This document shows positions 1 to 64,000 of a DNA stretch of 64,000 nt, one piece after another. Source of the stretch: Paracoccaceae bacterium (GTDB lineage: Bacteria; Pseudomonadota; Alphaproteobacteria; Rhodobacterales; Rhodobacteraceae); contig CANJQT010000003.1 in NCBI GenBank assembly GCA_947476475.1, positions 1 to 64,000 of the forward strand. Direction: 5' to 3'. Made by a program: the position numbers and the translations under genes. The number at the start of each line of letters is the position of its first letter. Position 1 is the stretch's first letter. The notes beneath the pieces were generated by a model. The model saw nothing but the letters and a program-made list of their open reading frames with translations, made no database searches and was not told the origin of the DNA.

Positions 1-472
1 CAAGGTCGACGTAAAGGGAGCGCAAGTCGGAATTGCTTGCTTTGACAATTCATGGCGAGCCTCAGGAGAGAACAATGGTGATCGACAGAACCTGCTAATG
101 GGTGAGCGAAATGTTGACTTTGCCATTGACCAGATGTCAGGCGTTGACCTTGCCATTGCGCTCTATCATCACCCACTTACATGGCTCTCAGACTTTGAAA
201 GCGCGGTCGTCGGGCCGCGATTGCAGAAGGGGTTTGATATACTTGCCTTCGGTCACATGCACGCCGCTGAGCCCGAAGTTCGTCGGACGGTCAGTGGAAC
301 TGCAGTTCTATGTCAGAGCGGCGCAGTGTTCTCGGGACGCGACTATTTCAATGGATACCAGATTCTAGAAGTTGACACCGACATTTGTCAGATCAAAGTC
401 TTTTTAAGGGCATATTTCGATGGGCCAACGCCACACTTTTCGTCTGCCGAGAATGTCGTTGTTGGTGGCTAA
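1..472 (+). CDS. Metallophosphoesterase domain, 3' part; upstream half of a probable MPE-STAND protein
   Basis: This is a partial gene whose 5' end lies before the window; it is read in frame from base 2. The visible protein has metal-binding motifs of calcineurin-like phosphoesterases: a HHP triplet in 'ALYHHPLTW' and 'AFGHMHAAEP' (the GHxH motif) about 30 residues later. An Asn in the earlier segment 'ENNGDRQN' may also be a ligand. Family members hydrolyse phosphodiesters, including nucleic acids or cyclic nucleotides; the substrate here is unknown. The frame ends at TAA (470-472), but the same frame is open immediately afterwards and runs into the NTPase that follows, so this is probably the N-terminal effector half of one longer protein. 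Base composition is AT-richer than the chromosome to the right, consistent with island DNA. The domain call is fairly secure; the function is inference. Confidence 0.7.
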   Translation, partial: KVDVKGAQVGIACFDNSWRASGENNGDRQNLLMGERNVDFAIDQMSGVDLAIALYHHPLTWLSDFESAVVGPRLQKGFDILAFGHMHAAEPEVRRTVSGTAVLCQSGAVFSGRDYFNGYQILEVDTDICQIKVFLRAYFDGPTPHFSSAENVVVGG

Positions 473-2800
473 ATCGTCCTCGACTATGCCCAAGAGCGCG
501 GCACAACAGATCCCATCCTAGAAAGGTATCTTCGATCCGTTCGACCGGTCGTTCGGCAACTTGCTCTGGATCAGTTCAACATATCTGATATCGGGGCTGA
601 AATATGCGTCGATCCGCATACCGCGTTCATTTGCCCGCCGATCTACTTGAAGCAAGAAGGTGCACCAGAAATCGAGGAAGATTTCGACGAGACCACTGAA
701 AGCCCTGGTGGTTCCGAACATGCAATCCCTACCCGGAAGGGTCATGCACTCTCACTAGATGAGCTATTGGACTGTGAAAGCAGCTTTCTTATTACGGGAG
801 GGCGAGAAATTGGCAAGACTAGCTTGGCGCACTTCATAGCCGTCAAAGTTGCGGATGGAGAGTGTGATAAGCCACGTGTTCCACTGATCATTGACTTTCG
901 CAATTTTGCTGGCAACCTATATTCTTTGAAGAGGCAAGCTGCAGCATACATCGGCGTTCATGGGACCGGCTTTGATATTGAAGAGGCACTTAAGGCAGGC
1001 AATGCACTTGTTGTAATTGATAACTTCTCCGGCCAGAACGCGAATGCGAAAGCAGGACTTCAGAAGTTAGTGACTTCCTATCCAAAAGTCCGGTGGATAC
1101 TGTTAGCTGATACTAGGATCGGAGGTACCAATCGGTCTGTTGAGAACAATGACTTAATCAAAGATTTCGCTATTGCAAAGATCGACACGCTACCGCGCAG
1201 GTCGATCCGAGAACTAACCAGGCGCTGGTGTGAAAGAACCGGAGCTGATAAGGAAAAAACCTTTGCTACAGTAATGGGTCACATAAATAATAGTGACCTG
1301 CCTCGCACGGGATATATTGTAACTCTTCTTCTTTGGGCTATTCGTCAAGGTGAAAAGCTTGAGCGAATCAATGAATCCGTGCTGATCATGAATATGGTAG
1401 ATTATCTTCTCGGAAAGGCAAATTTCCAAAAGGCGCTGGAGAAGGAATTCGATGCGACATCTAAGGAGATCACTCTTCAGTCATTTGCGAGATTTGTTCG
1501 AGATCATGGCGGAATAACATCGTCAAATCAGGCCATAACTTTCCTCATCGGTTTCTTTAAGGATCGTGGTCTGGACTATGATGCGAGCGGAGTTCTTGAT
1601 GCGCTCTGCCGTTGCGGAATACTTATCAAGAGAAATGGGGACGTTTCATTCAAATACAGGTGCTTTCAGGAGTACTTTATTGCTCGACACCTTGATAGCT
1701 CAGAGGTACGTCTCAAAGAGGCACTTTTTAATAGGTCATACCTTGGTTTTCAAAGAGAGATAGAATTGTTGGCTGGGCTGAATCGGGAGAACAAAGTCGT
1801 TCTTGAAGAACTCTCTTTCCAGTTGGCGACCTATCAACCGAGCTATATTGCCGAAGTCGATATGAAGGCTTTCGATGACGTCGTCGATGAAGAGTCTTCC
1901 GTAGGGGTTAGTCGTCGGAAGTTAAAGCAGATTCGCGAAAAGAATCTCACCGCGGATCAGATCGATGATTTGATGGATGCTGCTGAAGCTGAGATTGCGC
2001 AAAAGCGAAAGCCGAAGACTGAAAAGGCCGCGCCATCAAAATCCGGTTCTGTTGACTCTGAGGTCTCTTCGACGGTTAGCTCTGCGCATTCAGTGAACAC
2101 CGCTTCCGATAGTGTGCTTAGCCAACCAAATTTGCATATGGGTGCCTTCATAGCGACGCTGAGCTTGCTTGGAAGAGTTATTCGAAACTCTGAATTTGCA
2201 GAGCGTGATTTAAAAATAAAATTGGTTCGCTGCTATGTTTCACATGCAGCAAAGTTTTTTGTTTACGTCAATGGTGTCGTTTCCGATCTTCTCGTGTCAA
2301 TGGTAGCGTCGATGAAGGAGAGCTCAGATTTTCTTGATCAAGAAAGTGAGCGTGCGCTCAAGTATTTTTTGACTTTGAAAATGATGTCTTTTACGGGCGA
2401 TCTAGTATCGTCAGACATTGGAGGTTCGAAGTTGATTCCAATTTTTGAAGAGATTCTCGATGCTAATGACATTTCTTTGGCGGAAAAAACGTTTCTCTCT
2501 GGTATTCAGCTTGACATAGGAAACGAAGATTGGATGGAGCATTGGGGTCGCCTTGCTATGGAGAGCAAGAAGCGTAGAATAGCTGTTGAATTTCTTGTCA
2601 ATAAATTATGGACCCATATTCATGAGAAGTTATTAACACCTTCCGAGCGCCGGGACGTTGAGACGATGGCTGCGGATTTGGAAATCACCCTTGGTGCGCA
2701 CAAACAAACAAAGAGCAGAATTATGCAGCGCATGAGACAAGTGACTGAAAAACATGCTCGCGACCAAGACCGTGATGAATCAGAGGAGTTTGTTCCGTAG
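473..2800 (+). CDS. STAND/NACHT-like NTPase, C-terminal half of a probable broken MPE-STAND protein
   Basis: The frame is open from 473 to the stop at 2800. The only candidate starts near its beginning are a CTG at 566 and a TTG at 647; counted from 647 the product has 717 residues. Numbered that way it has a Walker A motif GGREIGKTS (51-59), a Walker B-like LVVIDNF (121-127), and the segment FKYRCFQEYFIARHL (335-349), which matches the conserved 'FxEYF' signature after the NTPase in NACHT/STAND proteins. A Ser-rich linker (about 460-490) precedes an all-helical C-terminal region that could be a sensor. The segment before the P-loop ('TAFICPPIYLK') resembles the linker that normally precedes such NTPases and lies upstream of the TTG. 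That supports a single ancestral gene with the phosphoesterase. STAND NTPases are switch proteins, often in anti-phage defence; that role is inferred here. Confidence 0.72.
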   Translation: MVLDYAQERGTTDPILERYLRSVRPVVRQLALDQFNISDIGAEICVDPHTAFICPPIYLKQEGAPEIEEDFDETTESPGGSEHAIPTRKGHALSLDELLDCESSFLITGGREIGKTSLAHFIAVKVADGECDKPRVPLIIDFRNFAGNLYSLKRQAAAYIGVHGTGFDIEEALKAGNALVVIDNFSGQNANAKAGLQKLVTSYPKVRWILLADTRIGGTNRSVENNDLIKDFAIAKIDTLPRRSIRELTRRWCERTGADKEKTFATVMGHINNSDLPRTGYIVTLLLWAIRQGEKLERINESVLIMNMVDYLLGKANFQKALEKEFDATSKEITLQSFARFVRDHGGITSSNQAITFLIGFFKDRGLDYDASGVLDALCRCGILIKRNGDVSFKYRCFQEYFIARHLDSSEVRLKEALFNRSYLGFQREIELLAGLNRENKVVLEELSFQLATYQPSYIAEVDMKAFDDVVDEESSVGVSRRKLKQIREKNLTADQIDDLMDAAEAEIAQKRKPKTEKAAPSKSGSVDSEVSSTVSSAHSVNTASDSVLSQPNLHMGAFIATLSLLGRVIRNSEFAERDLKIKLVRCYVSHAAKFFVYVNGVVSDLLVSMVASMKESSDFLDQESERALKYFLTLKMMSFTGDLVSSDIGGSKLIPIFEEILDANDISLAEKTFLSGIQLDIGNEDWMEHWGRLAMESKKRRIAVEFLVNKLWTHIHEKLLTPSERRDVETMAADLEITLGAHKQTKSRIMQRMRQVTEKHARDQDRDESEEFVP

Positions 2801-3001
2801 AATATAGGTGCTGATGAGTTGACGGTTAGTCGAACATGGGCTGAGCTTTCTTACATTGTCGGAAGAACCCGACATGAGGCGGTGCAGAGAGTAGGCTAGG
2901 CTGACGATTAGCGACGGTCGCAACAGCTTCGTTGCATGTTGAAAATGAACGTAAGTCCGCTTTGGGACGACAGCAACCTCCGCAAATGAGTACCGTAGAC
3001 G
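2801..3001. other. Island intergenic spacer
   Basis: This 201-base stretch lies between the convergent NTPase and integrase genes. I see no open frame of note and no strong hairpin followed by a T tract. It shares the lower G+C of the island. Confidence 0.4.
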
Positions 3002-3964
3002 TCAATCCAACAGACGCAGCACGTCCAGAACATTCAGGTGTGCGTAGCGTTGAACGCTTCGAATGTCTCTATGCCCACTGACCACCATGATCTGGAGCTG
3101 GTTCAGCCCCATGCGCGCGACTTCGGTTATCCGTGAATGGCGCAGCTGGTGGAGCCGAATGTCATCCCCCATGCCAAGCGCTTCGCGCGCCCTGCGTACG
3201 GCCTGCGTGACGCTGTAGGCGGCGACTGTGAACAATGGCCTTCCGCCCCCCTCCGCATCTCGCAAGGCGGCCTCTAGAAGCCCTACAGCGCGCGTGGTGA
3301 GGGGTACATCCCTGCTACCTTCCTTGCCGTCCACGACTCGAAGAAAACGATCACGAAGATGAAGGTCACTTGGCGTCAACTTCAAGATTTCGCCACGCCG
3401 CATGGCAGTCTCGAAAGCAAGTTCGACGATGACGGCCATCTGGGGAGACATCGCCTGCAAGAGGTTTCCGAGTTCGCCCCTGCTGATAACGCGGTCACGT
3501 GGCTTGCCTGGCCGTGGGATCGTGAGCAGGTCACATGGATTTGCGAGCCTCAATCCTGTCCTTGCGTGGTACTCCTGATTATACCACTTGAAAACACGCC
3601 GGATCATCATCAACTCGTCTCGGCATGTTGTTGACGAGGCCCCCTCGAGGCGAGCCAGCTTGAAAGAATTGACGTCCTGCAAGGTGATCAAATGCATCGG
3701 CTTCTGTAGAGAACGATACTTGCAGATGCGGTCAACCCGGTTTGATGCGATCAGTTGCGACGGCTTTCTCTGCAACACCTCGTGACAATAGGCATGTCCA
3801 ACATCGAGAAAGGAAGGATGTCCGCCTGTCAATTCGCGCTCTCTGGATTCTGCCCATTGGACGGCGGATTCACGCGTCGGATGTGTTGATGAAGCCTGAA
3901 TTTTCCCTTTGATGCGGATCTGGACGTTCCAGCGTCCTGAGGGAAGTTTGCGAATAGTGGCCAT
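3002..3964 (-). CDS. Tyrosine-type site-specific recombinase (island integrase)
   Basis: The 320-residue protein has a short N-terminal arm-binding-like domain (about 1-45), a core-binding SAM-like domain (about 50-140) and a C-terminal catalytic domain. All expected catalytic residues are visible: Arg189 in 'ETAMRRGEIL', Lys214 in 'DGKEGSRDVP', His272 and Arg275 in 'LHQLRHS', His298 in 'SGHRD', and the nucleophile Tyr307 in 'QRYAHL'. It should cut and rejoin DNA at the att site to integrate or excise the island. The gene reads away from the tRNA-Gly fragment that begins 65 bases upstream of its ATG, the classic arrangement of an integrase beside its att site. It looks intact, so the island may still be mobilisable if the other end is present outside the window. 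Confidence 0.95.
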   Translation of the reverse strand: MATIRKLPSGRWNVQIRIKGKIQASSTHPTRESAVQWAESRERELTGGHPSFLDVGHAYCHEVLQRKPSQLIASNRVDRICKYRSLQKPMHLITLQDVNSFKLARLEGASSTTCRDELMMIRRVFKWYNQEYHARTGLRLANPCDLLTIPRPGKPRDRVISRGELGNLLQAMSPQMAVIVELAFETAMRRGEILKLTPSDLHLRDRFLRVVDGKEGSRDVPLTTRAVGLLEAALRDAEGGGRPLFTVAAYSVTQAVRRAREALGMGDDIRLHQLRHSRITEVARMGLNQLQIMVVSGHRDIRSVQRYAHLNVLDVLRLLD

Positions 3965-4028
3965 GCTGTGCGCTCCAAATCATGAACGAGTTTGCGCAAG
4001 TCCCTGATCTAGAAAGTCGGATTGGCGG

Positions 4029-4073
4029 TTGCCAAGGTTAGGGTCGTGAGTTCGAATCTCATCGCCCGCTCCA
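4029..4073 (+). other. tRNA-Gly(GCC) 3' fragment, putative att site of the island
   Basis: The bases match a tRNA from the anticodon loop to CCA: loop TTGCCAA (4029-4035, anticodon GCC), anticodon-stem 3' strand GGTTA (4036-4040), T stem GTGAG/CTCAT around loop TTCGAAT (4046-4062), acceptor 3' strand CGCCCGC (4063-4069), discriminator T, and CCA (4071-4073). The bases upstream do not pair with GGTTA and there is no D arm or 5' acceptor strand, so this is not a functional tRNA. It marks the boundary between the AT-richer island and the chromosomal his genes. The intact tRNA-Gly is expected at the other end, left of the window. Confidence 0.85.
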
Positions 4074-4180
4074 GTTTCAGCATATGTGTCGCAGGTGTCG
4101 CAGGGGCTGCCCTTTGCGCCGCTTTGGCTTGGCCCGGCGCAGGTTCCTGCCTATAAGGCCCCGAACCGACCGGAGGCGAA

Positions 4181-4771
4181 ATGATGCGCAAGGCCACCCT
4201 CACCCGCAAGACCGCCGAAACCGATATCTCGGTTTCCCTGAACCTTGATGGCAGCGGTGCCCACCAAAACCAGACCGGCGTCGGCTTCTTCGACCACATG
4301 CTCGACCAACTGGCCCGCCATTCTCTGATAGACCTGACAGTGACCGCCAAGGGCGATCTGCATATCGACGATCACCACACGGTCGAAGACGTGGGCATTG
4401 CCATCGGTCAGGCGCTGACCCAGGCACTTGGCGACAAGCGTGGGATCCGCCGTTATGGCCATTTCAACCTGGCGATGGATGACGCACAGGTGGCATGCGC
4501 GCTTGATCTGTCAGCGCGGCCCTATCTGGTCTGGACCCTGCCCTTCCCTACGGCAAAGATCGGTGCGTTTGACACGGAACTGGTGCGCGAATTCTTTCAG
4601 GCGTTGGCGACCCATGGCGGCATCACGCTTCATGTCGACCTGATCCATGGGATCAACAGCCACCATATCGCCGAGGCCGCCTTCAAATCAGTCGCGCGGG
4701 CGCTGCGCATGGCGGTAGAAACCGACCCACGCATGGCCGGGATTTTGCCTTCGACCAAAGGGGCACTTTGA
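4181..4771 (+). CDS. hisB: Imidazoleglycerol-phosphate dehydratase
   Basis: HisB removes water from imidazole glycerol phosphate to give imidazole acetol phosphate in histidine biosynthesis. The 196-residue protein has the usual length of the monofunctional enzyme. The metal-binding motifs are present: FFDHMLDQ (36-43), DDHHTVED (63-70) and [10 protein letters not shown] (160-169). A GGAGG ribosome-binding site (4172-4176) precedes two adjacent ATGs at 4181 and 4184, so either could be used. It is the first gene after the island boundary. hisH begins four bases after its stop, so the two are probably co-transcribed. Integration at the tRNA remnant 108 bases upstream may have replaced the native promoter region. 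Confidence 0.97.
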
Positions 4772-4775
4772 TCCG

Positions 4776-5414
4776 ATGCTGACTGTTCTTGTCGATTATG
4801 ACAGCGGCAACCTGCATTCTGCCGAGAAAGCCTTTCAGCGCATGGCGCGCGAAACCGACGCAGGCGAAGTCATTGTCACCTCGCACCCCGAAGTTGTTGC
4901 CCGCGCCGACCGGATCGTGCTGCCCGGCGATGGGGCCTTTCCAGCCTGCCGTGAAGCGCTCAACCGCTTCACCGGCCTTTTCGAGGCGATTGACGAAGCG
5001 GTCATGGCCCGCGCCCGCCCCTTTATGGGCATCTGCGTCGGCATGCAGATGCTGGCTACCAAAGGCCACGAATATCACGACACCGACGGTTTCGGCTGGA
5101 TCGGCGGCGAGGTCGTCAAGATTGCGCCGGCAGACCGCGCGCTGAAAGTGCCGCACATGGGCTGGAATGATCTGGTGATCGACCGAAGGCACCCGATTCT
5201 GGATGGTATCGAAACCGGCCAACATGCCTATTTCGTCCATTCCTACCATTTTCGGGTGTCGGACCCGACCGACCGTCTCGCCCATTGCGACTATGGTGGC
5301 GATATTACCGCCATAGTCGGGCGTGACAACATCGTGGGAACGCAGTTCCATCCCGAAAAAAGCCAGTCGACAGGTCTCAGGCTGATCGCCAATTTCCTGA
5401 ACTGGAAGCCCTGA
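4776..5414 (+). CDS. hisH: Imidazole glycerol phosphate synthase, glutaminase subunit
   Basis: HisH hydrolyses glutamine and passes ammonia to HisF, which makes imidazole glycerol phosphate and AICAR. The 212-residue class I amidotransferase has its nucleophile Cys87 in GICVGMQ, and the other triad residues His192 and Glu194 in 'TQFHPEKS'. The oxyanion loop 'LPGDGAF' (49-55) is also present. The gene follows hisB by four bases, while its partner hisF lies about 1.8 kb downstream in the same orientation. The length and motifs are complete. Confidence 0.97.
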   Translation: MLTVLVDYDSGNLHSAEKAFQRMARETDAGEVIVTSHPEVVARADRIVLPGDGAFPACREALNRFTGLFEAIDEAVMARARPFMGICVGMQMLATKGHEYHDTDGFGWIGGEVVKIAPADRALKVPHMGWNDLVIDRRHPILDGIETGQHAYFVHSYHFRVSDPTDRLAHCDYGGDITAIVGRDNIVGTQFHPEKSQSTGLRLIANFLNWKP

Positions 5415-5475
5415 CTCGTGCTATGCGGTCAGATAGCGAGGGTCCGGGGGATCGCTGCCACGAGAGAGGGTTCAG

Positions 5476-5766
5476 ATGCGCGCGATCGCCGTTTTCATGC
5501 AAACCATCCACGATGAAGAATCGCTTGCCGACTATCGGGCCAAAGTCATTCACACCCTCGAAGCCTTCGGCGGCAAGTTCCTGGCGCGCGGCGGCCATTT
5601 CACGGTCATCGAAGGCACGATGCCCCACGGGCGCATCGTTATGGTCGAGTTTCCATCCCGTGCGCGGGCCGAGGCCTGGTACACCTCGGAAGCCTATCAG
5701 GCAATCCTGCCCATGCGCCTGAAGTCGATGGACTGCGATGCCTTCATCATCGACGCCCTCGACTGA
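5476..5766 (+). CDS. DUF1330 family protein
   Basis: This is a 96-residue soluble protein of the small alpha/beta DUF1330 family, a dimeric ferredoxin-like fold. The recognisable region is 'FGGKFLARGGHFTVIEG' followed by 'MVEFPSRARAEAWYTSEAYQ', which are the conserved strands and the YxSxxYQ segment. The biochemical function of the family is not established. A GAGAGGG ribosome-binding site precedes the ATG at 5476. It sits 61 bases after hisH and may ride on the his transcript, but nothing ties it to histidine synthesis. Confidence 0.88.
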   Translation: MRAIAVFMQTIHDEESLADYRAKVIHTLEAFGGKFLARGGHFTVIEGTMPHGRIVMVEFPSRARAEAWYTSEAYQAILPMRLKSMDCDAFIIDALD

Positions 5767-5808
5767 GCCACAGTGGCGGGCAAGTGGGCCCGCCTTTCGC
5801 AAAACCCG

Positions 5809-6204
5809 CTATTGCATCCGCGCCCATTCCGAGGCGCGACAGATCATTCCGCCCAGAACGCAGCCGGAAACTGCCAGCGTTTCGCCCGACAGCGCCATTT
5901 TCGCATTGTAAGTCTTGTCGCGGTCCGGCGCCCAGACCTTGCCGTTACTATAGGTGCCGTCCCCGTTGGCGACCATATCCCAGACAATCTGCTTGCCGAT
6001 ATTTTCGCTTTCCGTCTCTGCGCCCGTGCTGTCGAAGGACTTCATCAGAACCCCGCACAACTTGTCGCCACAGGGCGCTATCTCGACCTGACCAAAGTTG
6101 CCATTGTCGTCGGGTTTGGTTTTCCAAAGCCCTTCCACGGGATCAGCAGACCAGGCGGCCGTCGCCCCGATCACCAGTATCCCCGCCAAAACATATGTCC
6201 TCAT
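5809..6204 (-). CDS. Exported DUF2147 family protein
   Basis: The 131-residue product starts with a signal peptide (MRTYVLAGILVIGATAAWSA, cleavage likely after about residue 20). The mature part has DUF2147 features: an N-terminal 'VEGLWKT' strand, 'GDKLCGVLMKS' and a C-terminal 'GCVLGGMICRASEWARM'. The family is a periplasmic beta-barrel of unknown role, sometimes linked to envelope stress. The paired cysteines (CGDKLC; GCV...MIC) suggest disulfides. It is inverted within the his cluster, between DUF1330 and hisA, and must have its own promoter. Confidence 0.85.
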   Translation of the reverse strand: MRTYVLAGILVIGATAAWSADPVEGLWKTKPDDNGNFGQVEIAPCGDKLCGVLMKSFDSTGAETESENIGKQIVWDMVANGDGTYSNGKVWAPDRDKTYNAKMALSGETLAVSGCVLGGMICRASEWARMQ

Positions 6205-6343
6205 GACAGTCCTCCCACGGTGTTTGCTGGCATGATTCCCCGCGCATCAGCTTCTGGCAAGTCTAACGTTGCGTAGCTGTGTCGCTTGGCAAAGCCCCGC
6301 CGCCTGTGGCAAGAGGCGCGCATCAGACAAAAAGGAAGCGGCC

Positions 6344-7063
6344 ATGATCCTCTACCCCGCCATCGACCTGAAGGACGGCCAGTGTGTGCGCCTGCTGCAC
6401 GGCGACATGGACAAGGCCACGGTCTTTGGCGACGATCCCGCCGCTCAGGCCGAGGCTTTTCAGTCCGCCGGGTGCGAGTGGCTGCATCTTGTGGATCTGA
6501 ACGGTGCGTTCGCCGGCTCTCCCGTCAACGCTGCAGCCGTGGAGGCGATCCTCGCCCGGATCAAGGTGCCCGCACAGTTGGGTGGCGGCATCCGCGATAT
6601 GGCAACCATCCGCATGTGGCTGGACAAGGGCCTGGCCCGCGTCATCCTCGGCACCATCGCAGTAGAAGACCCTGCGTTGGTCCGCGAAGCTGCTCGCGCC
6701 TTTCCCGGCAAGGTCGCAGTGGGGATCGACGCGCGCGGCGGGCGTGTCGCCACCAAGGGCTGGGCTACGGAAACCGATGTGATGGTGACCGACCTCGCCC
6801 GCAGCTTCGAAGATGCGGGTGTTGCCGCCATCATTTACACAGACATCAACCGTGACGGGGCCATGGCTGGCCCGAATATCGAAGCGACCGAGGCGCTGGC
6901 CCGGGCCGTCACCATCCCCGTCATTGCCTCTGGCGGAGTCTCCTCTCTGGCCGACCTGATCGCACTGCGCGAAACTGGCGTGATCGCCGGAGCCATCTCG
7001 GGCCGCGCGCTCTATGATGGGGCGATTGATCTGCGCTCTGCCCTCAAGGCCCTGGAATCCTGA
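6344..7063 (+). CDS. hisA: Phosphoribosylformimino-5-aminoimidazole carboxamide ribotide isomerase
   Basis: HisA performs the Amadori rearrangement of ProFAR to PRFAR, the substrate of HisF/HisH. The 239-residue (beta/alpha)8 barrel begins [17 protein letters not shown], with the catalytic Asp8 in strand 1 and the second acid Asp129 in 'VGIDARGG'. The phosphate-binding loops 'LGGGIRD' (about 79-85) and 'ASGGVSS' (about 195-201) are present. The frame is open upstream to 6269, but the family start and an AAGGAAG ribosome-binding site (6332-6338) fix the ATG at 6344. Confidence 0.97.
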
Positions 7064-7069
7064 TCCTCC

Positions 7070-7136
7070 CTCACCTTTTTCCAAGTATCCTCAGGGGTGA
7101 ATGCGCCAAAGGCGCAGAGGGGGCAGACAGCCCCCT
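7070..7136 (-). repeat. Recurrent hairpin plus 'GGATACTTGG' intergenic element, copy A
   Basis: Read on the minus strand, this has a G/C hairpin (GGGGGC/GCCCCC arms at 7119-7135 around a five-base loop), a second hairpin TGCGCC-AAA-GGCGCA (7102-7116), then CCCCTGAGGATACTTGG and an A-rich tail. The same plan recurs near 28.8, 52.1, 57.7, 58.7 and 63.4 kb. It lies between hisA and hisF. Confidence 0.65.
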
Positions 7137-7170
7137 TCCCCCGCCCATTCCCCCGCGCTAAGGTTGCAAC

Positions 7171-7932
7171 ATGCTCAAAACCCGCCTCATACCCTGCCTG
7201 GACGTGGCCGACGGGCGCGTCGTCAAAGGCGTGAACTTCGTCGATCTGGTCGACGCTGGCGATCCCGTCGAAGCTGCGCGCGCCTATGACGCTGCGGGGG
7301 CGGACGAGCTTTGCTTCCTAGATATCCATGCCACCCACGAAAACCGCGGTACGATGTTTGATCTCGTCACCCGGACCGCCGAACAATGCTATATCCCCCT
7401 GACCGTCGGCGGCGGCGTGCGCACGCACGAAGATGTCCGCGCACTTCTGCTGGCCGGGGCCGACAAAGTCAGCTTCAACTCTGCGGCGGTCGCCAACCCC
7501 GATGTGGTGCGCGATGCTGCCGACCGCTTTGGCAGCCAGTGCATTGTTGTCGCCATTGACGCCAAGACCGTGGCACCCGGCCAATGGCAGATTTTCACGC
7601 ACGGTGGCCGCAAACCTACCGGCATAGATGCGGTTCAGTTCGCCCGGACCGTGGCTGCCAAGGGCGCGGGCGAAATCCTTCTCACCTCGATGGACCGCGA
7701 CGGCACCCGTTCAGGTTTCAACTTGCCCCTTACCCGCGCAATTTCCGATGCCGTCGACATCCCGGTGATCGCCTCGGGTGGGGTCGGCACGCTCGACCAT
7801 CTGGTCGAAGGCGTGAAGATAGGTGGCGCTTCGGCAGTGCTTGCCGCTTCGATTTTCCATTTTGGCACCTACACGATCCGCGAGGCGAAGGAATACATGG
7901 CCTCTGCCGGCATACCGATGAGGCTGACATGA
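7171..7932 (+). CDS. hisF: Imidazole glycerol phosphate synthase, cyclase subunit
   Basis: HisF uses ammonia from HisH to close the imidazole ring, giving imidazole glycerol phosphate and AICAR. The 253-residue barrel starts [20 protein letters not shown], with catalytic Asp11 in strand 1 and the second Asp in 'VAIDAKT' (about residue 130). The phosphate loops '[10 protein letters not shown]' and 'ASGGVGT' are intact. Its last four bases overlap the hisE start (ATGA at 7929-7932), so the two genes are translationally coupled. Confidence 0.97.
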
Positions 7933-8240
7933 ATGCACTCGAACGGCTGGCCGCAACCATCGCCACCCGAAAGCAGGCTGATCCCGAAAGCTCCTGGACC
8001 GCCAGACTTTTGGCAAAAGGCCCGGAAAAATGCGCCGAGAAGTTCGGGGAAGAGGCCATCGAAGCGATCATCGAGGTGGTCAAGGGTGACCAAGCCCGTC
8101 TGACCTCTGAAGCCGCGGACGTTCTTTATCACCTGCTGGTCATGCTGGCCGCGCGCGATGTCTCTTTGGCTGACGTTCTGGCAGAGCTTGAGCGGCGTGA
8201 AGGCACCTCCGGCCTTGACGAAAAAGCCTCTCGCCCCTGA
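7929..8240 (+). CDS. hisE: Phosphoribosyl-ATP pyrophosphatase
   Basis: HisE hydrolyses phosphoribosyl-ATP to phosphoribosyl-AMP, the second step of histidine synthesis. The 103-residue protein is the stand-alone form with the MazG-like four-helix core: '[12 protein letters not shown]' and '[13 protein letters not shown]' carry the metal-binding acids. The start is the ATG overlapping the hisF stop; the longer open frame upstream only shadows hisF. It closes the his cluster and is followed by a strong convergent hairpin. Confidence 0.95.
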
Positions 8241-8246
8241 CCAGCG

Positions 8247-8273
8247 CCAAAAATCTTCTGACAAGATTTTTGG
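8247..8273. terminator. Bidirectional terminator-like hairpin between hisE and the MATE gene
   Basis: Arms CCAAAAATCTT (8247-8257) and AAGATTTTTGG (8263-8273) pair perfectly over 11 bp around the loop CTGAC. The T/A runs inside the stem give a U tract on either strand. The position between two convergent genes fits a shared terminator. Confidence 0.7.
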
Positions 8274-8302
8274 AAAGGATCTTGTTTCAAAATCCTTGGC
8301 AT

Positions 8303-9613
8303 TTATCCTGCAAGGCTGCGCTCGATCCTGGGGTAAAGCCGCGCCAGGGTCACGCCCCGCACCACCAGCAGCACCATCAGCGCCAGCCAAAGCCCATGAT
8401 TGCCCCATAGCAGCGGCAACAGCCCGACAGCCGGCACATAGAAGATCAGCGTGACCAGCATCGCATTGCGCATGTCGCGCGTCCGTGTTGCGCCAATGAA
8501 TATTCCATCCAGCATCCAGCATGTAATCCCGATCAACGGCGCCAGCGCCACCCAGGGCAACCAATCCCGCGCGCCCGCCCGAACGAAGGGCTCCGTCGTC
8601 AAAAGGTCAATCAGGACCGGCCCGCCAAACCAGAAGGCAAGGCTCAGCACAACCGCGCCACCCGCGCCCCACTGACTCGTGACCCAGGCAGACTGGCGCA
8701 GGGCTACGATTGACCGCGCGCCCACCGCCTGCCCAATCAGCGATTCTGCAGCGAAGGCGAAGCCGTCCAGTGCAAAGGCTGTGATTTCCAGGAACTGCAA
8801 CAAGACCTGATTGGCTGCCTGTGTCACTTCACCAAAGCCCGCGCCCAAGAAGACAAAACTTGTGAAAGCACCTTGCAAGATGACCGAGCGGATCATGATA
8901 TCCTGATTCACGTTGGCCATGCGCAGCAGTTTCATCCGGTCGAATATGCGTAGCCGGTTGCGCCATTGCCCATCCATGAACCCGTCGCGGCACAGGAAAA
9001 GCCCTGCCAACAGCCCTGACCATTCGGCGATCAGTGTTGCGATCGCCGCCCCTTGCACACCCCAGCCCAGAAACAGCACAAACCAAAGCGCCAGCGCGAT
9101 GTTCAGGCTGTTCATGCCAACCTGACTCAGGACAATCCCATAGGTCCGTTCGCGACCGATCAGCCAGCCATTGATCGCGTAAAGCGCGATGGTCGCGGGT
9201 GCGCCCCAGACACGGATCGCCAGATAGGCGCGCGTCAATCTTTCCACCTCTTGCGTCGCCGGCGCCAGCGCGAACGCCGCACCAAACAGCAAGGCTTGCA
9301 TCAGGATCAACCCCAGGCCTACGGTCAGACCGACCAAAACTGCACGGATCAGAATTGCGCCGCATTCGGCGTCATCCCCCGCTCCGTGCGCTTGCGCCGC
9401 AAGCCCGGATGTTCCCATCCTCAGGAAGCCGAAGATCCAGTAGAACGTAAGCAGGATGACGGAACCCAGCCCCACGGCGGCAATTGGTGCCGCCTGTCCC
9501 AGCTGTCCGACCACACCGGTATCGACCGCGCCCAGCAAAGGCACTGTGGCGTTCGACAGAACGATCGGCAGCGCAATCTTCAGCACGCGACGATGGGTTA
9601 TCGGTTCACTCAT
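8303..9613 (-). CDS. MATE family efflux transporter (DinF-like)
   Basis: The 436-residue integral membrane protein has about 12 hydrophobic segments in two related halves. The N-terminal signature 'ALPIVLSNATVPLLGAVDTGVVG' region is typical of MATE exporters, which expel cationic or aromatic compounds in exchange for Na+ or H+. The substrate cannot be told. Its start overlaps the end of the upstream thioesterase gene by eight bases (9606-9613), so it is the last gene of a three-gene minus-strand operon. Confidence 0.93.
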   Translation of the reverse strand: MSEPITHRRVLKIALPIVLSNATVPLLGAVDTGVVGQLGQAAPIAAVGLGSVILLTFYWIFGFLRMGTSGLAAQAHGAGDDAECGAILIRAVLVGLTVGLGLILMQALLFGAAFALAPATQEVERLTRAYLAIRVWGAPATIALYAINGWLIGRERTYGIVLSQVGMNSLNIALALWFVLFLGWGVQGAAIATLIAEWSGLLAGLFLCRDGFMDGQWRNRLRIFDRMKLLRMANVNQDIMIRSVILQGAFTSFVFLGAGFGEVTQAANQVLLQFLEITAFALDGFAFAAESLIGQAVGARSIVALRQSAWVTSQWGAGGAVVLSLAFWFGGPVLIDLLTTEPFVRAGARDWLPWVALAPLIGITCWMLDGIFIGATRTRDMRNAMLVTLIFYVPAVGLLPLLWGNHGLWLALMVLLVVRGVTLARLYPRIERSLAG

Positions 9614-10136
9614 GCGCCTTGCTATCGCCGACAGGCATCAGGAAGTGGCCGGTCGCCTGCGCAAACAGCCGCGATCGGTTGTCCTGCCATGCCTCGACAT
9701 GAACCGACGCGTAGCGGCGCCCCGACCGGTTCACGCGTGCACGTGCGTAAGCATCGCGCGGCAAACCGGTGCGCAGATAGTCCACAGTGAAATCGATAGT
9801 CTTGGGCAACCGCGGCGCCGTGGTGGCGACCGGGTCAATAAGGCCGTTTTCCATATCTTCCCAGATCAGCGACCAACTGAGTTCAACAATTGCCGTCACC
9901 TCCAGAAAGGCTGCAGTGACACCTCCGTGCAGCGCGGGCAACATGGGATTACCGATCAGCTTGTCATCAAAATGCAGGATTGCGGTCAGTTCATCCCCTC
10001 GCCGGTCGAAGTCAATTCCCAGAAAACTGATGTAGGGTACGCGACCGACCAAGGCGCGCAACACCGTGTCCCTGCGTTCCTTGACCACCTGAACGGGTTC
10101 AGGTCGTTGTTTGCCCCCACTGGTCTTGCCGTTCAT
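9606..10136 (-). CDS. PaaI-type hotdog thioesterase (second of a pair)
   Basis: This 176-residue protein has the hotdog-fold acyl-CoA thioesterase pattern: the central 'LHGGVTAAFLEVTAIVEL' helix with the HGG motif, followed by strands 'TIDFTVDYLRTG' and 'YASVHVEAWQ'. Such enzymes hydrolyse acyl- or aryl-CoA thioesters in the cytosol. The N-terminus is about 30 residues longer than usual, with a basic stretch. It overlaps the paralogous thioesterase upstream by an ATGA (10133-10136) and the MATE gene downstream. Confidence 0.88.
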   Translation of the reverse strand: MNGKTSGGKQRPEPVQVVKERRDTVLRALVGRVPYISFLGIDFDRRGDELTAILHFDDKLIGNPMLPALHGGVTAAFLEVTAIVELSWSLIWEDMENGLIDPVATTAPRLPKTIDFTVDYLRTGLPRDAYARARVNRSGRRYASVHVEAWQDNRSRLFAQATGHFLMPVGDSKAHE

Positions 10137-10567
10137 GTCGGCCCTTCCTTGCGTTCGATCGTAAAGGCCCCGGTCGCCGTTGCAACAATGCGGCTTTCGT
10201 CACCGTCATGCGCAATGGCGCGCACAAAGGCCACCGTCCGGGTCACATGGTAACACTCCGCCCGTGCGAAGATCCTTTGCCCCGGCGTGGCCGGGCGCAT
10301 GTAGTCAATGCGAAGGTCAAGTGTCGCCGTGCCGTCTGCCGCAGTCGGATGGCTTAAGACCGCCGCTCCGCAGGTCGTGTCCATCAACGTCGAAACCGCG
10401 CCGCCATGGATCACTCCGGTTTCCGGGTCGCCCACCAGGCGCAGATCATACGGCATGGAAATGGCTGCCATCCCCGCGCCGATGTCTTCCAGTCGCAGCC
10501 CCAATGCCCGCGCTTGCGGCAAAGCATCGACAAACTTGCCAGCAATCAGGCGTTTCTGCGCGTCCAT
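10133..10567 (-). CDS. PaaI-type hotdog thioesterase (first of a pair)
   Basis: The 144-residue product has the hotdog motif 'VIHGGAVSTLMDTTCGAAVL', with the expected acid one turn after HGG, and 'TLDLRIDYMRPATPG'. It should cleave acyl-CoA thioesters; the substrate is unknown. The frame is open to 10633, but the ATG at 10567 gives the normal family length and starts 'MDAQKRLIAGKFVDALPQA'. It leads an operon with a second thioesterase and a MATE exporter. Transcription is divergent from the MerR gene at 10728. Confidence 0.87.
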   Translation of the reverse strand: MDAQKRLIAGKFVDALPQARALGLRLEDIGAGMAAISMPYDLRLVGDPETGVIHGGAVSTLMDTTCGAAVLSHPTAADGTATLDLRIDYMRPATPGQRIFARAECYHVTRTVAFVRAIAHDGDESRIVATATGAFTIERKEGPT

Positions 10568-10727
10568 GCCCTGTTCTTTCGATAGCGTCCGGATCGGGTT
10601 AGCGGTGCCGCAACGTCCGCGCAAGGCCCCCACGCAGCCTCGCGCGCTTTACAGTTGACCTGCATGTCCTTGCTGCAGAAAATCATGCGGTTACTTTAGC
10701 ATCAAAAAGGCGGCGCAGGAGATTGCG

Positions 10728-11099
10728 ATGACAGAGGCTCCTCTTTCTTTCAAAGAGATGTGCAGCCGTTTTGAGGTGACACCACGGACCTTGCGCTATT
10801 ACGAGTATATCGAACTGCTTTCCCCGGCGCGCGACGGTCGGTCCAGACTATACGGCCCACGCGATGTCGCGCGGATGACGCTGATCCTGCGCGGTAGGCG
10901 CTTTGGCTTCAGCCTCGAAGAGATTCGCCAGTGGTTGCTGCTCTATGATCAGAAGGGGTCGCAAGAGCAGGCAACAGCGTTCTTGCGGCTGGCGGATCGG
11001 CAATTGGCCGAACTGCAACGCCAGCGCCATGAACTGGATGAAACGATCGCAGATCTCAATGCCCTCAGAATGGCGACTCAGGCCAATTCGCTTGGCTGA
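10728..11099 (+). CDS. MerR family transcriptional regulator 1
   Basis: The 123-residue protein has an N-terminal winged helix ('TPRTLRYYEYIELLSPARDGRSRLYG') and a C-terminal dimerisation coiled coil (about 75-120) without a ligand-binding domain or metal-binding cysteines. It is a close relative of the second MerR gene downstream. Regulators of this short type (LiuR-like) control acyl-CoA degradation genes in proteobacteria, which fits the neighbouring beta-oxidation operon; that link is inference. An AGGAG site precedes the ATG. Confidence 0.88.
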   Translation: MTEAPLSFKEMCSRFEVTPRTLRYYEYIELLSPARDGRSRLYGPRDVARMTLILRGRRFGFSLEEIRQWLLLYDQKGSQEQATAFLRLADRQLAELQRQRHELDETIADLNALRMATQANSLG

Positions 11100-11202
11100 T
11101 GGCAATGCGCCGCTTGTTAGCATTGGGTGCTAAATCCTGACGCGACGACAGAAAGTTCTGCCAGTGCGCGTGGTTTGGCAATGACGTTTCGTCGTGCGTG
11201 TT

Positions 11203-11233
11203 TTGACGTGACGTTACGCTTACCTTAACGTCA
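11203..11233 (+). promoter_or_regulatory. MerR-type operator and promoter before the beta-oxidation operon
   Basis: A perfect inverted repeat TGACGTTA (11209-11216) / TAACGTCA (11226-11233) with a nine-base spacer lies between a -35-like TTGACG (11203-11208) and a -10-like TAACGT (11226-11231) 17 bases further on. Operators placed between the -35 and -10 are typical of MerR regulators. The gene downstream encodes one. Confidence 0.55.
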
Positions 11234-11307
11234 TCTGCCCTTGTATGGTTGTTGCATTGAACTGCATCTGCGGGGCCATGACGGTACCCAGATGAGAGGA
11301 AAGCGAC

Positions 11308-11703
11308 GTGAGTGAAGAGTTGATGACCATTCGCGCAATGTGCGAAGCGTTTGGCGTAACCCCCAGAACCTTGCGGTTCTACGAACAGAAAGAATTGCTG
11401 TTTCCGCTGCGCGAAGGGCAAAAGCGCCTTTTTTCCCGCCGCGACCGCGCCCGGCTGAAACTTGTCATGCGTGGCAAACGCTTTGGCGTCAGCTTGGAAG
11501 AAATCAGACAGATTCTGGATTTGCATGACATGGCCAGCCAGAAGCATCTGCAACTGCCCCGCACGCTTGAGATCGCCGAGCGTCGCCTCGATGAAATGAA
11601 AGCCCAGCGGGCCGAACTTGAACAGGGCATAGCTGAACTGACTGACCTGATCATGCAAGGCCGCGACTGGCTGAAAAGCGACGGCTCGCAAAACGCCGCC
11701 TGA
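11308..11703 (+). CDS. MerR family transcriptional regulator 2 (LiuR-like)
   Basis: The 131-residue protein resembles MerR regulator 1 through 'TPRTLRFYEQKELLFPLREG' and 'GKRFGVSLEEIRQILDL', with a C-terminal coiled coil ('RRLDEMKAQRAELEQGIAEL'). It has no effector-binding domain. The start is GTG with a GAGAGGAAAG ribosome-binding site. The acyl-CoA dehydrogenase gene begins 26 bases after its stop, so the regulator probably heads and autoregulates the beta-oxidation operon through the operator just upstream. Confidence 0.9.
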   Translation: MSEELMTIRAMCEAFGVTPRTLRFYEQKELLFPLREGQKRLFSRRDRARLKLVMRGKRFGVSLEEIRQILDLHDMASQKHLQLPRTLEIAERRLDEMKAQRAELEQGIAELTDLIMQGRDWLKSDGSQNAA

Positions 11704-11729
11704 AAGTTTGACCACCGAAAGGACTTCCG

Positions 11730-13508
11730 ATGCCGCACTACAATGCCCCGACCCGCGACCTTCAGTTCGTCTTGCACGACATGTTGGGTGTCAGCGCAGG
11801 GCAAGTGCCTGGCTACGAAGACCTTCTGGCAGATTTCACTTCGGCAGTGCTGGAAGAGGCTGGCAAGATCGCGCGTGACGTGCTGGCCCCTCTCAACTTA
11901 AGCGGGGATCAGGAAGGCTGTCGGCTGGAAAACGGGATAGTCCGCACGCCCAAGGGCTTCAAGGCTGCCTTCGACATGATGAAGCAAGGCGGCTGGACAG
12001 CACTTGACTGCGATCCGGCCTTTGGTGGCCAAGGCATGCCCTATGTGATGGCCACTGCGGTTGGCGAGATCTTCGTTTCGGCCAACATGGCGTTCAACAT
12101 GTATCAGGGCCTGACCCACGGTGCCTATTCGGCGATTTACTCCCATGGAACCGAAGAACAGAAAGCCACCTATTTGCCGAAGATGGTCGCCTGTGACTGG
12201 ACGGGCACCATGAACCTGACCGAACCGCATTGCGGCACCGATCTGGGGCAGTTGCGCACCAGGGCCGAAGTTCAGCCTGATGGCAGCTACAAGATCACCG
12301 GCCAAAAGATTTTCATCTCGGCCGGCGATCATGATCTGGCGGAAAACATCATCCATCTGGTCTTGGCTAGGGCCCCTGGCGGCGGCGAAGGTACAAAGGG
12401 GATTTCGCTGTTCATCGTGCCGAAGTTTCTGATCAATGCCGACGGGTCATTGGGCGCGCGCAACGGCGTTTCGGTCGGCAAGATCGAGAAAAAGATGGGT
12501 ATCCACGGCAATGCCACCTGCGTGATGAACTATGACGGGGCAACCGGCTACTTGCTGGGTGAACTCCACAAAGGCATGCGCGCCATGTTCACCATGATGA
12601 ACGAGGCCCGATTGGGTGTCGGCCTGCAGGGCTATGCGGTGGCCGAGGCCGCATATCAGAACGCGCTGGCCTATGCCAAGGACCGGCTTCAGGGCCGTGA
12701 CGTGACCGGCGTGAAAAACCCCAGCGGGCCGGCCGATCCGCTGATTGTCCATCCCGACATCCGCCGCAACCTGATGGATCAGAAAAGCTTCATCGAAGGG
12801 GCGCGGGCCTTCACGCTTTGGGGCGCTTCGCTGATCGACCGCGGGCATCTGGCAAATGATACGGCGGCTGAAGGGTTGGTGTCGCTTCTCACGCCGGTGA
12901 TCAAGGGCTTCCTCACTGACAAGGGGTTTGACTGCGCCGTTCAGGCCCAGCAGATCTTCGGTGGCCACGGCTATGTCGAAGATCAGGGAATGAGCCAGTT
13001 CGCCCGCGATGCACGGATCACCATGATCTATGAAGGGGCCAATGGAGTTCAGGCTCTGGACCTTGTCGGTCGCAAACTGGCGCAAGACGGCGGCAAACAC
13101 GTGATGGCCTTTTTTGAGATGGTGAAAGCCTTTATCAAGGACAACGAAAACGATGCGGCGCTGAAGGCCCCTTTCCTTGATCCGCTAAAGGCCGCGTCGA
13201 AGGATCTGCAGACCGCTGCGATGTACTTCATGCAGAACGCTGTGAAAAATCCAAATGCCGCACTCGCAGGGTCGTATGACTTCATGCACCTGTTCGGACA
13301 CGTCTGTCTGGGCCTGATCTGGGCGCGTACGGCAAAGGCCGCTCAGGCGGCGCTGGCTTCGGGAACGACGGACCCGGTTTTTTATGAAACCAAGTTGGTG
13401 ACGGCCCGCTATTACATGGCCCGCCAACTGCCCGCGACTGCGCTGCATCTGGCGCGCATCCTGTCGGGAGCCGAACCGGTTATGGCCCTTTCGGTCGACG
13501 CGTTCTAA
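11730..13508 (+). CDS. Acyl-CoA dehydrogenase (long form with extra C-terminal domain)
   Basis: This FAD-dependent enzyme introduces the alpha-beta double bond in an acyl-CoA. The 592-residue length, about 200 more than classical enzymes, indicates the subfamily with an acetyl-CoA-dehydrogenase-like C-terminal domain; it also includes DmdC, the 3-methylmercaptopropionyl-CoA dehydrogenase. Recognisable parts are '[17 protein letters not shown]' (FAD/substrate loop) and '[24 protein letters not shown]', ending with '[18 protein letters not shown]'. It sits with thiolase and FadB/J genes, so a beta-oxidation role is well supported; the chain-length or DMSP specificity is not. Confidence 0.93.
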
Positions 13509-13539
13509 ACTTGGCGTGCGGCCACCGAAAGGACCAAAG

Positions 13540-13752
13540 ATGCCCAAACGCCTGCGCCTGACCCGCCGGTTCACCGTGGCCATGACCAATGACGCGCACC
13601 GGACCCTGTTCCGGTTCGCCGAAGAGGCTGGCCTTTCGGTTGACGAGGCGCTGACGTTCTTCTTTGAACATTTTGGTTCAGTCACTCACGCCGAAAACCT
13701 GCGTCACCGGCTGCGCCTGTTCAAGGCCGAACTGGATGACCGAAAGGCCTGA
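13540..13752 (+). CDS. Small conserved protein in the beta-oxidation operon
   Basis: The 70-residue basic protein (MPKRLRLTRRFTVAMTNDA...) is predicted to be mostly helical after one strand, with 'FAEEAGLSVDEALTFFFEHF'. It resembles small ribbon-helix-helix-like or accessory proteins, but I do not recognise a family and assign no function. The start at 13540 is preceded by GAAAGGA (13526-13532). A GTG at 13516 in the same frame is less likely because the ribosome-binding site would lie inside the gene. It is 31 bases after the dehydrogenase gene. Confidence 0.7.
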   Translation: MPKRLRLTRRFTVAMTNDAHRTLFRFAEEAGLSVDEALTFFFEHFGSVTHAENLRHRLRLFKAELDDRKA

Positions 13753-13877
13753 ACGCCGCAGTGCCCCGATTCGTGCAACACTTTGTAACCGATACGATTT
13801 TCAACCTGACCACCCTATGCTGTTCCGCTAGTCTTTCCACAATCCGACCATTGTGATCTTCAGAAGGGGCCTCGCAA

Positions 13878-14522
13878 ATGACGGCAAAGCTTTACTGCTT
13901 CGGTGAAAGCGGCAACGCCTACAAGGCAGCCCTGACAATGACGTTGGCCGGTTATGACTGGGAACCCGTCTTCGTCGATTTCTTCAATGGCGAAGCCCGC
14001 GCCGAACCGTTCCGGAAGATCAACCCGATGGGCGAAGTGCCTGTGCTGATTGACCGGGATCTCATCCTTACCCAGTCCGCGCTGATCCAACTGCATACTG
14101 TCGAACAGACCGGCCGCTTCGGCGGCATCGGCAAGATGGCCGAACGCGAAGTCACGCGCTGGCTTTTGTGGGACAATCACAAATTCTCGGGCCAGATCGG
14201 CGCCACCCGCTTTTTGATGAACTTCCTTTCGCCAGCCAGACGCCCGGCCGAGGTGATCGCCTTCCAGCAAGGCCGCCTCAAGGTCGCTTATGGCATCCTG
14301 AATGATCATCTGTCTGACCGCGACTGGGTGGCCGACCTCAACCCGACCATCGCCGACTTTGCCTGTTGTTCCTATCTTTATTACCCCGAACCCTTCGGGT
14401 TTGACCGTGCCGACTGGCCCCATATCGACCGCTGGCTTGACCGGATCGCGGCCCTGCCCGGCTGGAAACATCCCTATGATCTCATGCCCGGAAATCCATC
14501 TGACCGCGCAGCGAAGGGGTGA
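13878..14522 (+). CDS. Glutathione S-transferase family protein
   Basis: The 214-residue protein has an N-terminal thioredoxin-like domain (1-80, starting 'KLYCFGESGNAYKAAL' and with the cis-Pro motif 'GEVPVLID') and an all-helical C-terminal domain. The 'LTQSALIQLHT' segment is the glutathione gamma-glutamyl site. It could conjugate or isomerise a toxic intermediate, or act on a CoA ester. Its place between the dehydrogenase and thiolase genes suggests a role linked to that pathway, but the substrate is unknown. Confidence 0.9.
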   Translation: MTAKLYCFGESGNAYKAALTMTLAGYDWEPVFVDFFNGEARAEPFRKINPMGEVPVLIDRDLILTQSALIQLHTVEQTGRFGGIGKMAEREVTRWLLWDNHKFSGQIGATRFLMNFLSPARRPAEVIAFQQGRLKVAYGILNDHLSDRDWVADLNPTIADFACCSYLYYPEPFGFDRADWPHIDRWLDRIAALPGWKHPYDLMPGNPSDRAAKG

Positions 14523-14634
14523 CGGGTCCGCGCCGCAGCGTCACACAAGACAAAGGCTGACGCGCAGGTAAACTGTCACCTGAATTTCGTCGTGGGCGCC
14601 TTCGAATCGCGCGCGGCAAAAAGGAGAGGACGCC

Positions 14635-15846
14635 ATGACCGAAGCTTACATCTATGATGCCGTTCGCAGCCCGCGCGGCAAGGGCCGCCCCGACGGCGCC
14701 CTGCACGAGGTGACATCGGTGGCACTCTCGGCCCGCATCCTGAATGCTGTGAAGGATCGTAACGGGTTGGAAGGTCACGCAGTCGAGGATGTGATCTGGG
14801 GCAATGTCACGCAGGTGGGCGAACAGGGCGGATGTCTGGCCCGATCAGCCGTTCTGCTCTCGGACCTCGATCAAAGCATCCCCGGCCTTGCCATCAACCG
14901 CTTTTGCGCCTCGGGGATGGAGGCGGTGAACCTTGCCGCCAATCAGGTGAAGGGCGGCGCCGGTCAGGCCTATATCGCTGGCGGAGTCGAGATGATGGGC
15001 CGCGTTGCCATGGGGTCCGACGGGGCGGCAATCGCGGTTGACCCCGCGCTGGCGATGAAAACCTATTTCGTCCCGCAAGGCATTTCCGCAGACATCATCG
15101 CCACCGAATACGGCTTTACACGCGAACAAGCCGACGCGTTCGCCGTGGAAAGCCAGCGCCGCGCTGCCGAAGCCTGGGCCGACAACCGTTTCACAAGGTC
15201 CATCGTCCCGGTGAAGGATCAGAACGGCCTGACGATCCTCGACCGCGACGAATATATGCGTCCCGGCACCGACATGGCGGCTTTGGGCAAACTTGACCCG
15301 TCCTTCAAGGGCATGGGCGAGGTGATGCCCGGCTTCGACAAGATCGCCCTGATGAAATATCCACATCTGGAACGGATCAACCATATCCACCACGCGGGCA
15401 ATTCGTCCGGCATCGTCGATGGGGCGGCCGCGATCCTGATCGGCAACGCCGATTTCGGCCGCGCGCACGGCTTGAAACCCCGCGCCCGCATCCGCGCCAC
15501 CGCCAAGATCGGCACCGACCCCACCATCATGCTGACCGGCCCGGTGCCGGTGACCGAAAAGATCCTGAAAGACAGCGGCATGTCGATCAGCGACATCGAC
15601 CTGTTCGAGGTGAACGAGGCCTTCGCTTCTGTGGTCCTGCGCTTCATGCAGGCCTTCGACGTGGACCCTGCCCGCGTCAATCCCAACGGCGGCTCGATCG
15701 CAATGGGTCACCCGCTGGGGGCCACCGGCGCCATCATCATCGGCACCCTGCTGGACGAACTGGAGCGCACCGGCAAATCGACCGGCCTTGCGACGCTGTG
15801 CATCGCGTCTGGCATGGGGGCCGCCACGATCATCGAAAGGATCTGA
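14635..15846 (+). CDS. Acetyl-CoA C-acyltransferase (3-ketoacyl-CoA thiolase, FadA-type)
   Basis: Thiolase cleaves 3-ketoacyl-CoA with CoA to release acetyl-CoA, the last step of beta-oxidation. The 403-residue protein has the acyl-carrying Cys91 in 'INRFCASGMEAVN', the histidine in 'GGSIAMGHPLGATGA', and the second cysteine in 'LCIASGMGAA' near the C-terminus. An AAGGAGAGGA ribosome-binding site precedes the ATG. It is the partner of the FadB/J-type protein encoded further down; two cupin genes lie between them. Confidence 0.95.
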   Translation: MTEAYIYDAVRSPRGKGRPDGALHEVTSVALSARILNAVKDRNGLEGHAVEDVIWGNVTQVGEQGGCLARSAVLLSDLDQSIPGLAINRFCASGMEAVNLAANQVKGGAGQAYIAGGVEMMGRVAMGSDGAAIAVDPALAMKTYFVPQGISADIIATEYGFTREQADAFAVESQRRAAEAWADNRFTRSIVPVKDQNGLTILDRDEYMRPGTDMAALGKLDPSFKGMGEVMPGFDKIALMKYPHLERINHIHHAGNSSGIVDGAAAILIGNADFGRAHGLKPRARIRATAKIGTDPTIMLTGPVPVTEKILKDSGMSISDIDLFEVNEAFASVVLRFMQAFDVDPARVNPNGGSIAMGHPLGATGAIIIGTLLDELERTGKSTGLATLCIASGMGAATIIERI

Positions 15847-15860
15847 GGCCCCCGCCCTCT

Positions 15861-15957
15861 CCCTCCCCCACAAGGGGGGAGGGAAGCGCCTTTCCGGCAA
15901 CGGGCGGGCAAAAGGAACGCAACCCGTCCTGCCCCCTCCCCCCTTGTGGGGGAGGGG
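15861..15957. repeat. MITE-like element with perfect 23-bp terminal inverted repeats
   Basis: Positions 15861-15883 and 15935-15957 are exact reverse complements. Each end is itself a hairpin (CCCTCCCCC pairing with GGGGGAGGG). The 51-base interior has no coding content. The 97-bp unit lies in the 136-base gap between the thiolase and first cupin genes and could act as a partial terminator or mRNA stabiliser within the operon. Confidence 0.7.
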
Positions 15958-15982
15958 TAAGGGGGGACGAAGGAGGAATGAA

Positions 15983-16453
15983 ATGCCGATCATCGACCAG
16001 ACCAAATGCCCGGTAAAGACCAGCTCGATCTATCCCGAGCCCTACGCCTCGATGATGAAGGGGCGCTCTTCTTTGCGCCTTGGCGACGCGGGCGGGCTGA
16101 CGCAGTTCGGCGCCAATCTGGTGATGCTGGAACCCGGGGCGCTTTCCAGCCTGCGCCATTGGCACCTGCATGAGGACGAATTCGTCATAGTGACCGAAGG
16201 CGAATGCACCCTGATCCAGGACGAGGGTGAAACGGTCATGCACCCGGGGGATTGCGCGGCCTTCCCGGCGGGCAACCCCAACGGTCACCAATTCATCAAC
16301 CGTAGCGACAGGCCCGCAAAATTCCTTGTCATCGGCACCAAAGCTCCCCGCGAAGTGGCAACCTATTCCGACGTTGACCTGCGGGTCGAGATGGAAGCAG
16401 GCCGCGCCCGCTTCACCTACAAGGACGGCAGTGATTGGGCGGGGCCGCGCTGA
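15983..16453 (+). CDS. Cupin domain protein 1
   Basis: The 156-residue single-domain cupin has the metal-binding motif 1 'LRHWHLHEDEFVIVTEGE' and motif 2 'HPGDCAAFPAGNPNGHQFIN'. Such proteins bind Fe, Mn or Zn and may be dioxygenases, isomerases or sensors; no specific activity can be deduced. The ATG at 15983 follows an AGGAGGA ribosome-binding site; an upstream open frame is shadow sequence through the repeat. Its stop overlaps the next cupin start (TGATG). The two are paralogs. Confidence 0.85.
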   Translation: MPIIDQTKCPVKTSSIYPEPYASMMKGRSSLRLGDAGGLTQFGANLVMLEPGALSSLRHWHLHEDEFVIVTEGECTLIQDEGETVMHPGDCAAFPAGNPNGHQFINRSDRPAKFLVIGTKAPREVATYSDVDLRVEMEAGRARFTYKDGSDWAGPR

Positions 16454-16923
16454 TGCCCAAACTCGCCCCGCCACCCTTCCAGCATGAAGCTGATACCGTC
16501 CACCCAATTCTGGGCGGCGGAATCGGCCCTTATGCCTATCAGCTTCTGTCCGACCCAGGTGGCCTGACCCAGTTCGGCGCCTTCATCGAGGAATTGCCGC
16601 CCGGATCAACCTCCGGTCGTCGCCACTGGCACCAGCATGAAGATGAGATGATCTACATGCTATCGGGGAAGGTGGTCCTGGTCGAAGACGCAGAGACTAT
16701 GCTTTGCCCCGGCGACGTAGTTTGCTGGCCCGCTGGGCACCCTGTCGGGCACCGGCTCGACAACCGCTCTGATACCCCGGCCAGCTATCTGGTCATTGGC
16801 ACCCGCAGCGTGCGCGATGTCATTCACTACACCGATCACGATCTGATCACCCATAAGGAAGGCTCGTCCCGGCGCTATCTGCACCGCGACGGCACAGTCT
16901 ACCCCAAGAGGAGCGAGCAATGA
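16453..16923 (+). CDS. Cupin domain protein 2
   Basis: The 156-residue protein is a paralog of the preceding cupin: both have a 'GGLTQFGA' segment and the same metal motif ('RRHWHQHEDEMIYMLSG', then 'CPGDVVCWPAGHPVGH'). Function is unknown. It overlaps the previous gene by one base, and its last four bases (ATGA) overlap the start of the FadB/J-type gene, so the three are translationally coupled and belong to the beta-oxidation operon. Confidence 0.85.
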   Translation: MPKLAPPPFQHEADTVHPILGGGIGPYAYQLLSDPGGLTQFGAFIEELPPGSTSGRRHWHQHEDEMIYMLSGKVVLVEDAETMLCPGDVVCWPAGHPVGHRLDNRSDTPASYLVIGTRSVRDVIHYTDHDLITHKEGSSRRYLHRDGTVYPKRSEQ

Positions 16924-19121
16924 CCGATTTCACCTATGCCGTCGACGCCGATGGCGTTGCCATAGTCACATGGGATGTGAAGTCCAAGTCGATGAATGTA
17001 TTGAATCTGGAGGCGGCAGCCGAATTGAACGCCCTCATCGACCGAGCCATCTCCGATGAGGCCGTCAAAGGGGTGATCCTTACCTCGGGCAAGAAGGATT
17101 TCGCCGGAGGGATGGATCTGAACATCATCGCCCGGATGAAGGAAAGCGCGGGCGACGACCCGGCGCGGGGCCTGTTCGACGGGATCATGAATTTTCACCG
17201 GCTCGAACGAAAGATCGAGCTGATGGGAATGGATCTGAAGACAAAAAAGGGCGGCAAACCGATCGTCGCCGCCCTGCCCGGCACCGCGCTGGGGATCGGC
17301 CTGGAAATCCCGCTGTCTTGCCATCGGATCATCGCTGCCGACAATCCCAAGGCCAAGATCGGCCTGCCGGAAATCCTTGTCGGCATCTTCCCCGGTGCGG
17401 GCGGAACGACGCGGCTTGTCCGGAAACTGGGGCCGATGGCCGCATCGCCCTTCCTTCTGGAAGGCAAGCTGTCCGATCCAAGGGCGGCCAAGGCCGCCGG
17501 GATCATTGACGAGGTGGTGCCCGCGGATCAGCTTCTGGCCCGCGCAAAGGAATGGGTTCTGGCCGCGACTCCCCCCGACCGGGTCAAACCCTGGGACGAC
17601 AAGGGCTACAAGATGCCCGGCGGCGCCCCCTATCATCCGGCGGGCTTCATGACCTTCATCGGCGCCTCGGCCATGGTCAACGGCAAGACGATGGGCGTCT
17701 ATCCGGCAGCCAAGGCGCTGCTCAGCGCGGTCTATGAGGGGGCTTTGGTGCCCTTCGACACCGCACTGAAGATCGAGGCGCGCTGGTTCACTCATGTCCT
17801 GATGAATCCGTCATCCGCAGCTATGATCCGCTCGCTCTTCATCAACAAAGAGGCGCTGGAAAAGGGCGCGAACCGGCCTAAGGTCGCCGATCAGACGGTG
17901 CGGAAAGTGGGCATCCTGGGTGCCGGGATGATGGGCGCGGGCATCGCTTACGTCTCGGCCTTCGCCGGGATCGAGGTGGTGCTGATCGACGCCAGCCAAG
18001 AAGCTGCAGACCGCGGCAAGACCCACAGCGAAAGCATCCTCGACAAGGGCATGAAGCGCGGCAAGGTCACCGCGGAAAAGAAGGCCGAGGTTCTGGGCCG
18101 CATCACCGCTACCACCGACTATGCCGCCTTGTCCGGCTGCGATCTTGTGGTCGAGGCGGTGTTCGAGGATATGAAGATCAAGGCCGCAGTGACCGCCAAG
18201 GCTGAAGCCGTCCTGCCAGCCGACGCAATCTTCGCCTCCAACACCTCGACCCTGCCCATATCCGATCTGGCGAATGCATCGAAGCGCCCTGCGCATTTCA
18301 TCGGAATCCACTTCTTCAGCCCGGTCGACAAGATGATGCTGGTCGAGATCATCAGGGGCCGGGAAACCGGGGATACCGCCGTGGCCAAGGCGCTAGACTT
18401 CGTGCGCCAGATCAGGAAGACCCCGATCGTCGTCAATGACGCCCGCTTTTTCTATGCCAACCGCTGCATCATTCCTTACATCAACGAAGGCATCCGCATG
18501 GTTGCCGAAGGGGTGGAACCGGCGCTGATAGAGAACGGCGCGAAACTTCTGGGCCTGCCGCTCGGGCCGCTGCAGCTTGTGGATGAAACCTCGATCGACC
18601 TTGGGGTGAAGATCGCCAAGGCCACCAAGGCTGCGATGGGTGACGCCTATCCAGACAGCGCCGTTGACACGGTTCTTTTTGCCATGGCCGATCAGGGCCG
18701 CCTTGGGCGGAAAGCCAACGCGGGCTTCTATGCTTATGACGCCACCGGCAACCGTCTTGGCCTTTGGGAGGGGCTTGAAACTGCGTACCCGACCGCAGCC
18801 GACCAGCCCGACCTTTCAGAGGTCCAGCACCGCATGCTGTTCGCACAGGTGCTGGAGGCCGTTCGCGCGCTAGAGGAGGGCGTGCTGGAAGACATCCGCG
18901 AGGGTGACGTGGGCGCCATCCTCGGCTGGGGCTTCTGCCCCTGGTCGGGCGGGCCTTTCAGCTGGCTCGACATCATCGGCACCCCTCAGGCAGTCGAGCT
19001 TTGCGACCGGCTTGAAGCAAGGCATGGCCCCCGCTTCTCTGCCCCGAAGCTTCTGCGCGACATGGCCCTGAAGAACGAACGCTTCTACGAGCGCTTCGGC
19101 ACACAGCTCAAAGCCGCCTGA
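16920..19121 (+). CDS. Bifunctional enoyl-CoA hydratase / 3-hydroxyacyl-CoA dehydrogenase (FadB/FadJ type)
   Basis: The 733-residue protein has an N-terminal crotonase domain (about 1-190, with 'FAGGMDLNII' and 'GIFPGAGGTTRL') and a central NAD-binding domain starting 'VGILGAGMMGAGIAYVSA' (about 330), with the helical dehydrogenase C-terminus duplicated after about 510. It hydrates enoyl-CoA and oxidises the hydroxyacyl-CoA for the thiolase encoded upstream. The length matches the FadJ/FadB family. The start overlaps the cupin 2 stop. A weak GGCCGGA/TCCGGCC hairpin (19134-19166) follows the gene. Confidence 0.95.
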   Translation: MTDFTYAVDADGVAIVTWDVKSKSMNVLNLEAAAELNALIDRAISDEAVKGVILTSGKKDFAGGMDLNIIARMKESAGDDPARGLFDGIMNFHRLERKIELMGMDLKTKKGGKPIVAALPGTALGIGLEIPLSCHRIIAADNPKAKIGLPEILVGIFPGAGGTTRLVRKLGPMAASPFLLEGKLSDPRAAKAAGIIDEVVPADQLLARAKEWVLAATPPDRVKPWDDKGYKMPGGAPYHPAGFMTFIGASAMVNGKTMGVYPAAKALLSAVYEGALVPFDTALKIEARWFTHVLMNPSSAAMIRSLFINKEALEKGANRPKVADQTVRKVGILGAGMMGAGIAYVSAFAGIEVVLIDASQEAADRGKTHSESILDKGMKRGKVTAEKKAEVLGRITATTDYAALSGCDLVVEAVFEDMKIKAAVTAKAEAVLPADAIFASNTSTLPISDLANASKRPAHFIGIHFFSPVDKMMLVEIIRGRETGDTAVAKALDFVRQIRKTPIVVNDARFFYANRCIIPYINEGIRMVAEGVEPALIENGAKLLGLPLGPLQLVDETSIDLGVKIAKATKAAMGDAYPDSAVDTVLFAMADQGRLGRKANAGFYAYDATGNRLGLWEGLETAYPTAADQPDLSEVQHRMLFAQVLEAVRALEEGVLEDIREGDVGAILGWGFCPWSGGPFSWLDIIGTPQAVELCDRLEARHGPRFSAPKLLRDMALKNERFYERFGTQLKAA

Positions 19122-19133
19122 TGCCAGTGCTGT

Positions 19134-19166
19134 GGCCGGACGGGTGTTTCGAAGCTCCCTCCGGCC
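19134..19166. terminator. Weak hairpin between convergent genes
   Basis: GGCCGGA (19134-19140) pairs with TCCGGCC (19160-19166) around a 19-base loop, just after the FadB/J-type gene and before the converging sulfotransferase stop. There is no long T tract, so termination is only a possibility. Confidence 0.35.
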
Positions 19167-19169
19167 CTT

Positions 19170-19823
19170 TCAGCCATCGAAACCATATCCGAATCTTGCA
19201 ATATCATCGGCGCATAGCTCTGCCAGCAGAACTGCATCGGAATCTGAGTAACAGGTCCGGTAATCCCGCGGACGTTCGCTTTGATTGACCCGCGCCAGCG
19301 GGGTCAGCCGAAAGCCCAAATGGTCCTCCAGCGGCACAAGATCCTCGTCAAGATGTTCCAGCCGCGCGCAAAGGCTGGCATGATACTGACCGTCAGCCCC
19401 TTGCAGATATGCAGCTGCGGGCCAACGGCGGAAACTGTCCTGCATCAGTGGGTGCCGCAGGAAATCGCTGAAGTCCAGCGACCGTGCCAGCGCCACGGCC
19501 TGATGGTTGAAACCCTGCCCCTTAAGCCAATGGTAATAGCTGACCATCCGGTCCCAGGGGTTTCGCACAAGCGTGAAGATGAAGAAATCGTCCAGTTCTT
19601 CAGATGCTACCAGCCCGTCTATTTCGGCCAGCGTGGAATGTTTCCATAAGCGGCCTGCCGTCGTCAGCCCTTTTTGCCGACCTGCCCGCGCCCGTGCCTT
19701 GGGTGTATCGCCTACGAGTACGTCATCCTTCATTGCCCGCGCTTCCAGCGCTAGCGACAAGGCGGTGCCCCCGGTCTTGGGAATATGGATAAAGATATAG
19801 TGGCGCCCGCGCGACAGGATCAC
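19170..19823 (-). CDS. Sulfotransferase family protein
   Basis: The 217-residue protein has the PAPS-binding motifs of sulfotransferases: the 5'-phosphosulfate loop 'IHIPKTGGTAL' near the N-terminus and the 3'-phosphate site 'LVRNPWDRMVSYY'. It should transfer sulfate from PAPS to a carbohydrate, lipid or other acceptor; the acceptor is unknown. It is shorter than carbohydrate sulfotransferases but not visibly truncated. The gene follows the DMT transporter gene by three bases on the minus strand, so the two are probably co-expressed. Confidence 0.88.
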   Translation of the reverse strand: MILSRGRHYIFIHIPKTGGTALSLALEARAMKDDVLVGDTPKARARAGRQKGLTTAGRLWKHSTLAEIDGLVASEELDDFFIFTLVRNPWDRMVSYYHWLKGQGFNHQAVALARSLDFSDFLRHPLMQDSFRRWPAAAYLQGADGQYHASLCARLEHLDEDLVPLEDHLGFRLTPLARVNQSERPRDYRTCYSDSDAVLLAELCADDIARFGYGFDG

Positions 19824-19826
19824 GGC

Positions 19827-20759
19827 TTAGCGCCCCCGCAAGGCAATGATCATGCCAGCGGCAAAGATCATCCCCATGCCAGCCACTGCCTGCAAGCTGA
19901 TCAACTGCCCCCACAGCGCCCATGACCAGAATGCACTCATCGGCAGGATCACATATTCGAAAACCGCCACCCGGCTAGCCTCGGCCATCTGATAGGCCTT
20001 GACCATCAAGCCGATCGCCAAAAGCGATCCTGCGGCCTGAACAAAGGTCCAGAACAGGAAATCGGCGGTGGGCCAGACAGCCCCACGCAACACAAACCCG
20101 TCAACACCCGCGGGAACCTCGGGCTGCCAAAGGGCCAACACGCCGATTCCGATCAGCCCAAAACAACCCAACGCCAGAAAGAAACCCATCAGCAATGTTT
20201 CGGCACTTTCGCCGTGGCACCACTCGCGCGTGGCGATATTGCCCAACGCATAAAGCGCCCCTGCTGCAATAGGCAGAACCATCGTCGCGCTGATCCCTGT
20301 CCCTTGCCCGATCCCAAGGACCATCAGTGCGCCTGCAAAACCAATCCCAACGGCCACAACGCGAAACGGGCCAATTGCGTGTCCGTAGGCGAACCGCGAG
20401 ATCAGCAGAACAAAGATCGGGGCCGTGAACAGGCCTGCAGCAACCTCAGCAACACTGAGAAAGGCCAGACAGCCAAAATAGACCATCATGGTAAAGCCGT
20501 GGATCAAGCTGCGCGCCAGCACCGCACCGGGCCTTTTGGGCCGAAGACTCAGGCCCATCGGCTTGGCCAAAACAAGCGTGATCAGTCCGGCAAAAAGACT
20601 GCGTGTCGCATGAAACTGCCAAAGCCCGCCGTCCGCCGCGATTTCGCGAACAAAATTGTCGGTAAACCCGATAATGAAAGCATATATCAGGATGAAGCCA
20701 GCCGCACGCAGTGTGCGGTTCTTCGCAAGGGGTTCAGCGGCTATGGCGGCGGCGGTCAT
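19827..20759 (-). CDS. DMT superfamily (EamA) transporter
   Basis: The 310-residue membrane protein has ten hydrophobic segments in two EamA repeats, the usual form of drug/metabolite exporters. Visible repeat features include 'LIHGFTMMVYFGCLAFL' and 'AVFEYVILPMSAFWSW'. The substrate may be an amino acid or metabolite and cannot be predicted. It is divergent from the acyl-CoA synthetase gene at 20854 with a 94-base spacer, and is followed by the sulfotransferase gene. Confidence 0.9.
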   Translation of the reverse strand: MTAAAIAAEPLAKNRTLRAAGFILIYAFIIGFTDNFVREIAADGGLWQFHATRSLFAGLITLVLAKPMGLSLRPKRPGAVLARSLIHGFTMMVYFGCLAFLSVAEVAAGLFTAPIFVLLISRFAYGHAIGPFRVVAVGIGFAGALMVLGIGQGTGISATMVLPIAAGALYALGNIATREWCHGESAETLLMGFFLALGCFGLIGIGVLALWQPEVPAGVDGFVLRGAVWPTADFLFWTFVQAAGSLLAIGLMVKAYQMAEASRVAVFEYVILPMSAFWSWALWGQLISLQAVAGMGMIFAAGMIIALRGR

Positions 20760-20813
20760 GAACGTTCCGATGTCGGTTTAAAGCCACTAGATTTGGCCTT
20801 GTCCCTCAATAAT

Positions 20814-20832
20814 CATGTCCTTGACCGACATG
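20814..20832. promoter_or_regulatory. Inverted repeat in the divergent spacer before the acyl-CoA synthetase gene
   Basis: CATGTC (20814-20819) and GACATG (20827-20832) form an inverted repeat with a seven-base spacer, 21 bases before the ATG at 20854. It could be an operator for either divergent gene. The arms are short and the call is tentative. Confidence 0.3.
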
Positions 20833-20853
20833 CCATAGCAAGGGAGCGCAGTA

Positions 20854-22479
20854 ATGGGTTGGCTTGAGGATGAAAGTGGCCTTGGCAGATGTGACGCGAA
20901 CCATGTGGCGCTGACGCCCCTGTCATTCCTTGCGCGGGCTGCAAACGTGTTCAGCAACCGGACTGCACTGGTTTACCGGCAGAACCGATGGACCTACCTT
21001 CAGATGCATGGCCGGGTAAGCCAACTGGCATCGGCGCTGATCCGTGCTGGCATCCAGCCTGGCGATGTGGTTGCCACGTTGCTGCCCAACATTCCCGCCC
21101 ATGCCGAGGCGCATTTTGGCGTGCCGGCCGCAGGTGCCATCCTGAATTCGATCAACACCAGGCTAGAAGCCGATACTGTGACCTATATCCTTGGCCATGG
21201 GGGCGCGAAGCTGATCCTTGTCGATACAGCCCTCCTGTCGCTGGCCGAAAAATCCATCTCCGCCCTGACCACCCCCGCTCCAAAGATCATCGAGGTCCCG
21301 GATCCCGAAGCGGGTTTCCCCGCAAGCGGGCGCTATCCCGACTATGACAGTTTTCTCGCCAGCGGCGATCCGAACGCCCCTTGGATCTTGCCGAAGGATG
21401 AATGGGAAAGCATCGCGCTGAACTATACATCCGGGACGACAGGGCGCCCAAAGGGCGTGGTCTACCATCACCGCGGTGCCTATCTTTCGGCCCCGGCCAA
21501 TGCCATCGGTTGGCGGATGCAGCTTTTTCCAGTCTACCTGACTATCGTCCCCCTGTTCCACTGCAACGGCTGGACCCATACATGGATGATGCCGATGGTG
21601 GGCGGAAAGCTCGTATGCTGCCGCGACATCACCGCCAGGGCAATCTATGACGCCATCGCAGACGAAGGTGTCACTCACTTCGGCGGCGCGCCTATCGTGT
21701 TGAACACCATCATCAATGCCCCGGACAGCGACCGCCGCACCTTTGACCATGTGGTCGAGGTGTTCACGGCCGGCGCCCCGCCGCCAGCAGCGACTCTGGC
21801 GGCCTTTGAACCCCTGGGGTTCAACGTGACCCAGGTCTACGGGCTGACCGAAACCTATGGTCCCGCCGTTGAATGCCTGTGGCAATCCGAATGGGATAGC
21901 GCCACGGGATCCGACCGGGCAGCGCTAAAGGCGCGCACCGGCATTGCAATGGCCATGATGGAAGGCGCCGAGGTACATGACTCGCAAGGTCAACCCGTGC
22001 CGCATGACGGCGAGGCAACCGGAGAGATTGCCATGCGCGGCAATCTGGTGATGAAGGGCTATTACAAGAACCCCGAAGCCACTGCAGAAGCCTTCAGGGG
22101 CGGTTGGTTCCGGTCGGGCGACATCGCCTTCCAGCATCCGGACGGATATCTGAAGGTCACAGATCGTGCCAAGGACATCATCATTTCAGGGGGCGAGAAC
22201 GTCTCCTCGGTCGAAGTCGAATCGGCGCTGATGCACCATCCTGCCGTCTCGCTGTGTGCCGTCGTCGCCAAGCCTGACGAAAAATGGGGCGAAGTGCCCT
22301 GCGCCTTTGTCGAACTGAAAACAGGGGCCAGTGCCACCGAGGCAGATCTTATCACCTTCGCCCGCAGCCGTCTTGCAGGCTTCAAGACACCGAAACGGGT
22401 GGTCTTCTGTGAATTGCCCAAGACCTCGACCGGCAAGATCCAGAAATTCGAACTGCGCGCCGTGGCGAAGTTGCTTTAG
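20854..22479 (+). CDS. Acyl-CoA synthetase (AMP-forming)
   Basis: The 541-residue ANL-family ligase activates a carboxylic acid via an acyl-adenylate. Motifs are 'LNYTSGTTGRPKGVVYHH' (P-loop), 'QVYGLTETYGP' (adenine pocket), 'RSGDIAFQHPDGYLKVTDRAKDII' (hinge) and the catalytic lysine in 'KTSTGKIQKFELR'. The family includes fatty-acyl ligases and DmdB, the 3-methylmercaptopropionate ligase common in marine Rhodobacterales; the sequence alone does not separate them. It lies near the beta-oxidation operon but on its own transcript. Confidence 0.92.
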   Translation: MGWLEDESGLGRCDANHVALTPLSFLARAANVFSNRTALVYRQNRWTYLQMHGRVSQLASALIRAGIQPGDVVATLLPNIPAHAEAHFGVPAAGAILNSINTRLEADTVTYILGHGGAKLILVDTALLSLAEKSISALTTPAPKIIEVPDPEAGFPASGRYPDYDSFLASGDPNAPWILPKDEWESIALNYTSGTTGRPKGVVYHHRGAYLSAPANAIGWRMQLFPVYLTIVPLFHCNGWTHTWMMPMVGGKLVCCRDITARAIYDAIADEGVTHFGGAPIVLNTIINAPDSDRRTFDHVVEVFTAGAPPPAATLAAFEPLGFNVTQVYGLTETYGPAVECLWQSEWDSATGSDRAALKARTGIAMAMMEGAEVHDSQGQPVPHDGEATGEIAMRGNLVMKGYYKNPEATAEAFRGGWFRSGDIAFQHPDGYLKVTDRAKDIIISGGENVSSVEVESALMHHPAVSLCAVVAKPDEKWGEVPCAFVELKTGASATEADLITFARSRLAGFKTPKRVVFCELPKTSTGKIQKFELRAVAKLL

Positions 22480-22583
22480 GGGCATTGCCGTCAAGCTGGG
22501 TCACCTGCGACTGGCGCGGATTGTTCCCGCGTCCGTCCTCCGCTAGTCTGCGAAAAAGGCAACAAAGAGCAGCACTCCGCCTC

Positions 22584-23597
22584 ATGACGGCGCTCAACCA
22601 ATATCAGCGTCTGGAATGCCCCGGTCTTTGGCGCGAAACGCCCGAGACCCAGCGGCGTGAGGTCATCGTAACCTTCGGCGACGCAACCCTGATCCTCAGG
22701 GAAAGCCCCAGCGAACGGGCACTGACCCATTGGTCGCTGCCCGCGCTGATCCGTACCAATCCGGGCATGATGCCCGCCCTGTTCAAGCCCGGGCCCGAAT
22801 CCGCAGAAGAACTGGAGATAGACGACGAAACCATGATCGCGGCCATCGCCAAGGTCCACACGATCATCGCCGCGCGTCGCCCCAGGCCTGGCCGCCTGCG
22901 CGGGGCGCTGATGCTTTCGGTAGCGCTGGCTACGGCTGCGGTTGCGCTTCTTTGGCTGCCCGGCGCTATGATAACTCACACAGCCTCGGTTCTGCCCGAA
23001 ACAACACGCGGTGAAGTCGGAAAAGCGATTCTCGAGGATCTGAAACGTCTTACCGGAACCCCTTGTGTCGGCACCGATGGATCGCCGGCTTTGCAGGAAC
23101 TGAGTGACCATCTGGGCATCGGCACTCTCGTTGTGCTGCCTGAAGGGCTGAAAACTGCCCTGCATTTGCCGGGGGGAATTATTGCCGTCGGACGCCCGCT
23201 GGTTGAAGATCATGACAGCCCAGAGGTTGTAGCGGGCTTCATCCTTGCCGAACTGCTGCGCGCCGAAAGTTCAAATCCACTGCGCGAGGCATTGGCCTAT
23301 GCGGGCCTGCGCGCCACGTTTGGGCTGTTGACTACCGGGCAGGTGCCCGGACAGGCCCTTTACGGCTATGGCGAGCAAATCCTGACACGGGCGCCCGCTG
23401 CGGTGTCCGACGCGGCATTGCTGAAACGTTTTGAAACTGCCGGTGTCGGCTCGTCAGCCTATGCCTATGCATTGGACGAGACTGGCCAGACCACCCAGGG
23501 ACTTATCGCTGCCGATCCTTTTGCGCAGGACCCTCCGCCCTTCCCTCTGTTGAATGATACCGACTGGGTCGCACTTCAGGGGATCTGCAGCAGCTAG
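22584..23597 (+). CDS. Single-pass membrane protein with peptidase-like C-terminal domain, unknown function
   Basis: The 337-residue product has a cytosolic N-terminal part (1-105), one transmembrane helix ('LMLSVALATAAVALLWLPG', about 112-130) and a periplasmic domain. That domain has 'LPGGIIAVGRPLVEDHDSPEVVAGFILAELLRAES', which looks like the helix region of M48 metallopeptidases where HExxH should be. No HExxH is present, so any peptidase activity is probably lost. I do not recognise a named family. The start at 22584 is chosen because the upstream frame is unlike protein. Its stop is two bases from the converging SPOR gene. Confidence 0.65.
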   Translation: MTALNQYQRLECPGLWRETPETQRREVIVTFGDATLILRESPSERALTHWSLPALIRTNPGMMPALFKPGPESAEELEIDDETMIAAIAKVHTIIAARRPRPGRLRGALMLSVALATAAVALLWLPGAMITHTASVLPETTRGEVGKAILEDLKRLTGTPCVGTDGSPALQELSDHLGIGTLVVLPEGLKTALHLPGGIIAVGRPLVEDHDSPEVVAGFILAELLRAESSNPLREALAYAGLRATFGLLTTGQVPGQALYGYGEQILTRAPAAVSDAALLKRFETAGVGSSAYAYALDETGQTTQGLIAADPFAQDPPPFPLLNDTDWVALQGICSS

Positions 23598-23599
23598 GA

Positions 23600-24121
23600 T
23601 CAGGGCCGCGCAAATGCTTCGGGATATCGGGCGCGCAGCTTCCCAAGCGCAGTGGCCGTAGCAGCCCGGTCGTCAAACGGCCCCGCAAGAACCGCAATGA
23701 AGCGGCCCTTCTTGACCGGGACAGTCACTACTGAATACCCCATTTCCTTCAATGCCTTCGCTTGGGCCTCGGCATTGGCAACCCGGGCAAAGGCTCCGAT
23801 CTGCACCCAGTAACCGTTGGGCAAGGTGGCGGGCTTCGTCGGTTCCTCTTGGGCCGGGCCTTCATCTGTTGCTTCGTTCGCAGCCGCCGGCTCGGAAGCT
23901 GGCTGCAAGGGGGTGCAGACCTGCGTCCCATCTGCCGCCAGCAATGCCACCCAGCCAACAGCGCCATTGAAGACCACGCGCTGAAAAATGCAGCCTTGGC
24001 TGTCAATATATTCACGCCCGGCATATTCTGCTGGCGGCATCTCTGCAAATACGGGCTGCGCCACTGCCAAGCCCCACAGAACCGCCCCTGAAACCGCCGC
24101 TATTGCCGCATGGTTCTTCAT
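23600..24121 (-). CDS. SPOR domain-containing exported protein
   Basis: The 173-residue protein begins with a signal peptide (cleavage likely after 'AVAQPVFAE'). A short domain with two cysteines ('SQGCIFQRVVFN...GTQVCTPL') is followed by an Ala/Pro/Glu-rich linker and a C-terminal SPOR domain (about 97-170: 'YWVQIGAFARVANAEAQAKAL...FDDRAATATALGKLRA'). SPOR domains bind denuded peptidoglycan, often at the septum. The gene follows upp by 33 bases on the minus strand. Confidence 0.88.
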   Translation of the reverse strand: MKNHAAIAAVSGAVLWGLAVAQPVFAEMPPAEYAGREYIDSQGCIFQRVVFNGAVGWVALLAADGTQVCTPLQPASEPAAANEATDEGPAQEEPTKPATLPNGYWVQIGAFARVANAEAQAKALKEMGYSVVTVPVKKGRFIAVLAGPFDDRAATATALGKLRARYPEAFARP

Positions 24122-24154
24122 CGTTCACTCCGGACTCGCCCTTTGGGCCTATCC

Positions 24155-24784
24155 TTACTTCGTCCCGAACATCCGGTCGCCGGCATCGCCCAGACCTGGG
24201 ACGATATAGCCGTGGTCGTTCAGATGGCTGTCCAGCGCCGCCGTCACGATCGGCACATCTGGATGCGCCTCTTTCATCCGCGCCACCCCTTCCGGGGCCG
24301 CCAGCAGACACATGAAACGGATGTTCTTCGCCCCCGACTTTTTCAAAAGATCAATCGCAGCAACCGAAGAATTGCCGGTGGCCAGCATCGGATCAAGCGC
24401 GATGGTCAGACGGTCCTTCAGATCCGGCACCTTGTAATAATACTGCACCGGTTGCAGTGTCTCGGGGTCACGATAAAGGCCCACGAACCCGACCCGCGCC
24501 GCCGGGATCAGCTCCAGCACCCCGTCCAGCAGCCCGTTCCCAGCCCGCAGGATCGAAATCAGCGCCAGCTTCTTGCCGTCAATCATCGGCGCATCCATTT
24601 CGCACAGGGGCGTCTCGATACGCTTCGTGGTCATCTCCATCTCGCGCGTGACTTCATAAGCCAGAAGCTGGCTGATTTCCCGCAGCAGCCGCCGGAATGA
24701 ATTGGTCGAGGTTTCCTTCTCGCGCATCAGCGTAAGTTTGTGCTGCACCAAAGGGTGCCTCACCACGGTCAAATGTTCACGCAT
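24155..24784 (-). CDS. upp: Uracil phosphoribosyltransferase
   Basis: Upp converts uracil and PRPP to UMP in pyrimidine salvage. The 209-residue protein has the expected length and the PRPP loop '[16 protein letters not shown]', with the conserved '[12 protein letters not shown]' N-terminal segment and the C-terminal '[18 protein letters not shown]'. The start MREHLTVV at 24784 overlaps the end of add by eight bases; the longer frame upstream only shadows add. It is the last gene of the nucleoside-salvage run. Confidence 0.96.
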
Positions 24785-25766
24785 GCGCGGCCTCCAGCGT
24801 CTTGATGATCCTCGTCCGTGTATCGCCATCACAGAAGGCCGCGTCAATCGACGCACGCGCGATGGAATGAAAAACCCCGGCGTCCCAGTCAAACGCCTCG
24901 GCCAGCCGGTCATATTCATGCGCCATCGTGGTGTGAAAGAAGGGCGGATCGTCAGTGGAAATGGTCACCTTCACGCCACGTTCGCGTAACTGGTGAATCG
25001 GATGCTGTCGCCAGCCCGTGTAAAGACCCAAGACGATGTTCGATCCGGGGCAAATTTCCAATACGATCCCCTGTTCGGCGATCTGATCGACCAGCGCCAT
25101 ATCCTCGATGGCACGCACCCCATGACCGATCCGCTCCACCTCAAGATCGCGGATCGCGGCGTGCACGCTTTCCGGCCCGCCCCATTCGCCCGCATGGCAG
25201 GTCAGCCGCAGCCCCGCCTCGCGCGCCGCATCGAAAGACCAGCGGAAATCTTTCGGCTCGCCAATCTTTTCGTCCCCGGCCAGACCAAAGCCCACGATCC
25301 AGTCGCCCGCCGTCTCGGCCGCGCAGATCGCCGTCTGTCGCGCCTTGTCGGGGCCAAAATGGCGGATCGGCGTGACGATGCCGCGCAGGGTGATGCCCAT
25401 GGTCCTCTCGGCCTGATCCGCCGCCTCGCGGATAGCCAGAAGATACTCCTTCCAGGCACCCACATCCCGCCCGCCGCAAAAGTCGGGGCTAAGGAAACAT
25501 TCCGAATAGACCACGCCCGACGCGGCGCTTTCCTCTAGCACCGCCAATGTCAGGCGTCGGTAATCCTCGGGGGTCTTCAGGGTATCCGTCGCCGCTTCAT
25601 AGACCTTCAGGAAATCCCAGAAGTCGCGGTATTTGTAAGAACCGTCTTCGCCAAAGATCCCCGACAGGTCCATGTGCTTTTCGCGCGCAAGACCACGGAT
25701 GAAAGTGGGCGGTGCCGCCCCTTCCAGATGCAGATGCAGTTCGACTTTCGGCAGATCAGCCGCCAT
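24777..25766 (-). CDS. add: Adenosine deaminase
   Basis: Add deaminates adenosine (and deoxyadenosine) to inosine. The 329-residue amidohydrolase has the zinc motif '[13 protein letters not shown]' near the N-terminus, '[10 protein letters not shown]' and '[11 protein letters not shown]' in the middle, and the final ligand in 'STDDPPFF'. These metal and catalytic residues are all in place. It lies downstream of deoB after a 75-base gap that holds two 'ACGTATGGC' direct repeats (minus strand), and overlaps upp. Related adenine deaminases share the motifs, so adenine as substrate cannot be excluded. Confidence 0.9.
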
Positions 25767-25841
25767 TCTCGGGTCTCCTGTCGCAAGGATGTCAGGACGA
25801 AAGCCATACGTTTGCCATACGTAAGACAGACGTTCATTTTG

Positions 25842-27050
25842 TCACAAAAAACTACGTCCCGGCCCTTGCGGCGGCACACCCAGATGCTCTGCGATCGTGG
25901 CTGCGACATCGACGAATGCCACCAGCCCGACCGCCTTTTCCCCCAGCCCCCAGCCCAGAACCGGCACCCGTTCGCGGGTATGATCCGTGCCCGGCCAGGT
26001 CGGATCATTACCATGATCGGCAGTAAACATCGCCAGATCGCCGGGGCGCAGGCGGGCCAGAAAACGACCAACCTGTGCATCAAACCATTCCAGCGCCCTT
26101 GCATAGCCTGCCACATCCCGAGGATGGCCGAAAAGGCTGTCAAACTCGACAAAGTTCGCAAAGGTCAAAGAACTGTCTTCAGATTGGCCAGCGTAGTCCA
26201 TCAAATGTTCGAAAAGGTCAATATCAGCCCCCTTCTTTACATCCGATATCCCTCGCATTGAAAAGATGTCGCCGATCTTGCCGACGGCATGAACCTTGCC
26301 GCCAGCTGCCTGAACCCAGTCACACAGGGTCGACGCGGGCGGGTCGATCGCATAATCATGGCGGTTGGTGGTGCGGCGGAAATTTCCCGGCTGGCCGGTA
26401 AATGGCCGGGCAATGACACGGCCCACCTTCATCGCATGCAGTCGGGGCGCAATGTCCTGACAAAGCCGCAAAAGCCGTTCCAGACCAAAGGTTTCCTCGT
26501 GGCAGGCGATCTGGAACACGCTATCTGCCGAAGTATAGCAGATCGGCCATCCGGTTCGCATATGTTCGGCGCAATGCGCCTCAATGATCGGCACGCCCGA
26601 GGCATGGCAGTTTCCAAGCGTCCCTTCGGCGCCACACAGGCGCGCAACCTCGTCCATAAGATCCTGCGGAAAGGCAGGCTGCGTATTGGGAAAGTAATGC
26701 CATTCCCACGGCACCGGCACGCCTGCCAGTTCCCAATGGCCCGACGGTGTATCCTTGCCTTTTGACTGTTCCGTGGCAGCACCCCACAGCCCCAGCGGCA
26801 CGGCCCCCAAACCCGGCATATCTGCACCCGATGCAAGCGTCACCGCCGCCGACAGGCCCAACCCGTCAAGGTTCGGCATCCGCAATGGCCCGCCGCGCCC
26901 AACGTCGGCGCGACCGGCGGCACATGCCTGCGCGATATGGGCCAGCGTGTTGGCACCCGTATCCGGAAGACTGCCATTGAAGAATGATCCCGCGTCCGGC
27001 GCCCCGCCTGCCCCGACCGAATCCATGACGATCAGAAATGCCCGCGCCAT
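25842..27050 (-). CDS. deoB: Phosphopentomutase
   Basis: DeoB interconverts ribose-1- and ribose-5-phosphate (and the deoxy forms), linking nucleoside breakdown to central metabolism. The 402-residue alkaline-phosphatase-fold protein has metal motifs 'VMDSVGAGGAPDA' at the N-terminus and 'FTADHGNDPTWPGTDHTRE' near the C-terminus, with the cap domain between. Length and motifs match the family. Its ATG shares one base with the deoA stop (TGATG at 27050). Confidence 0.97.
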   Translation of the reverse strand: MARAFLIVMDSVGAGGAPDAGSFFNGSLPDTGANTLAHIAQACAAGRADVGRGGPLRMPNLDGLGLSAAVTLASGADMPGLGAVPLGLWGAATEQSKGKDTPSGHWELAGVPVPWEWHYFPNTQPAFPQDLMDEVARLCGAEGTLGNCHASGVPIIEAHCAEHMRTGWPICYTSADSVFQIACHEETFGLERLLRLCQDIAPRLHAMKVGRVIARPFTGQPGNFRRTTNRHDYAIDPPASTLCDWVQAAGGKVHAVGKIGDIFSMRGISDVKKGADIDLFEHLMDYAGQSEDSSLTFANFVEFDSLFGHPRDVAGYARALEWFDAQVGRFLARLRPGDLAMFTADHGNDPTWPGTDHTRERVPVLGWGLGEKAVGLVAFVDVAATIAEHLGVPPQGPGRSFL

Positions 27051-28357
27051 CAGGCGACCCTTTCCAGAACAAGGTCAGGTTCTGCCGGGGCGGCTTCGCC
27101 CAGCCGGTAAGCGGCGCGCACTTCGGCCACCGCCCGCTCGGCGTCGGCGTGACTGGCGGCATGGACCAGCGCAAACGCCTCGCCTTTGGCCAATGGTTCC
27201 CCCAATGGCGCCAGATCTGACAGGCCCACTGCGGGATTGATCCTGTCCCCCTCCTTCAGCCGCCCACCGCCCAGATGCGCCACCGCATGACCCAGCGCCT
27301 CTCCATCAATCGCGGTGATGAAGCCGGCCGCTTCGGCCCTTACTTCCATCACCACGGGGGCTGCAGGCAGCCGGTCGGGGAAACGTTCGACAAAATCATG
27401 TGGCCCGCCCAGCGCGGCGACCATCTGTCCAAAGATCTCGGCGGCGCGGCCCGATTGCAACGCCTCTTCGATCTGGTCTTCGCCGTCCAGGGCATCAGAG
27501 GCAAGACCTGCCAGCACGAGCGCCTCGCCGCCCAGCGCCACGGTCAGATCCCACAAGGGCGCACTGACGGCCTGACAGGTCAATGTCTCCATCACCTCGA
27601 CGATCTCAAGCGCGTTGCCGGCAGCGGCGGCCAACGGCTGCGACATGTCGGTGATCAGCGCCGCCGTCTTGCACCCCGAGCCGTTCGCCGTATCGACCAG
27701 CGAGCGGGCCAGCGCACGTGCGGCATCAAGGGTCTTCATGAAGGCACCAGAACCCACTTTTACATCCAGAACCAAGGCTTCCAGCCCTGCCGCCAACTTC
27801 TTTGACAGGATCGAGGCGGTAATCAGGTCTATGCTTTCGACCGTTCCGGTCACGTCGCGCACCGCGTAAAGCCGCCGGTCGGCCGGCGCAATTTCAGCAC
27901 TGGCACCGACGATGGCACAGCCCACGTCGCGAGTAATGCGGGTCAACGCGTCGATCGTCTGATCACACCGATAGCCTGGAATCGCCTCCAGCTTGTCAAT
28001 TGTGCCGCCGGTATGGCCAAGGCCACGCCCCGAGATCATCGGCACATAGGCCCCGCAGGCCGCCAGCGCAGGTGCCAGCAACAGCGAGGTAGAATCACCG
28101 ATGCCGCCCGTCGAGTGTTTGTCGATGACCGGGCCGGGCATGTCCCACCCCAGCACCTTGCCGCTGTCGCGCATGGCCAGCGTCAGCCCGACACGGTCCT
28201 CGGGGGTAAGGCCCTTCAGCAGCACGGCCATCGCAAAAGCGCCTGCCTGCGCGTCAGTGACCTCGCCCGAAGCCAGTCCGCCAGCGAACCAGCGTGCAGA
28301 ATCGCGGGGCAGTCCCTGCCCATCGCGCACCCCAGCTATAATCCGGCGCGCGTCCAT
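27050..28357 (-). CDS. deoA: Thymidine phosphorylase
   Basis: DeoA cleaves thymidine with phosphate to thymine and deoxyribose-1-phosphate. The 435-residue protein has the phosphorylase signature 'DKHSTGGIGDSTSLLLAP' and 'SGRGLGHTGGTIDKLE', an intact alpha domain, and the C-terminal 'INPAVGLSDLAPLGEP' domain. The start MDARRIIAG at 28357 gives the normal length; the frame is open further but that part shadows cdd. It overlaps cdd and deoB by one base each. Confidence 0.96.
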   Translation of the reverse strand: MDARRIIAGVRDGQGLPRDSARWFAGGLASGEVTDAQAGAFAMAVLLKGLTPEDRVGLTLAMRDSGKVLGWDMPGPVIDKHSTGGIGDSTSLLLAPALAACGAYVPMISGRGLGHTGGTIDKLEAIPGYRCDQTIDALTRITRDVGCAIVGASAEIAPADRRLYAVRDVTGTVESIDLITASILSKKLAAGLEALVLDVKVGSGAFMKTLDAARALARSLVDTANGSGCKTAALITDMSQPLAAAAGNALEIVEVMETLTCQAVSAPLWDLTVALGGEALVLAGLASDALDGEDQIEEALQSGRAAEIFGQMVAALGGPHDFVERFPDRLPAAPVVMEVRAEAAGFITAIDGEALGHAVAHLGGGRLKEGDRINPAVGLSDLAPLGEPLAKGEAFALVHAASHADAERAVAEVRAAYRLGEAAPAEPDLVLERVA

Positions 28358-28764
28358 CAGGCCCGGTCCATGTGCGCCAGAGTGAAACTGCCGGGCAGAA
28401 GATCGGCGATGGTGGTCAGGGTAGTCAGCCCATCGGTCGTGGCCAGCGTTACCGGCACGGCGCCTGCGCCAAATTCCGCCAGCTTCTGGCGGCACCCGCC
28501 GCAGGGTGGCACCGCGGTGGGACTGTCGGCGATCACCGCCACTGCCGTCAGCCGTTTTTCGCCCGCCGCAATCATCGCGGCAACTGCCCCCGCCTCTGCA
28601 CAGGTTCCTTCGGGGTAGGCGACATTTTCGACATTGCAGCCCACATAGACCTTTCCCGACGCCGCCCGCACCGCAGCCCCAACCTTGAAACGCGAATAGG
28701 GCGCATGGGCGTTTTCTCGGACCATACGGGCGGCGGCTATCAGTTCTGCATCCGGGTTGGACAT
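28357..28764 (-). CDS. cdd: Cytidine deaminase
   Basis: Cdd deaminates cytidine and deoxycytidine to the uridines. The 135-residue tetrameric form has the zinc ligands in 'NVAYPEGTCAEAGA' (Cys and catalytic Glu) and 'PPCGGCRQKLAEF' (two Cys). It is the first gene of the cdd-deoA-deoB-add-upp run, all minus strand with overlaps, a coherent nucleoside-salvage set. The chosen ATG at 28764 starts MSNPDAEL; the 14 extra upstream residues are not family-like. Confidence 0.95.
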   Translation of the reverse strand: MSNPDAELIAAARMVRENAHAPYSRFKVGAAVRAASGKVYVGCNVENVAYPEGTCAEAGAVAAMIAAGEKRLTAVAVIADSPTAVPPCGGCRQKLAEFGAGAVPVTLATTDGLTTLTTIADLLPGSFTLAHMDRA

Positions 28765-28842
28765 GGCATTTCCTTTGACCGTTTGGACAAGTATTGCGCT
28801 GATCAAGTGGGGCTACAACAGGAAAGGCCCTAAAGGGCAGCG

Positions 28843-28890
28843 CCGGGGGCTTTGCCCCCGGACCCCCGGAGTATTTTGGCCAAGATGAAT
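28843..28890 (+). repeat. Recurrent hairpin plus 'GAGTATTTTGG' intergenic element, copy B
   Basis: A hairpin CCGGGGGC (28843-28850) / GCCCCCGG (28854-28861) with a three-base loop is followed by ACCCCCGGAGTATTTTGG and an A-rich tail. It lies between the end of the VOC-cupin gene and the start of cdd. It has the same plan as the other copies. Confidence 0.7.
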
Positions 28891-28893
28891 GGA

Positions 28894-29976
28894 TCAGGCC
28901 GGGATGGTGGCAAAGCGCCCGGGCAGAGAGACTTCAAGAAGTTCGAAATCGTCTGTCGGGCCAGCCCATTCGGTGACCATGCCGGGCGGGGTGACAAATG
29001 CGTCGCCGCGCGAAAGGCGGTAAGGTTCCTTGCCCTCGCCCATGAGCGTCATCTGCCCCCCCATCACAAAACCAAAAAGGATGTCGCTGTCATGGCGGCA
29101 TGGAACCGGTGTTCCAGTTCCTTTGCGCACGACCTGAACACCCGCGACCCCTTTGGTATTCGCATTGATGGTCGTGTCGCGGCATAGATAGCCGGGCAAT
29201 CGGAAGGCCTGCCAGGTCGCGCCCTCGGCAAGGTTATGGACGAACCGCTGGCCGTCCCATTCGCGGTCGGGGCGATGGTGCGGGGTGGGCAGCACCATTT
29301 CATGATCAATCTCGGTGATATGTTCGGCGGGCACGCCAATTTCGATCACCTCGATATCATCGCCCGCCTCCATCACCCGGTGGCGAATGGTCGGGGGCTG
29401 TATGAAGCAATCGCCTGCGTTCAGGCGTCGGATGCCGCCCTGATCCTCGTAAAGCACATCGACCCAGCCGCGGATGCAGAAGATCAACTGAAAGCCCACC
29501 TTGTGGAAATGCACCATGTCCGGAACCTTGCCATCGGGCACCCGGATATGGCTGGCGATGATTGCTCCGCCAAGGCGGGTGGGCACGAGGTCGCGGTAGG
29601 CCATGCCGGCGCGGCCGATCACCCAAGGGGCCTGATCGGCCAGGCGACGGACGACAAATGCATGTTCGGTGGGGGGCAGGACCAAGGGCGGGTTGAGTTC
29701 GTCGATCGTCACTTCGGTTCCGCCAGGCGACGTCAGGTGGCGTTGCCCTTCGGCGATGCCGTCGGGCGCGTCTGACAGAAGCCGCAGATGACCTGCCGAA
29801 GCCTTGAAACCCTGATCCAGCCGAACCCGCAACCCGTGGCCGGAAAACACTGCGACCGACGGGTTGTCCGCCGGATAGATCATATCCATCCGCATCCCGA
29901 GGGTTTTGGTGAAAAAGGACAGGTCCTTGCGCAGGTCGCTGGTCGGCAGCAGGATTTCGGCGCGCGTTTCGGTCAT
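28894..29976 (-). CDS. VOC-cupin fusion protein
   Basis: The 360-residue protein joins an N-terminal vicinal-oxygen-chelate (glyoxalase-like) domain (about 1-115, 'LLPTSDLRKDLSFFTKTLGMR') to a cupin part (about 150-360). The first cupin motif is 'MVHFHKVGFQLIFCIRGWVDVLYED' with 'GDCFIQPPTIRHRV'. A second cupin-like unit has 'PCRHDSDILFGFVMGGQMTL' and 'GDAFVTPPG'. Both domain types bind divalent metals. A role in ring cleavage or sugar metabolism is possible but unproven. The gene is divergent from maeB across a spacer with a 22-bp palindrome. Confidence 0.82.
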   Translation of the reverse strand: MTETRAEILLPTSDLRKDLSFFTKTLGMRMDMIYPADNPSVAVFSGHGLRVRLDQGFKASAGHLRLLSDAPDGIAEGQRHLTSPGGTEVTIDELNPPLVLPPTEHAFVVRRLADQAPWVIGRAGMAYRDLVPTRLGGAIIASHIRVPDGKVPDMVHFHKVGFQLIFCIRGWVDVLYEDQGGIRRLNAGDCFIQPPTIRHRVMEAGDDIEVIEIGVPAEHITEIDHEMVLPTPHHRPDREWDGQRFVHNLAEGATWQAFRLPGYLCRDTTINANTKGVAGVQVVRKGTGTPVPCRHDSDILFGFVMGGQMTLMGEGKEPYRLSRGDAFVTPPGMVTEWAGPTDDFELLEVSLPGRFATIPA

Positions 29977-30109
29977 GGTCGTCTCCGTCAGGCCGTGCGG
30001 GCAGCATGGCCGGTTGACCATCAGTCCTCAAGCCTGACGTCACATTGCAAGGATTTTATTGTATGTGTTTTGTACGCACCATGATAAAGCCCGTTTGACG
30101 TGGCGAATT

Positions 30110-30131
30110 TTTAGTTTAGCCTTAAACTAAA
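30110..30131. promoter_or_regulatory. 22-bp palindrome upstream of maeB
   Basis: TTTAGTTTA (30110-30118) and TAAACTAAA (30123-30131) form a perfect nine-base inverted repeat around GCCT, immediately before the maeB ribosome-binding site (GGGAGGG, 30133-30139). It is well placed for repression of maeB and can also serve the divergent VOC-cupin gene. The cognate regulator is unknown. Confidence 0.6.
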
Positions 30132-30145
30132 TCCGGGAGGGCGTG

Positions 30146-32425
30146 ATGGAAGAGACGCGGCAGGACAACGTGCGGCAAGCGGCGCTGGATTATCACGAAT
30201 TCCCCAAGCCCGGAAAACTGGAAATCCGCCCCACAAAGCCGCTGGCCAATGGCCGCGACCTTAGCCTCGCCTATTCGCCCGGCGTGGCCGAAGCCTGTCT
30301 TGAGATCAAGGCCGACCCCGCCACCGCCAGTCGCTATACGGCACGCGGCAATCTGGTCGCGGTCGTCACCAATGGCACAGCCGTTCTGGGGCTGGGCAAT
30401 ATCGGTGCGCTGGCGGCTAAACCGGTGATGGAGGGCAAGGCGGTTCTGTTCAAGAAATTCGCCAACATCGACTGTTTCGACATTGAACTGAACGAGCCTG
30501 ATCCCGTGAAACTGGCCGAGATTGTCTGCGCGCTGGAGCCGACTTTCGGCGCGATCAATCTGGAGGACATCAAGGCGCCCGACTGCTTCATCGTCGAGGA
30601 ACTTTGCCGCAGCCGGATGAAGATCCCGGTCTTTCACGATGATCAACACGGCACTGCCATTGTCGTCGGTGCTGCAGCAACCAATGCGCTACATGTGGCG
30701 GGCAAGCGGTTTGACCAGATCAAGGTCGTCTCGACAGGCGGCGGCGCGGCGGGGATTGCCTGCCTGAACATGCTGCTGAAATTGGGGGTAAAGCGCGAAA
30801 ACGTCTGGCTTTGCGATCTTGCGGGTCTTGTCTATCGCGGACGCGAGGAGCAGATGACGCTGCAAAAGGCCGACTACGCCCAAGGCACCAAGCCTGCACA
30901 GTTGGGTGATGTAATCGTCGGCGCAGATCTGTTTCTGGGCCTGTCGGGTCCCGGGGTGCTGACGTCAGAAATGGTGGCGAAGATGGCCCCGCGGCCCATC
31001 GTCTTCGCGCTTGCGAACCCTACGCCGGAAATCCTGCCCGATCAGGTCCGCGCCGTGGCGCCCGATGCGATCATCGCCACCGGGCGCAGCGACTTTCCCA
31101 ATCAGGTCAACAACGTCCTGTGTTTCCCTTTCATCTTCCGCGGCGCGCTGGATGTCGGCGCCACCACGATCAACGCTGAAATGGAACTGGCCTGCATCGA
31201 AGGCATCGCCGCCCTTGCCCGCGCCACGACCAGCGCCGAGGCCGCCGCTGCCTATCGCGGCGAAAAGCTGAGTTTCGGGCCTGACTACCTTATCCCCAAG
31301 CCCTTCGATCCGCGCCTGATAGGCGTGGTGGCCAGTGCCGTGGCCAAGGCCGCGATGGAGACTGGCGTGGCGACCCGACCTATCGCCGATATGGACGCCT
31401 ACCGCGAAAAGCTGAATGGTTCGGTCTTCAAGTCCGCGCTCATCATGCGTCCGGTCTTCGAGGCGGCCCGAACTGCAAGCCGCCGCATTATCTTTGCCGA
31501 AGGCGAGGATGAGCGCGTCCTGCGCTGCGCCAATGCGATGCTCGAGGAGATGACCGACAAACCCATCCTTATCGGTCGCCCCGAAGTGATTGAACGGCGC
31601 TGCGAGCGGGCCGGTCTGCCGATCCGCCCAGGGCAGGACTTTGAAATCGTGAACCCAGAAAACGATCCGCGCTACCGCGACTACTGGCAGACCTATCACG
31701 CGCTGATGGAACGCCGCGGCGTGACGCCCGAAGTGGCCCGCGCAGTCATGCGCACCAATGCTACCGCGATCGCCGCAGTTGCCGTGCACCGGGGGGAAGC
31801 AGAAAGCATGATCTGCGGCACCTTTGGTCATTACCTTTGGCACCTGAATTATGTGAATCAGATTCTTGGGCGGGGCGGGCTTTATCCACAGGGCGCGCTG
31901 TCACTGATGATCCAGGAAGATGGCCCGTTGTTTGTTGCCGACACCCATGTGAACGCAGTCCCCACACCCGATCAGATAGCCACCACTATCATCGGCGCCG
32001 CCCGCCATGCCCGCCGCTTTGGCGTGGTGCCGCGCGTGGCGCTGTGTTCGCATTCGAACTTCGGCAACCTGGAAAACGATTCGGGCCGCCGGATGCGCGC
32101 CGCGATGGAGATCCTAGAGACCCGAGGCCTCGACTTTGCCTTCGAAGGGGAAATGTCGGTCGATGCGGCCTTGGATGCGGATCTTCGCGCGCGGATCTTC
32201 CCCAATGCCCGCTATGGCGAGGCGGCGAATATTCTGGTCTTCGCCTATACGGATGCGGCCAACACCGCCCGCAACATTTTGAAGATGAAGGCCGGCGGGC
32301 TAGAGGTAGGGCCAATCCTGATGGGCATGGGCAACAAGGCACATATCTGCACGCCGTCGATCACTGCGCGGGGGCTTTTGAACATGTCCGCCATCGCCGG
32401 AACTCCGGTCACCCATTACAGCTAG
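30146..32425 (+). CDS. maeB: NADP-dependent malic enzyme with phosphotransacetylase-like C-terminus
   Basis: MaeB decarboxylates malate to pyruvate with NADP. The 759-residue protein has an N-terminal malic enzyme domain (about 1-430, '[16 protein letters not shown]', '[21 protein letters not shown]' and '[15 protein letters not shown]') and a C-terminal phosphotransacetylase-like domain (about 440-759). In MaeB proteins that domain is regulatory and acetyl-CoA responsive rather than catalytic. A GTG lies three bases before the ATG at 30146; the ATG is preferred. The palindrome upstream may regulate it. Confidence 0.95.
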
Positions 32426-32459
32426 CAGAATCAGGTTTCTGCAACTGGGGCGCGCCCAA

Positions 32460-32549
32460 TTTGCAAATCCAGCGCGCCGCAGGACCGCGCACATAACGAA
32501 CAAACATATTTGCAAAAATTTGCCGCGCAATAATCGTGCTTTTTGCAAA
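32460..32549. promoter_or_regulatory. Cluster of TTTGCAAA palindromes before prpE (ScfR/PccR-type operator)
   Basis: Three copies of the 8-bp palindrome TTTGCAAA start at 32460, 32509 and 32542; a half copy TTTGC follows the second (32519-32523). This AT-rich stretch lies 95-185 bases before the prpE ATG. ScfR-family propionyl-CoA regulators such as PccR of Rhodobacter sphaeroides are known to use TTTGCAAA-type motifs. The link here is inference from motif and gene. Confidence 0.6.
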
Positions 32550-32644
32550 TTTCAGACAACGGCCCTCGGCTGTGACCGCTAACCGCGTTGCGCCTAAGCC
32601 GCCGCCTGCCCTAACCTGCCGCCAGCTTTGGAGGAGGTCAGAAA

Positions 32645-34549
32645 ATGGCGGCAACCGGCACCTACGCACAGGTCTATGCAGGCTGGAAGCGCGACCCGGA
32701 AGGGTTCTGGATGCAAGCCGCAAAAGCCATTGACTGGGCGGTTCCGCCGAGCCGGGCATTGAATGCCGGTCATGCGCCCCTTTATGAATGGTTCACCGAT
32801 GCGCGCGTGAATACCTGCTGGAATGCCGTCGACCGCCATGTCGAGGCAGGGCGCGGCGACCAGGTGGCGATCATCCACGACAGCCCGATGACCCAAACGG
32901 TGCGCAAGATCACTTACGGCGAACTGCGCGACCGCGTGGCGCTTCTGGCGGGGGCCTTGCGGGCGAAGGGCGTCAAAAAAGGCGACCGGGTGATCATCTA
33001 CATGCCGATGGTGCCAGAGGCGCTGGAAGCGATGCTGGCCTGCGCCCGGCTGGGGGCAATCCATTCGGTGGTCTTCGGTGGATTTGCGGCGAACGAGTTG
33101 GCAGTGCGGATCGACGATTGCAGGCCGCGCGCAATCATCGCAGCCTCGTGCGGGCTCGAACCCGGTCGGGTCGTCCACTATAAACCGCTGATCGACGCTG
33201 CGATCAATCAGGCTGGCCACAAGCCGGATTTCTGCGTGATCTTCCAGCGCGAACAAGAGGTGGCCCAACTCACCGCGGGCCGCGATGTGGACTGGCATTC
33301 CTTCCAGTTTGGCGTCGCGCCGGCAGACTGTGTGCCGGTCGAAGGCAACCATCCGGCCTATATCCTTTACACATCTGGCACCACCGGAGCGCCCAAGGGT
33401 GTGGTGCGCCACACCGCAGGCCATCTGGTTGCGCTGAACTGGACGATGAGCGCGATCTATAGGTGCGAACCGGGCGATGTCTTCTGGGCGGCGTCTGACG
33501 TGGGCTGGGTCGTGGGTCACTCCTACATCTGCTATGGGCCACTGATCGCCGGCTGCACGACCATCGTGTTTGAAGGGAAACCCGTCGGCACGCCCGACGC
33601 CGGCACCTTCTGGCGGGTCATTCAGGACCATGGGGTGAAGAGCTTCTTCACCGCGCCTACGGCGCTGCGCGCCATCAAGCGCGAAGATCCGGATGGCAGG
33701 CTTTTGGAGGATTACGATCTTTCGGGTCTGACCGCGCTGTATCTGGCGGGCGAACGGGCCGACCCCGCCACCGTCGACTGGGCGGGGCGGCATCTGAAGG
33801 TGCCGGTCGTCGATCACTGGTGGCAGACCGAAACCGGCTTTGCAATTGCTGCAAACCCGTTGGGGATCGAGGTTTTGCCGTTCAAGTCCGGTTCGCCCTC
33901 GGTCGCCATGCCGGGGTTTGATGTGCAGGTGCTGGATGAGGGAGGCCATCCGGTGCCCCCCGGAACGCTGGGCGCGATTGCGGTGAAACTTCCCTTGCCG
34001 CCCGGCACCCTGCCAACGCTTTGGCAGGCCGAAGACCGATTCCGCAAAAGCTATCTCGATCATTTCCCCGGCCATTACGAAACCGGGGATGCGGGGTATG
34101 TTGACGCAGACGGCTATCTTTACATCATGGCGCGCACTGACGATGTGATCAACGTCGCCGGGCACCGGCTCTCTACCGGGGCGATGGAAGAGGTTCTGGC
34201 CAGCCATCCTGATGTTGCCGAATGCGCGGTGATCGGCGTGGCCGATGACCTGAAGGGCCAGATGCCGCTGGGGTTCTTGTGCCTGAACAAAGGCTGCACC
34301 CGCCCAGCCGCCGATGTGGCCAAGGACTGCGTGAAACTTGTTCGCGACAAGATCGGGCCTGTCGCGGCCTTCAAGACCGCTTGCGTTGTCGACAGGCTGC
34401 CCAAAACCCGGTCGGGCAAGATCCTGCGCGGGACGATGGTCAAGATTGCCGACGGGCAAAGCTACAAGATGCCCGCAACCATTGATGACCCCGCTATCCT
34501 GACCGAGATTGCAGCAGCGCTGAGGGGACTTGGCTACCCTCCGGCCTGA
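32645..34549 (+). CDS. prpE: Propionyl-CoA synthetase
   Basis: PrpE activates propionate to propionyl-CoA via propionyl-AMP. The 634-residue acetyl-CoA-synthetase-like protein starts with the PrpE-type N-terminus ('YAQVYAGWKRDPEGFWMQAA'), has the P-loop 'LYTSGTTGAPKGVVRHTAG', 'VVDHWWQTETGFAI' (substrate pocket), 'ETGDAGYVDADGYLYIMART' (hinge) and the adenylating lysine in 'KTRSGKILRGTM'. Acetyl-CoA synthetases share these, but the N-terminus and overall match favour propionate. A GGAGG ribosome-binding site precedes the ATG. The promoter has TTTGCAAA repeats. Confidence 0.93.
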   Translation: MAATGTYAQVYAGWKRDPEGFWMQAAKAIDWAVPPSRALNAGHAPLYEWFTDARVNTCWNAVDRHVEAGRGDQVAIIHDSPMTQTVRKITYGELRDRVALLAGALRAKGVKKGDRVIIYMPMVPEALEAMLACARLGAIHSVVFGGFAANELAVRIDDCRPRAIIAASCGLEPGRVVHYKPLIDAAINQAGHKPDFCVIFQREQEVAQLTAGRDVDWHSFQFGVAPADCVPVEGNHPAYILYTSGTTGAPKGVVRHTAGHLVALNWTMSAIYRCEPGDVFWAASDVGWVVGHSYICYGPLIAGCTTIVFEGKPVGTPDAGTFWRVIQDHGVKSFFTAPTALRAIKREDPDGRLLEDYDLSGLTALYLAGERADPATVDWAGRHLKVPVVDHWWQTETGFAIAANPLGIEVLPFKSGSPSVAMPGFDVQVLDEGGHPVPPGTLGAIAVKLPLPPGTLPTLWQAEDRFRKSYLDHFPGHYETGDAGYVDADGYLYIMARTDDVINVAGHRLSTGAMEEVLASHPDVAECAVIGVADDLKGQMPLGFLCLNKGCTRPAADVAKDCVKLVRDKIGPVAAFKTACVVDRLPKTRSGKILRGTMVKIADGQSYKMPATIDDPAILTEIAAALRGLGYPPA

Positions 34550-34641
34550 ATCGCGCAATACCGCACTGCATCCTGCGGTGGTAGCAGAACAAACAGTTGC
34601 CATCAAAAGGATATGTCGTTTCAGACAGGTTGGCGAAACAG

Positions 34642-34664
34642 GTTTCCTGACGTAGACAGGAAAC
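34642..34664 (+). promoter_or_regulatory. Inverted repeat covering the ribosome-binding site of the hybrid kinase gene
   Basis: GTTTCCTG (34642-34649) and CAGGAAAC (34657-34664) pair over eight bases with a seven-base loop. The right arm contains the only Shine-Dalgarno-like AGGA, four bases from its end to the ATG at 34668. It may be an operator or an RNA hairpin hiding the ribosome-binding site. Confidence 0.45.
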
Positions 34665-34667
34665 ATT

Positions 34668-36248
34668 ATGCAACCTGCACTTGAATTCAGACATATTCTT
34701 CTCTCCGCCCCGAAGTTGACCGCTCGTGCGGCGTTTTCGGCCCAAAGCCGCATGATGGCTGCGGTTCCTGCCGACACGTCAGCCCGGCTTGCCCTTCTAG
34801 GCCATGATGTGCGCGCTGCGGTATCTGATGTCATCGGGGGTCTGCAACTCTTGCCCCGTGAGGGGCTCGCACCGGAAGCGCACCTTCAGCTTGAACGGGT
34901 TCGCGCCTCTGCCGAATTGCTGTCCCGTCTGATGGACGAAGGGCTGGCGGCAGTACTGGGCGAAGACAATGTCGCATCTGCGCCTACAGACAATATTCCG
35001 CTGACTGGGCTGATCCATGACATCGAAGCCAGATGGTGCGGGCGAGCCCGTGAAAAGGGTCTGACCTTCACCGCGTCGACGGCAAGAAACGCACCGCACG
35101 TCCTGACGCTGAACCGAATTGCGCTGGATCGGATCTTGTCGAATATCCTGTCCAACGCGATCAAATACTCTGACGTCGGCGTGGTGGCACTGCATGTCGA
35201 AATAACGCCGTCGAACAGATTGCGCTTGGCGGTCACCGATGATGGACCAGGCTTTTCCGCAGAAGCGTTGGCGCGGCTGTTCGACCTTGGGGGTCGGCCC
35301 CACGACAATGAGGTGCCGGGTCAGGGTCTTGGGCTACACATTGCGCGGGGCATGGCGGGCCGTCTGGGAGGCGCGATAACGGTGGAAAACCGCACAACGG
35401 GTGGCGCCTGCATCGCCCTCGAATTGCCACCAACAAGTTGGACTACGCCCACCGCCCCGCCGGCCGCATTGCCGGATCTCAGCCATGTGAAAGTTCTGGT
35501 CGCGGATGACAGCGCCACAAATCAGGCGATCATCGGCCGGATGCTGGATCGCATGGGTGCTTCCTACGTCATCGCCGATGACGGGGTCGCGGCGCTGGAC
35601 TGGCTCAGCCGGGAAACCTTCGACCTGGCGCTGGTCGATATCGAAATGCCGCGCTTGTCGGGGCTGGATGTGATCCACCAGCTGCGGGTCGGTGCCTATG
35701 CACACAAAAACATGCCGGTAATTGCGATTACCGCCTATGTGCTGCAATCAAACCGCGATGCGATCTATGCCGCCGGGGCAGATGCCATTCTGGTCAAACC
35801 CTTGGCCGGGATCGAAACCTTTGGCGCAACCATCAGCAAGCTGCTGAACCACCCCGCCATTCCGGCAGAAGAAGCAGCGATGTCCGCAGCGGCTGCGCAG
35901 GACGATACTTCGACGCGGTTGGAACGTCTTGTCGATGCGGCAGGGCCAGACCTTGGACAGGAGCTTTTGTCGCGCCTGAGCGCGGATCTGCGCAGCGTAG
36001 AACATGGCCTGATTGAGGGCTTTGCCGCAGGCGCGGCCGAACAGATCCACAGTTGCACGCATATCCTGATCGCACTCGCTGGCACTGCCGGGGCAGAGGA
36101 GCTGCTTGCACTGGCCCGCGCGCTGAACCACACTGCCCAAACGGGGGATATCACGACTGGAAAAGCGACCATGCGTCGCGCTCTGGATTTGCTGAAACGG
36201 CTGATCACACAGACCGATGACCTGCGTTTGCGTCGGGGCGGAAACTGA
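34668..36248 (+). CDS. Cytosolic hybrid sensor histidine kinase with receiver and Hpt domains
   Basis: The 526-residue protein lacks transmembrane segments. It has a dimerisation domain with His46 ('LALLGHDVRAAV'), an HATPase domain with N-box Asn159/163, DDGPGF (191-196) and GQGLGLHI (218-225), a receiver domain with phospho-acceptor Asp324 ('LALVDIEMPRLSG') and Lys377, and a C-terminal Hpt-like domain with His465 ('CTHILIALAGTAGAEEL'). This His-Asp-His layout fits a phosphorelay. The next gene, encoding a sigma-54 activator, starts on the last base of its stop (TGATG). The stimulus is unknown because there is no obvious sensor domain. Confidence 0.9.
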   Translation: MQPALEFRHILLSAPKLTARAAFSAQSRMMAAVPADTSARLALLGHDVRAAVSDVIGGLQLLPREGLAPEAHLQLERVRASAELLSRLMDEGLAAVLGEDNVASAPTDNIPLTGLIHDIEARWCGRAREKGLTFTASTARNAPHVLTLNRIALDRILSNILSNAIKYSDVGVVALHVEITPSNRLRLAVTDDGPGFSAEALARLFDLGGRPHDNEVPGQGLGLHIARGMAGRLGGAITVENRTTGGACIALELPPTSWTTPTAPPAALPDLSHVKVLVADDSATNQAIIGRMLDRMGASYVIADDGVAALDWLSRETFDLALVDIEMPRLSGLDVIHQLRVGAYAHKNMPVIAITAYVLQSNRDAIYAAGADAILVKPLAGIETFGATISKLLNHPAIPAEEAAMSAAAAQDDTSTRLERLVDAAGPDLGQELLSRLSADLRSVEHGLIEGFAAGAAEQIHSCTHILIALAGTAGAEELLALARALNHTAQTGDITTGKATMRRALDLLKRLITQTDDLRLRRGGN

Positions 36249-37648
36249 TGGACACACATCGCCTGCTTCTGATCGAAGACACAGCCTCGCTTCAGCTGGT
36301 CTACCAGTCTGTCCTTCAGACGGCAGGGTATGCGGTGACGGTCGCTGGCGACGGCGCCAGCGCCCTGTCGCTGTTCTTGTCCAATCCGCCGTCGGCCGTG
36401 ATCATGGACCTGATGCTGCCCGACCGCGAAGGGCTGGACCTGATGCAAGACCTGCTGGCGACCCGACCTGACATGCCAGTCATTGTCATTACCGCGAACG
36501 GTTCCATCAACCGCGCAGTCGAAGCGATGCGCGCCGGAGCCCATGAATTCCTGGTCAAACCCTTCGACGAGCAGCGGTTTCTGAATGCCGTGGCTTCAGC
36601 TGTGGCCCGCGTGGCGAGGCCGGTGAATGGCGACATGGGCGCCGCTGGGGGTTCGCCCGCAACCGCGCCGCCCGGCGCCTTCATCGGCACCTCACCCGCC
36701 ATGCAGCAGGTTTATGCCAAGATCCGCTCGGTCGCCCCTTCGATGGCCACCGTCTTCATTACCGGTGAAAGCGGCACTGGCAAGGAACTGTGCGCCCAGG
36801 CCGTGCACGACCTGTCCAACCGCAGCCACGGCCCTTTCGTGCCACTGAACTGCGGGGCAATTCCGTCAGAACTGCTGGAATCCGAAGTTTTCGGCCATGT
36901 GAAAGGCTCTTTCACCGGCGCGATTTCCGACAAGCCCGGTGCTGCAGCCATGGCGGATGGCGGCACCCTGTTTCTGGACGAGATCTGCGAACTGGATCTG
37001 GGTCTTCAGACAAAGCTGTTGCGGTTCCTGCAAAGCTCTACCATCCAGCCTGTCGGTGCCAGCCGCCCCCGCAAGGTCAATGTGCGCATCGTCTGCGCCA
37101 CCAATCGCGATCCCATGGATGCCGTCCGTCGCGGCCAGTTCCGTGAAGACCTTTACTATCGCCTGCATGTGGTGCCCATCCACATGCCAGCGCTGCGCGA
37201 GCGCGGCAACGATGTTGTTGAAATCGCCAGATCGGCCCTAGCTGACATGTCGCGCGAAGAAGGGCGGCATTTCGAGGGGCTGGACGACGATGTGATATCG
37301 CTTCTGCCCCAGCTTCCCTGGCCGGGGAATGTGCGCCAGTTGCTGAACGTGATCCGCCAGGTTGTTGTGATGAACAACGCGCCGCTTCTGCGCCGCGACA
37401 TGCTTCCCAAAGAACTGGAAACCGACACAACCCCGCAGCGCCCGGCACAAAGATTCACGATCATGTCCGATCAGCCCGCGCTCGAGGCTTTGCTTGGCAG
37501 AAGTCTGGCTGAAATCGAGCGGGCCGTGATCGAAGCGACCATCGCCATGCATGGCGGTTCAGTCACCCGCGCCGCCCGGGTTCTAGAAGTGGCGCCATCG
37601 ACACTCTATCGCAAGATTGAAGCCTGGGCTGACAAGACGCCCGAATGA
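36248..37648 (+). CDS. Sigma-54-dependent response regulator (NtrC/LuxO type)
   Basis: The 466-residue protein has an N-terminal receiver (Asp54 in 'AVIMDLMLP'), an AAA+ domain with Walker A GESGTGKE (173-180), the sigma-54 contact loop GSFTGA (220-225, in place of the commoner GAFTGA) and Walker B GTLFLDE (239-245), and a C-terminal Fis-like helix-turn-helix ('SVTRAARVLEVAPSTLYRKI'). It activates RpoN promoters when phosphorylated. It overlaps the hybrid kinase gene by one base and is its likely partner. The kinase's Hpt domain could feed Asp54. Target genes are not evident. Confidence 0.93.
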   Translation: MDTHRLLLIEDTASLQLVYQSVLQTAGYAVTVAGDGASALSLFLSNPPSAVIMDLMLPDREGLDLMQDLLATRPDMPVIVITANGSINRAVEAMRAGAHEFLVKPFDEQRFLNAVASAVARVARPVNGDMGAAGGSPATAPPGAFIGTSPAMQQVYAKIRSVAPSMATVFITGESGTGKELCAQAVHDLSNRSHGPFVPLNCGAIPSELLESEVFGHVKGSFTGAISDKPGAAAMADGGTLFLDEICELDLGLQTKLLRFLQSSTIQPVGASRPRKVNVRIVCATNRDPMDAVRRGQFREDLYYRLHVVPIHMPALRERGNDVVEIARSALADMSREEGRHFEGLDDDVISLLPQLPWPGNVRQLLNVIRQVVVMNNAPLLRRDMLPKELETDTTPQRPAQRFTIMSDQPALEALLGRSLAEIERAVIEATIAMHGGSVTRAARVLEVAPSTLYRKIEAWADKTPE

Positions 37649-38419
37649 TCAGGTAAACTGTTCGCGCGTCAGCCGCTCTTCCAGACCATGACCGGGGTCG
37701 AACAGGATGCGGTGATCCACGTCAGGCTTTGAACAGATCTCTACCGACAACACATCGCGGACCGAAGATCGGCTATCGGCGTCGGCCATCACCGGGCGCT
37801 TTTCGGCATCCAGAACATCAAACCGAACATGTGCGGTTTTGGGCAACAGCGCGCCGCGCCAACGCCGGGGACGGAAGGCCGCCATCGCCGTCAGGGCAAG
37901 AACGTCCGATCCGATCGGCAGGATTGGCCCGTGCGCCGAATAGTTATACGCTGTCGAGCCCGCAGGGGTAGACACCAGCGCCCCATCGCAAACCAGCGCA
38001 TCCATCCGTACCCTGCCGTCAATGCTGATACGCAGTTTCGCTGCCTGTGGCCCGGCGCGCAGCAAGGCCACTTCGTTGATCGCCAGCGCCTCGTGCATCA
38101 CCCCATCGGCGCTTTCGGCGCGCATCGACAAAGGGTTTATCACCGTTTCTTCAGCCGCGCGCAGACGTTCGAACAGTGTTTCCTCGTCATATTCATTCAT
38201 CAAAAAGCCGATGGTCCCGCAGTTCATGCCATAGACAGCAATGTTACGCCGTTCCATCGCATGCAGGGTCTGCAGCATGAACCCATCCCCGCCAAGCGCC
38301 ACACTCACCTCTGCTTCGGCCTCCGGCGCCGACCCATAGCGTGCGGTAAGGCGCTCAAGCGCGGACTGCGCCGCCTCGGCCTCGCTGGCCAGAAATGTGA
38401 TGCGCTGCAAGCCTGTCAC
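37649..38419 (-). CDS. nadK: NAD kinase
   Basis: NadK phosphorylates NAD to NADP. The 256-residue protein has the '[14 protein letters not shown]' ATP/NAD site, '[12 protein letters not shown]' and '[20 protein letters not shown]', all family hallmarks. The frame is open to 38518, but a GTG at 38419 with a GGGGAA ribosome-binding site gives the normal length; the upstream residues are not NadK-like. It converges with the sigma-54 regulator gene: the two stops abut. Confidence 0.93.
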
Positions 38420-38520
38420 TGCGGTTCCCCGAAATTCTTGCCTGCATTGATCACCGTTGCGCAGACCTATGCAAGCCCCGCCTTTGCCCTGTGGTTCACG
38501 GTCTTGGCAAGCCGCCATGT

Positions 38521-38580
38521 TTCCGATAGTGGAATTGGTAGCGCCTCCGACACAAAAGAGGTCGGTTTCCGATCTTCCTC
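38521..38580 (+). other. tRNA-Leu-like fragment in the glyA leader
   Basis: GTGGAATTGGTAG matches the D arm of bacterial tRNA-Leu. It is followed by a CCGAC/GTCGG stem with a nine-base loop where the anticodon arm would be, then TTTCCGA, as after the anticodon arm of tRNA-Leu. There is no matching acceptor or T arm. It may be a decayed tRNA remnant, a leader structure, or chance. Confidence 0.3.
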
Positions 38581-38633
38581 CGTCGCCCTTCCTCCGCTAC
38601 AACCCCTTTCAAACCGGCACCGAGGAGACAACC

Positions 38634-39920
38634 ATGACCGCCCAGAACGGCTTTTTCACCGAACCCCTGTCATCGCGCGACCCCGAGCTTTACAGCTCTA
38701 TCGTCAACGAACTGGGGCGCCAGCGCGACGAGATCGAACTGATCGCCTCGGAAAACATCGTCAGCCGCGCGGTGATGGAAGCCCAAGGCTCGGTCATGAC
38801 CAACAAATATGCCGAAGGCTACCCGGGCAAGCGCTACTATGGCGGCTGCCAGTTCGTCGACGTGGCCGAAACCCTGGCGATCGAACGCGCGAAGAAACTG
38901 TTCAACTGCGCCTATGCCAACGTTCAGCCGAACTCGGGCAGCCAGATGAACCAGGCTGTGTTCCTGGCGCTGCTGCAGCCTGGCGACACGTTCATGGGTC
39001 TTGATCTGAACTCGGGTGGTCACCTGACCCACGGCTCGCCGGTCAACATGTCGGGCAAGTGGTTCAACGTCGTCTCCTACGGCGTGCGCAAGCAGGACGA
39101 GCGGCTGGACATGGACGCCATCCGTGAAACCGCGCTGGCAGCCAAGCCAAAGCTGATCATCGCCGGCGGCACCGCATACAGCCGCATCTGGGACTGGGAA
39201 GCCTTCCGCAAGATCGCCGATGAAGTCGGTGCATACCTGATGGTCGACATGGCCCATATCGCAGGTCTGGTCGCGGGCGGCCAGCATCCCTCGCCCCTGT
39301 CCTATGCAGATGTGGTCACCACCACCACCCACAAGTCCCTGCGCGGCCCGCGCGGAGGCATGATCCTTACGAACAAGGAAGACATCGCCAAGAAGATCAA
39401 TTCCGCCGTGTTCCCCGGCCTTCAGGGCGGCCCCCTGATGCATGTGATCGCCGCCAAGGCCGTGGCCTTCGGCGAGGCGCTGCGCCCCGAATTCCAGGAC
39501 TATGCGGCCCAGATCGTCAAGAACGCCCGCGCCATGGCCGACCAGCTGATGAAGGGCGGAATCAACATCGTTTCGGGCGGCACCGACAACCACCTGATGC
39601 TGGCCGACCTGCGCCCGAAGAAAGTGACCGGCAAGGCCACTGAACAGGCCCTTGGCCGAGCCCACATCACCTGCAACAAGAACGGCGTGCCGTTCGATCC
39701 GGAAAAGCCGATGGTCACCTCTGGCGTCCGTCTGGGCACCCCGGCGGGCACCACGCGTGGCTTCAAGGAAGCAGAATTCCGCCAGATCGCCGACTGGATC
39801 GTTGAAGTGGTCGATGGTCTGGCCGCCAATGGCGAGGAAGGCAACGGTGCTGTCGAAGCCGCCGTTCGCGCCAAGGTCAAGTCGCTGTGCGACCGTTTCC
39901 CGCTTTATCCCGGGATGTGA
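38634..39920 (+). CDS. glyA: Serine hydroxymethyltransferase
   Basis: GlyA interconverts serine and glycine with tetrahydrofolate, using PLP. The 428-residue protein has the PLP lysine in '[17 protein letters not shown]', '[14 protein letters not shown]' and the N-terminal '[14 protein letters not shown]'. It starts at ATG 38634 after CGAGGAGA; the frame is open to 38457 but lacks family similarity there. It ends in a strong rho-independent terminator. Confidence 0.97.
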
Positions 39921-39941
39921 TTTCCGGGAAAACCCGGTTCG

Positions 39942-39972
39942 ATAAGGGGGCTTCGGCCCCCTTATTTTTTTT
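39942..39972 (+). terminator. Rho-independent terminator of glyA
   Basis: ATAAGGGGGC (39942-39951) pairs with GCCCCCTTAT (39956-39965) around a stable TTCG loop, followed by seven more T residues. A smaller CCGGG-AAAA-CCCGG hairpin (39924-39937) precedes it. Confidence 0.92.
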
Positions 39973-40291
39973 GCAACTTCATATTATTGCGTCACAGGCA
40001 CGCCACATCTAGCCCAACATTGGCCAAGGCGCGCGCCCCTGCCCACCGATCGCGCTTTTTTTTGGCGCTGCTCGACAATACCAGCGCCCCCAGACACAAC
40101 CCTGCCGCTGGCGGTCGTTCTGACCAGCCCGTTTCCGCGGTTGGCAAAGAAGGCGGGAACCTTCGCCAAACACGCCTCTCGGTGGGTCGAAGGCGCTGGC
40201 GCCCGTGCCCCTCTCAAACTTTTGTCATGCTGATTGCTTCTCTTTGGCTGTCTTGTCAGCGTCAGCCTGATCTGCCGACGTCAGCAGGCAC
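39973..40291. other. Gene-free spacer after the glyA terminator
   Basis: These 319 bases contain no convincing gene. A short minus-strand frame (39984-40217) is Ala/Arg-rich with no start signal and no family resemblance. An eight-T run occurs at about 40057-40064. I see no repeat shared with the other spacers. Confidence 0.4.
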
Positions 40292-40651
40292 TCACAGAAA
40301 GCCGCGCCAATAAAGCACAACTGCCGCAAGGCTGAGTGTCAGCGCCGTTGTTGCGGCAACGGATCTGACAATGCCGTAAACCCCACCATAGATTGGGGTC
40401 GCTGATTTCAGATGGCGGGCACAGATGTCATAAGCCTGCGCTGCGCGCGCCGGGTCTACCTGTGTGTGGCGTTTGGGGTGCTGGGCCATCTCGGCGGCTT
40501 CCGCCAGAAATTGCGCAGCGCCCAGGACCTTGCGCGGCAGATGGCGGCCTGCGCGCCGCAGTTTGGCTTCCAGCCCCTCTCCCTTGATCCCCATCTGGGT
40601 TTCAAGCAGTTCGGCGATACGGTCGGCCATCTGACTGATGCTTGCATTCAT
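40292..40651 (-). CDS. Small membrane protein, phage holin/DUF-like, unknown function
   Basis: The 119-residue product begins MNASISQMADRIAELLETQMGIKGEGLEAKLRRAG and is soluble and helical for about 95 residues. It ends in one hydrophobic segment ('SVAATTALTLSLAAVVLYW'). I do not recognise a named family. A GAGGAG ribosome-binding site supports the ATG at 40651. It is divergent from the esterase gene at 40726. Confidence 0.7.
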   Translation of the reverse strand: MNASISQMADRIAELLETQMGIKGEGLEAKLRRAGRHLPRKVLGAAQFLAEAAEMAQHPKRHTQVDPARAAQAYDICARHLKSATPIYGGVYGIVRSVAATTALTLSLAAVVLYWRGFL

Positions 40652-40725
40652 GATCTTTTCTCCTCTTAAACAGTAGCGCGCGCCGGACGCTCTGGAAAGC
40701 ACTGGCCGAAAAGGTAAGGGAACCC

Positions 40726-41487
40726 ATGCTGAACCTTGTTTCTTTTGGCAACGATAGCGCGATGCCGCCCCTATTGATCGTGCATGGCCTTTTTGGCTCT
40801 GCCCGGAACTGGGGGGCAATTGCACGGCGGATGGCGGATGGGCGACGCGTGGTCACGGTCGATATGCGCAATCATGGCGACAGTTTCTGGGCGGCCAGCC
40901 ACAGTTATGCCGACATGGCGGGCGATCTGGCAGAGGTCATTGAAACCGAAGGGACCCCCATGGATGTGGTGGGCCATTCGATGGGCGGCAAGGCAGCGAT
41001 GGTGTTGGCCCTGACCCGGCCTGACCTGATCAACCGTCTGGTGGTGACCGACATTGCGCCGGTGCCTTACGACCATTCCAACCTGCATCTGGTTGCGGCA
41101 ATGCAGGCGATGGATCTGACGGGCCTGAGCAGCCGGGCCGATGCGGATCGGCGGCTTGCCGGGGCAGTTCCAGATGCTGGCACCCGGGCTTTCTTGCTGC
41201 AGTCTCTGGACCTCAAGGCTGACCCACCACGTTGGCGGCTAAACCTTGATGTGTTGGGCGAAGACATGGCCAACGTGACGGGCTGGCCCGAGATCAGCGG
41301 CAGATTCGAAGGGCCGGTGCTGTTTCTTGCGGGGGGCGACTCGCAGTATGTACGCACCGAGCACCGTGAAAAGATAAAGCGGCTGTTCCCCAAGGCGATC
41401 ATGGCCAAAATACCCGGCGCCGGGCACTGGCTGCATGCTGACAAGCCACGGGAATTTGAAGCGGCGCTTCGGGTGTTTCTGACCTAA
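40726..41487 (+). CDS. Alpha/beta-fold hydrolase (YbfF-like esterase)
   Basis: The 253-residue protein has the alpha/beta-hydrolase order: oxyanion segment 'LLIVHGLFGSARNWG', nucleophile elbow 'GHSMGGKAAM' (about residue 86), an acid after 'FLAGGDS', and the catalytic His in 'IPGAGHWLHAD'. It is closest in pattern to YbfF-type acyl-CoA/short-chain esterases. The substrate is not known. It stands alone, with the lipoprotein gene converging on it. Confidence 0.9.
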   Translation: MLNLVSFGNDSAMPPLLIVHGLFGSARNWGAIARRMADGRRVVTVDMRNHGDSFWAASHSYADMAGDLAEVIETEGTPMDVVGHSMGGKAAMVLALTRPDLINRLVVTDIAPVPYDHSNLHLVAAMQAMDLTGLSSRADADRRLAGAVPDAGTRAFLLQSLDLKADPPRWRLNLDVLGEDMANVTGWPEISGRFEGPVLFLAGGDSQYVRTEHREKIKRLFPKAIMAKIPGAGHWLHADKPREFEAALRVFLT

Positions 41488-41488
41488 C

Positions 41489-41788
41489 TCAGCATTTCAG
41501 GCGAAACCTTGCCTCGCCTGTATCGCCAGGCAGGCCGGTTATCATGCTGCCAGGAACCGGCTGGCACCCGGTTGTCGCCAGGATTGCTTGTTTCATCAGG
41601 TCAGGCACGGAGGCGCGTTCGGTGCGGGTCAGATAGCCAAGGCGAACCACTTCTGCACGGTCACCCTTTTGAAAAATGACGAAAGTGATGCCATCCAGCG
41701 TCACTTCGTGCCGGGCGGACCCAAAGAATTGCGGGGCGGGCGAGGCGCCGCAGGCGGTAAGCAAAAGGGGTAGGATCAAACGTTTCAT
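41489..41788 (-). CDS. Small lipoprotein
   Basis: The 99-residue protein has a short lipoprotein signal with lipobox 'LLLTACGAS' (Cys14), so it should be acylated and anchored in the envelope. The mature part has 'VTLDGITFVIFQKGDRAEVVRLGYL' and two further cysteines ('TTGCQP', C-terminal 'LKC') that may form a disulfide. No family is recognised. The upstream open frame to 41989 is not supported. Confidence 0.72.
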   Translation of the reverse strand: MKRLILPLLLTACGASPAPQFFGSARHEVTLDGITFVIFQKGDRAEVVRLGYLTRTERASVPDLMKQAILATTGCQPVPGSMITGLPGDTGEARFRLKC

Positions 41789-41960
41789 CACCAGACTGTC
41801 GCGCTGAATGCTTAAGGGCGGATTAATCTCTGGCCGCAAGCGCAGCGAAAACCGGCGGCGGCGCGGTTTATGGACATTGCGCATGACCGGGGGGCCCGTG
41901 GGGGGTGCCGCCGCAATCGGGTGTCTGAAGAAGCATCCGGCGGCACCGGGGTTTGGGGCC

Positions 41961-42290
41961 TTAGGCCGGCGACTGGTATTTGGCGGCAATCGCGCCCGCG
42001 GCCTTTTGCGCGGCCATAAATTCGTCTGAGGTGAAGGCCTGAACCGACTTGAGCCCGGTCACCGCCCCCGTCGCCCCGGCGACCATCAGGCAGGCCAGCA
42101 TCCGGGTCTGATCATCGGTGACCACGGTCATGGTGAAATCGTGATCACCGGTCGTCAGGTAGTAGCTTTCCATCTTGCCGCCCGCCGCCGCGACCAGCGC
42201 CCCGGTGGCCGCTGCCCGGTCGCTGGGCTTGGCGATCATGCCCTTCATGGCGGCAGCCGTATAGCTGCCGGTGATGATGTAACGTGCCAT
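41961..42290 (-). CDS. GYD domain protein
   Basis: The 109-residue protein is a GYD-domain member of the dimeric alpha/beta-barrel type. It shows 'MARYIITGSYTAAAMKGM', a central 'AAAGGKMESYYLTTGDHDFTMTVV' and a C-terminal 'VTGLKSVQAFTSDEFMAA'. The function of the family is unknown. The ATG at 42290 is preferred over an adjacent TTG, and GGGAGGG precedes it. The gene is followed on its 5' side by the large palindrome-rich spacer. Confidence 0.87.
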   Translation of the reverse strand: MARYIITGSYTAAAMKGMIAKPSDRAAATGALVAAAGGKMESYYLTTGDHDFTMTVVTDDQTRMLACLMVAGATGAVTGLKSVQAFTSDEFMAAQKAAGAIAAKYQSPA

Positions 42291-42429
42291 CAAAACAACC
42301 CTCCCAAAGATTCGGCCGCAGACCGCCCCCGGGCACCGCGCTTCGGCAGATCAGTCTGCGACGCGGGGCCGAGTGTAACACAGGTTTCGGGGTTCACGAA
42401 GGGCGGGCCGTTGGCGGGATCAGGGGAAG

Positions 42430-42445
42430 TGTCCGAATTCGGACA
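42430..42445. promoter_or_regulatory. 16-bp perfect palindrome beside an AT-rich segment
   Basis: TGTCCGAATTCGGACA is perfectly symmetric. It lies 140 bases upstream of the GYD gene start and is followed by a 65-base AT-rich stretch containing a second palindrome, AATTTTAAAATT (42477-42488). This fits an operator with a promoter, but no regulator is adjacent. Confidence 0.5.
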
Positions 42446-42518
42446 AATCACATTTTTGTTTTGGATCAATGGGTTGAATTTTAAAATTAACCAGATTTTT
42501 ACTGTTTGGACGGGCAGA

Positions 42519-42708
42519 GGACCGGATAGGGACGTGCCAGTGGCACGTTCCCCGGTCCGATTGGCCGAAGGCGCAAGCCGCAGGCCAAGGGGGTATCGGG
42601 TATCGCCGGACGGCAGTAAATCGGGGCGCGGCTGCATGGGGTGAGACCGGATCGGAAACGATCCGGTGGACCGTTTCCCGGTCGAACGCCCGCCCGCGCC
42701 GGGCGGGC
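42519..42708. repeat. Run of consecutive hairpins
   Basis: Five strong inverted repeats occur in 190 bases: GGACCGG/CCGGTCC (42519-42558) enclosing ACGTGCCA/TGGCACGT; TTGGCC/GGCCAA (42561-42588); ACCGGATCG-GAAA-CGATCCGGT (42646-42667); GACCG/CGGTC (42669-42683); and GCCCGCCCG/CGGGCGGGC (42688-42708). The GAAA loop on a nine-base stem is characteristic of folded RNA. Confidence 0.7.
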
Positions 42709-42725
42709 CGGGCGGCAGGCGCGGC

Positions 42726-42799
42726 GTAGGGCGGGGTTCACCCCGCCGATGCGCGGCGGGGTGCGGCGGGGGGGAGAGTCGGGGTGAACCCCGACCTAC
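42726..42799. repeat. REP doublet (REPIN) 1
   Basis: A REP unit GTAG plus hairpin GGCGGGGT-TC-ACCCCGCC (42726-42747) faces an inverted REP whose hairpin is GTCGGGGT-GA-ACCCCGAC ending in CTAC (42778-42799). The GTAG tetranucleotide at the base of the hairpin is the mark of REP sequences recognised by RAYT (TnpA-REP) transposases. Confidence 0.75.
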
Positions 42800-42820
42800 G
42801 GGGATCGAGGAACGCGCTTT

Positions 42821-42907
42821 GTAGGGTGCGCATTCATGCGCACCATCGAGCGGGCCGGGAGGTGTTTGGCGAGGGCGGGACGTGGTGCGCATGAATGCGC
42901 ACCCTAC
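42821..42907. repeat. REP doublet (REPIN) 2
   Basis: Positions 42821-42844 and 42884-42907 are exact reverse complements. Each is GTAG plus a nine-base-arm hairpin (GGTGCGCAT/ATGCGCACC) with the same TTC-centred loop seen in doublet 1. The two doublets share layout but differ in stem sequence. Confidence 0.78.
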
Positions 42908-43088
42908 GGCTGGCTGGGCAAGGATGACGCGGGTTCACGGCTTGACACGCCCGACTCCGGGCTTTTCCACGACCGCCGACATTGCTCGGCGCGAAAAACA
43001 CTTGTTCAGCTGGCAAAATCAGGCAGACTTGCCATCAAGTCGCAGGCCACTTCGGGAATGTCGGCTTGGACCCTTGGAGGTGCCTCCC

Positions 43089-43727
43089 ATGGAAGAGCGT
43101 TTTAGTCTCAAGGAGGCCTTTCGCGACAAAAGCACGGAAGAAGCGCGGGAACTCTATGATGAATGGGCGCTAAGTTACGAGCGCGAGAACCTTGTCAAGG
43201 GTTATCGAATTCCTTGGATGGGCGCTGCGATGATGGCGCGGCATCTGCCGACCGGGAATGGCCCGGTTCTGGATGCAGGCTGTGGCACGGGTTTGGTGGG
43301 CGAGGCGCTGAACGTCCTTGGCTATGGCCCCATTGTCGGCTGCGACCTATCGCCTGGCATGATGGCAAGGGCAGCAGAGCGCGACGCCTATGCCGATCTG
43401 GTGACCCAGGACATGGCGCAATCTTTTGCATGGCCCGACGCGTATTTTGCGGGGTTCATTTGCATTGGTTGCTATGGACCGGGCCATGCCCCACCCGGCA
43501 GCCTACGCGAGTTGGTTCGGGTGACGCGGCCCGGGGGTATCGGCGTTTTTTCCTTGCTTGACGCCAACCTTGACGCGCGGGGCTTTGGCGCGATCATACG
43601 GGATCTTACTGAGTCAGGTCAGTGGCGGATCGTGGAAAAAACCCGGACCTTCCGCCCTTATGTCGTAGATGAACCAGAACTGATGAGTAATCTCTTCGTC
43701 ATTGAGGTTCTTGACGGGGAGGTGTGA
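43089..43727 (+). CDS. Class I SAM-dependent methyltransferase
   Basis: The 212-residue protein has motif I 'VLDAGCGTGLVGEAL' and motif II around 'VGCDLSPGMMARA', then 'VTRPGGIGVFSL'. It should transfer a methyl group from S-adenosylmethionine to a small molecule; the acceptor is unknown. The start MEERFSLKEAF at 43089 is preceded by GGAGG (43077-43081). The longer frame upstream runs through the REP doublet. It is isolated between the palindrome spacer and lepA. Confidence 0.88.
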   Translation: MEERFSLKEAFRDKSTEEARELYDEWALSYERENLVKGYRIPWMGAAMMARHLPTGNGPVLDAGCGTGLVGEALNVLGYGPIVGCDLSPGMMARAAERDAYADLVTQDMAQSFAWPDAYFAGFICIGCYGPGHAPPGSLRELVRVTRPGGIGVFSLLDANLDARGFGAIIRDLTESGQWRIVEKTRTFRPYVVDEPELMSNLFVIEVLDGEV

Positions 43728-43853
43728 CCGCAACCTCCCGTCTGGAAAGGTGCTGCCAGGTGATGTTCTACTGCTGCGATATTATTAGAAACTGATCGGC
43801 TAGCTGCACTGATGCGGTTTTTCGAGTACTCCAGTTAAGTCAAGCGGGCCATT

Positions 43854-45653
43854 TTACCCATCCATCTTCAGCGCGCTGATAAACGCCTCCTGCGGAATCT
43901 CCACCTTGCCGAACTGGCGCATCTTCTTCTTGCCGGCCTTCTGCTTGTCCAGCAGCTTGCGCTTGCGGCTCGCATCCCCGCCGTAGCACTTCGCCGTCAC
44001 GTCCTTGCGCATGGCACTCAAAGTCTCGCGGGCGATCACCCGTGCGCCGATCGCCGCCTGAATCGGGATCTTGAACATGTGGCGGGGGATCAGGTCTTTC
44101 AGTTTTTCGACCATGGCGCGGCCCCGCGTCTCGGCCCGGTCGCGGTGGACCATGATCGATAGTGCGTCAACGGGTTCGTCGTTCACGAGGATCGACATTT
44201 TCACAAGGAAATCCTCGCGGTAGCCCATCATCTGGTAATCGAAGGACGCATAGCCCTTGGTCACCGATTTCAGCCGGTCGTAGAAATCGAACACCACTTC
44301 GGCCAAGGGCAGGTCATAGACGACCATGGCGCGCGACCCGGCATAGGTCAGGTCCATCTGGATGCCGCGACGATCCTGGCAGAGCTTCAGGACATCACCC
44401 AGATAGTCATCGGGCACCATGATCGTGGCCTTGATGCGCGGTTCTTCGATATGGTCGACGTAGGTCAGGTCGGGCATGTCGGCGGGGTTGTGCAGATCGC
44501 GCACTTCGCCGTCGCGCATGTACAGTTTGAAGACCACCGAAGGGGCGGTGGTGATCAGGTCAAGGTTGTATTCGCGTTCCAGCCGGTCGCGGATGACTTC
44601 AAGGTGCAAAAGCCCAAGGAAGCCGCAGCGGAAGCCAAAACCGAGTGCAGCCGAGGTTTCCATTTCCGTCGAGAAGGACGCGTCGTTGAGCGAGAGCTTT
44701 TCGATGGCGTCGCGCAGGGGTTCGAAATCGTTGGCGTCCACCGGGAAGAGGCCGCAGAACACCACAGGCTGCGCGGGTTTGAAGCCCGGCAAGGCCGCGT
44801 CGCACTGGCGGCGTTCGTGGGTGATGGTGTCGCCGACGCGGGTATCGCGGACCTGTTTGATCTGGGCGGTGAAGACGCCGATTTCACCGGGGCCAAGTTC
44901 GGGCCAGTCGACCATCTGCGGGCGCAGGACCGCAAGGCGGTCAACGCCGTAGATGGCGCCGGTCTGCATCATGGTGATGCGGTCGCCCTTGCGGATGACA
45001 CCGTCCATCACGCGGATCATCACGACAACGCCAAGGTAGGGGTCATACCAACTGTCGACCAGCATGGCCTTCAGGGGCGCGTCACGGTCGCCCTTGGGGG
45101 CGGGCAGGCGGTGAACGATGGCTTCCAGCACATCAGGGATGCCAAGGCCGGATTTGGCGGAAATCGGGATGGCGTCAGAGGCGTCAAGGCCGATGACGTC
45201 CTCGATCTGGGCTTTGACCTGTTCGGGTTCGGCGGCGGGCAGGTCGATCTTGTTGAGGACCGGAACGATTTCGTGCCCCGCGTCGATGGCCTGATAGACG
45301 TTGGCCAAGGTTTGCGCTTCGACGCCCTGCGAGGCGTCAACGACCAGAAGCGAGCCTTCGACGGCGCGCATCGAGCGGCTGACTTCGTAGGCGAAGTCGA
45401 CGTGGCCGGGGGTGTCGATCAGGTTCAGCACATACATCTTGCCGTCGCGCGCCTTGTAGTCGATGCGCACGGAGTTGGCCTTGATGGTAATGCCCCGTTC
45501 GCGTTCGATATCCATGCTGTCCAGCAACTGGGCCTTCATGTCGCGCGCGGCAACAGTGCCCGTCGACTGGATCAGCCGGTCGGCGAGGGTGGATTTGCCG
45601 TGGTCGATATGAGCCACGATCGAGAAGTTGCGGATTTGTGAAAGCTCGGTCAT
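43854..45653 (-). CDS. lepA: Elongation factor 4 (LepA), ribosome back-translocase
   Basis: LepA is a translational GTPase that rescues stalled or mistranslocated ribosomes. The 599-residue protein has G1 '[10 protein letters not shown]', G3 '[12 protein letters not shown]', G4 'NKIDLPAA', the EF-G-like domains, and the LepA-specific C-terminal domain ('[22 protein letters not shown]'). All features match the family length. Confidence 0.98.
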
Positions 45654-45860
45654 GGGGGGCGTATAGCCTGTCCGGCAAGGGCAGTGAAGGGGGGCTGGCA
45701 GTTTTGATTTTACGGGGGTGGGGCGCTTTGGGTGTCTGCCCGCGCGGGGCCTGATCCGGCCCGGCGGCGAAGCGCCCGATGCGCAGCGGCGTCAGGACGG
45801 CGATTGACCTTTCGCGGGGAACGGTCCATTTCTCAACGAGGTTTTCGCATGAGGCTGCCG

Positions 45861-46052
45861 ATGAAGCTTTCCATTCCCGACATGAGTTGTGGCCACTGCA
45901 AGGCGGTGGTCGAAAAGACGGTGGCGGCGCAAGGGGCGCAGGTGACGGTCGATCTTTCGGCGCGCACGGCCGAGGTGGCCGGGGCGGCAAAGCCAGAGGC
46001 CTTGCTTGCGGCACTGGCCGCAGAAGGTTATCCCGCCACGATCGTCGGCTGA
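45861..46052 (+). CDS. Heavy-metal-associated domain protein (CopZ-like copper chaperone)
   Basis: The 63-residue protein is a stand-alone HMA domain with the metal site 'MSCGHCKAVVEK' (CxxC-type) in a ferredoxin-like fold. It probably binds Cu(I) and hands it to a P-type ATPase or other target. The start at 45861 gives MKLSIPDMSCGHC; an in-frame ATG at 45849 with CGAGG upstream is an alternative adding four residues. A copper-protein gene (PCuAC) lies 0.9 kb away on the opposite strand. Confidence 0.85.
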   Translation: MKLSIPDMSCGHCKAVVEKTVAAQGAQVTVDLSARTAEVAGAAKPEALLAALAAEGYPATIVG

Positions 46053-46101
46053 CCGCGTGGTACGGCTGGCCGGATCTTTGCTTGGCTAAGGCAGGTTTCA
46101 G

Positions 46102-46413
46102 ATGACGACTTTTCCCCAGACTCTGGCGCTGACCTTTGGGCTTTTGCTGGGCACTGGCCCGGCTTGGGCCGGCGGCGCGATTGCCAATGCCTGCCAGTCA
46201 GCCGACGGGGTGCCGGGGGGGCTGTGTGACTGCCTTCAGCAGGTCGCCGACCAGACGCTGGACGGTGGTGACCAGCGCAGGGCGGCCAAACTGTTCCGTG
46301 ACCCCGACAAGGCTGAGGAAATGCGGATGGCGGATTCGGGGACGGCAGAAGAATTCTGGCAACGCTACACCAACTTTGCAGCCACCGCAGAAGCGGTTTG
46401 CCCAGTGAACTAG
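46102..46413 (+). CDS. Small exported protein, unknown function
   Basis: The 103-residue product has a signal peptide (cleavage likely after 'GTGPAWA'). The mature domain has cysteines in 'NACQSADGVPGGLCDCLQQVAD' and near the C-terminus ('AVCPVN'), suggesting disulfides in the periplasm. It is otherwise helical and acidic. I do not recognise the family. It follows the HMA gene by 49 bases and may share its transcript. Confidence 0.7.
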   Translation: MTTFPQTLALTFGLLLGTGPAWAGGAIANACQSADGVPGGLCDCLQQVADQTLDGGDQRRAAKLFRDPDKAEEMRMADSGTAEEFWQRYTNFAATAEAVCPVN

Positions 46414-46423
46414 CCCGCTGCCG

Positions 46424-46849
46424 TCAGCGCAGAACGCCAGCCGTGCGCAGCCAGCGCGCGTAAAGCCACAGGCCCAGCGCCGCGACGAAAATCGCAAGCG
46501 AGAACCAGATCGTCTCTGGCCCGGTGATGTCGGTGAACGACACGTTGGACAAAAGATAGTTGTGAACCATGGTCACCAGCATGGCCGCAAAGGACAGGGC
46601 GAAGACCAGCACAGCCGCCCCGCGCCGCATCAAGAGCAAGACCGACCCAAGCAGCGCCGACCAGACGGCCAGCGCCCAAAAGCCGACTATCCAAGCCGGG
46701 AAGCTGGTGAAATAGGCCACCTGTTCTGGGGTGAACTGGGCCATGTAGGCCGGGTTGTGCATCTGGGTCATCGAATAATCGACTACGCCCATCAGGTTCC
46801 AAAGCAGGCTGGCTACGGCGACGAACCAAAGATGAACCGGGGTTTTCAC
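46424..46849 (-). CDS. Small integral membrane protein (four helices), unknown function
   Basis: The 141-residue protein has four hydrophobic segments ('FVAVASLLWNLMGVVDY', 'FPAWIVGFWALAVWSALLG', 'AAVLVFALSFAAMLVTMV', 'TIWFSLAIFVAALGLWLYA'). A GTG start at 46849 follows AAAGGACAG; an ATG at 46891 would add 14 non-hydrophobic residues. The family is not recognised. It converges on the small exported protein gene; its 5' side faces the PCuAC gene. Confidence 0.68.
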   Translation of the reverse strand: MKTPVHLWFVAVASLLWNLMGVVDYSMTQMHNPAYMAQFTPEQVAYFTSFPAWIVGFWALAVWSALLGSVLLLMRRGAAVLVFALSFAAMLVTMVHNYLLSNVSFTDITGPETIWFSLAIFVAALGLWLYARWLRTAGVLR

Positions 46850-46952
46850 GGCCTGTCCTTTGCTATCATGGCCCGGCTGCGGGCCTGTCACGCATGCCAG
46901 CCTAGCATGGACCCGCCATGTGGAAAACCGGCAGGTGGGAAATCTGCGGCGG

Positions 46953-47399
46953 TCAGCGGTTGTTATTCACCGGCACCTCAAGGGTGATGGTTCCCGCGTT
47001 GCGGAAGGTCAGGGTCACGGGGATCAGGTCGCCGTCAGCGGGATGAGCCCTGAGCCCCATAACCATGATGTGATCGCCGCCGGTCGCCAGAACGGTCTGA
47101 CCAGACGCACCGACGGGCAGGCCATCGGACAAGGGTTCCATGGTCATCATGCCATCGGCGGTCATTGCCGAACGGTGCAGTTCCGCCATGTCGGCCAGAT
47201 CGGTCTGTGCCGCGATCAGCCGGTCTTCGACACCGGTACGGTTTTCGATGGTCAGATAGATGGCACCGGCCTTTGCGCCGGGCAGGAACCGGGCGTAGGC
47301 ATCCAGAACCACGATGCCGTCTTCGGCGGTGGCCGGAAGCAGGGCCAGACCGAAACTTGCGGTGATTGCGGCCAGCAAGGTTCTGCGCAGCAGTGTCAT
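46953..47399 (-). CDS. Periplasmic PCu(A)C copper chaperone
   Basis: The 148-residue exported protein (signal 'RTLLAAITASFGLALLPATA') has the PCuAC copper motif: His and Met in 'MAELHRSAMTADGMMTMEPL' and His/Met in 'GGDHIMVMGLR'. Such proteins carry Cu(I) in the periplasm, often for cytochrome oxidase assembly. The C-terminal strand ends 'GTITLEVPVNNN'. It is a single gene with no oxidase gene nearby. Confidence 0.92.
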   Translation of the reverse strand: MTLLRRTLLAAITASFGLALLPATAEDGIVVLDAYARFLPGAKAGAIYLTIENRTGVEDRLIAAQTDLADMAELHRSAMTADGMMTMEPLSDGLPVGASGQTVLATGGDHIMVMGLRAHPADGDLIPVTLTFRNAGTITLEVPVNNNR

Positions 47400-47534
47400 G
47401 GGGTGTCCTTTTGCCGGTTCATGCCCAAGTCACACGCGCAATAGCGCGGCCAAGGGTAAAGCGGAAGCATCCAAAAAGCCGCAGCCCCGCCGCAGGGATG
47501 CGACGGGGCCGGGCAAATCCGAAAGCCGGAAGAA

Positions 47535-47822
47535 TCAGGCCGCGGCCTGAACCTTTGCGATTTCTTTCTTGATCTTCTGGGCGCGGGTCGACAGTTCGTC
47601 GTCCTTGGCCTTGGCAAGATAGCCGTCAAGGCCGCCACGGTGATCGACCGAACGCAGACCAGCGGCCGAGATGCGCAGCTTGAACGACTGCCCCAGCGCG
47701 TCTGAAATCAGCGTCACTTCGTTCAGGTTCGGCAGGAAGCGGCGACGGGTCTTGTTGTTGGCGTGGCTTACATTGTTGCCCGACATCGGGCCCTTGCCAG
47801 TCAGTTCGCAAACGCGCGACAT
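47535..47822 (-). CDS. rpmB: 50S ribosomal protein L28
   Basis: L28 is a large-subunit ribosomal protein. The 95-residue sequence starts [32 protein letters not shown], the family's conserved N-terminus, and has the '[17 protein letters not shown]' segment. The alphaproteobacterial form is longer at the C-terminus, as here. It is followed by the GST gene on its 5' side. Confidence 0.97.
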
Positions 47823-47921
47823 CTTTTTCTTCCTTCAGCTTGAGGCGTCAGCCGCCCCGTCCTATAGCACAAAGGGCGCGGCCAAACGGCACGCCCGGAA
47901 TTCCGTTCGGGCCAGATACGG

Positions 47922-48662
47922 TCAAAGCCGGGTGGCGTCAAGCGATTCATGCTGTGGATGGGGCACCCTATCTGCCGGCATGTCGCGGCGCTTTGCCACA
48001 AGTGCGCCGAGGTGTGAAGGCCGGGCCGCAAGGAACCGCGCCAGACGGGCGGGATAGTCGGCGGGTGCCGCCGTCCGGACCGAGGGGCGGGCGGCCAGGG
48101 CAGCGCGCCAGGCAGCAACCTTTGGCAGGCCGGTCAGGATGGTGAAATCGCCAATCTGGTCCAGAACATCGAAATAGCGGAAAACTGGGGCAAAGGCGGC
48201 ATCGACAAGGCTGAAGTGCGGGCCTGCAAACCAGGGACCGGTGCCAAGCGCGGCTTCAGCCTGCATAAACCGGTCGTGGAGCGCGCGCGCGGCGGCGGTG
48301 AACGCCTGGGCGTCCCTGGCGTTGTAGAGGCAGGCGATGCCGTTCAGCACGGTTGAGGCAAATTCAACCCAGCCGCGATGGCGCGCGCGCTCCAGCAGGT
48401 CGGAGGGGTGCAGCGCGCCGGGCGCAGTTTCCTCGAGATATTCGATGATGGCGGCCGATTCGAAGATTGGCTGGCCCCCTGCACGTAGGACCGGAGTTTT
48501 TCCCAAAGGCGACAGGGCAAGAAACCAGTCCGGCTTGTTGGCCAGGTCGATGTCGATGCGGGTGAAGTGCAAGGACTTTTCGGTCAGGGCAATCACGGCG
48601 CGCTGCACATATGGGCAGAGCGGATGGCTTATCAGGGTAAGGTCGTGGGTCGGATGGGTCAT
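47922..48662 (-). CDS. Glutathione S-transferase family protein (omega-like)
   Basis: The 246-residue protein has a thioredoxin-like N-terminus with a cysteine active site 'HPLCPYVQRAVIAL' (CPxx, as in omega-class GSTs), 'GKTPVLRAG', and a helical C-terminal domain. It may reduce dehydroascorbate or glutathionylated compounds. It is transcribed divergently from a MarR gene, and the spacer holds two identical-type operators, so it is probably under that regulator and induced by an unknown electrophile. Confidence 0.9.
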   Translation of the reverse strand: MTHPTHDLTLISHPLCPYVQRAVIALTEKSLHFTRIDIDLANKPDWFLALSPLGKTPVLRAGGQPIFESAAIIEYLEETAPGALHPSDLLERARHRGWVEFASTVLNGIACLYNARDAQAFTAAARALHDRFMQAEAALGTGPWFAGPHFSLVDAAFAPVFRYFDVLDQIGDFTILTGLPKVAAWRAALAARPSVRTAAPADYPARLARFLAARPSHLGALVAKRRDMPADRVPHPQHESLDATRL

Positions 48663-48683
48663 GGCGGGTCTCTGGTTATATTA

Positions 48684-48742
48684 ATGCAACTGCATCTACA
48701 TAGGCAGTGACGGGCAGAAAGTCAATCTTGATGCATATGCAT
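48684..48742. promoter_or_regulatory. Two ATGCA-N2-TGCAT operators between the GST and MarR genes
   Basis: ATGCA-AC-TGCAT (48684-48695) and ATGCA-TA-TGCAT (48731-48742) are both perfect inverted repeats, with TTAA/TTGA flanks, 47 bases apart in the divergent spacer. One lies near each gene start. This fits autoregulation by the MarR protein encoded next to it. Confidence 0.65.
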
Positions 48743-48762
48743 TAATATGGCACAAGGTCGGC

Positions 48763-49203
48763 ATGAGCCTCAAAGCCCCCTCGCACGCCATCTTCGCGCT
48801 CTGGACCGGTCTGATCCGTGCCAACGCCGACCTTCAGGCCCGGATCGAAACCGCCTTGCAGGCCAAGGGGCTGCCGCCATTGGCATGGTATGATGCGCTG
48901 TGGGAGATCGAAAAGGCGGGGACAGAGGGCATCCGGCCCTTTGCCCTGCAAGACAGGCTTTTGTTGCCGCAATATGGCCTTTCGCGGCTGATCGAGAGGT
49001 TGGTCAAGGCGGGCTATGTCGAGCGGCGCGCCTGTGCCGGTGACGGAAGGGGCCAGATGCTGCACCTGACCGGGGAAGGCGCGCGGGTGCGTGCCGCCAT
49101 GTGGCCAGTCTATGAGACGACCCTGACCGGGGCGGTCGAGGCGCGGCTGAGTGCGGCAGAGACCGTGGATCTTGCGCGTCTCATGCAGCGGCTGCTGGGC
49201 TGA
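48763..49203 (+). CDS. MarR family transcriptional regulator
   Basis: The 146-residue winged-helix protein shows MarR features: 'IRPFALQDRLLLPQYGLSRLIERLVKAGYVERR' (recognition helix and wing, about 60-92) and 'GDGRGQMLHLTGEGARVR', with helices at both ends for dimerisation. Ligand-binding MarR proteins usually repress an adjacent gene; the divergent GST gene is the obvious target. The effector is unknown. The ATG at 48763 follows the second operator by 20 bases. Confidence 0.93.
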   Translation: MSLKAPSHAIFALWTGLIRANADLQARIETALQAKGLPPLAWYDALWEIEKAGTEGIRPFALQDRLLLPQYGLSRLIERLVKAGYVERRACAGDGRGQMLHLTGEGARVRAAMWPVYETTLTGAVEARLSAAETVDLARLMQRLLG

Positions 49204-49206
49204 CCG

Positions 49207-50139
49207 TCAGCCGGGCGTGCCGCTTGCGGGGGCTGGTTCGGCACCCATGTCGCGCATCACCCCGGTGATCCAGATGCGAAAGGCGCGGATCGCGGGCGCA
49301 TTGCGGCGGCGTTCGGGATAGGCCAGCCAGATGGCGATGTCGTCGGTCCAGATCAGGTCGAAGGGCTGGATCAGGTCGCCGCGCCGCAGGGCTTCGCGGT
49401 AATAGATCGGGGTGAGAAGCCCCACCCCCTGCCCGGCGCGCGTTGCCTGTTCGGTCAGAAGCTGTGTGCCCAGCAGGCTGAAGCCGCGACCCGGATCGGG
49501 GGCCTTCAGACCCGCCAGTGCAAACCAGCCCGCCCAGCCGGGGTCGTCGGGATCAATCAGCGGCAGACCCAACAGGTCGGCGGGCCGTTCAGGCCGGCCA
49601 TGTCGGTCGATGAAGGCGGGGCTGATCATCGGGGAATAGTTCGAGGGCATCAGGTAATCGGCGCGGATGCCGGGCCATTTGCCCTTGCCCGCCCGCACCG
49701 CCAGCGTCGCCTCGCCGGCCTGAAGATCGACAAGCCGATGGTCGATGGAGATGCGGGTGCTGAAGGCGGGATGGGCGCGCTGGAACGTGTCAAGTCGCGG
49801 GGCGAGGACATGGGTGGCGAAGGTGGCGAGAGTGCTGATCTCAAGCGTTTCCTCGACCTCGTCGCGGGCTTCGGCGAAGGCGGCGCGCAGGATCTCCAAT
49901 GCTACGCCCGCCCGTTCGGCTAGGGCTGCACCGACCGGTGTAAGGCTGACGCCACGCGCCCGGCGCTGAAACAAAGGCTGGCCCACCCGGTCTTCCAGCA
50001 ACTTTATCTGATAGCTGACAGCGGCCTGGGTCAGGCCCAGTTCGCTGGCCGCATGTGTGAAGCTGCCATGGCGCGCCGCGGCTTCAAAGACCCGGATCGC
50101 GGTCAGGGGGGGCAGCTGCTGGTCGGGAACAATGGCCAT
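49207..50139 (-). CDS. LysR family transcriptional regulator (GcvA-like)
   Basis: The 310-residue protein has the N-terminal LysR helix-turn-helix ('FEAAARHGSFTHAASELGLTQAAVSYQIKLLE') and a periplasmic-binding-like effector domain (about 90-300). The pattern 'PPLTAIRVFEAAARHGSFT' resembles GcvA-type regulators. It is divergent from the DUF1127 gene (start 50236), which may be its target. The C-terminal 15 residues are Ala/Pro-rich. Confidence 0.93.
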   Translation of the reverse strand: MAIVPDQQLPPLTAIRVFEAAARHGSFTHAASELGLTQAAVSYQIKLLEDRVGQPLFQRRARGVSLTPVGAALAERAGVALEILRAAFAEARDEVEETLEISTLATFATHVLAPRLDTFQRAHPAFSTRISIDHRLVDLQAGEATLAVRAGKGKWPGIRADYLMPSNYSPMISPAFIDRHGRPERPADLLGLPLIDPDDPGWAGWFALAGLKAPDPGRGFSLLGTQLLTEQATRAGQGVGLLTPIYYREALRRGDLIQPFDLIWTDDIAIWLAYPERRRNAPAIRAFRIWITGVMRDMGAEPAPASGTPG

Positions 50140-50235
50140 GATATCAAACCTCCTTATGGGTCATAGCAGAGGTTCGATTGGTCACCAAGGGCTGACAGGC
50201 GCAGTTTGGCACCAGAAAGACATGAGGTATCCGCC

Positions 50236-50421
50236 ATGACCGACCATTCCCTTCCCCACCGCCTGCCCCTTCCGCTCTGGCCATCTCTGGCCGCCGCCTG
50301 GGTCCGCCTGCGGTCGTACCGCAAGGCCGCCCGCGCACGGCGCCTGCGGCGGCTGACTCAGCGCGAGATTGCACAGTTGTCCGACCATATGCTGAAGGAC
50401 ATAGGCTATTTTAATAACTGA
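50236..50421 (+). CDS. DUF1127 family small protein
   Basis: The 61-residue basic protein ends 'LRRLTQREIAQLSDHMLKDIGYFNN', the conserved DUF1127 core with an Arg-rich helix. Proteins of this type can bind RNA and influence phosphate or small-RNA metabolism in alphaproteobacteria; no function is proven here. The ATG at 50236 starts MTDHSLPHRL. A strong GC hairpin follows it. Confidence 0.88.
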   Translation: MTDHSLPHRLPLPLWPSLAAAWVRLRSYRKAARARRLRRLTQREIAQLSDHMLKDIGYFNN

Positions 50422-50427
50422 GGGGGC

Positions 50428-50458
50428 CGGGCCGCTGGACAAAGACCAGCGGCCCGGC
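50428..50458 (+). terminator. Hairpin after the DUF1127 gene
   Basis: CCGGGCCGCTGG (about 50428-50439) pairs perfectly with CCAGCGGCCCGG around ACAAAGA. There is no strong T tract after it, so it may be a weak terminator or mRNA-protecting hairpin before the nitrile hydratase gene. Confidence 0.55.
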
Positions 50459-50470
50459 GATGATTAAATC

Positions 50471-51097
50471 ATGCCCCATGATCATGCCCACGACGACCAC
50501 GCCCATAGCCTGCTGCCTTCCGACCCGGCCCTAAGGGTCAAGGCGCTGGAAACCATCCTTGTCAGCAAGGGTCTGGTCGACCCGGCGGCGATGGAGGTGA
50601 TCCTTGACACCTATGAACGCAAGGTCGGCCCGCATCTGGGGGCGGCTCTGGTCGCCCGCGCCTGGGCCGATCCGGCCTTTGCTGCAGCCCTGAGTGACAA
50701 TGCCAATGCGGCAATGCAGGCACTGGGGATTTCCGGGCGGCAGGGCGAACATGTGGTGGCGGTGGAAAACACGCCCGCGACGCACAACATGGTCGTATGC
50801 ACGCTTTGTTCCTGTTACCCGTGGCCGCTTCTGGGCATTCCGCCGGGCTGGTACAAATCCGATGCCTACCGGGCGCGGGCTGTGCGCGAGCCGCGCAAGG
50901 TGCTGGCCGAATTCGGCGTGACCTTGCCTGCAGGCCAGTCCGTCCGGGTCTGGGACTCCACCGCCGAGGTGCGCTATCTGGTGATTCCGATGCGCCCTGA
51001 AGGAACCGAAGGCTGGGATCAGACGCGGCTGGCGGCGCTTGTCACCCGCGATTCGATGATCGGCACCGGCCTGCCCCATCCTGCGGATGCGCCATGA
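50471..51097 (+). CDS. nthA: Cobalt-type nitrile hydratase, alpha subunit
   Basis: Nitrile hydratase adds water to nitriles to give amides. The 208-residue alpha subunit carries the metal claw VCTLCSC (109-115, Cys110, Cys113, Cys115); Thr in the second position is the mark of the cobalt form (Ser in the iron form). The N-terminus is unusually His-rich ([12 protein letters not shown]), five His in 12 residues, which may bind metal. The three-gene set alpha-beta-accessory overlaps by ATGA at each junction. Confidence 0.95.
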
Positions 51098-51759
51098 GCC
51101 GCCCGCATGACATGGGCGGGCGCAAGGGCTATGGCCCGGTCGCACCGGAACCGGACGGGATTGCGCGCCCTGCCGCACCCTGGCACCGCACGGCACTGGC
51201 GCTGACGCTGGCGGCAGGCGGGATCGGCGCCTGGACCATTGACCGTTCGCGCCATGTGCGCGAGCTGCTGCCCGACTATGCGCGCCTCTCATATTACGAA
51301 AAGTGGCTGGCAGCGCTGGCCGATCTTCTGGTGGAAAAGGGTCTTGTGACCCGCGCCGAACTGGCCGCTGGCCGGGCCGACCCCGCACCTCTGTCACCCC
51401 GCGCCTTCACTGCGGAAAAGGTGGCGCCAGCATTGGCGCGGGGCACACCCTATCTGCGCCCCGGCCCTGCCCCGGCCTTCGCCACCGGTGACCGGGTGCA
51501 AACCCGCAGCCCGGCGGAAAATGCCCATATGCCGGGCGGCCATATCCGCCTGCCCGGCTATGCGGCGGGAAAGACCGGGCAGGTGATCCTGTCGCACGGG
51601 TGCCACGTATTCCCCGACACCAATGCCCACGGGCTGGGCGAGGTGCCAGAGCCGCTTTACACGGTGGCCTTCCGCAGCGCCGACCTTTGGGCGGATGCCG
51701 AAAGCCCTGCCGACGAAGTCACGCTTGACCTTTGGCAAAGCTACCTGGCCCCGGCATGA
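51094..51759 (+). CDS. nthB: Nitrile hydratase, beta subunit
   Basis: The 221-residue beta subunit starts [16 protein letters not shown], the usual beta N-terminus, and has '[22 protein letters not shown]' and the C-terminal SH3-like region '[34 protein letters not shown]', which lies over the active site. Its start overlaps the alpha stop by four bases. It forms the heterodimer with NthA. Confidence 0.95.
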
Positions 51760-52076
51760 CCCGCCCAGCCGCCCCATCGCAGTTCGACGACCCCTGGCAG
51801 GCCCAGGTTTTCGCGCTGACCGTCGCCCTTTCGGACGCGGGCCATTTCCCCTGGACCGACTGGGCGCAGGCCTTCGGCGCCACCCTGAAGCGCCACGGCG
51901 CAAACCGCGCGCTTGACGGCGGGGCGGATTATTTCAACGCTTGGCTTGAAACGCTCGAAAGCCTGCTTGAACAGCGGGGGCTGGCCGGTCAGGCCGAAGC
52001 CCGCACCATCAGGGCCGCGTGGGAACAGGCCTATCTGTCCACCCCGCACGGCCAGCCGGTAAAACTGCCCGCCTGA
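51756..52076 (+). CDS. Nitrile hydratase accessory protein (activator, P14K-like)
   Basis: The 106-residue protein resembles the N-terminal part of the beta subunit ('FDDPWQAQVFALTVALSDAGHFPWTDWAQAFGATLKRH'), as do the self-subunit-swapping chaperones that load cobalt into the alpha subunit. It starts on the ATGA overlap with nthB. It completes the minimal cobalt NHase operon. No amidase gene follows in the window. Confidence 0.9.
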   Translation: MTRPAAPSQFDDPWQAQVFALTVALSDAGHFPWTDWAQAFGATLKRHGANRALDGGADYFNAWLETLESLLEQRGLAGQAEARTIRAAWEQAYLSTPHGQPVKLPA

Positions 52077-52084
52077 CCGCATTT

Positions 52085-52115
52085 TCTGTCCTGAAATATC
52101 CCCGCCGGAGGCCAC
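52085..52115 (-). repeat. Recurrent 'GGATATTTCAGGACAG' intergenic element, copy C
   Basis: Read on the minus strand, 52085-52115 gives CCGGCGGGGATATTTC and an AGGACAGAAAATG tail like copy E near 58.7 kb, but the upstream G/C hairpin is weak here. A separate GGCGCGC-GTCA-GCGCGCC hairpin (52152-52169) lies in the same spacer. Confidence 0.5.
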
Positions 52116-52195
52116 GGGAGCGCGCATCGCGCGCGACCCCAGTAAAGAAATGGCGCGCGTCAGCGCGCCGCCTCTGGATCAGGCCCGCTGACAGA

Positions 52196-53173
52196 TCAGC
52201 CGCGACCAAGGGTCGCAAGCATGCGTGAGGCAGCTTCCGAGGGCGACAGGCCCGCCTCCACCTCGGCGCCCAATGCCTGCATGCGGGCGCGGGTTGCCGC
52301 ATCGGCGGTCAGCCGTGCAAGCAGGCCCTGGCGCACCTCTTCCTCGAACCAGTTGCGGGCCTGTTCGGCGCGGCGGCGGGCAAAAACCCCGTTTTCGCGC
52401 CGCCAGTTGATTAGGGTGCCGATTTCGGCCCAGACCTCGGACAGCCCGCGTTCCTCCAGCGCCGACACCATCATCGCCTTGGGGAACCCGTCGGGATCCT
52501 GCGGGCGTTTGCGCAAAAGCCTGAGTGCGCCGGCATAGTCGGCGCAGGTGCGGGTGGCCGCATGCTTCAGATCGCCATCGGCCTTGTTCACCAGGATCAG
52601 GTCGGCGATTTCCATGATGCCGCGCTTGACGCCCTGCAATTCGTCGCCGCCCGCCGGGGCCAGAAGCAAAAGGAACAGATCGGCCATGTCGGCCACCATG
52701 GTTTCCGACTGGCCGACACCCACGGTCTCAACCAGCACCACGTCGAACCCCGCCGCTTCGCACAGGGCGACCGCTTCGCGGGTGCGGCGGGCGACACCGC
52801 CCAGCTGGGTCTGGCTGGGCGAGGGGCGTATGAAGGCCATGGGATCGCGCGCCAGTCGGTCCATGCGGGTCTTGTCCCCAAGGATCGAGCCGCCCGAGCG
52901 GGCCGAGGACGGATCGACCGCCAGCACCGCCACCTTCAGCCCCTGCCGGGTCAACATCATCCCGAACGCTTCGATGAAGCTGGATTTGCCGACCCCCGGT
53001 GTGCCCGACAGGCCGATGCGCAGCGCCTGACGGCCAGCGCTGCCCAGTTTATGCAGCAGATCCAGCGCCCGCGCCCGGTGATCCGCCCGCCCGCTTTCAA
53101 CCAGGGTGATCGCCCGCGCCAGCGCCCGGCGGTCGCCGGACAGAAGCTTTTCGGCTAGGTCATCTGACGTCAT
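52196..53173 (-). CDS. meaB: Methylmalonyl-CoA mutase-associated GTPase MeaB
   Basis: MeaB is the P-loop GTPase that protects and loads cobalamin into methylmalonyl-CoA mutase. The 325-residue protein has Walker A 'GTPGVGKSSF' near residue 60, 'AVDPSSARSGGSILGDKTRM', the switch region 'VVLVETVGVGQSE', and 'LVNKADGD' for guanine. It stands alone here, without the mutase genes. It supports the propionyl-CoA route suggested by prpE. Confidence 0.93.
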   Translation of the reverse strand: MTSDDLAEKLLSGDRRALARAITLVESGRADHRARALDLLHKLGSAGRQALRIGLSGTPGVGKSSFIEAFGMMLTRQGLKVAVLAVDPSSARSGGSILGDKTRMDRLARDPMAFIRPSPSQTQLGGVARRTREAVALCEAAGFDVVLVETVGVGQSETMVADMADLFLLLLAPAGGDELQGVKRGIMEIADLILVNKADGDLKHAATRTCADYAGALRLLRKRPQDPDGFPKAMMVSALEERGLSEVWAEIGTLINWRRENGVFARRRAEQARNWFEEEVRQGLLARLTADAATRARMQALGAEVEAGLSPSEAASRMLATLGRG

Positions 53174-53296
53174 GTTTCGGTTCCGGCATGTTCTTGCGCG
53201 TTTGTCCCGGGCTGTGTGCCGGACCCCGCAGGGTTTCTTGCCTTTTTGCCCTGCCTCCTGTCCAGTGCGGATCAGAAAAAACCATGAGGCCGGGTG

Positions 53297-54034
53297 ATGT
53301 TTGTCTTCTCAATGCACAAGAATGCCCTGCGTGCCGCGATGGTGGTCTTGTCACTGGCCGCCACCGCAGCGCGCGCCGACCAGACTGATGCCGCGGTATT
53401 CGACATTTCGATCCGCGGGTTTTCGGCGGCCACCCTGTCGATCAGCGGGGCGGTGACGGGCCAACATTATGAGGCTTCGGGTTTCCTGAAAAGTTCGGGG
53501 CTTTTGGGGTTTCTCAAGAAGATCCGCTATGATGCGGCGGCCTCGGGCAGCCTGTCGGACGGCCGCTTCGTGCCGGCGCGCTATAAGGAAAAGGCCGATA
53601 CCGGCAAGCGGCAGTCGGAATCGGTGATGGCCTACAAGGGGGGCGTTCCGCAGGTGAAGTCCTACACGCCGCCGCGCCCGCCTCAGACCGGCGACATTGA
53701 TCCGGCGACCCAAGGCGGCACCGTCGATCCGCTGACCGCCCTTTACGCGGTCTTGCGCGATGTGCCGGTGGCCGAGGCCTGCAGCCTGAAGGTTTTCCTT
53801 TTCGATGGCCGGCGCCGCAGTCAGGTGGTTCTGACCGCCCCTAAGGCCGAGGGCGAGCGTATCACCTGCCGGGGGGAGTACCGCAGGCTTGAGGGGTTTT
53901 CAGACAAGGACATGGCCGAAAAGAGCCGTTTCCCCTTCACCCTGACCTATCAGGCGGCGGGGTCGGGCATGGTGCATGTGAGCGAAATTTCGATGGATAC
54001 GCTCTATGGAAAAGGCCGGATGATCCGGCGATAA
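53297..54034 (+). CDS. Exported DUF3108 family protein
   Basis: The 245-residue protein has an N-terminal signal peptide (MFVFSMHKNALRAAMVVLSLAATAARA; cleavage after Ala-Arg-Ala). The mature part is a beta-rich DUF3108 domain with 'FDISIRGFSAATLSISGAVTG' and 'ITCRGEYRRLEGFS'. The family is of unknown function and resembles lipid-binding jelly-roll proteins. The ATG at 53297 follows a GTG at 53294. It is followed seven bases later by hrpB. Confidence 0.82.
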   Translation: MFVFSMHKNALRAAMVVLSLAATAARADQTDAAVFDISIRGFSAATLSISGAVTGQHYEASGFLKSSGLLGFLKKIRYDAAASGSLSDGRFVPARYKEKADTGKRQSESVMAYKGGVPQVKSYTPPRPPQTGDIDPATQGGTVDPLTALYAVLRDVPVAEACSLKVFLFDGRRRSQVVLTAPKAEGERITCRGEYRRLEGFSDKDMAEKSRFPFTLTYQAAGSGMVHVSEISMDTLYGKGRMIRR

Positions 54035-54040
54035 GGGCGC

Positions 54041-56506
54041 ATGAGTGTGCCCATTCCACCCCCCATGCCGATTGACGAGGCGCTGCCCGCGCTGCTGGAG
54101 GTCATGCAGGCCCATGGCCGTGCCGTGCTGCAAGCGCCGCCGGGGGCCGGAAAGACCACGCGCGTTCCCTTGGCGATGATGATCGACGGGCTGGTGCCGG
54201 GCCGCATCCTGATGCTGGAACCCCGCCGCCTTGCCGCCCGGGCCGCCGCCGAACGGATGGCCGAGACATTGGGCGAGGCGGTCGGGCAAAGGGTGGGCTA
54301 CCGGATCCGGGGCGAGGCCAAGGTTTCGGCCGCCACCCGGATAGAAGTGGTGACAGAAGGCATCCTGACGCGGATGATCCAGTCCGACCCGGAACTGTCG
54401 GGCGTGGACGCGGTGATCTTTGACGAATTTCACGAACGGTCGCTGAATGCCGATCTGGGTCTGGCTTTGGTCTGGGAGGTGCGCGGCGCGCTGCGCCCCG
54501 ACCTGATGGTGCTGGTGATGTCGGCCACACTGGATGCGGCACCCGTGGCCGCGCTGTTGGATCACGCCCCGGTCATCACCTCGCAAGGGCGGGCCTTTCC
54601 GGTTGAAACCCGCTGGCTGGCGCGCAGCCCGGCGGCGGGTCTGCGCTATGAGGCGGCGATTGCTGGCCTCATAGCCGATGCGGTGGCGGAAACCGATGGC
54701 GGTGTGCTGGTCTTTTTGCCGGGCGAAGGGGAAATCCGCCGGGTCGAGGGGCTGCTGGCCGGTCGGCTACCGGCAGGCTGCGTGGTGCACCCGCTGTTCG
54801 GGGCGATGGAATTTGCCGCCCAGCGCGCGGCGATTGCGCCTGCGACGGCGGGGCGCAAGGTGGTGCTGGCGACTTCGATCGCCGAAACCTCGCTGACCAT
54901 TCAGGATGTACGGGTGGTGGTGGATGGCGGCCGCGCGCGGCGGGCGCGGTTCGATCCGTCATCCGGCATGGCGCGGCTGGTGACGGAACGGGTGACAAGG
55001 GCCGAGGCGGAACAAAGGCGCGGCCGGGCCGGGCGGGTGGCGGAAGGCATCTGCTACCGATTCTGGACCAAGGGCGAGGAAGGGGCGCTGGCCGCCTTCC
55101 CACCGGCCGAGATCGAGGCGGCCGATCTGACGGGCCTTGCGCTGGAACTGGCGCTTTGGGGGTCTGACGGGGCCGATCTGGCCTTTCTGACCCCGCCCCC
55201 TGCCCCCGCTTTGGCCGAAGCGCGCGCCTTGTTGCAGGGGCTGGGCGCGCTGGACCCCGGTTTTCGGATCACCGCCCATGGGCGGGCGCTGGCGGCCCTG
55301 CCGCTGCATCCGCGTCTGGCGCATATGCTGGTGGTGGCGGGGCCGGATGCGGCGACGCTCGCCGCCCTGTTGGCGGAACGCGACCCGTTGCGCGGGGCGC
55401 ACGCCGATCTGGCCCTGAGGCTGGCCGCGGTGCGTGACCCCAAGGCCTATGAGGCCGACCACCCGCACCGGGTGGACCGGGGCATCGTCGAACGGGTGCG
55501 GGCTGAAGCCAAGCGGCTGGCGCGGATGGTGAAGCCAGTGGCAGAGCGGTTCAGCGCGGCCGAGATGGCCGCGTTGGCCTACCCTGACCGCATCGGCCTG
55601 CGCCGCAAGGGCGATGCGCCGCGCTTTGTGCTGTCGGGCGGCAAGGGGGCGGTGGCGGACGCCGCCGACCCTGTCGGCAAGGGGCGGCTGATCGTGGCCA
55701 CCGACCTGGACGGCGACCCGCGCGAAGCCAGGTTACGGCAAGCGATTGCCATCGATGAGGCAGCACTGCGCCGCCTTTACGGCGATCAGATCGGCTGGCA
55801 GGACCAGTGCGACTGGTCCCGGCGTGACGGGCGCGTGCTGGCGCGGCGGCAGGAACGGTTCGGGGCGTTGATCCTTGCGGACCGCGCCTGGCCAGAGGCC
55901 CCGTCTGACGCCATGGCGCGCGCGGCGTTGGAGGGCATCCGCCAGCTTGGCCTGCCGTGGTCGGACGCAGCCCGGCGGTTCCGGGCGCGGGTGGAACTGT
56001 GCCGCCGCGACGGGGCCGATCTGCCGGATTTCAGCGACGAAGGGCTGATGGCGCGCGCTGAAGACTGGCTTTTACCGCATCTGACGGGCAAGCGGACCGA
56101 AGGTGATCTGCGCGGGATGGACCTGACCGAGGCGCTGAAGGGGGCTTTGTCCTGGGACGATCTGCAACTGGTCAACCGCCTTGCCCCACCGGCGTTTCAA
56201 ACCCCGCTGGGGCGCAGCGTGCCGATTGATTACGCAGGTGATTACCCGTCGATTGCGCTGCGTCTGCAGGAACTGTTCGGGGTAAAGACCCACCCGACGG
56301 TGGGGCCAAAGCGCCTGCCGCTGCGCATCACGCTGCTGTCGCCGGGCCAGAAGGCGGTGCAGGTGACGCTGGACCTGCCGGGTTTTTGGGCCACGAGTTA
56401 CAGTGATGTCAAGAAGGATATGCGCGGCGAATACCCGCGCCACCCTTGGCCTGAAGATCCGACCGAAGCCGAACCGACCCTGCGCGCCAAGCCGCGCGGC
56501 ACCTGA
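54041..56506 (+). CDS. hrpB: ATP-dependent helicase HrpB
   Basis: HrpB is a DEAH/RHA-type RNA helicase. The 821-residue protein has motif I APPGAGKT (32-39), motif II DEFH (128-131) in place of DEAH, motif III 'MSATLD', and motif VI 'QRRGRAGRVAEG', with the HrpB-specific C-terminal domain ending 'YSDVKKDMRGEYPRHPWPEDP'. Substrates in bacteria are not known. The length and motifs match the family well. Confidence 0.95.
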   Translation: MSVPIPPPMPIDEALPALLEVMQAHGRAVLQAPPGAGKTTRVPLAMMIDGLVPGRILMLEPRRLAARAAAERMAETLGEAVGQRVGYRIRGEAKVSAATRIEVVTEGILTRMIQSDPELSGVDAVIFDEFHERSLNADLGLALVWEVRGALRPDLMVLVMSATLDAAPVAALLDHAPVITSQGRAFPVETRWLARSPAAGLRYEAAIAGLIADAVAETDGGVLVFLPGEGEIRRVEGLLAGRLPAGCVVHPLFGAMEFAAQRAAIAPATAGRKVVLATSIAETSLTIQDVRVVVDGGRARRARFDPSSGMARLVTERVTRAEAEQRRGRAGRVAEGICYRFWTKGEEGALAAFPPAEIEAADLTGLALELALWGSDGADLAFLTPPPAPALAEARALLQGLGALDPGFRITAHGRALAALPLHPRLAHMLVVAGPDAATLAALLAERDPLRGAHADLALRLAAVRDPKAYEADHPHRVDRGIVERVRAEAKRLARMVKPVAERFSAAEMAALAYPDRIGLRRKGDAPRFVLSGGKGAVADAADPVGKGRLIVATDLDGDPREARLRQAIAIDEAALRRLYGDQIGWQDQCDWSRRDGRVLARRQERFGALILADRAWPEAPSDAMARAALEGIRQLGLPWSDAARRFRARVELCRRDGADLPDFSDEGLMARAEDWLLPHLTGKRTEGDLRGMDLTEALKGALSWDDLQLVNRLAPPAFQTPLGRSVPIDYAGDYPSIALRLQELFGVKTHPTVGPKRLPLRITLLSPGQKAVQVTLDLPGFWATSYSDVKKDMRGEYPRHPWPEDPTEAEPTLRAKPRGT

Positions 56507-56534
56507 CAAAGGCGCGCGCGGCGCAGCTTGGACC

Positions 56535-57032
56535 TTAGCCGCCGAGGAAGTCGGCCTTGCCCAATTCCACGCCATTGTGGCGCAGGACCCCGTAGGCGGT
56601 GGCAGTGTGGAAATAGAAATTGGGCAAGATCCAGTAGCGAATGTAATCTGCCCCTTTGAACGACATGTCGTTCGGGCCGGCCTTGAAGGTGACGGTGCGG
56701 TCTTCGGCCCCCTCGAAATCCGCGGGCTTCAGGGCGGCAAGACTTGCGATCGTATTGGCGATACGGCCCTTGAGATCGGTGAAGGTCACTTCGGTGTCGG
56801 GCACGGATTCAGGTTCGCCCCCTTTCAGGCGCACAGCGCCGCGGCGGGCCTGATCGCAGGCGATCTGCACCTGACGGGTCAGGGGAAACATGTCGGGGTA
56901 AAGGCGCGCGGCCAGAAGCACGGAAGGGTCGATCTTGCGCGCCTCGCAATGGGCTTCGGCCTTGGCCAGCACATTCGACAGCGCCTTCAGCCCGTGCGAG
57001 AGGGGCGGCACGAAATCATCGTAAAGGGACAT
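56535..57032 (-). CDS. DUF1993 family protein
   Basis: The 165-residue protein is a DUF1993 member, a DinB-like helical bundle: 'MSLYDDFVPPLSHGLKALSNVLAKAEAH', 'LAARLYPDMFPLTRQVQIACD' and 'PNFYFHTATAYGVLRHNGVELGKADFLG'. The conserved His/Asp residues might bind a metal as in DinB proteins, but function is unknown. It converges on hrpB. Confidence 0.88.
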   Translation of the reverse strand: MSLYDDFVPPLSHGLKALSNVLAKAEAHCEARKIDPSVLLAARLYPDMFPLTRQVQIACDQARRGAVRLKGGEPESVPDTEVTFTDLKGRIANTIASLAALKPADFEGAEDRTVTFKAGPNDMSFKGADYIRYWILPNFYFHTATAYGVLRHNGVELGKADFLGG

Positions 57033-57111
57033 GGCTTTCTCCTGGTTCGGTTCGGGGGCGACCCTAGGCCGGGGCGCGCCAAAGGGGAAGGCCCAGCACG
57101 CCTGCGCCGGA

Positions 57112-57660
57112 TCACAAGTGACTTGCCACCGCGTCGGTCGTCACCAGATGCGCGAAATCCGCGCCCAGAAGCGACAGGGTGACGCGCAGGACGGTCGCCG
57201 CATCAATGCGCCCGCCATCATGCGCCGGGATGTCGAAGCCGACCAGCGCATCGCCGGGAAGGACCACCTGAAAGCCCAGATCGCTGGCCATGCGGGTGGT
57301 CGAGGTGACGCAAAAGGCCGCCACCGCGCCGACCAGAACGATCCGCCCGATCCCTTCGCGGCGCAGCCAGGCATCCAGCCCGGTGCCCGAAAAAGCCGAG
57401 GAGGTGGATTTGTGAAATATTTTTTCACCGGGCATTGGGCGGGCGCAGCCCATCACTTCGCCCCCGGGCTGGCCAAGCGCTACGGGGGTTCCGGGCTCAT
57501 GGTGATGGACATGGACAATCGGCAAACCGCGCGCCCTGAACAGCGCCAGAAGACCGGCAATACGCGCCTCGGCGTCAGGGTTGGCGCGGTCACGCCCGGC
57601 ACGGGTGCGCGCGGCCATTTCCTCTTGCATGTCGATGATCAGAAGGGCGGTGCGGGTCAT
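57112..57660 (-). CDS. Isochorismatase-family cysteine hydrolase
   Basis: The 182-residue Rossmann-like protein has the catalytic triad of the family: Asp10 ('LLIIDMQEEM'), Lys84 ('FHKSTSSAF') and Cys117 ('AAFCVTSTTRMAS'). Such hydrolases act on nicotinamide, isochorismate, N-carbamoyl compounds or amides. The specificity is unknown. The start MTRTALL at 57660 is the family-like one; the eight extra residues upstream are not. Confidence 0.9.
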   Translation of the reverse strand: MTRTALLIIDMQEEMAARTRAGRDRANPDAEARIAGLLALFRARGLPIVHVHHHEPGTPVALGQPGGEVMGCARPMPGEKIFHKSTSSAFSGTGLDAWLRREGIGRIVLVGAVAAFCVTSTTRMASDLGFQVVLPGDALVGFDIPAHDGGRIDAATVLRVTLSLLGADFAHLVTTDAVASHL

Positions 57661-57681
57661 GGCAATCTCCGGGGTTTTGCA

Positions 57682-57737
57682 CATTCACCTGGTCCAAATA
57701 CTCCCGGGGGAGCGCGAGGGGGCAGGCAGCCCCCTCG
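57682..57737 (-). repeat. Recurrent hairpin plus 'GAGTATTTGG' intergenic element, copy D
   Basis: On the minus strand a hairpin CGAGGGGGC/GCCCCCTCG (57715-57737, five-base loop) precedes CCCCGGGAGTATTTGGACCAGG. It lies between the cysteine hydrolase and argF genes, on the same strand as both. Confidence 0.7.
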
Positions 57738-57757
57738 CTTGCAACGCAAAGGGCGGC

Positions 57758-58684
57758 TCAGACCCCGAGGCAGTAGCGCAGGATCGCCTTTTGCGCGTGC
57801 AGGCGGTTTTCGCTTTCGTCGAAGATCACCGATTGCGGGCCGTCCATCACCGTGTTGGTGGCCTCTTCGTTGCGGTGGGCGGGCAGGCAGTGCATGAAGA
57901 GCGCGTCAGGCTTGCCCTCGGCCATCATCGCATCATTGACCTGATAGGGGCGCAGCTGGTTGTGGCGGCGTTCGCGCGCACTTTCGGGGTCGTGCATCGA
58001 CACCCAGGTGTCGGTGACGATGGCGTCGGCCCCGCGCGCGGCGGCCAGCGGGTCGCGGGTGATTTCCACCTTGCGGCCTTTGGCACGGGCGAATTCGACG
58101 GCCTTGGGGTTGGGGTCAAGGGTTTCGGGGCCGGTGAAGGTGAGGTCAAAGCCGAACTGGCCGGCCGCATGCAGCCAGCTCGTGCACACATTGTTGCCGT
58201 CGCCGGACCAGACGAACTTGCGCCCGCCGATCGCACCGCGGTGTTCTTCATAGGTCACGATGTCGGCCATGATCTGGCAGGGATGCGAGGCATCGGTCAG
58301 GCCGTTGATCACCGGAACGGTGGCATGTTCGGCCATTTCAAGCAGCGTCGCTTCTTCAAAGGTGCGCAGCATGATCAGATCGACATAGCGTGAGAGCACC
58401 CGCGCAGTATCGGCGATCGATTCGCCATGGCCAAGCTGCATGTCCTTGCCCGACAGCACCATCACCTCGCCGCCCATCTGGCGGGCGCCCACGTCAAAGC
58501 TGATGCGGGTGCGGGTCGAGGGTTTTTCGAAGATCAGCGCGATCATGCGGCCTGCCAGCGGCTGGGTGGCGTCGGGCATGCCCTTGGGCAGGCCGTGGCG
58601 GGCGTCCTTCATGGCGCGGGCCTGGTCGATCATGGCGCGCAAGTCGGCTTGGGTGGTGGTGTGGATGTCGAGGAAATGGTTCAT
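57758..58684 (-). CDS. argF: Ornithine carbamoyltransferase
   Basis: ArgF joins ornithine and carbamoyl phosphate to give citrulline. The 308-residue protein has the carbamoyl phosphate loop '[16 protein letters not shown]', 'HPCQIMADI', '[16 protein letters not shown]' and the ornithine loop '[14 protein letters not shown]'. It follows argD on the minus strand across a 102-base spacer with a repeat element, consistent with an argDF operon. Confidence 0.96.
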
Positions 58685-58709
58685 CGCGGGGTTCCTTGCC
58701 CGGAGAGGT

Positions 58710-58763
58710 GGGGGGCTGTCTGCCCCCCGTGCCCCCCCGAGGATATTTAGGGACAGAAAATGA
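58710..58763 (+). repeat. Recurrent hairpin plus 'GGATATTTAGG' intergenic element, copy E
   Basis: GGGGGGC/GCCCCCC (58710-58728, five-base loop TGTCT) is followed by CCCCCCCGAGGATATTTAGG and an A-rich tail GACAGAAAATGAGG. It sits in the argF-argD spacer. Confidence 0.72.
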
Positions 58764-58786
58764 GGGGCTGCGCGGGATGCGCCATG

Positions 58787-59962
58787 TCAGAGCGCCTGTT
58801 CGACAGCAGAGGCGGCGCGGTCCAGGCGGGTGACCGCCTCGGTCAGATCGGTGTCACTGATGGTCAGGGGTGGCAGGAGGCGCAGGGTATTGTCTGCGGC
58901 GGGGACGGTGAGGATATGTTCTTCGTAGCCCGCCCTAACCACATCGGCGGGGGCCACCTTGCATTTGAGGCCGAGGATCAGCCCCTGACCCCGCACGCTT
59001 TCGAAAACCCGCGGATGGGCCGCGACCAGCCCTTCGAGGCTTTGGCGGAAGAGTGCCGCCTTGCGGTTCACTTCCGCCAGAAAGGCGGGGTCGGTGATAA
59101 TTTCGGTGACGCGCGCGCCGACGGCGCAGGCCAGCGGGTTGCCGCCGTAGGTCGATCCGTGGGTGCCCGCGACCATTCCGGAGGCGGCGCGTTCGGTGGC
59201 CAGCACCGCGCCGAGCGGGAAGCCACCGCCGATGCCTTTGGCGACCATCATAATGTCGGGGGTGATGCCCGCCCATTCATGGGCGAAGAGGCGGCCGGTG
59301 CGACCCATGCCGCACTGCACCTCGTCGAGGATCAAAAGCGCGCCAGTCTCATTGCAGAGCTGGCGGATCAGCTTCAGGTCGGCGTCGGGCAGCGGACGGA
59401 TGCCGCCTTCGCCTTGGATCGGCTCGAGCATCACCGCACAGGTTTGCGGTCCGATGGCCGCCTTCAGCGCTGCCATGTCGCCCCAGGGCAGTTGCCGGAA
59501 ACCCGGCATCAGGGGGCCAAAGCCCTTGACCATCTTGTCGGCGCCGGAGGCGGCGATCGCCGCGGTCGAGCGGCCATGGAAGGCGCCCTCGAAGGTCAGG
59601 ATCTCGGGCCGGTCTTCACCCTTTTCGTACCAGTATTTGCGGGCCATCTTGATCGCAAGTTCGGCAGCCTCGGTGCCTGAATTGGTGAAGAAGACGGTAT
59701 CTGCAAAGGTATGGGCGCACAGAAGATCCGCCAGGCGTTGCTGTTCGGGGATCTGGTAAAGGTTCGAGACATGCCAGACCTTGCCCGCCTGTTTGGTCAG
59801 GGCGGCGATCAGGTCGGGGTTAGCGTGGCCCAGCGCATTGACCGCGATCCCCGCACCTAGATCGAGATATCGCCCCCCGTCTGTCGCGATCAGCCAAGAG
59901 CCTTCGCCCCGTTCAAAGGACAGGGGCGCACGGTTGTAGGTGGGCAGAACGGTCGGGATCAT
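58787..59962 (-). CDS. argD: Acetylornithine aminotransferase
   Basis: ArgD makes N-acetylornithine from the semialdehyde using glutamate and PLP. The 391-residue class III aminotransferase has '[25 protein letters not shown]', '[17 protein letters not shown]', '[11 protein letters not shown]' and the PLP lysine in '[17 protein letters not shown]'. The start MIPTVLPTY at 59962 is family-like; the frame is open 12 residues further. It heads the argD-argF pair. Confidence 0.94.
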
Positions 59963-60201
59963 CGGGAACCTCCGGGGGAAGAAGCCAATCCGTGCCAAAG
60001 GCAGGGGGGCGTGTCAACGAGGGATGGGATGGGTCGGGACAAGGTGGCGGACAGCCACGGCTGATCAGTCGCGTCAGGCGCGACGACGTCGGATGGCAGG
60101 AAGGGTGCGGGTCCGGGTGATCATGGGGACCGCATAGCGGCAAAAACCGGGTGTGTAAATCTGCATTTGCGGTGGCGGGTCTGGCCGCCTAGGGTCGGCG
60201 C

Positions 60202-60840
60202 ATGGCCCTGACCCTGATCGGATATCGCTTCAGCATTTATACCCGCATCGTACGTCTGGTGCTGGCTGAGAAGCGGCTGCGCGCGACGCTGGTCGAGGTG
60301 GACCCTTTTCGCCCGCCCCTGCCCGCCGACTTTCTGGCGCTGAATCCGTTCGGGCGGGTGCCGGTGCTGCAGCACGGGCCGTTCACCGTCTTTGAGACCG
60401 CGGTGATCTGCCGATATCTGGATGAGGCGCTGCCGGGGCCGGTCTTGCAGCCCGAAGATGCGCGCGACCGGGCGCGAATGGCGCAGGTGGTGGCGATTGC
60501 CGATGCGGATGGCTACCGGCCGATGGTCCGTCAGGTCTTTGCGCATCGGGTGTTTCGGCCTGCCGAAGGCCAGGTGCCTGATCAGGCCACGATCGCGCAG
60601 GGGCTGGCGGCGGCCGGGCAGGTGCTGGGCGTTCTGGACGGGATCGCGCAGGAAGGACGGGTGCTGGGGCCGGATCGGATCACGCTGGCCGATCTGCATC
60701 TGGCGCCGATGTTCGCGGCCTTTGTGCAGGCACCCGAGGGGGCGGATCTGCTGGCGGATCATGTGGGCCTTTCAGAGTGGTGGGGGCGGATCAGGGGCCG
60801 TGCCAGCCTGCGCGACACCGATCTGGGCCTGCCCGGCTGA
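60202..60840 (+). CDS. Glutathione S-transferase family protein
   Basis: The 212-residue protein starts MALTLIGYRFSIYTRIVRLVLAEKRL, a Ser/Tyr-type GST N-terminus, with 'GRVPVLQHGPFTVFETAVICRYLDEA' and a helical C-terminal domain. The substrate is unknown. It is the third GST in the window and unrelated in context to the others. gcrA follows 165 bases downstream. Confidence 0.88.
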   Translation: MALTLIGYRFSIYTRIVRLVLAEKRLRATLVEVDPFRPPLPADFLALNPFGRVPVLQHGPFTVFETAVICRYLDEALPGPVLQPEDARDRARMAQVVAIADADGYRPMVRQVFAHRVFRPAEGQVPDQATIAQGLAAAGQVLGVLDGIAQEGRVLGPDRITLADLHLAPMFAAFVQAPEGADLLADHVGLSEWWGRIRGRASLRDTDLGLPG

Positions 60841-61005
60841 GAGTCGGCCTACGGGAAAGCACGGATGGTGGTGCGCGAAGGCTTGCCTTGGGCGCGCGCG
60901 GCTTGTATCTCGGCGCGTCCCGGTTAGAATGGGGCGAACCGCAGTTAGGCGGGTTGGGGGTGCGGCTTGCGCCCCGGCCCTGCCACAAAAACCCGAGGGT
61001 CTTTC

Positions 61006-61614
61006 ATGTCCTGGACCGACGAACGCGTCGAGCTTTTGAAGAAGATGTGGTCCGAGGGCCAGTCTGCCAGCCAGATCGCCAAGGAGCTTGGCGCCGTTAC
61101 CCGCAATGCGGTGATCGGCAAGGTCCATCGTTTGGGCCTGTCCAACCGTGTGGGCGCGCCGACTGATGGCAAGGCCAAGGGCGACGAGGTCGAGGTGGAA
61201 GCGCCGCATGTGGAACCGGCACAGCGGCCTGCAGCCGCCGCGCCTGCCGCAGCAACCCCGCGCCCGGAACCGCGACCGGCCGCCGCCGCGCCACGCCCAG
61301 AGGTTGCCCCGGTGCAAAGCGCCTCGCCAATGCGCAAGGCGATCATTCCGGCGGGCCAGCCCCTGCCGCCGCAACCTTCGGTCGGAGAGATCAGCCCCGA
61401 GGCTTTGGCTTCGGTCCGCGAGGTCGAGAAGAAGGCGCGCAAGATCCCGCTGATGGACCTGACCGAACGCACCTGCAAATGGCCGATTGGTGACCCCGCC
61501 ACCCCGGATTTCTGGTTCTGCGGCCTGCCAAGCCAGCCCGGCAAACCCTATTGCGAGGCCCATGTCGGCGTCGCCTTCCAGCCGATGAGCGCCCGGCGCG
61601 ACCGTCGGCGGTAG
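61006..61614 (+). CDS. gcrA: Cell cycle regulator GcrA
   Basis: GcrA is an alphaproteobacterial transcription factor that binds sigma-70 and methylated GANTC sites to control S-phase genes. The 202-residue protein has the N-terminal helix-turn-helix '[28 protein letters not shown]' with '[17 protein letters not shown]', a Pro/Ala-rich linker (about 65-120) and the C-terminal sigma-interacting domain with '[19 protein letters not shown]' and '[13 protein letters not shown]'. The start MSWTDERVE is the family one; 13 upstream residues are excluded. Confidence 0.96.
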
Positions 61615-61667
61615 GACCGGGCGGCAGGGCCGGGATTGCCCCGACCCCGCCCGACACAGGAGCTTTC

Positions 61668-62594
61668 ATGACATTGATCATCGAGATCGGCGATCTGTCC
61701 AAGACCTATGGGAGTGGCACGGCGGCCTTGTCGGACGTCACGCTGGATATCCGTGAGGGCGAGATCCTTGCCCTGCTGGGCCCGAACGGCGCGGGAAAGA
61801 CCACGCTGATTTCGATTGTCTGCGGGCTGGTCACGCCCTCGACGGGCCGCGTGCTGGTCGGTGGGCATGACATTCAGCGCGACTATCGGGCGGCGCGGGC
61901 TTTGATCGGGTTGGTGCCGCAGGAAATTGCGCTCGAATCCTTCGAGACGGTGATGAACACGGTGCGCTTTACCCGTGGGCTTTACGGCAAGGGGCGCGAT
62001 GACGCCTATCTGGAAAGCCTGCTGAAATCGCTGACCCTGTGGGACAAGCGCGATGCGAAGCTGATGGAACTGTCGGGCGGCATGAAGCGGCGGGTGATGA
62101 TCGCCAAGGCGCTGTCGCACCAGCCGAAGATCCTGTTTCTGGACGAGCCGACCGCCGGGGTTGACGTGAACCTGCGGCGCGAGATGTGGGAAGTGGTGCG
62201 GGATCTACGCGATCAGGGCGTGACCGTCATCCTGACAACCCATTACATCGCCGAGGCCGAAGAGATGGCCGACCGCATCGGGGTCATCGACAAGGGTCGG
62301 CTGTTGCTGGTCAAGGACAAGACAGCATTGATGCACGAATTCGGGCAAAAGCGCCTGACAATCGAATTGACCGAGCCGGTAAGCAGTCTGCCGGTCACGC
62401 TGCAGGACCACGGGCTGACCCTTGCCGATGATGGGCTGCATCTGTCCTATCACTATGACACCCGCGCCGACCGGACCGGCATTGCGCGGCTGCTGGCTGA
62501 TGTGGCGACGGCGGGGCTTTCGGTGCGCGACCTTGCAACCGAGCAATCCTCGCTGGAGGAGGTGTTTCTGGGCCTGCTGAGGGAAAAGCCATGA
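61668..62594 (+). CDS. ABC-2 type transporter, ATP-binding subunit
   Basis: The 308-residue ATPase has Walker A '[10 protein letters not shown]', the signature '[15 protein letters not shown]', Walker B '[10 protein letters not shown]' and the H-loop '[11 protein letters not shown]', with an extra C-terminal domain (about 220-308) as in YadG/DrrA-like exporters. It powers export of an unknown substrate with the permease encoded next. Its stop overlaps the permease start by four bases. The start at 61668 is preceded by AGGAG. Confidence 0.93.
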
Positions 62595-63364
62595 ACCGGG
62601 CGCTGAACTGGCGCGGGGTGCGCACCATCTATTCGCATGAAATGGCACGCTTCTGGCGGACCTTGTGGGAATCTCTCGCCTCGCCTGCGCTGTCCACGGT
62701 GCTTTACTTCGTAGTCTTTGGTGCTGCGATCGGCAGCCGGATCGACGCGGTGGAGGGGGTCAGCTACGGGGCCTTCATCGTGCCGGGGCTGATCATGCTG
62801 ACCGTTTTGCAGCAGTCGATCTCGAACGCCTCGTTCGGGATCTTCTTTCCGAAGTTCATTGGCACAATCTACGAGATGCTGGCGGCGCCCCTGTCTTTCG
62901 TCGAGATTGTCATCGGCTATGTGGGGGCGGCGGCGATGAAATCGATGATCATCGCGGGGGTGATCCTGATCACATCGTGGTTCTTTGTCGATATCCGCAT
63001 CCAGCATCCTTTCTGGATGCTGGCCTTCCTGACCCTGACCGCGGTCAGTTTTTCGCTGTTCGGGTTCCTGATGGGGATCTGGGCAAAGGACTGGCAGCAG
63101 TTGCAGATCATCCCGATGATGGTGATCACGCCTTTGGTGTTTCTGGGCGGGGCTTTCTATACGGCCGACATGCTGCCGCCGTTCTGGCAGGGTGTCGCGA
63201 AGCTGAATCCGGTGCTTTACCTTGTTTCGGGCTTCCGCTGGTCATTCTTCGGGATCGCCGATGTGCCGGTCGGCCTGTCGCTGGTGGCGGTGGTTCTGTT
63301 TTTGAGCCTGTGCATGGGAATGGTCTGGTTCATCTTCCGCACCGGCTGGCGGATCCGCAACTGA
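62591..63364 (+). CDS. ABC-2 type transporter, permease subunit
   Basis: The 257-residue permease has six hydrophobic helices and the ABC-2 pattern '[28 protein letters not shown]' and '[38 protein letters not shown]', like YadH/NodJ. It overlaps the ATPase gene (ATGA) and is its partner. The substrate could be a lipid, polysaccharide or drug; none can be named. Confidence 0.93.
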
Positions 63365-63365
63365 C

Positions 63366-63410
63366 GCGGGGCGCTGCCCCGCACCCCGGGATATTTGGGA
63401 AAAGAAGAAG
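63366..63410 (+). repeat. Recurrent hairpin plus 'GGATATTTGGG' intergenic element, copy F
   Basis: GCGGGGC/GCCCCGC (63366-63382, three-base loop) is followed by ACCCCGGGATATTTGGG and the A-rich tail AAAAGAAGAAGG. It lies just after the ABC permease gene and before rimO. The hairpin may terminate the ABC transcript. Confidence 0.72.
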
Positions 63411-63457
63411 GAACGGGTGCTTTTCGCTGGCGCGTGCTTGCGCTATATGCGCGTTCC

Positions 63458-64000
63458 ATGTCCCAGAACCCACCCAACCTCCGCCCCGACCTTGCGCCCC
63501 GCCCTGTCTGTGACGCCGAGCGGCGCGAAGGTCAGCCAACGATCGGCATGGTCAGCCTTGGCTGCCCCAAGGCTTTGGTCGATTCAGAACGCATCCTGAC
63601 GCGCCTTCGGGCCGAGGGTTATCAGATCAGCCCCGACTACCGCGGGGCCGAGGCGGTGATCGTCAACACCTGCGGGTTTCTGGATTCGGCAAAGGCTGAA
63701 AGTCTTGAAGCGATCGGCGAGGCATTGGCCGAGAACGGTCGGGTGATCGTGACCGGCTGTCTGGGCGCAGAGCCGGACTATATCACCGGGGTTCATCCAT
63801 CGGTGCTGGCCGTCACCGGGCCGCACCAATACGAGGCGGTTCTGGATGCGGTACACAAGGCGGTGCCGCCCAGCCCCGATCCGTTCATCGACCTGTTGCC
63901 CGCGACGGGCGTTACGCTTACCCCGCGCCATTACAGCTATCTGAAGATTTCCGAAGGCTGCAATCACAAGTGCAAGTTCTGCATCATCCCCGACATGCGC
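63458..64000 (+). CDS. rimO: Ribosomal protein S12 methylthiotransferase RimO (partial)
   Basis: RimO is a radical-SAM enzyme that adds a methylthio group to an Asp of ribosomal protein S12. The first 181 codons are in the window; the gene continues past its end. The N-terminal domain has cluster cysteines at Cys36 ('[13 protein letters not shown]'), Cys72 ('[11 protein letters not shown]') and Cys101 ('[11 protein letters not shown]'). The radical-SAM CxxxCxxC motif is Cys168, Cys172 and Cys175 ('[13 protein letters not shown]'). The start at 63458 is the first ATG giving the family N-terminus. Confidence 0.93.

Follow-up and report, generated by a model that had tools for sequence, protein, structure and literature searches.

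The GTAG-tagged REP superfamily, as set out in the parts of Di Nocera et al. (2013, PMC3733652) available to us, combines an unpaired GTAG foot with a perfect stem of 8–9 bp and, in its TY type, a 2-nt loop. Its units occur as head-to-head homodimers and heterodimers with GTAG on the outside, the foot supplies stop codons, and in-frame REPs are known in other genes. RAYT genes are described there as flanked or overlapped at their ends by REPs, and the same parts do not mention REPs in the coding linker of a RAYT. In REPINs, two inverted REPs and their spacer form one unit (Bertels and Rainey 2011, PMC3116915, in the portion accessible to us). REPtrons with a TnpAREP of group 3, from partial coverage of PMC8266576 and PMC6006769, join an enzyme that matches the profile NF047646 and carries the HUH motif to flanking REPs with small perfect palindromes. 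Single-strand cutting guided by GTAG is known from other members (PMC8266576, in part).

The repeats analysed here share these features, including, with REPINs, a spacer that is partly common to another copy (on contig C109 of the same genome and in congener G002). They depart from REPINs in their very low copy number and in stems that differ between neighbouring doublets, and from group 3 REPtrons in that REPs stand in frame within RAYT genes, between helix α3 and the WQ motif. The REPs of the window, by which we mean the whole 64,000-nucleotide stretch analysed, are of an already known kind; REPs inside RAYT reading frames we have not found described. No mention of REPs within RAYT coding sequence was found in the passages and sections of the literature consulted.

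Four hairpins lie between divergent ORFs with a GYD domain and a methyltransferase domain (Table 1). An earlier note on this DNA had read them as two inverted REP pairs, all GTAG-footed with TC at the loop, whose stems differ from one pair to the other. Our analysis bears this out and refines it: doublet A is itself a heterodimer, its GGCGGGGT and GTCGGGGT stems separated by two compensating base differences, and doublet B is a homodimer in which both units have the GGTGCGCAT stem. By sequence, all four stems are perfect over 8 or 9 bp. As the definition of the GTAG-REP superfamily requires, each stem follows an unpaired GTAG, is palindromic with a length within 5–13 bp, and closes on a short loop. 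Folded as single-stranded DNA, A1, A2, B1 and B2 gave z values of −3.5, −3.7, −5.7 and −5.7, respectively. In 100 dinucleotide-preserving shuffles of the entire window, the B pattern, present twice, never arose, and the A pattern, also present twice, appeared 0.01 times on average and at most once in any shuffle. As a number alone, 4 GTAG-footed hairpins are ordinary for this GC-rich window (vs a mean of 2.1 per tetranucleotide and a maximum of 9); what is unusual is their perfection, pairing and recurrence elsewhere. We conclude with good confidence that the four hairpins are GTAG-REP units, non-autonomous mobile repeats paired head to head in two REPIN-like doublets that belong to two stem subfamilies.

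Table 1. Positions in the window of the REP doublets and their neighbours
Feature	Position	Strand	Remark
GYD-domain ORF	41961–42293	−	PF08734
Further multi-copy intergenic repeats of the genus	42514–42597 and about 42635–42716		left of the REPs
REP unit A1	42726–42747	+	GTAG-GGCGGGGT-TC-ACCCCGCC; left half of head-to-head doublet A
Spacer of doublet A	42748–42777		30 nt
REP unit A2	42778–42799	−	GTAG-GTCGGGGT-TC-ACCCCGAC; right half of doublet A
REP unit B1	42821–42844	+	GTAG-GGTGCGCAT-TC-ATGCGCACC; left half of doublet B
Spacer of doublet B	42845–42883		39 nt
REP unit B2	42884–42907	−	same sequence as B1, inverted; right half of doublet B
Relic end of insertion sequence	42917–43066		shares about 77% identity with ends found at the termini of many contigs in the same genome
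Methyltransferase-domain ORF	43089–43727	+	PF13649

Hairpins of this kind might instead be RNA elements (terminators or stabilisers) or binding sites for host proteins, and not mobile repeats at all. The segment 42720–42912 does fold very stably as RNA (z −6.5), and REPs in the literature are frequently regarded as transcribed and as located 3′ of genes (PMC3733652, in part). The doublets here, however, sit between divergent ORFs, where a terminator role is unlikely; their stem sequence varies among congeners in the region, and the stems resemble those of RAYT-flanking REPs. We regard the RNA or protein-site reading as improbable.

Recurrence was assessed in the assembly of 3,896,924 bases in 192 contigs. 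At up to 3 mismatches, A-type units gave 17 matches, against 3 for a reversed-pattern control; about 10 are convincing by our judgement, comprising 6 perfect matches, one unit whose foot reads TTAG and three CGGGCTTCAGCCCG forms (contigs C38 and C41). Unit B gave 2 matches at the same threshold, both within the window, and is further represented by a copy with one extra base (C109:805–829) and, by eye, a degenerate copy on contig C95, after a RAYT gene piece described below. Repetition in the genome is therefore clear for the A type and weak for B alone, and the REP population is low-copy. On C109, A-type and B-type units again stand side by side, about 100 bp apart. Part of the doublet A spacer together with unit A2 (42756–42803) is 92% identical over 48 bp to C109, and part of the doublet B spacer with unit B2 (42853–42915) is 82% identical over 65 bp to congener G002:C10; this spacer homology is partial, and in these two comparisons we saw no event in which a REP pair had moved as a unit. 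At loci L006 (contig C46) and L008 (contig C172), A-type REPs are also placed between ORFs that we take to be ribosomal-protein- or RNA-polymerase-like and next to others that we take to be translation-factor-like.

The multi-copy intergenic repeats to the left of the doublets have several copies in congener G001 and in the same genome, where one adjoins an A-type REP on contig C7. An Rfam scan of 42400–43200 returned two matches, both sub-threshold; MIR9666, at 42818–42910 and overlapping doublet B, scored 26.8 bits against a gathering threshold of 88 and was rejected as a chance inverted-repeat similarity. On the right, the relic of an insertion sequence begins about 10 bp from the REPs, close enough to raise the question of whether the doublets represent the termini or remnants of a MITE belonging to another transposon such as this one. 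A similar end opens contig C95 without a GTAG hairpin, none is visible at the other contig ends shown, and REPs of both the A and B types adjoin and sit inside RAYT genes elsewhere, so that a MITE origin seems to us most implausible.

Consistent with the earlier note, an NF047646 search placed no RAYT gene in the window; the genome does have one, in broken form. A search with PF01797 gave 0 matches genome-wide, and the absence it implied was a false negative, as NF047646 finds the gene in two pieces. The larger, an ORF on contig C38 (locus L011) with PDHMH and WQRRFWEH motifs, covers profile positions 1–125 and scores 127.7 bits against the NF047646 cut-off of 80, vs 14.6 bits for PF01797, whose cut-off is 23. 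It thus exceeds the cut-off and carries the HUH motif, but the C-terminal part that would hold the catalytic tyrosine is not in one frame with it. A matching C-terminal piece (profile 123–146; 33 bits, below cut-off) lies on contig C95 beside the element end. Both pieces sit at contig ends, the C38 piece runs into an apparent element end close to the end of its contig, and by eye the two junctions have five bases in common. The gene has apparently been split by the insertion sequence, and since this RAYT is in two pieces, the REPs of the window are probably stranded. Inside the broken gene is a doublet of a related type, CGGGCTTC, and a B-like unit follows the C-terminal piece. The earlier note had taken single-copy hairpins and the lack of any RAYT gene as grounds for abandoning its reading; what we find is a multi-copy A type, two exact and further altered copies of B, and a broken RAYT. 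An NF047646 search of four congeners found two intact RAYTs in G003, a fragment in G002 and none in G001 or G004.

The same region was compared in three congeners. LepA of the window is 90.5% identical over its full length to a Paracoccus LepA from a plasmid collection, which points to an origin in Rhodobacterales. In G002 the region is bounded by the GYD gene on the left and by LepA on the right, and the REP doublet between them has a GGTGGGT stem, with only the right unit intact. G003 keeps LepA and an ORF matching 41604–41781, with a doublet of the GGTGCGTG stem in between; one unit of this doublet is identical to the REP beside L192, a RAYT of G003 itself. The left flanks of G002 and G003 are 73% identical over 158 columns, an alignment that stops 12 bases before the G003 doublet, and the right flanks show no significant alignment before LepA. 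In G001, where synteny is weak, 4.5 kb of the region held no GTAG hairpin, and none of the three congeners viewed (G001, G002 and G003) offered a clean empty site. Either the doublet has been renewed in place, or the intergenic slot has been hit repeatedly. Gene content also varies from the REP doublet to LepA, where the genome studied, G002 (L307) and G003 (L308) have different ORFs.

To place the two subfamilies among relatives, 295 genomes of the family were searched with NF047646. Matches at E ≤ 0.001 occurred in 107 of them, 87 over the cut-off, vs 30/295 with PF01797. The latter profile under-reports RAYTs, and statements that a genome has none can be wrong where they rest on it. Unit B, at no more than 1 mismatch, is present in 9/295 genomes, and 8 of these 9 have a RAYT match at E ≤ 0.001, vs 107/295 overall; G071 is the B-bearing genome lacking one. 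A search with the B 24-mer, its middle base left open, gave 120 loci, from which nine were taken and the genomes of eight of them, all but L032, were searched: 5/8 have a RAYT match at E ≤ 0.001, 3/8 over the cut-off, and the profile search found none in Mameliella and two Pantoea genomes. In the three genomes over the cut-off, exact B units flank the RAYT: Maritimibacter (L347), Cognatishimia (L348), where the other side of the gene is flanked by GTAGGCCGGGCTTCAGCCCGGC, and Sinisalibacter (L349), where the gene contains an in-frame stop. Close variants of B flank RAYTs L211 and L199. A-type units adjoin or sit inside RAYT genes, for example at L214, L232, L241, L246, L248, L251 and L268. Both subfamilies are therefore physically associated with RAYTs in relatives, and the proposal that two REP subfamilies lie side by side in the window proves right by stem.

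The B 24-mer, again with the middle base open, is common in Pantoea and Enterobacter, often paired with a different unit. In Pantoea SOD02 that partner is GTAGGGTCGCCATTTATGGCGACC, and a gene weakly matching the RAYT profile (L350) is flanked by units of the GTAGGGTCGCCATTTATGGCGACC type. A palindrome this short may owe its identity in different classes to convergence, or else to transfer. In Enterobacter ludwigii (L351, 104–1252), seven similar GTAG hairpins, six of them 174 bp apart, lie near another gene weakly matching RAYT.

Several of the RAYT genes named above contain REPs within their reading frames. We read 95 RAYT loci, 35 from the genus and family searches and 60 further ones, which gave 92 near-complete ORFs, some genomes contributing more than one, and set aside 5 partial ORFs. 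Loci L278–L282 had been chosen for their split profile matches, and all five proved to hold internal REPs, so counts are given with and without them. Internal GTAG-REPs are present in 42/92 near-complete ORFs (37/87 without L278–L282). Their location is the linker, which we define as the stretch between KxRFS and WQ..FWEH and call long above 22 residues: by this measure the linker is long in 50 ORFs and short in the other 42. Long linkers contain GTAG hairpins in 42/50 cases (37/45 without L278–L282) and short ones in 0/42, the remaining 8/50 long linkers lacking an intact hairpin. In total, 62 hairpins fall in 8,118 nt of linker, vs 1 in the 35,844 nt of remaining ORF. When all 256 tetranucleotides were tried as feet in the linkers, the mean was 1.7 hairpins; GTAG gave 62, TAGG 56 (the GTAG hairpins again, offset by one position) and the next 16. 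A search for GTAGG sites, which does not depend on base pairing, found 65 in long linkers, 57 of which start a perfect stem of at least 7 bp, compared with 0/17 in the rest of the ORFs and 0/2 in short linkers.

The internal units are arranged as 19 head-to-head doublets, 18 single minus units, 4 single plus units and 1 minus-plus pair. Reading phase is nearly uniform, with 23/24 plus units in one phase and 33/38 minus units likewise in a single phase. Genes with internal REPs look no more decayed than the others, as the HUH pattern is found in 42/42 with and 40/50 without them, and a strict tyrosine pattern in 34/42 and 35/50, respectively. Outside the family, 0/41 near-complete RAYT ORFs had internal REPs. 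Because only 3 of these 41 are flanked by GTAG/GTGG hairpins, the restriction of the trait to the family is weakly indicated.

The embedded REPs are diverse, with 16 distinct stem strings, and tend to match those outside the gene. The first 7 nt of the internal and flanking stems are the same in 28/32 comparisons and differ in 4/32; permutation gave a mean of 4.9 and a largest value of 13 in 5,000. By a coarser class the agreement is 28/30, though with only 2 well-supported independent pairs it may reflect shared ancestry.

The structure of E. coli TnpArep (PDB 4er8) offers a frame for the position of the insert. It aligns to L214 on either side of a 25-residue stretch that holds a REP doublet, and has 3 residues in its place. 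According to the parts of PMC8266576 available to us, the E. coli enzyme touches the REP with helix α3 and GTAG with residues such as Q95, and in group 3 helix α3 and the region downstream might bind REP stems. From this alignment, the REP-coded loop would sit between two REP-reading parts of the enzyme.

How the REPs came to lie in RAYT genes can be read in more than one way. On one reading, a single ancient insertion has been passed down within a clade, and internal and external copies have exchanged nothing since. A single clade of long-linker ORFs is not rejected (p-AU 0.222), the reading phase is nearly constant as noted, and a motif scan found a GRYAG-like spacer peptide common to 12 linkers. 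Such a history accounts less readily for the variety of internal stems and their agreement with the flanks, or for stems that switch between KPG- and NPG-coding within the group sharing that spacer; long- and short-linker RAYTs also intermix on the best tree, albeit with weak support. We consider purely inherited REPs possible, if somewhat doubtful. The internal-REP trait requires 19 changes on the best tree, vs a shuffled mean of 30, but the tree is poorly resolved, with 4 starred branches among 89 inner ones, and for this reason it does not distinguish one old insertion from repeated insertion.

The account we find simplest starts from the enzyme itself. A RAYT would recognise a REP in single-stranded DNA by binding its GTAG foot and hairpin, make a cut close by and insert REP copies; as an HUH/Y1 single-strand transposase of the kind described, it would have dispersed the A and B REPs. 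Within its own gene, the enzyme may have inserted or refreshed REPs at a loop that tolerates them, where they would be retained as long as the frame stayed open, or a single old insertion may have been renewed since.

A bolder suggestion, to which we attach a low probability, is that the RAYT gene is partly written in its own recognition element. A REP of the type served by the enzyme would code for the loop between the parts that contact REPs. Either the REP-coded peptide would help to set the stem that is recognised, in which case insertion or renewal of a REP in the loop would change stem specificity, or the embedded REP would let the RAYT regulate its own gene or message. A single step would then alter the type of REP and enzyme alike, and this would account for new REP subfamilies appearing next to each other, as they do in the window. 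RAYTs with their own in-frame REP, bearing 16 stem strings that mostly match those outside, bear on how REP subfamilies can diverge without losing the match to their enzyme, and are natural experiments on specificity, self-regulation and self-targeting.
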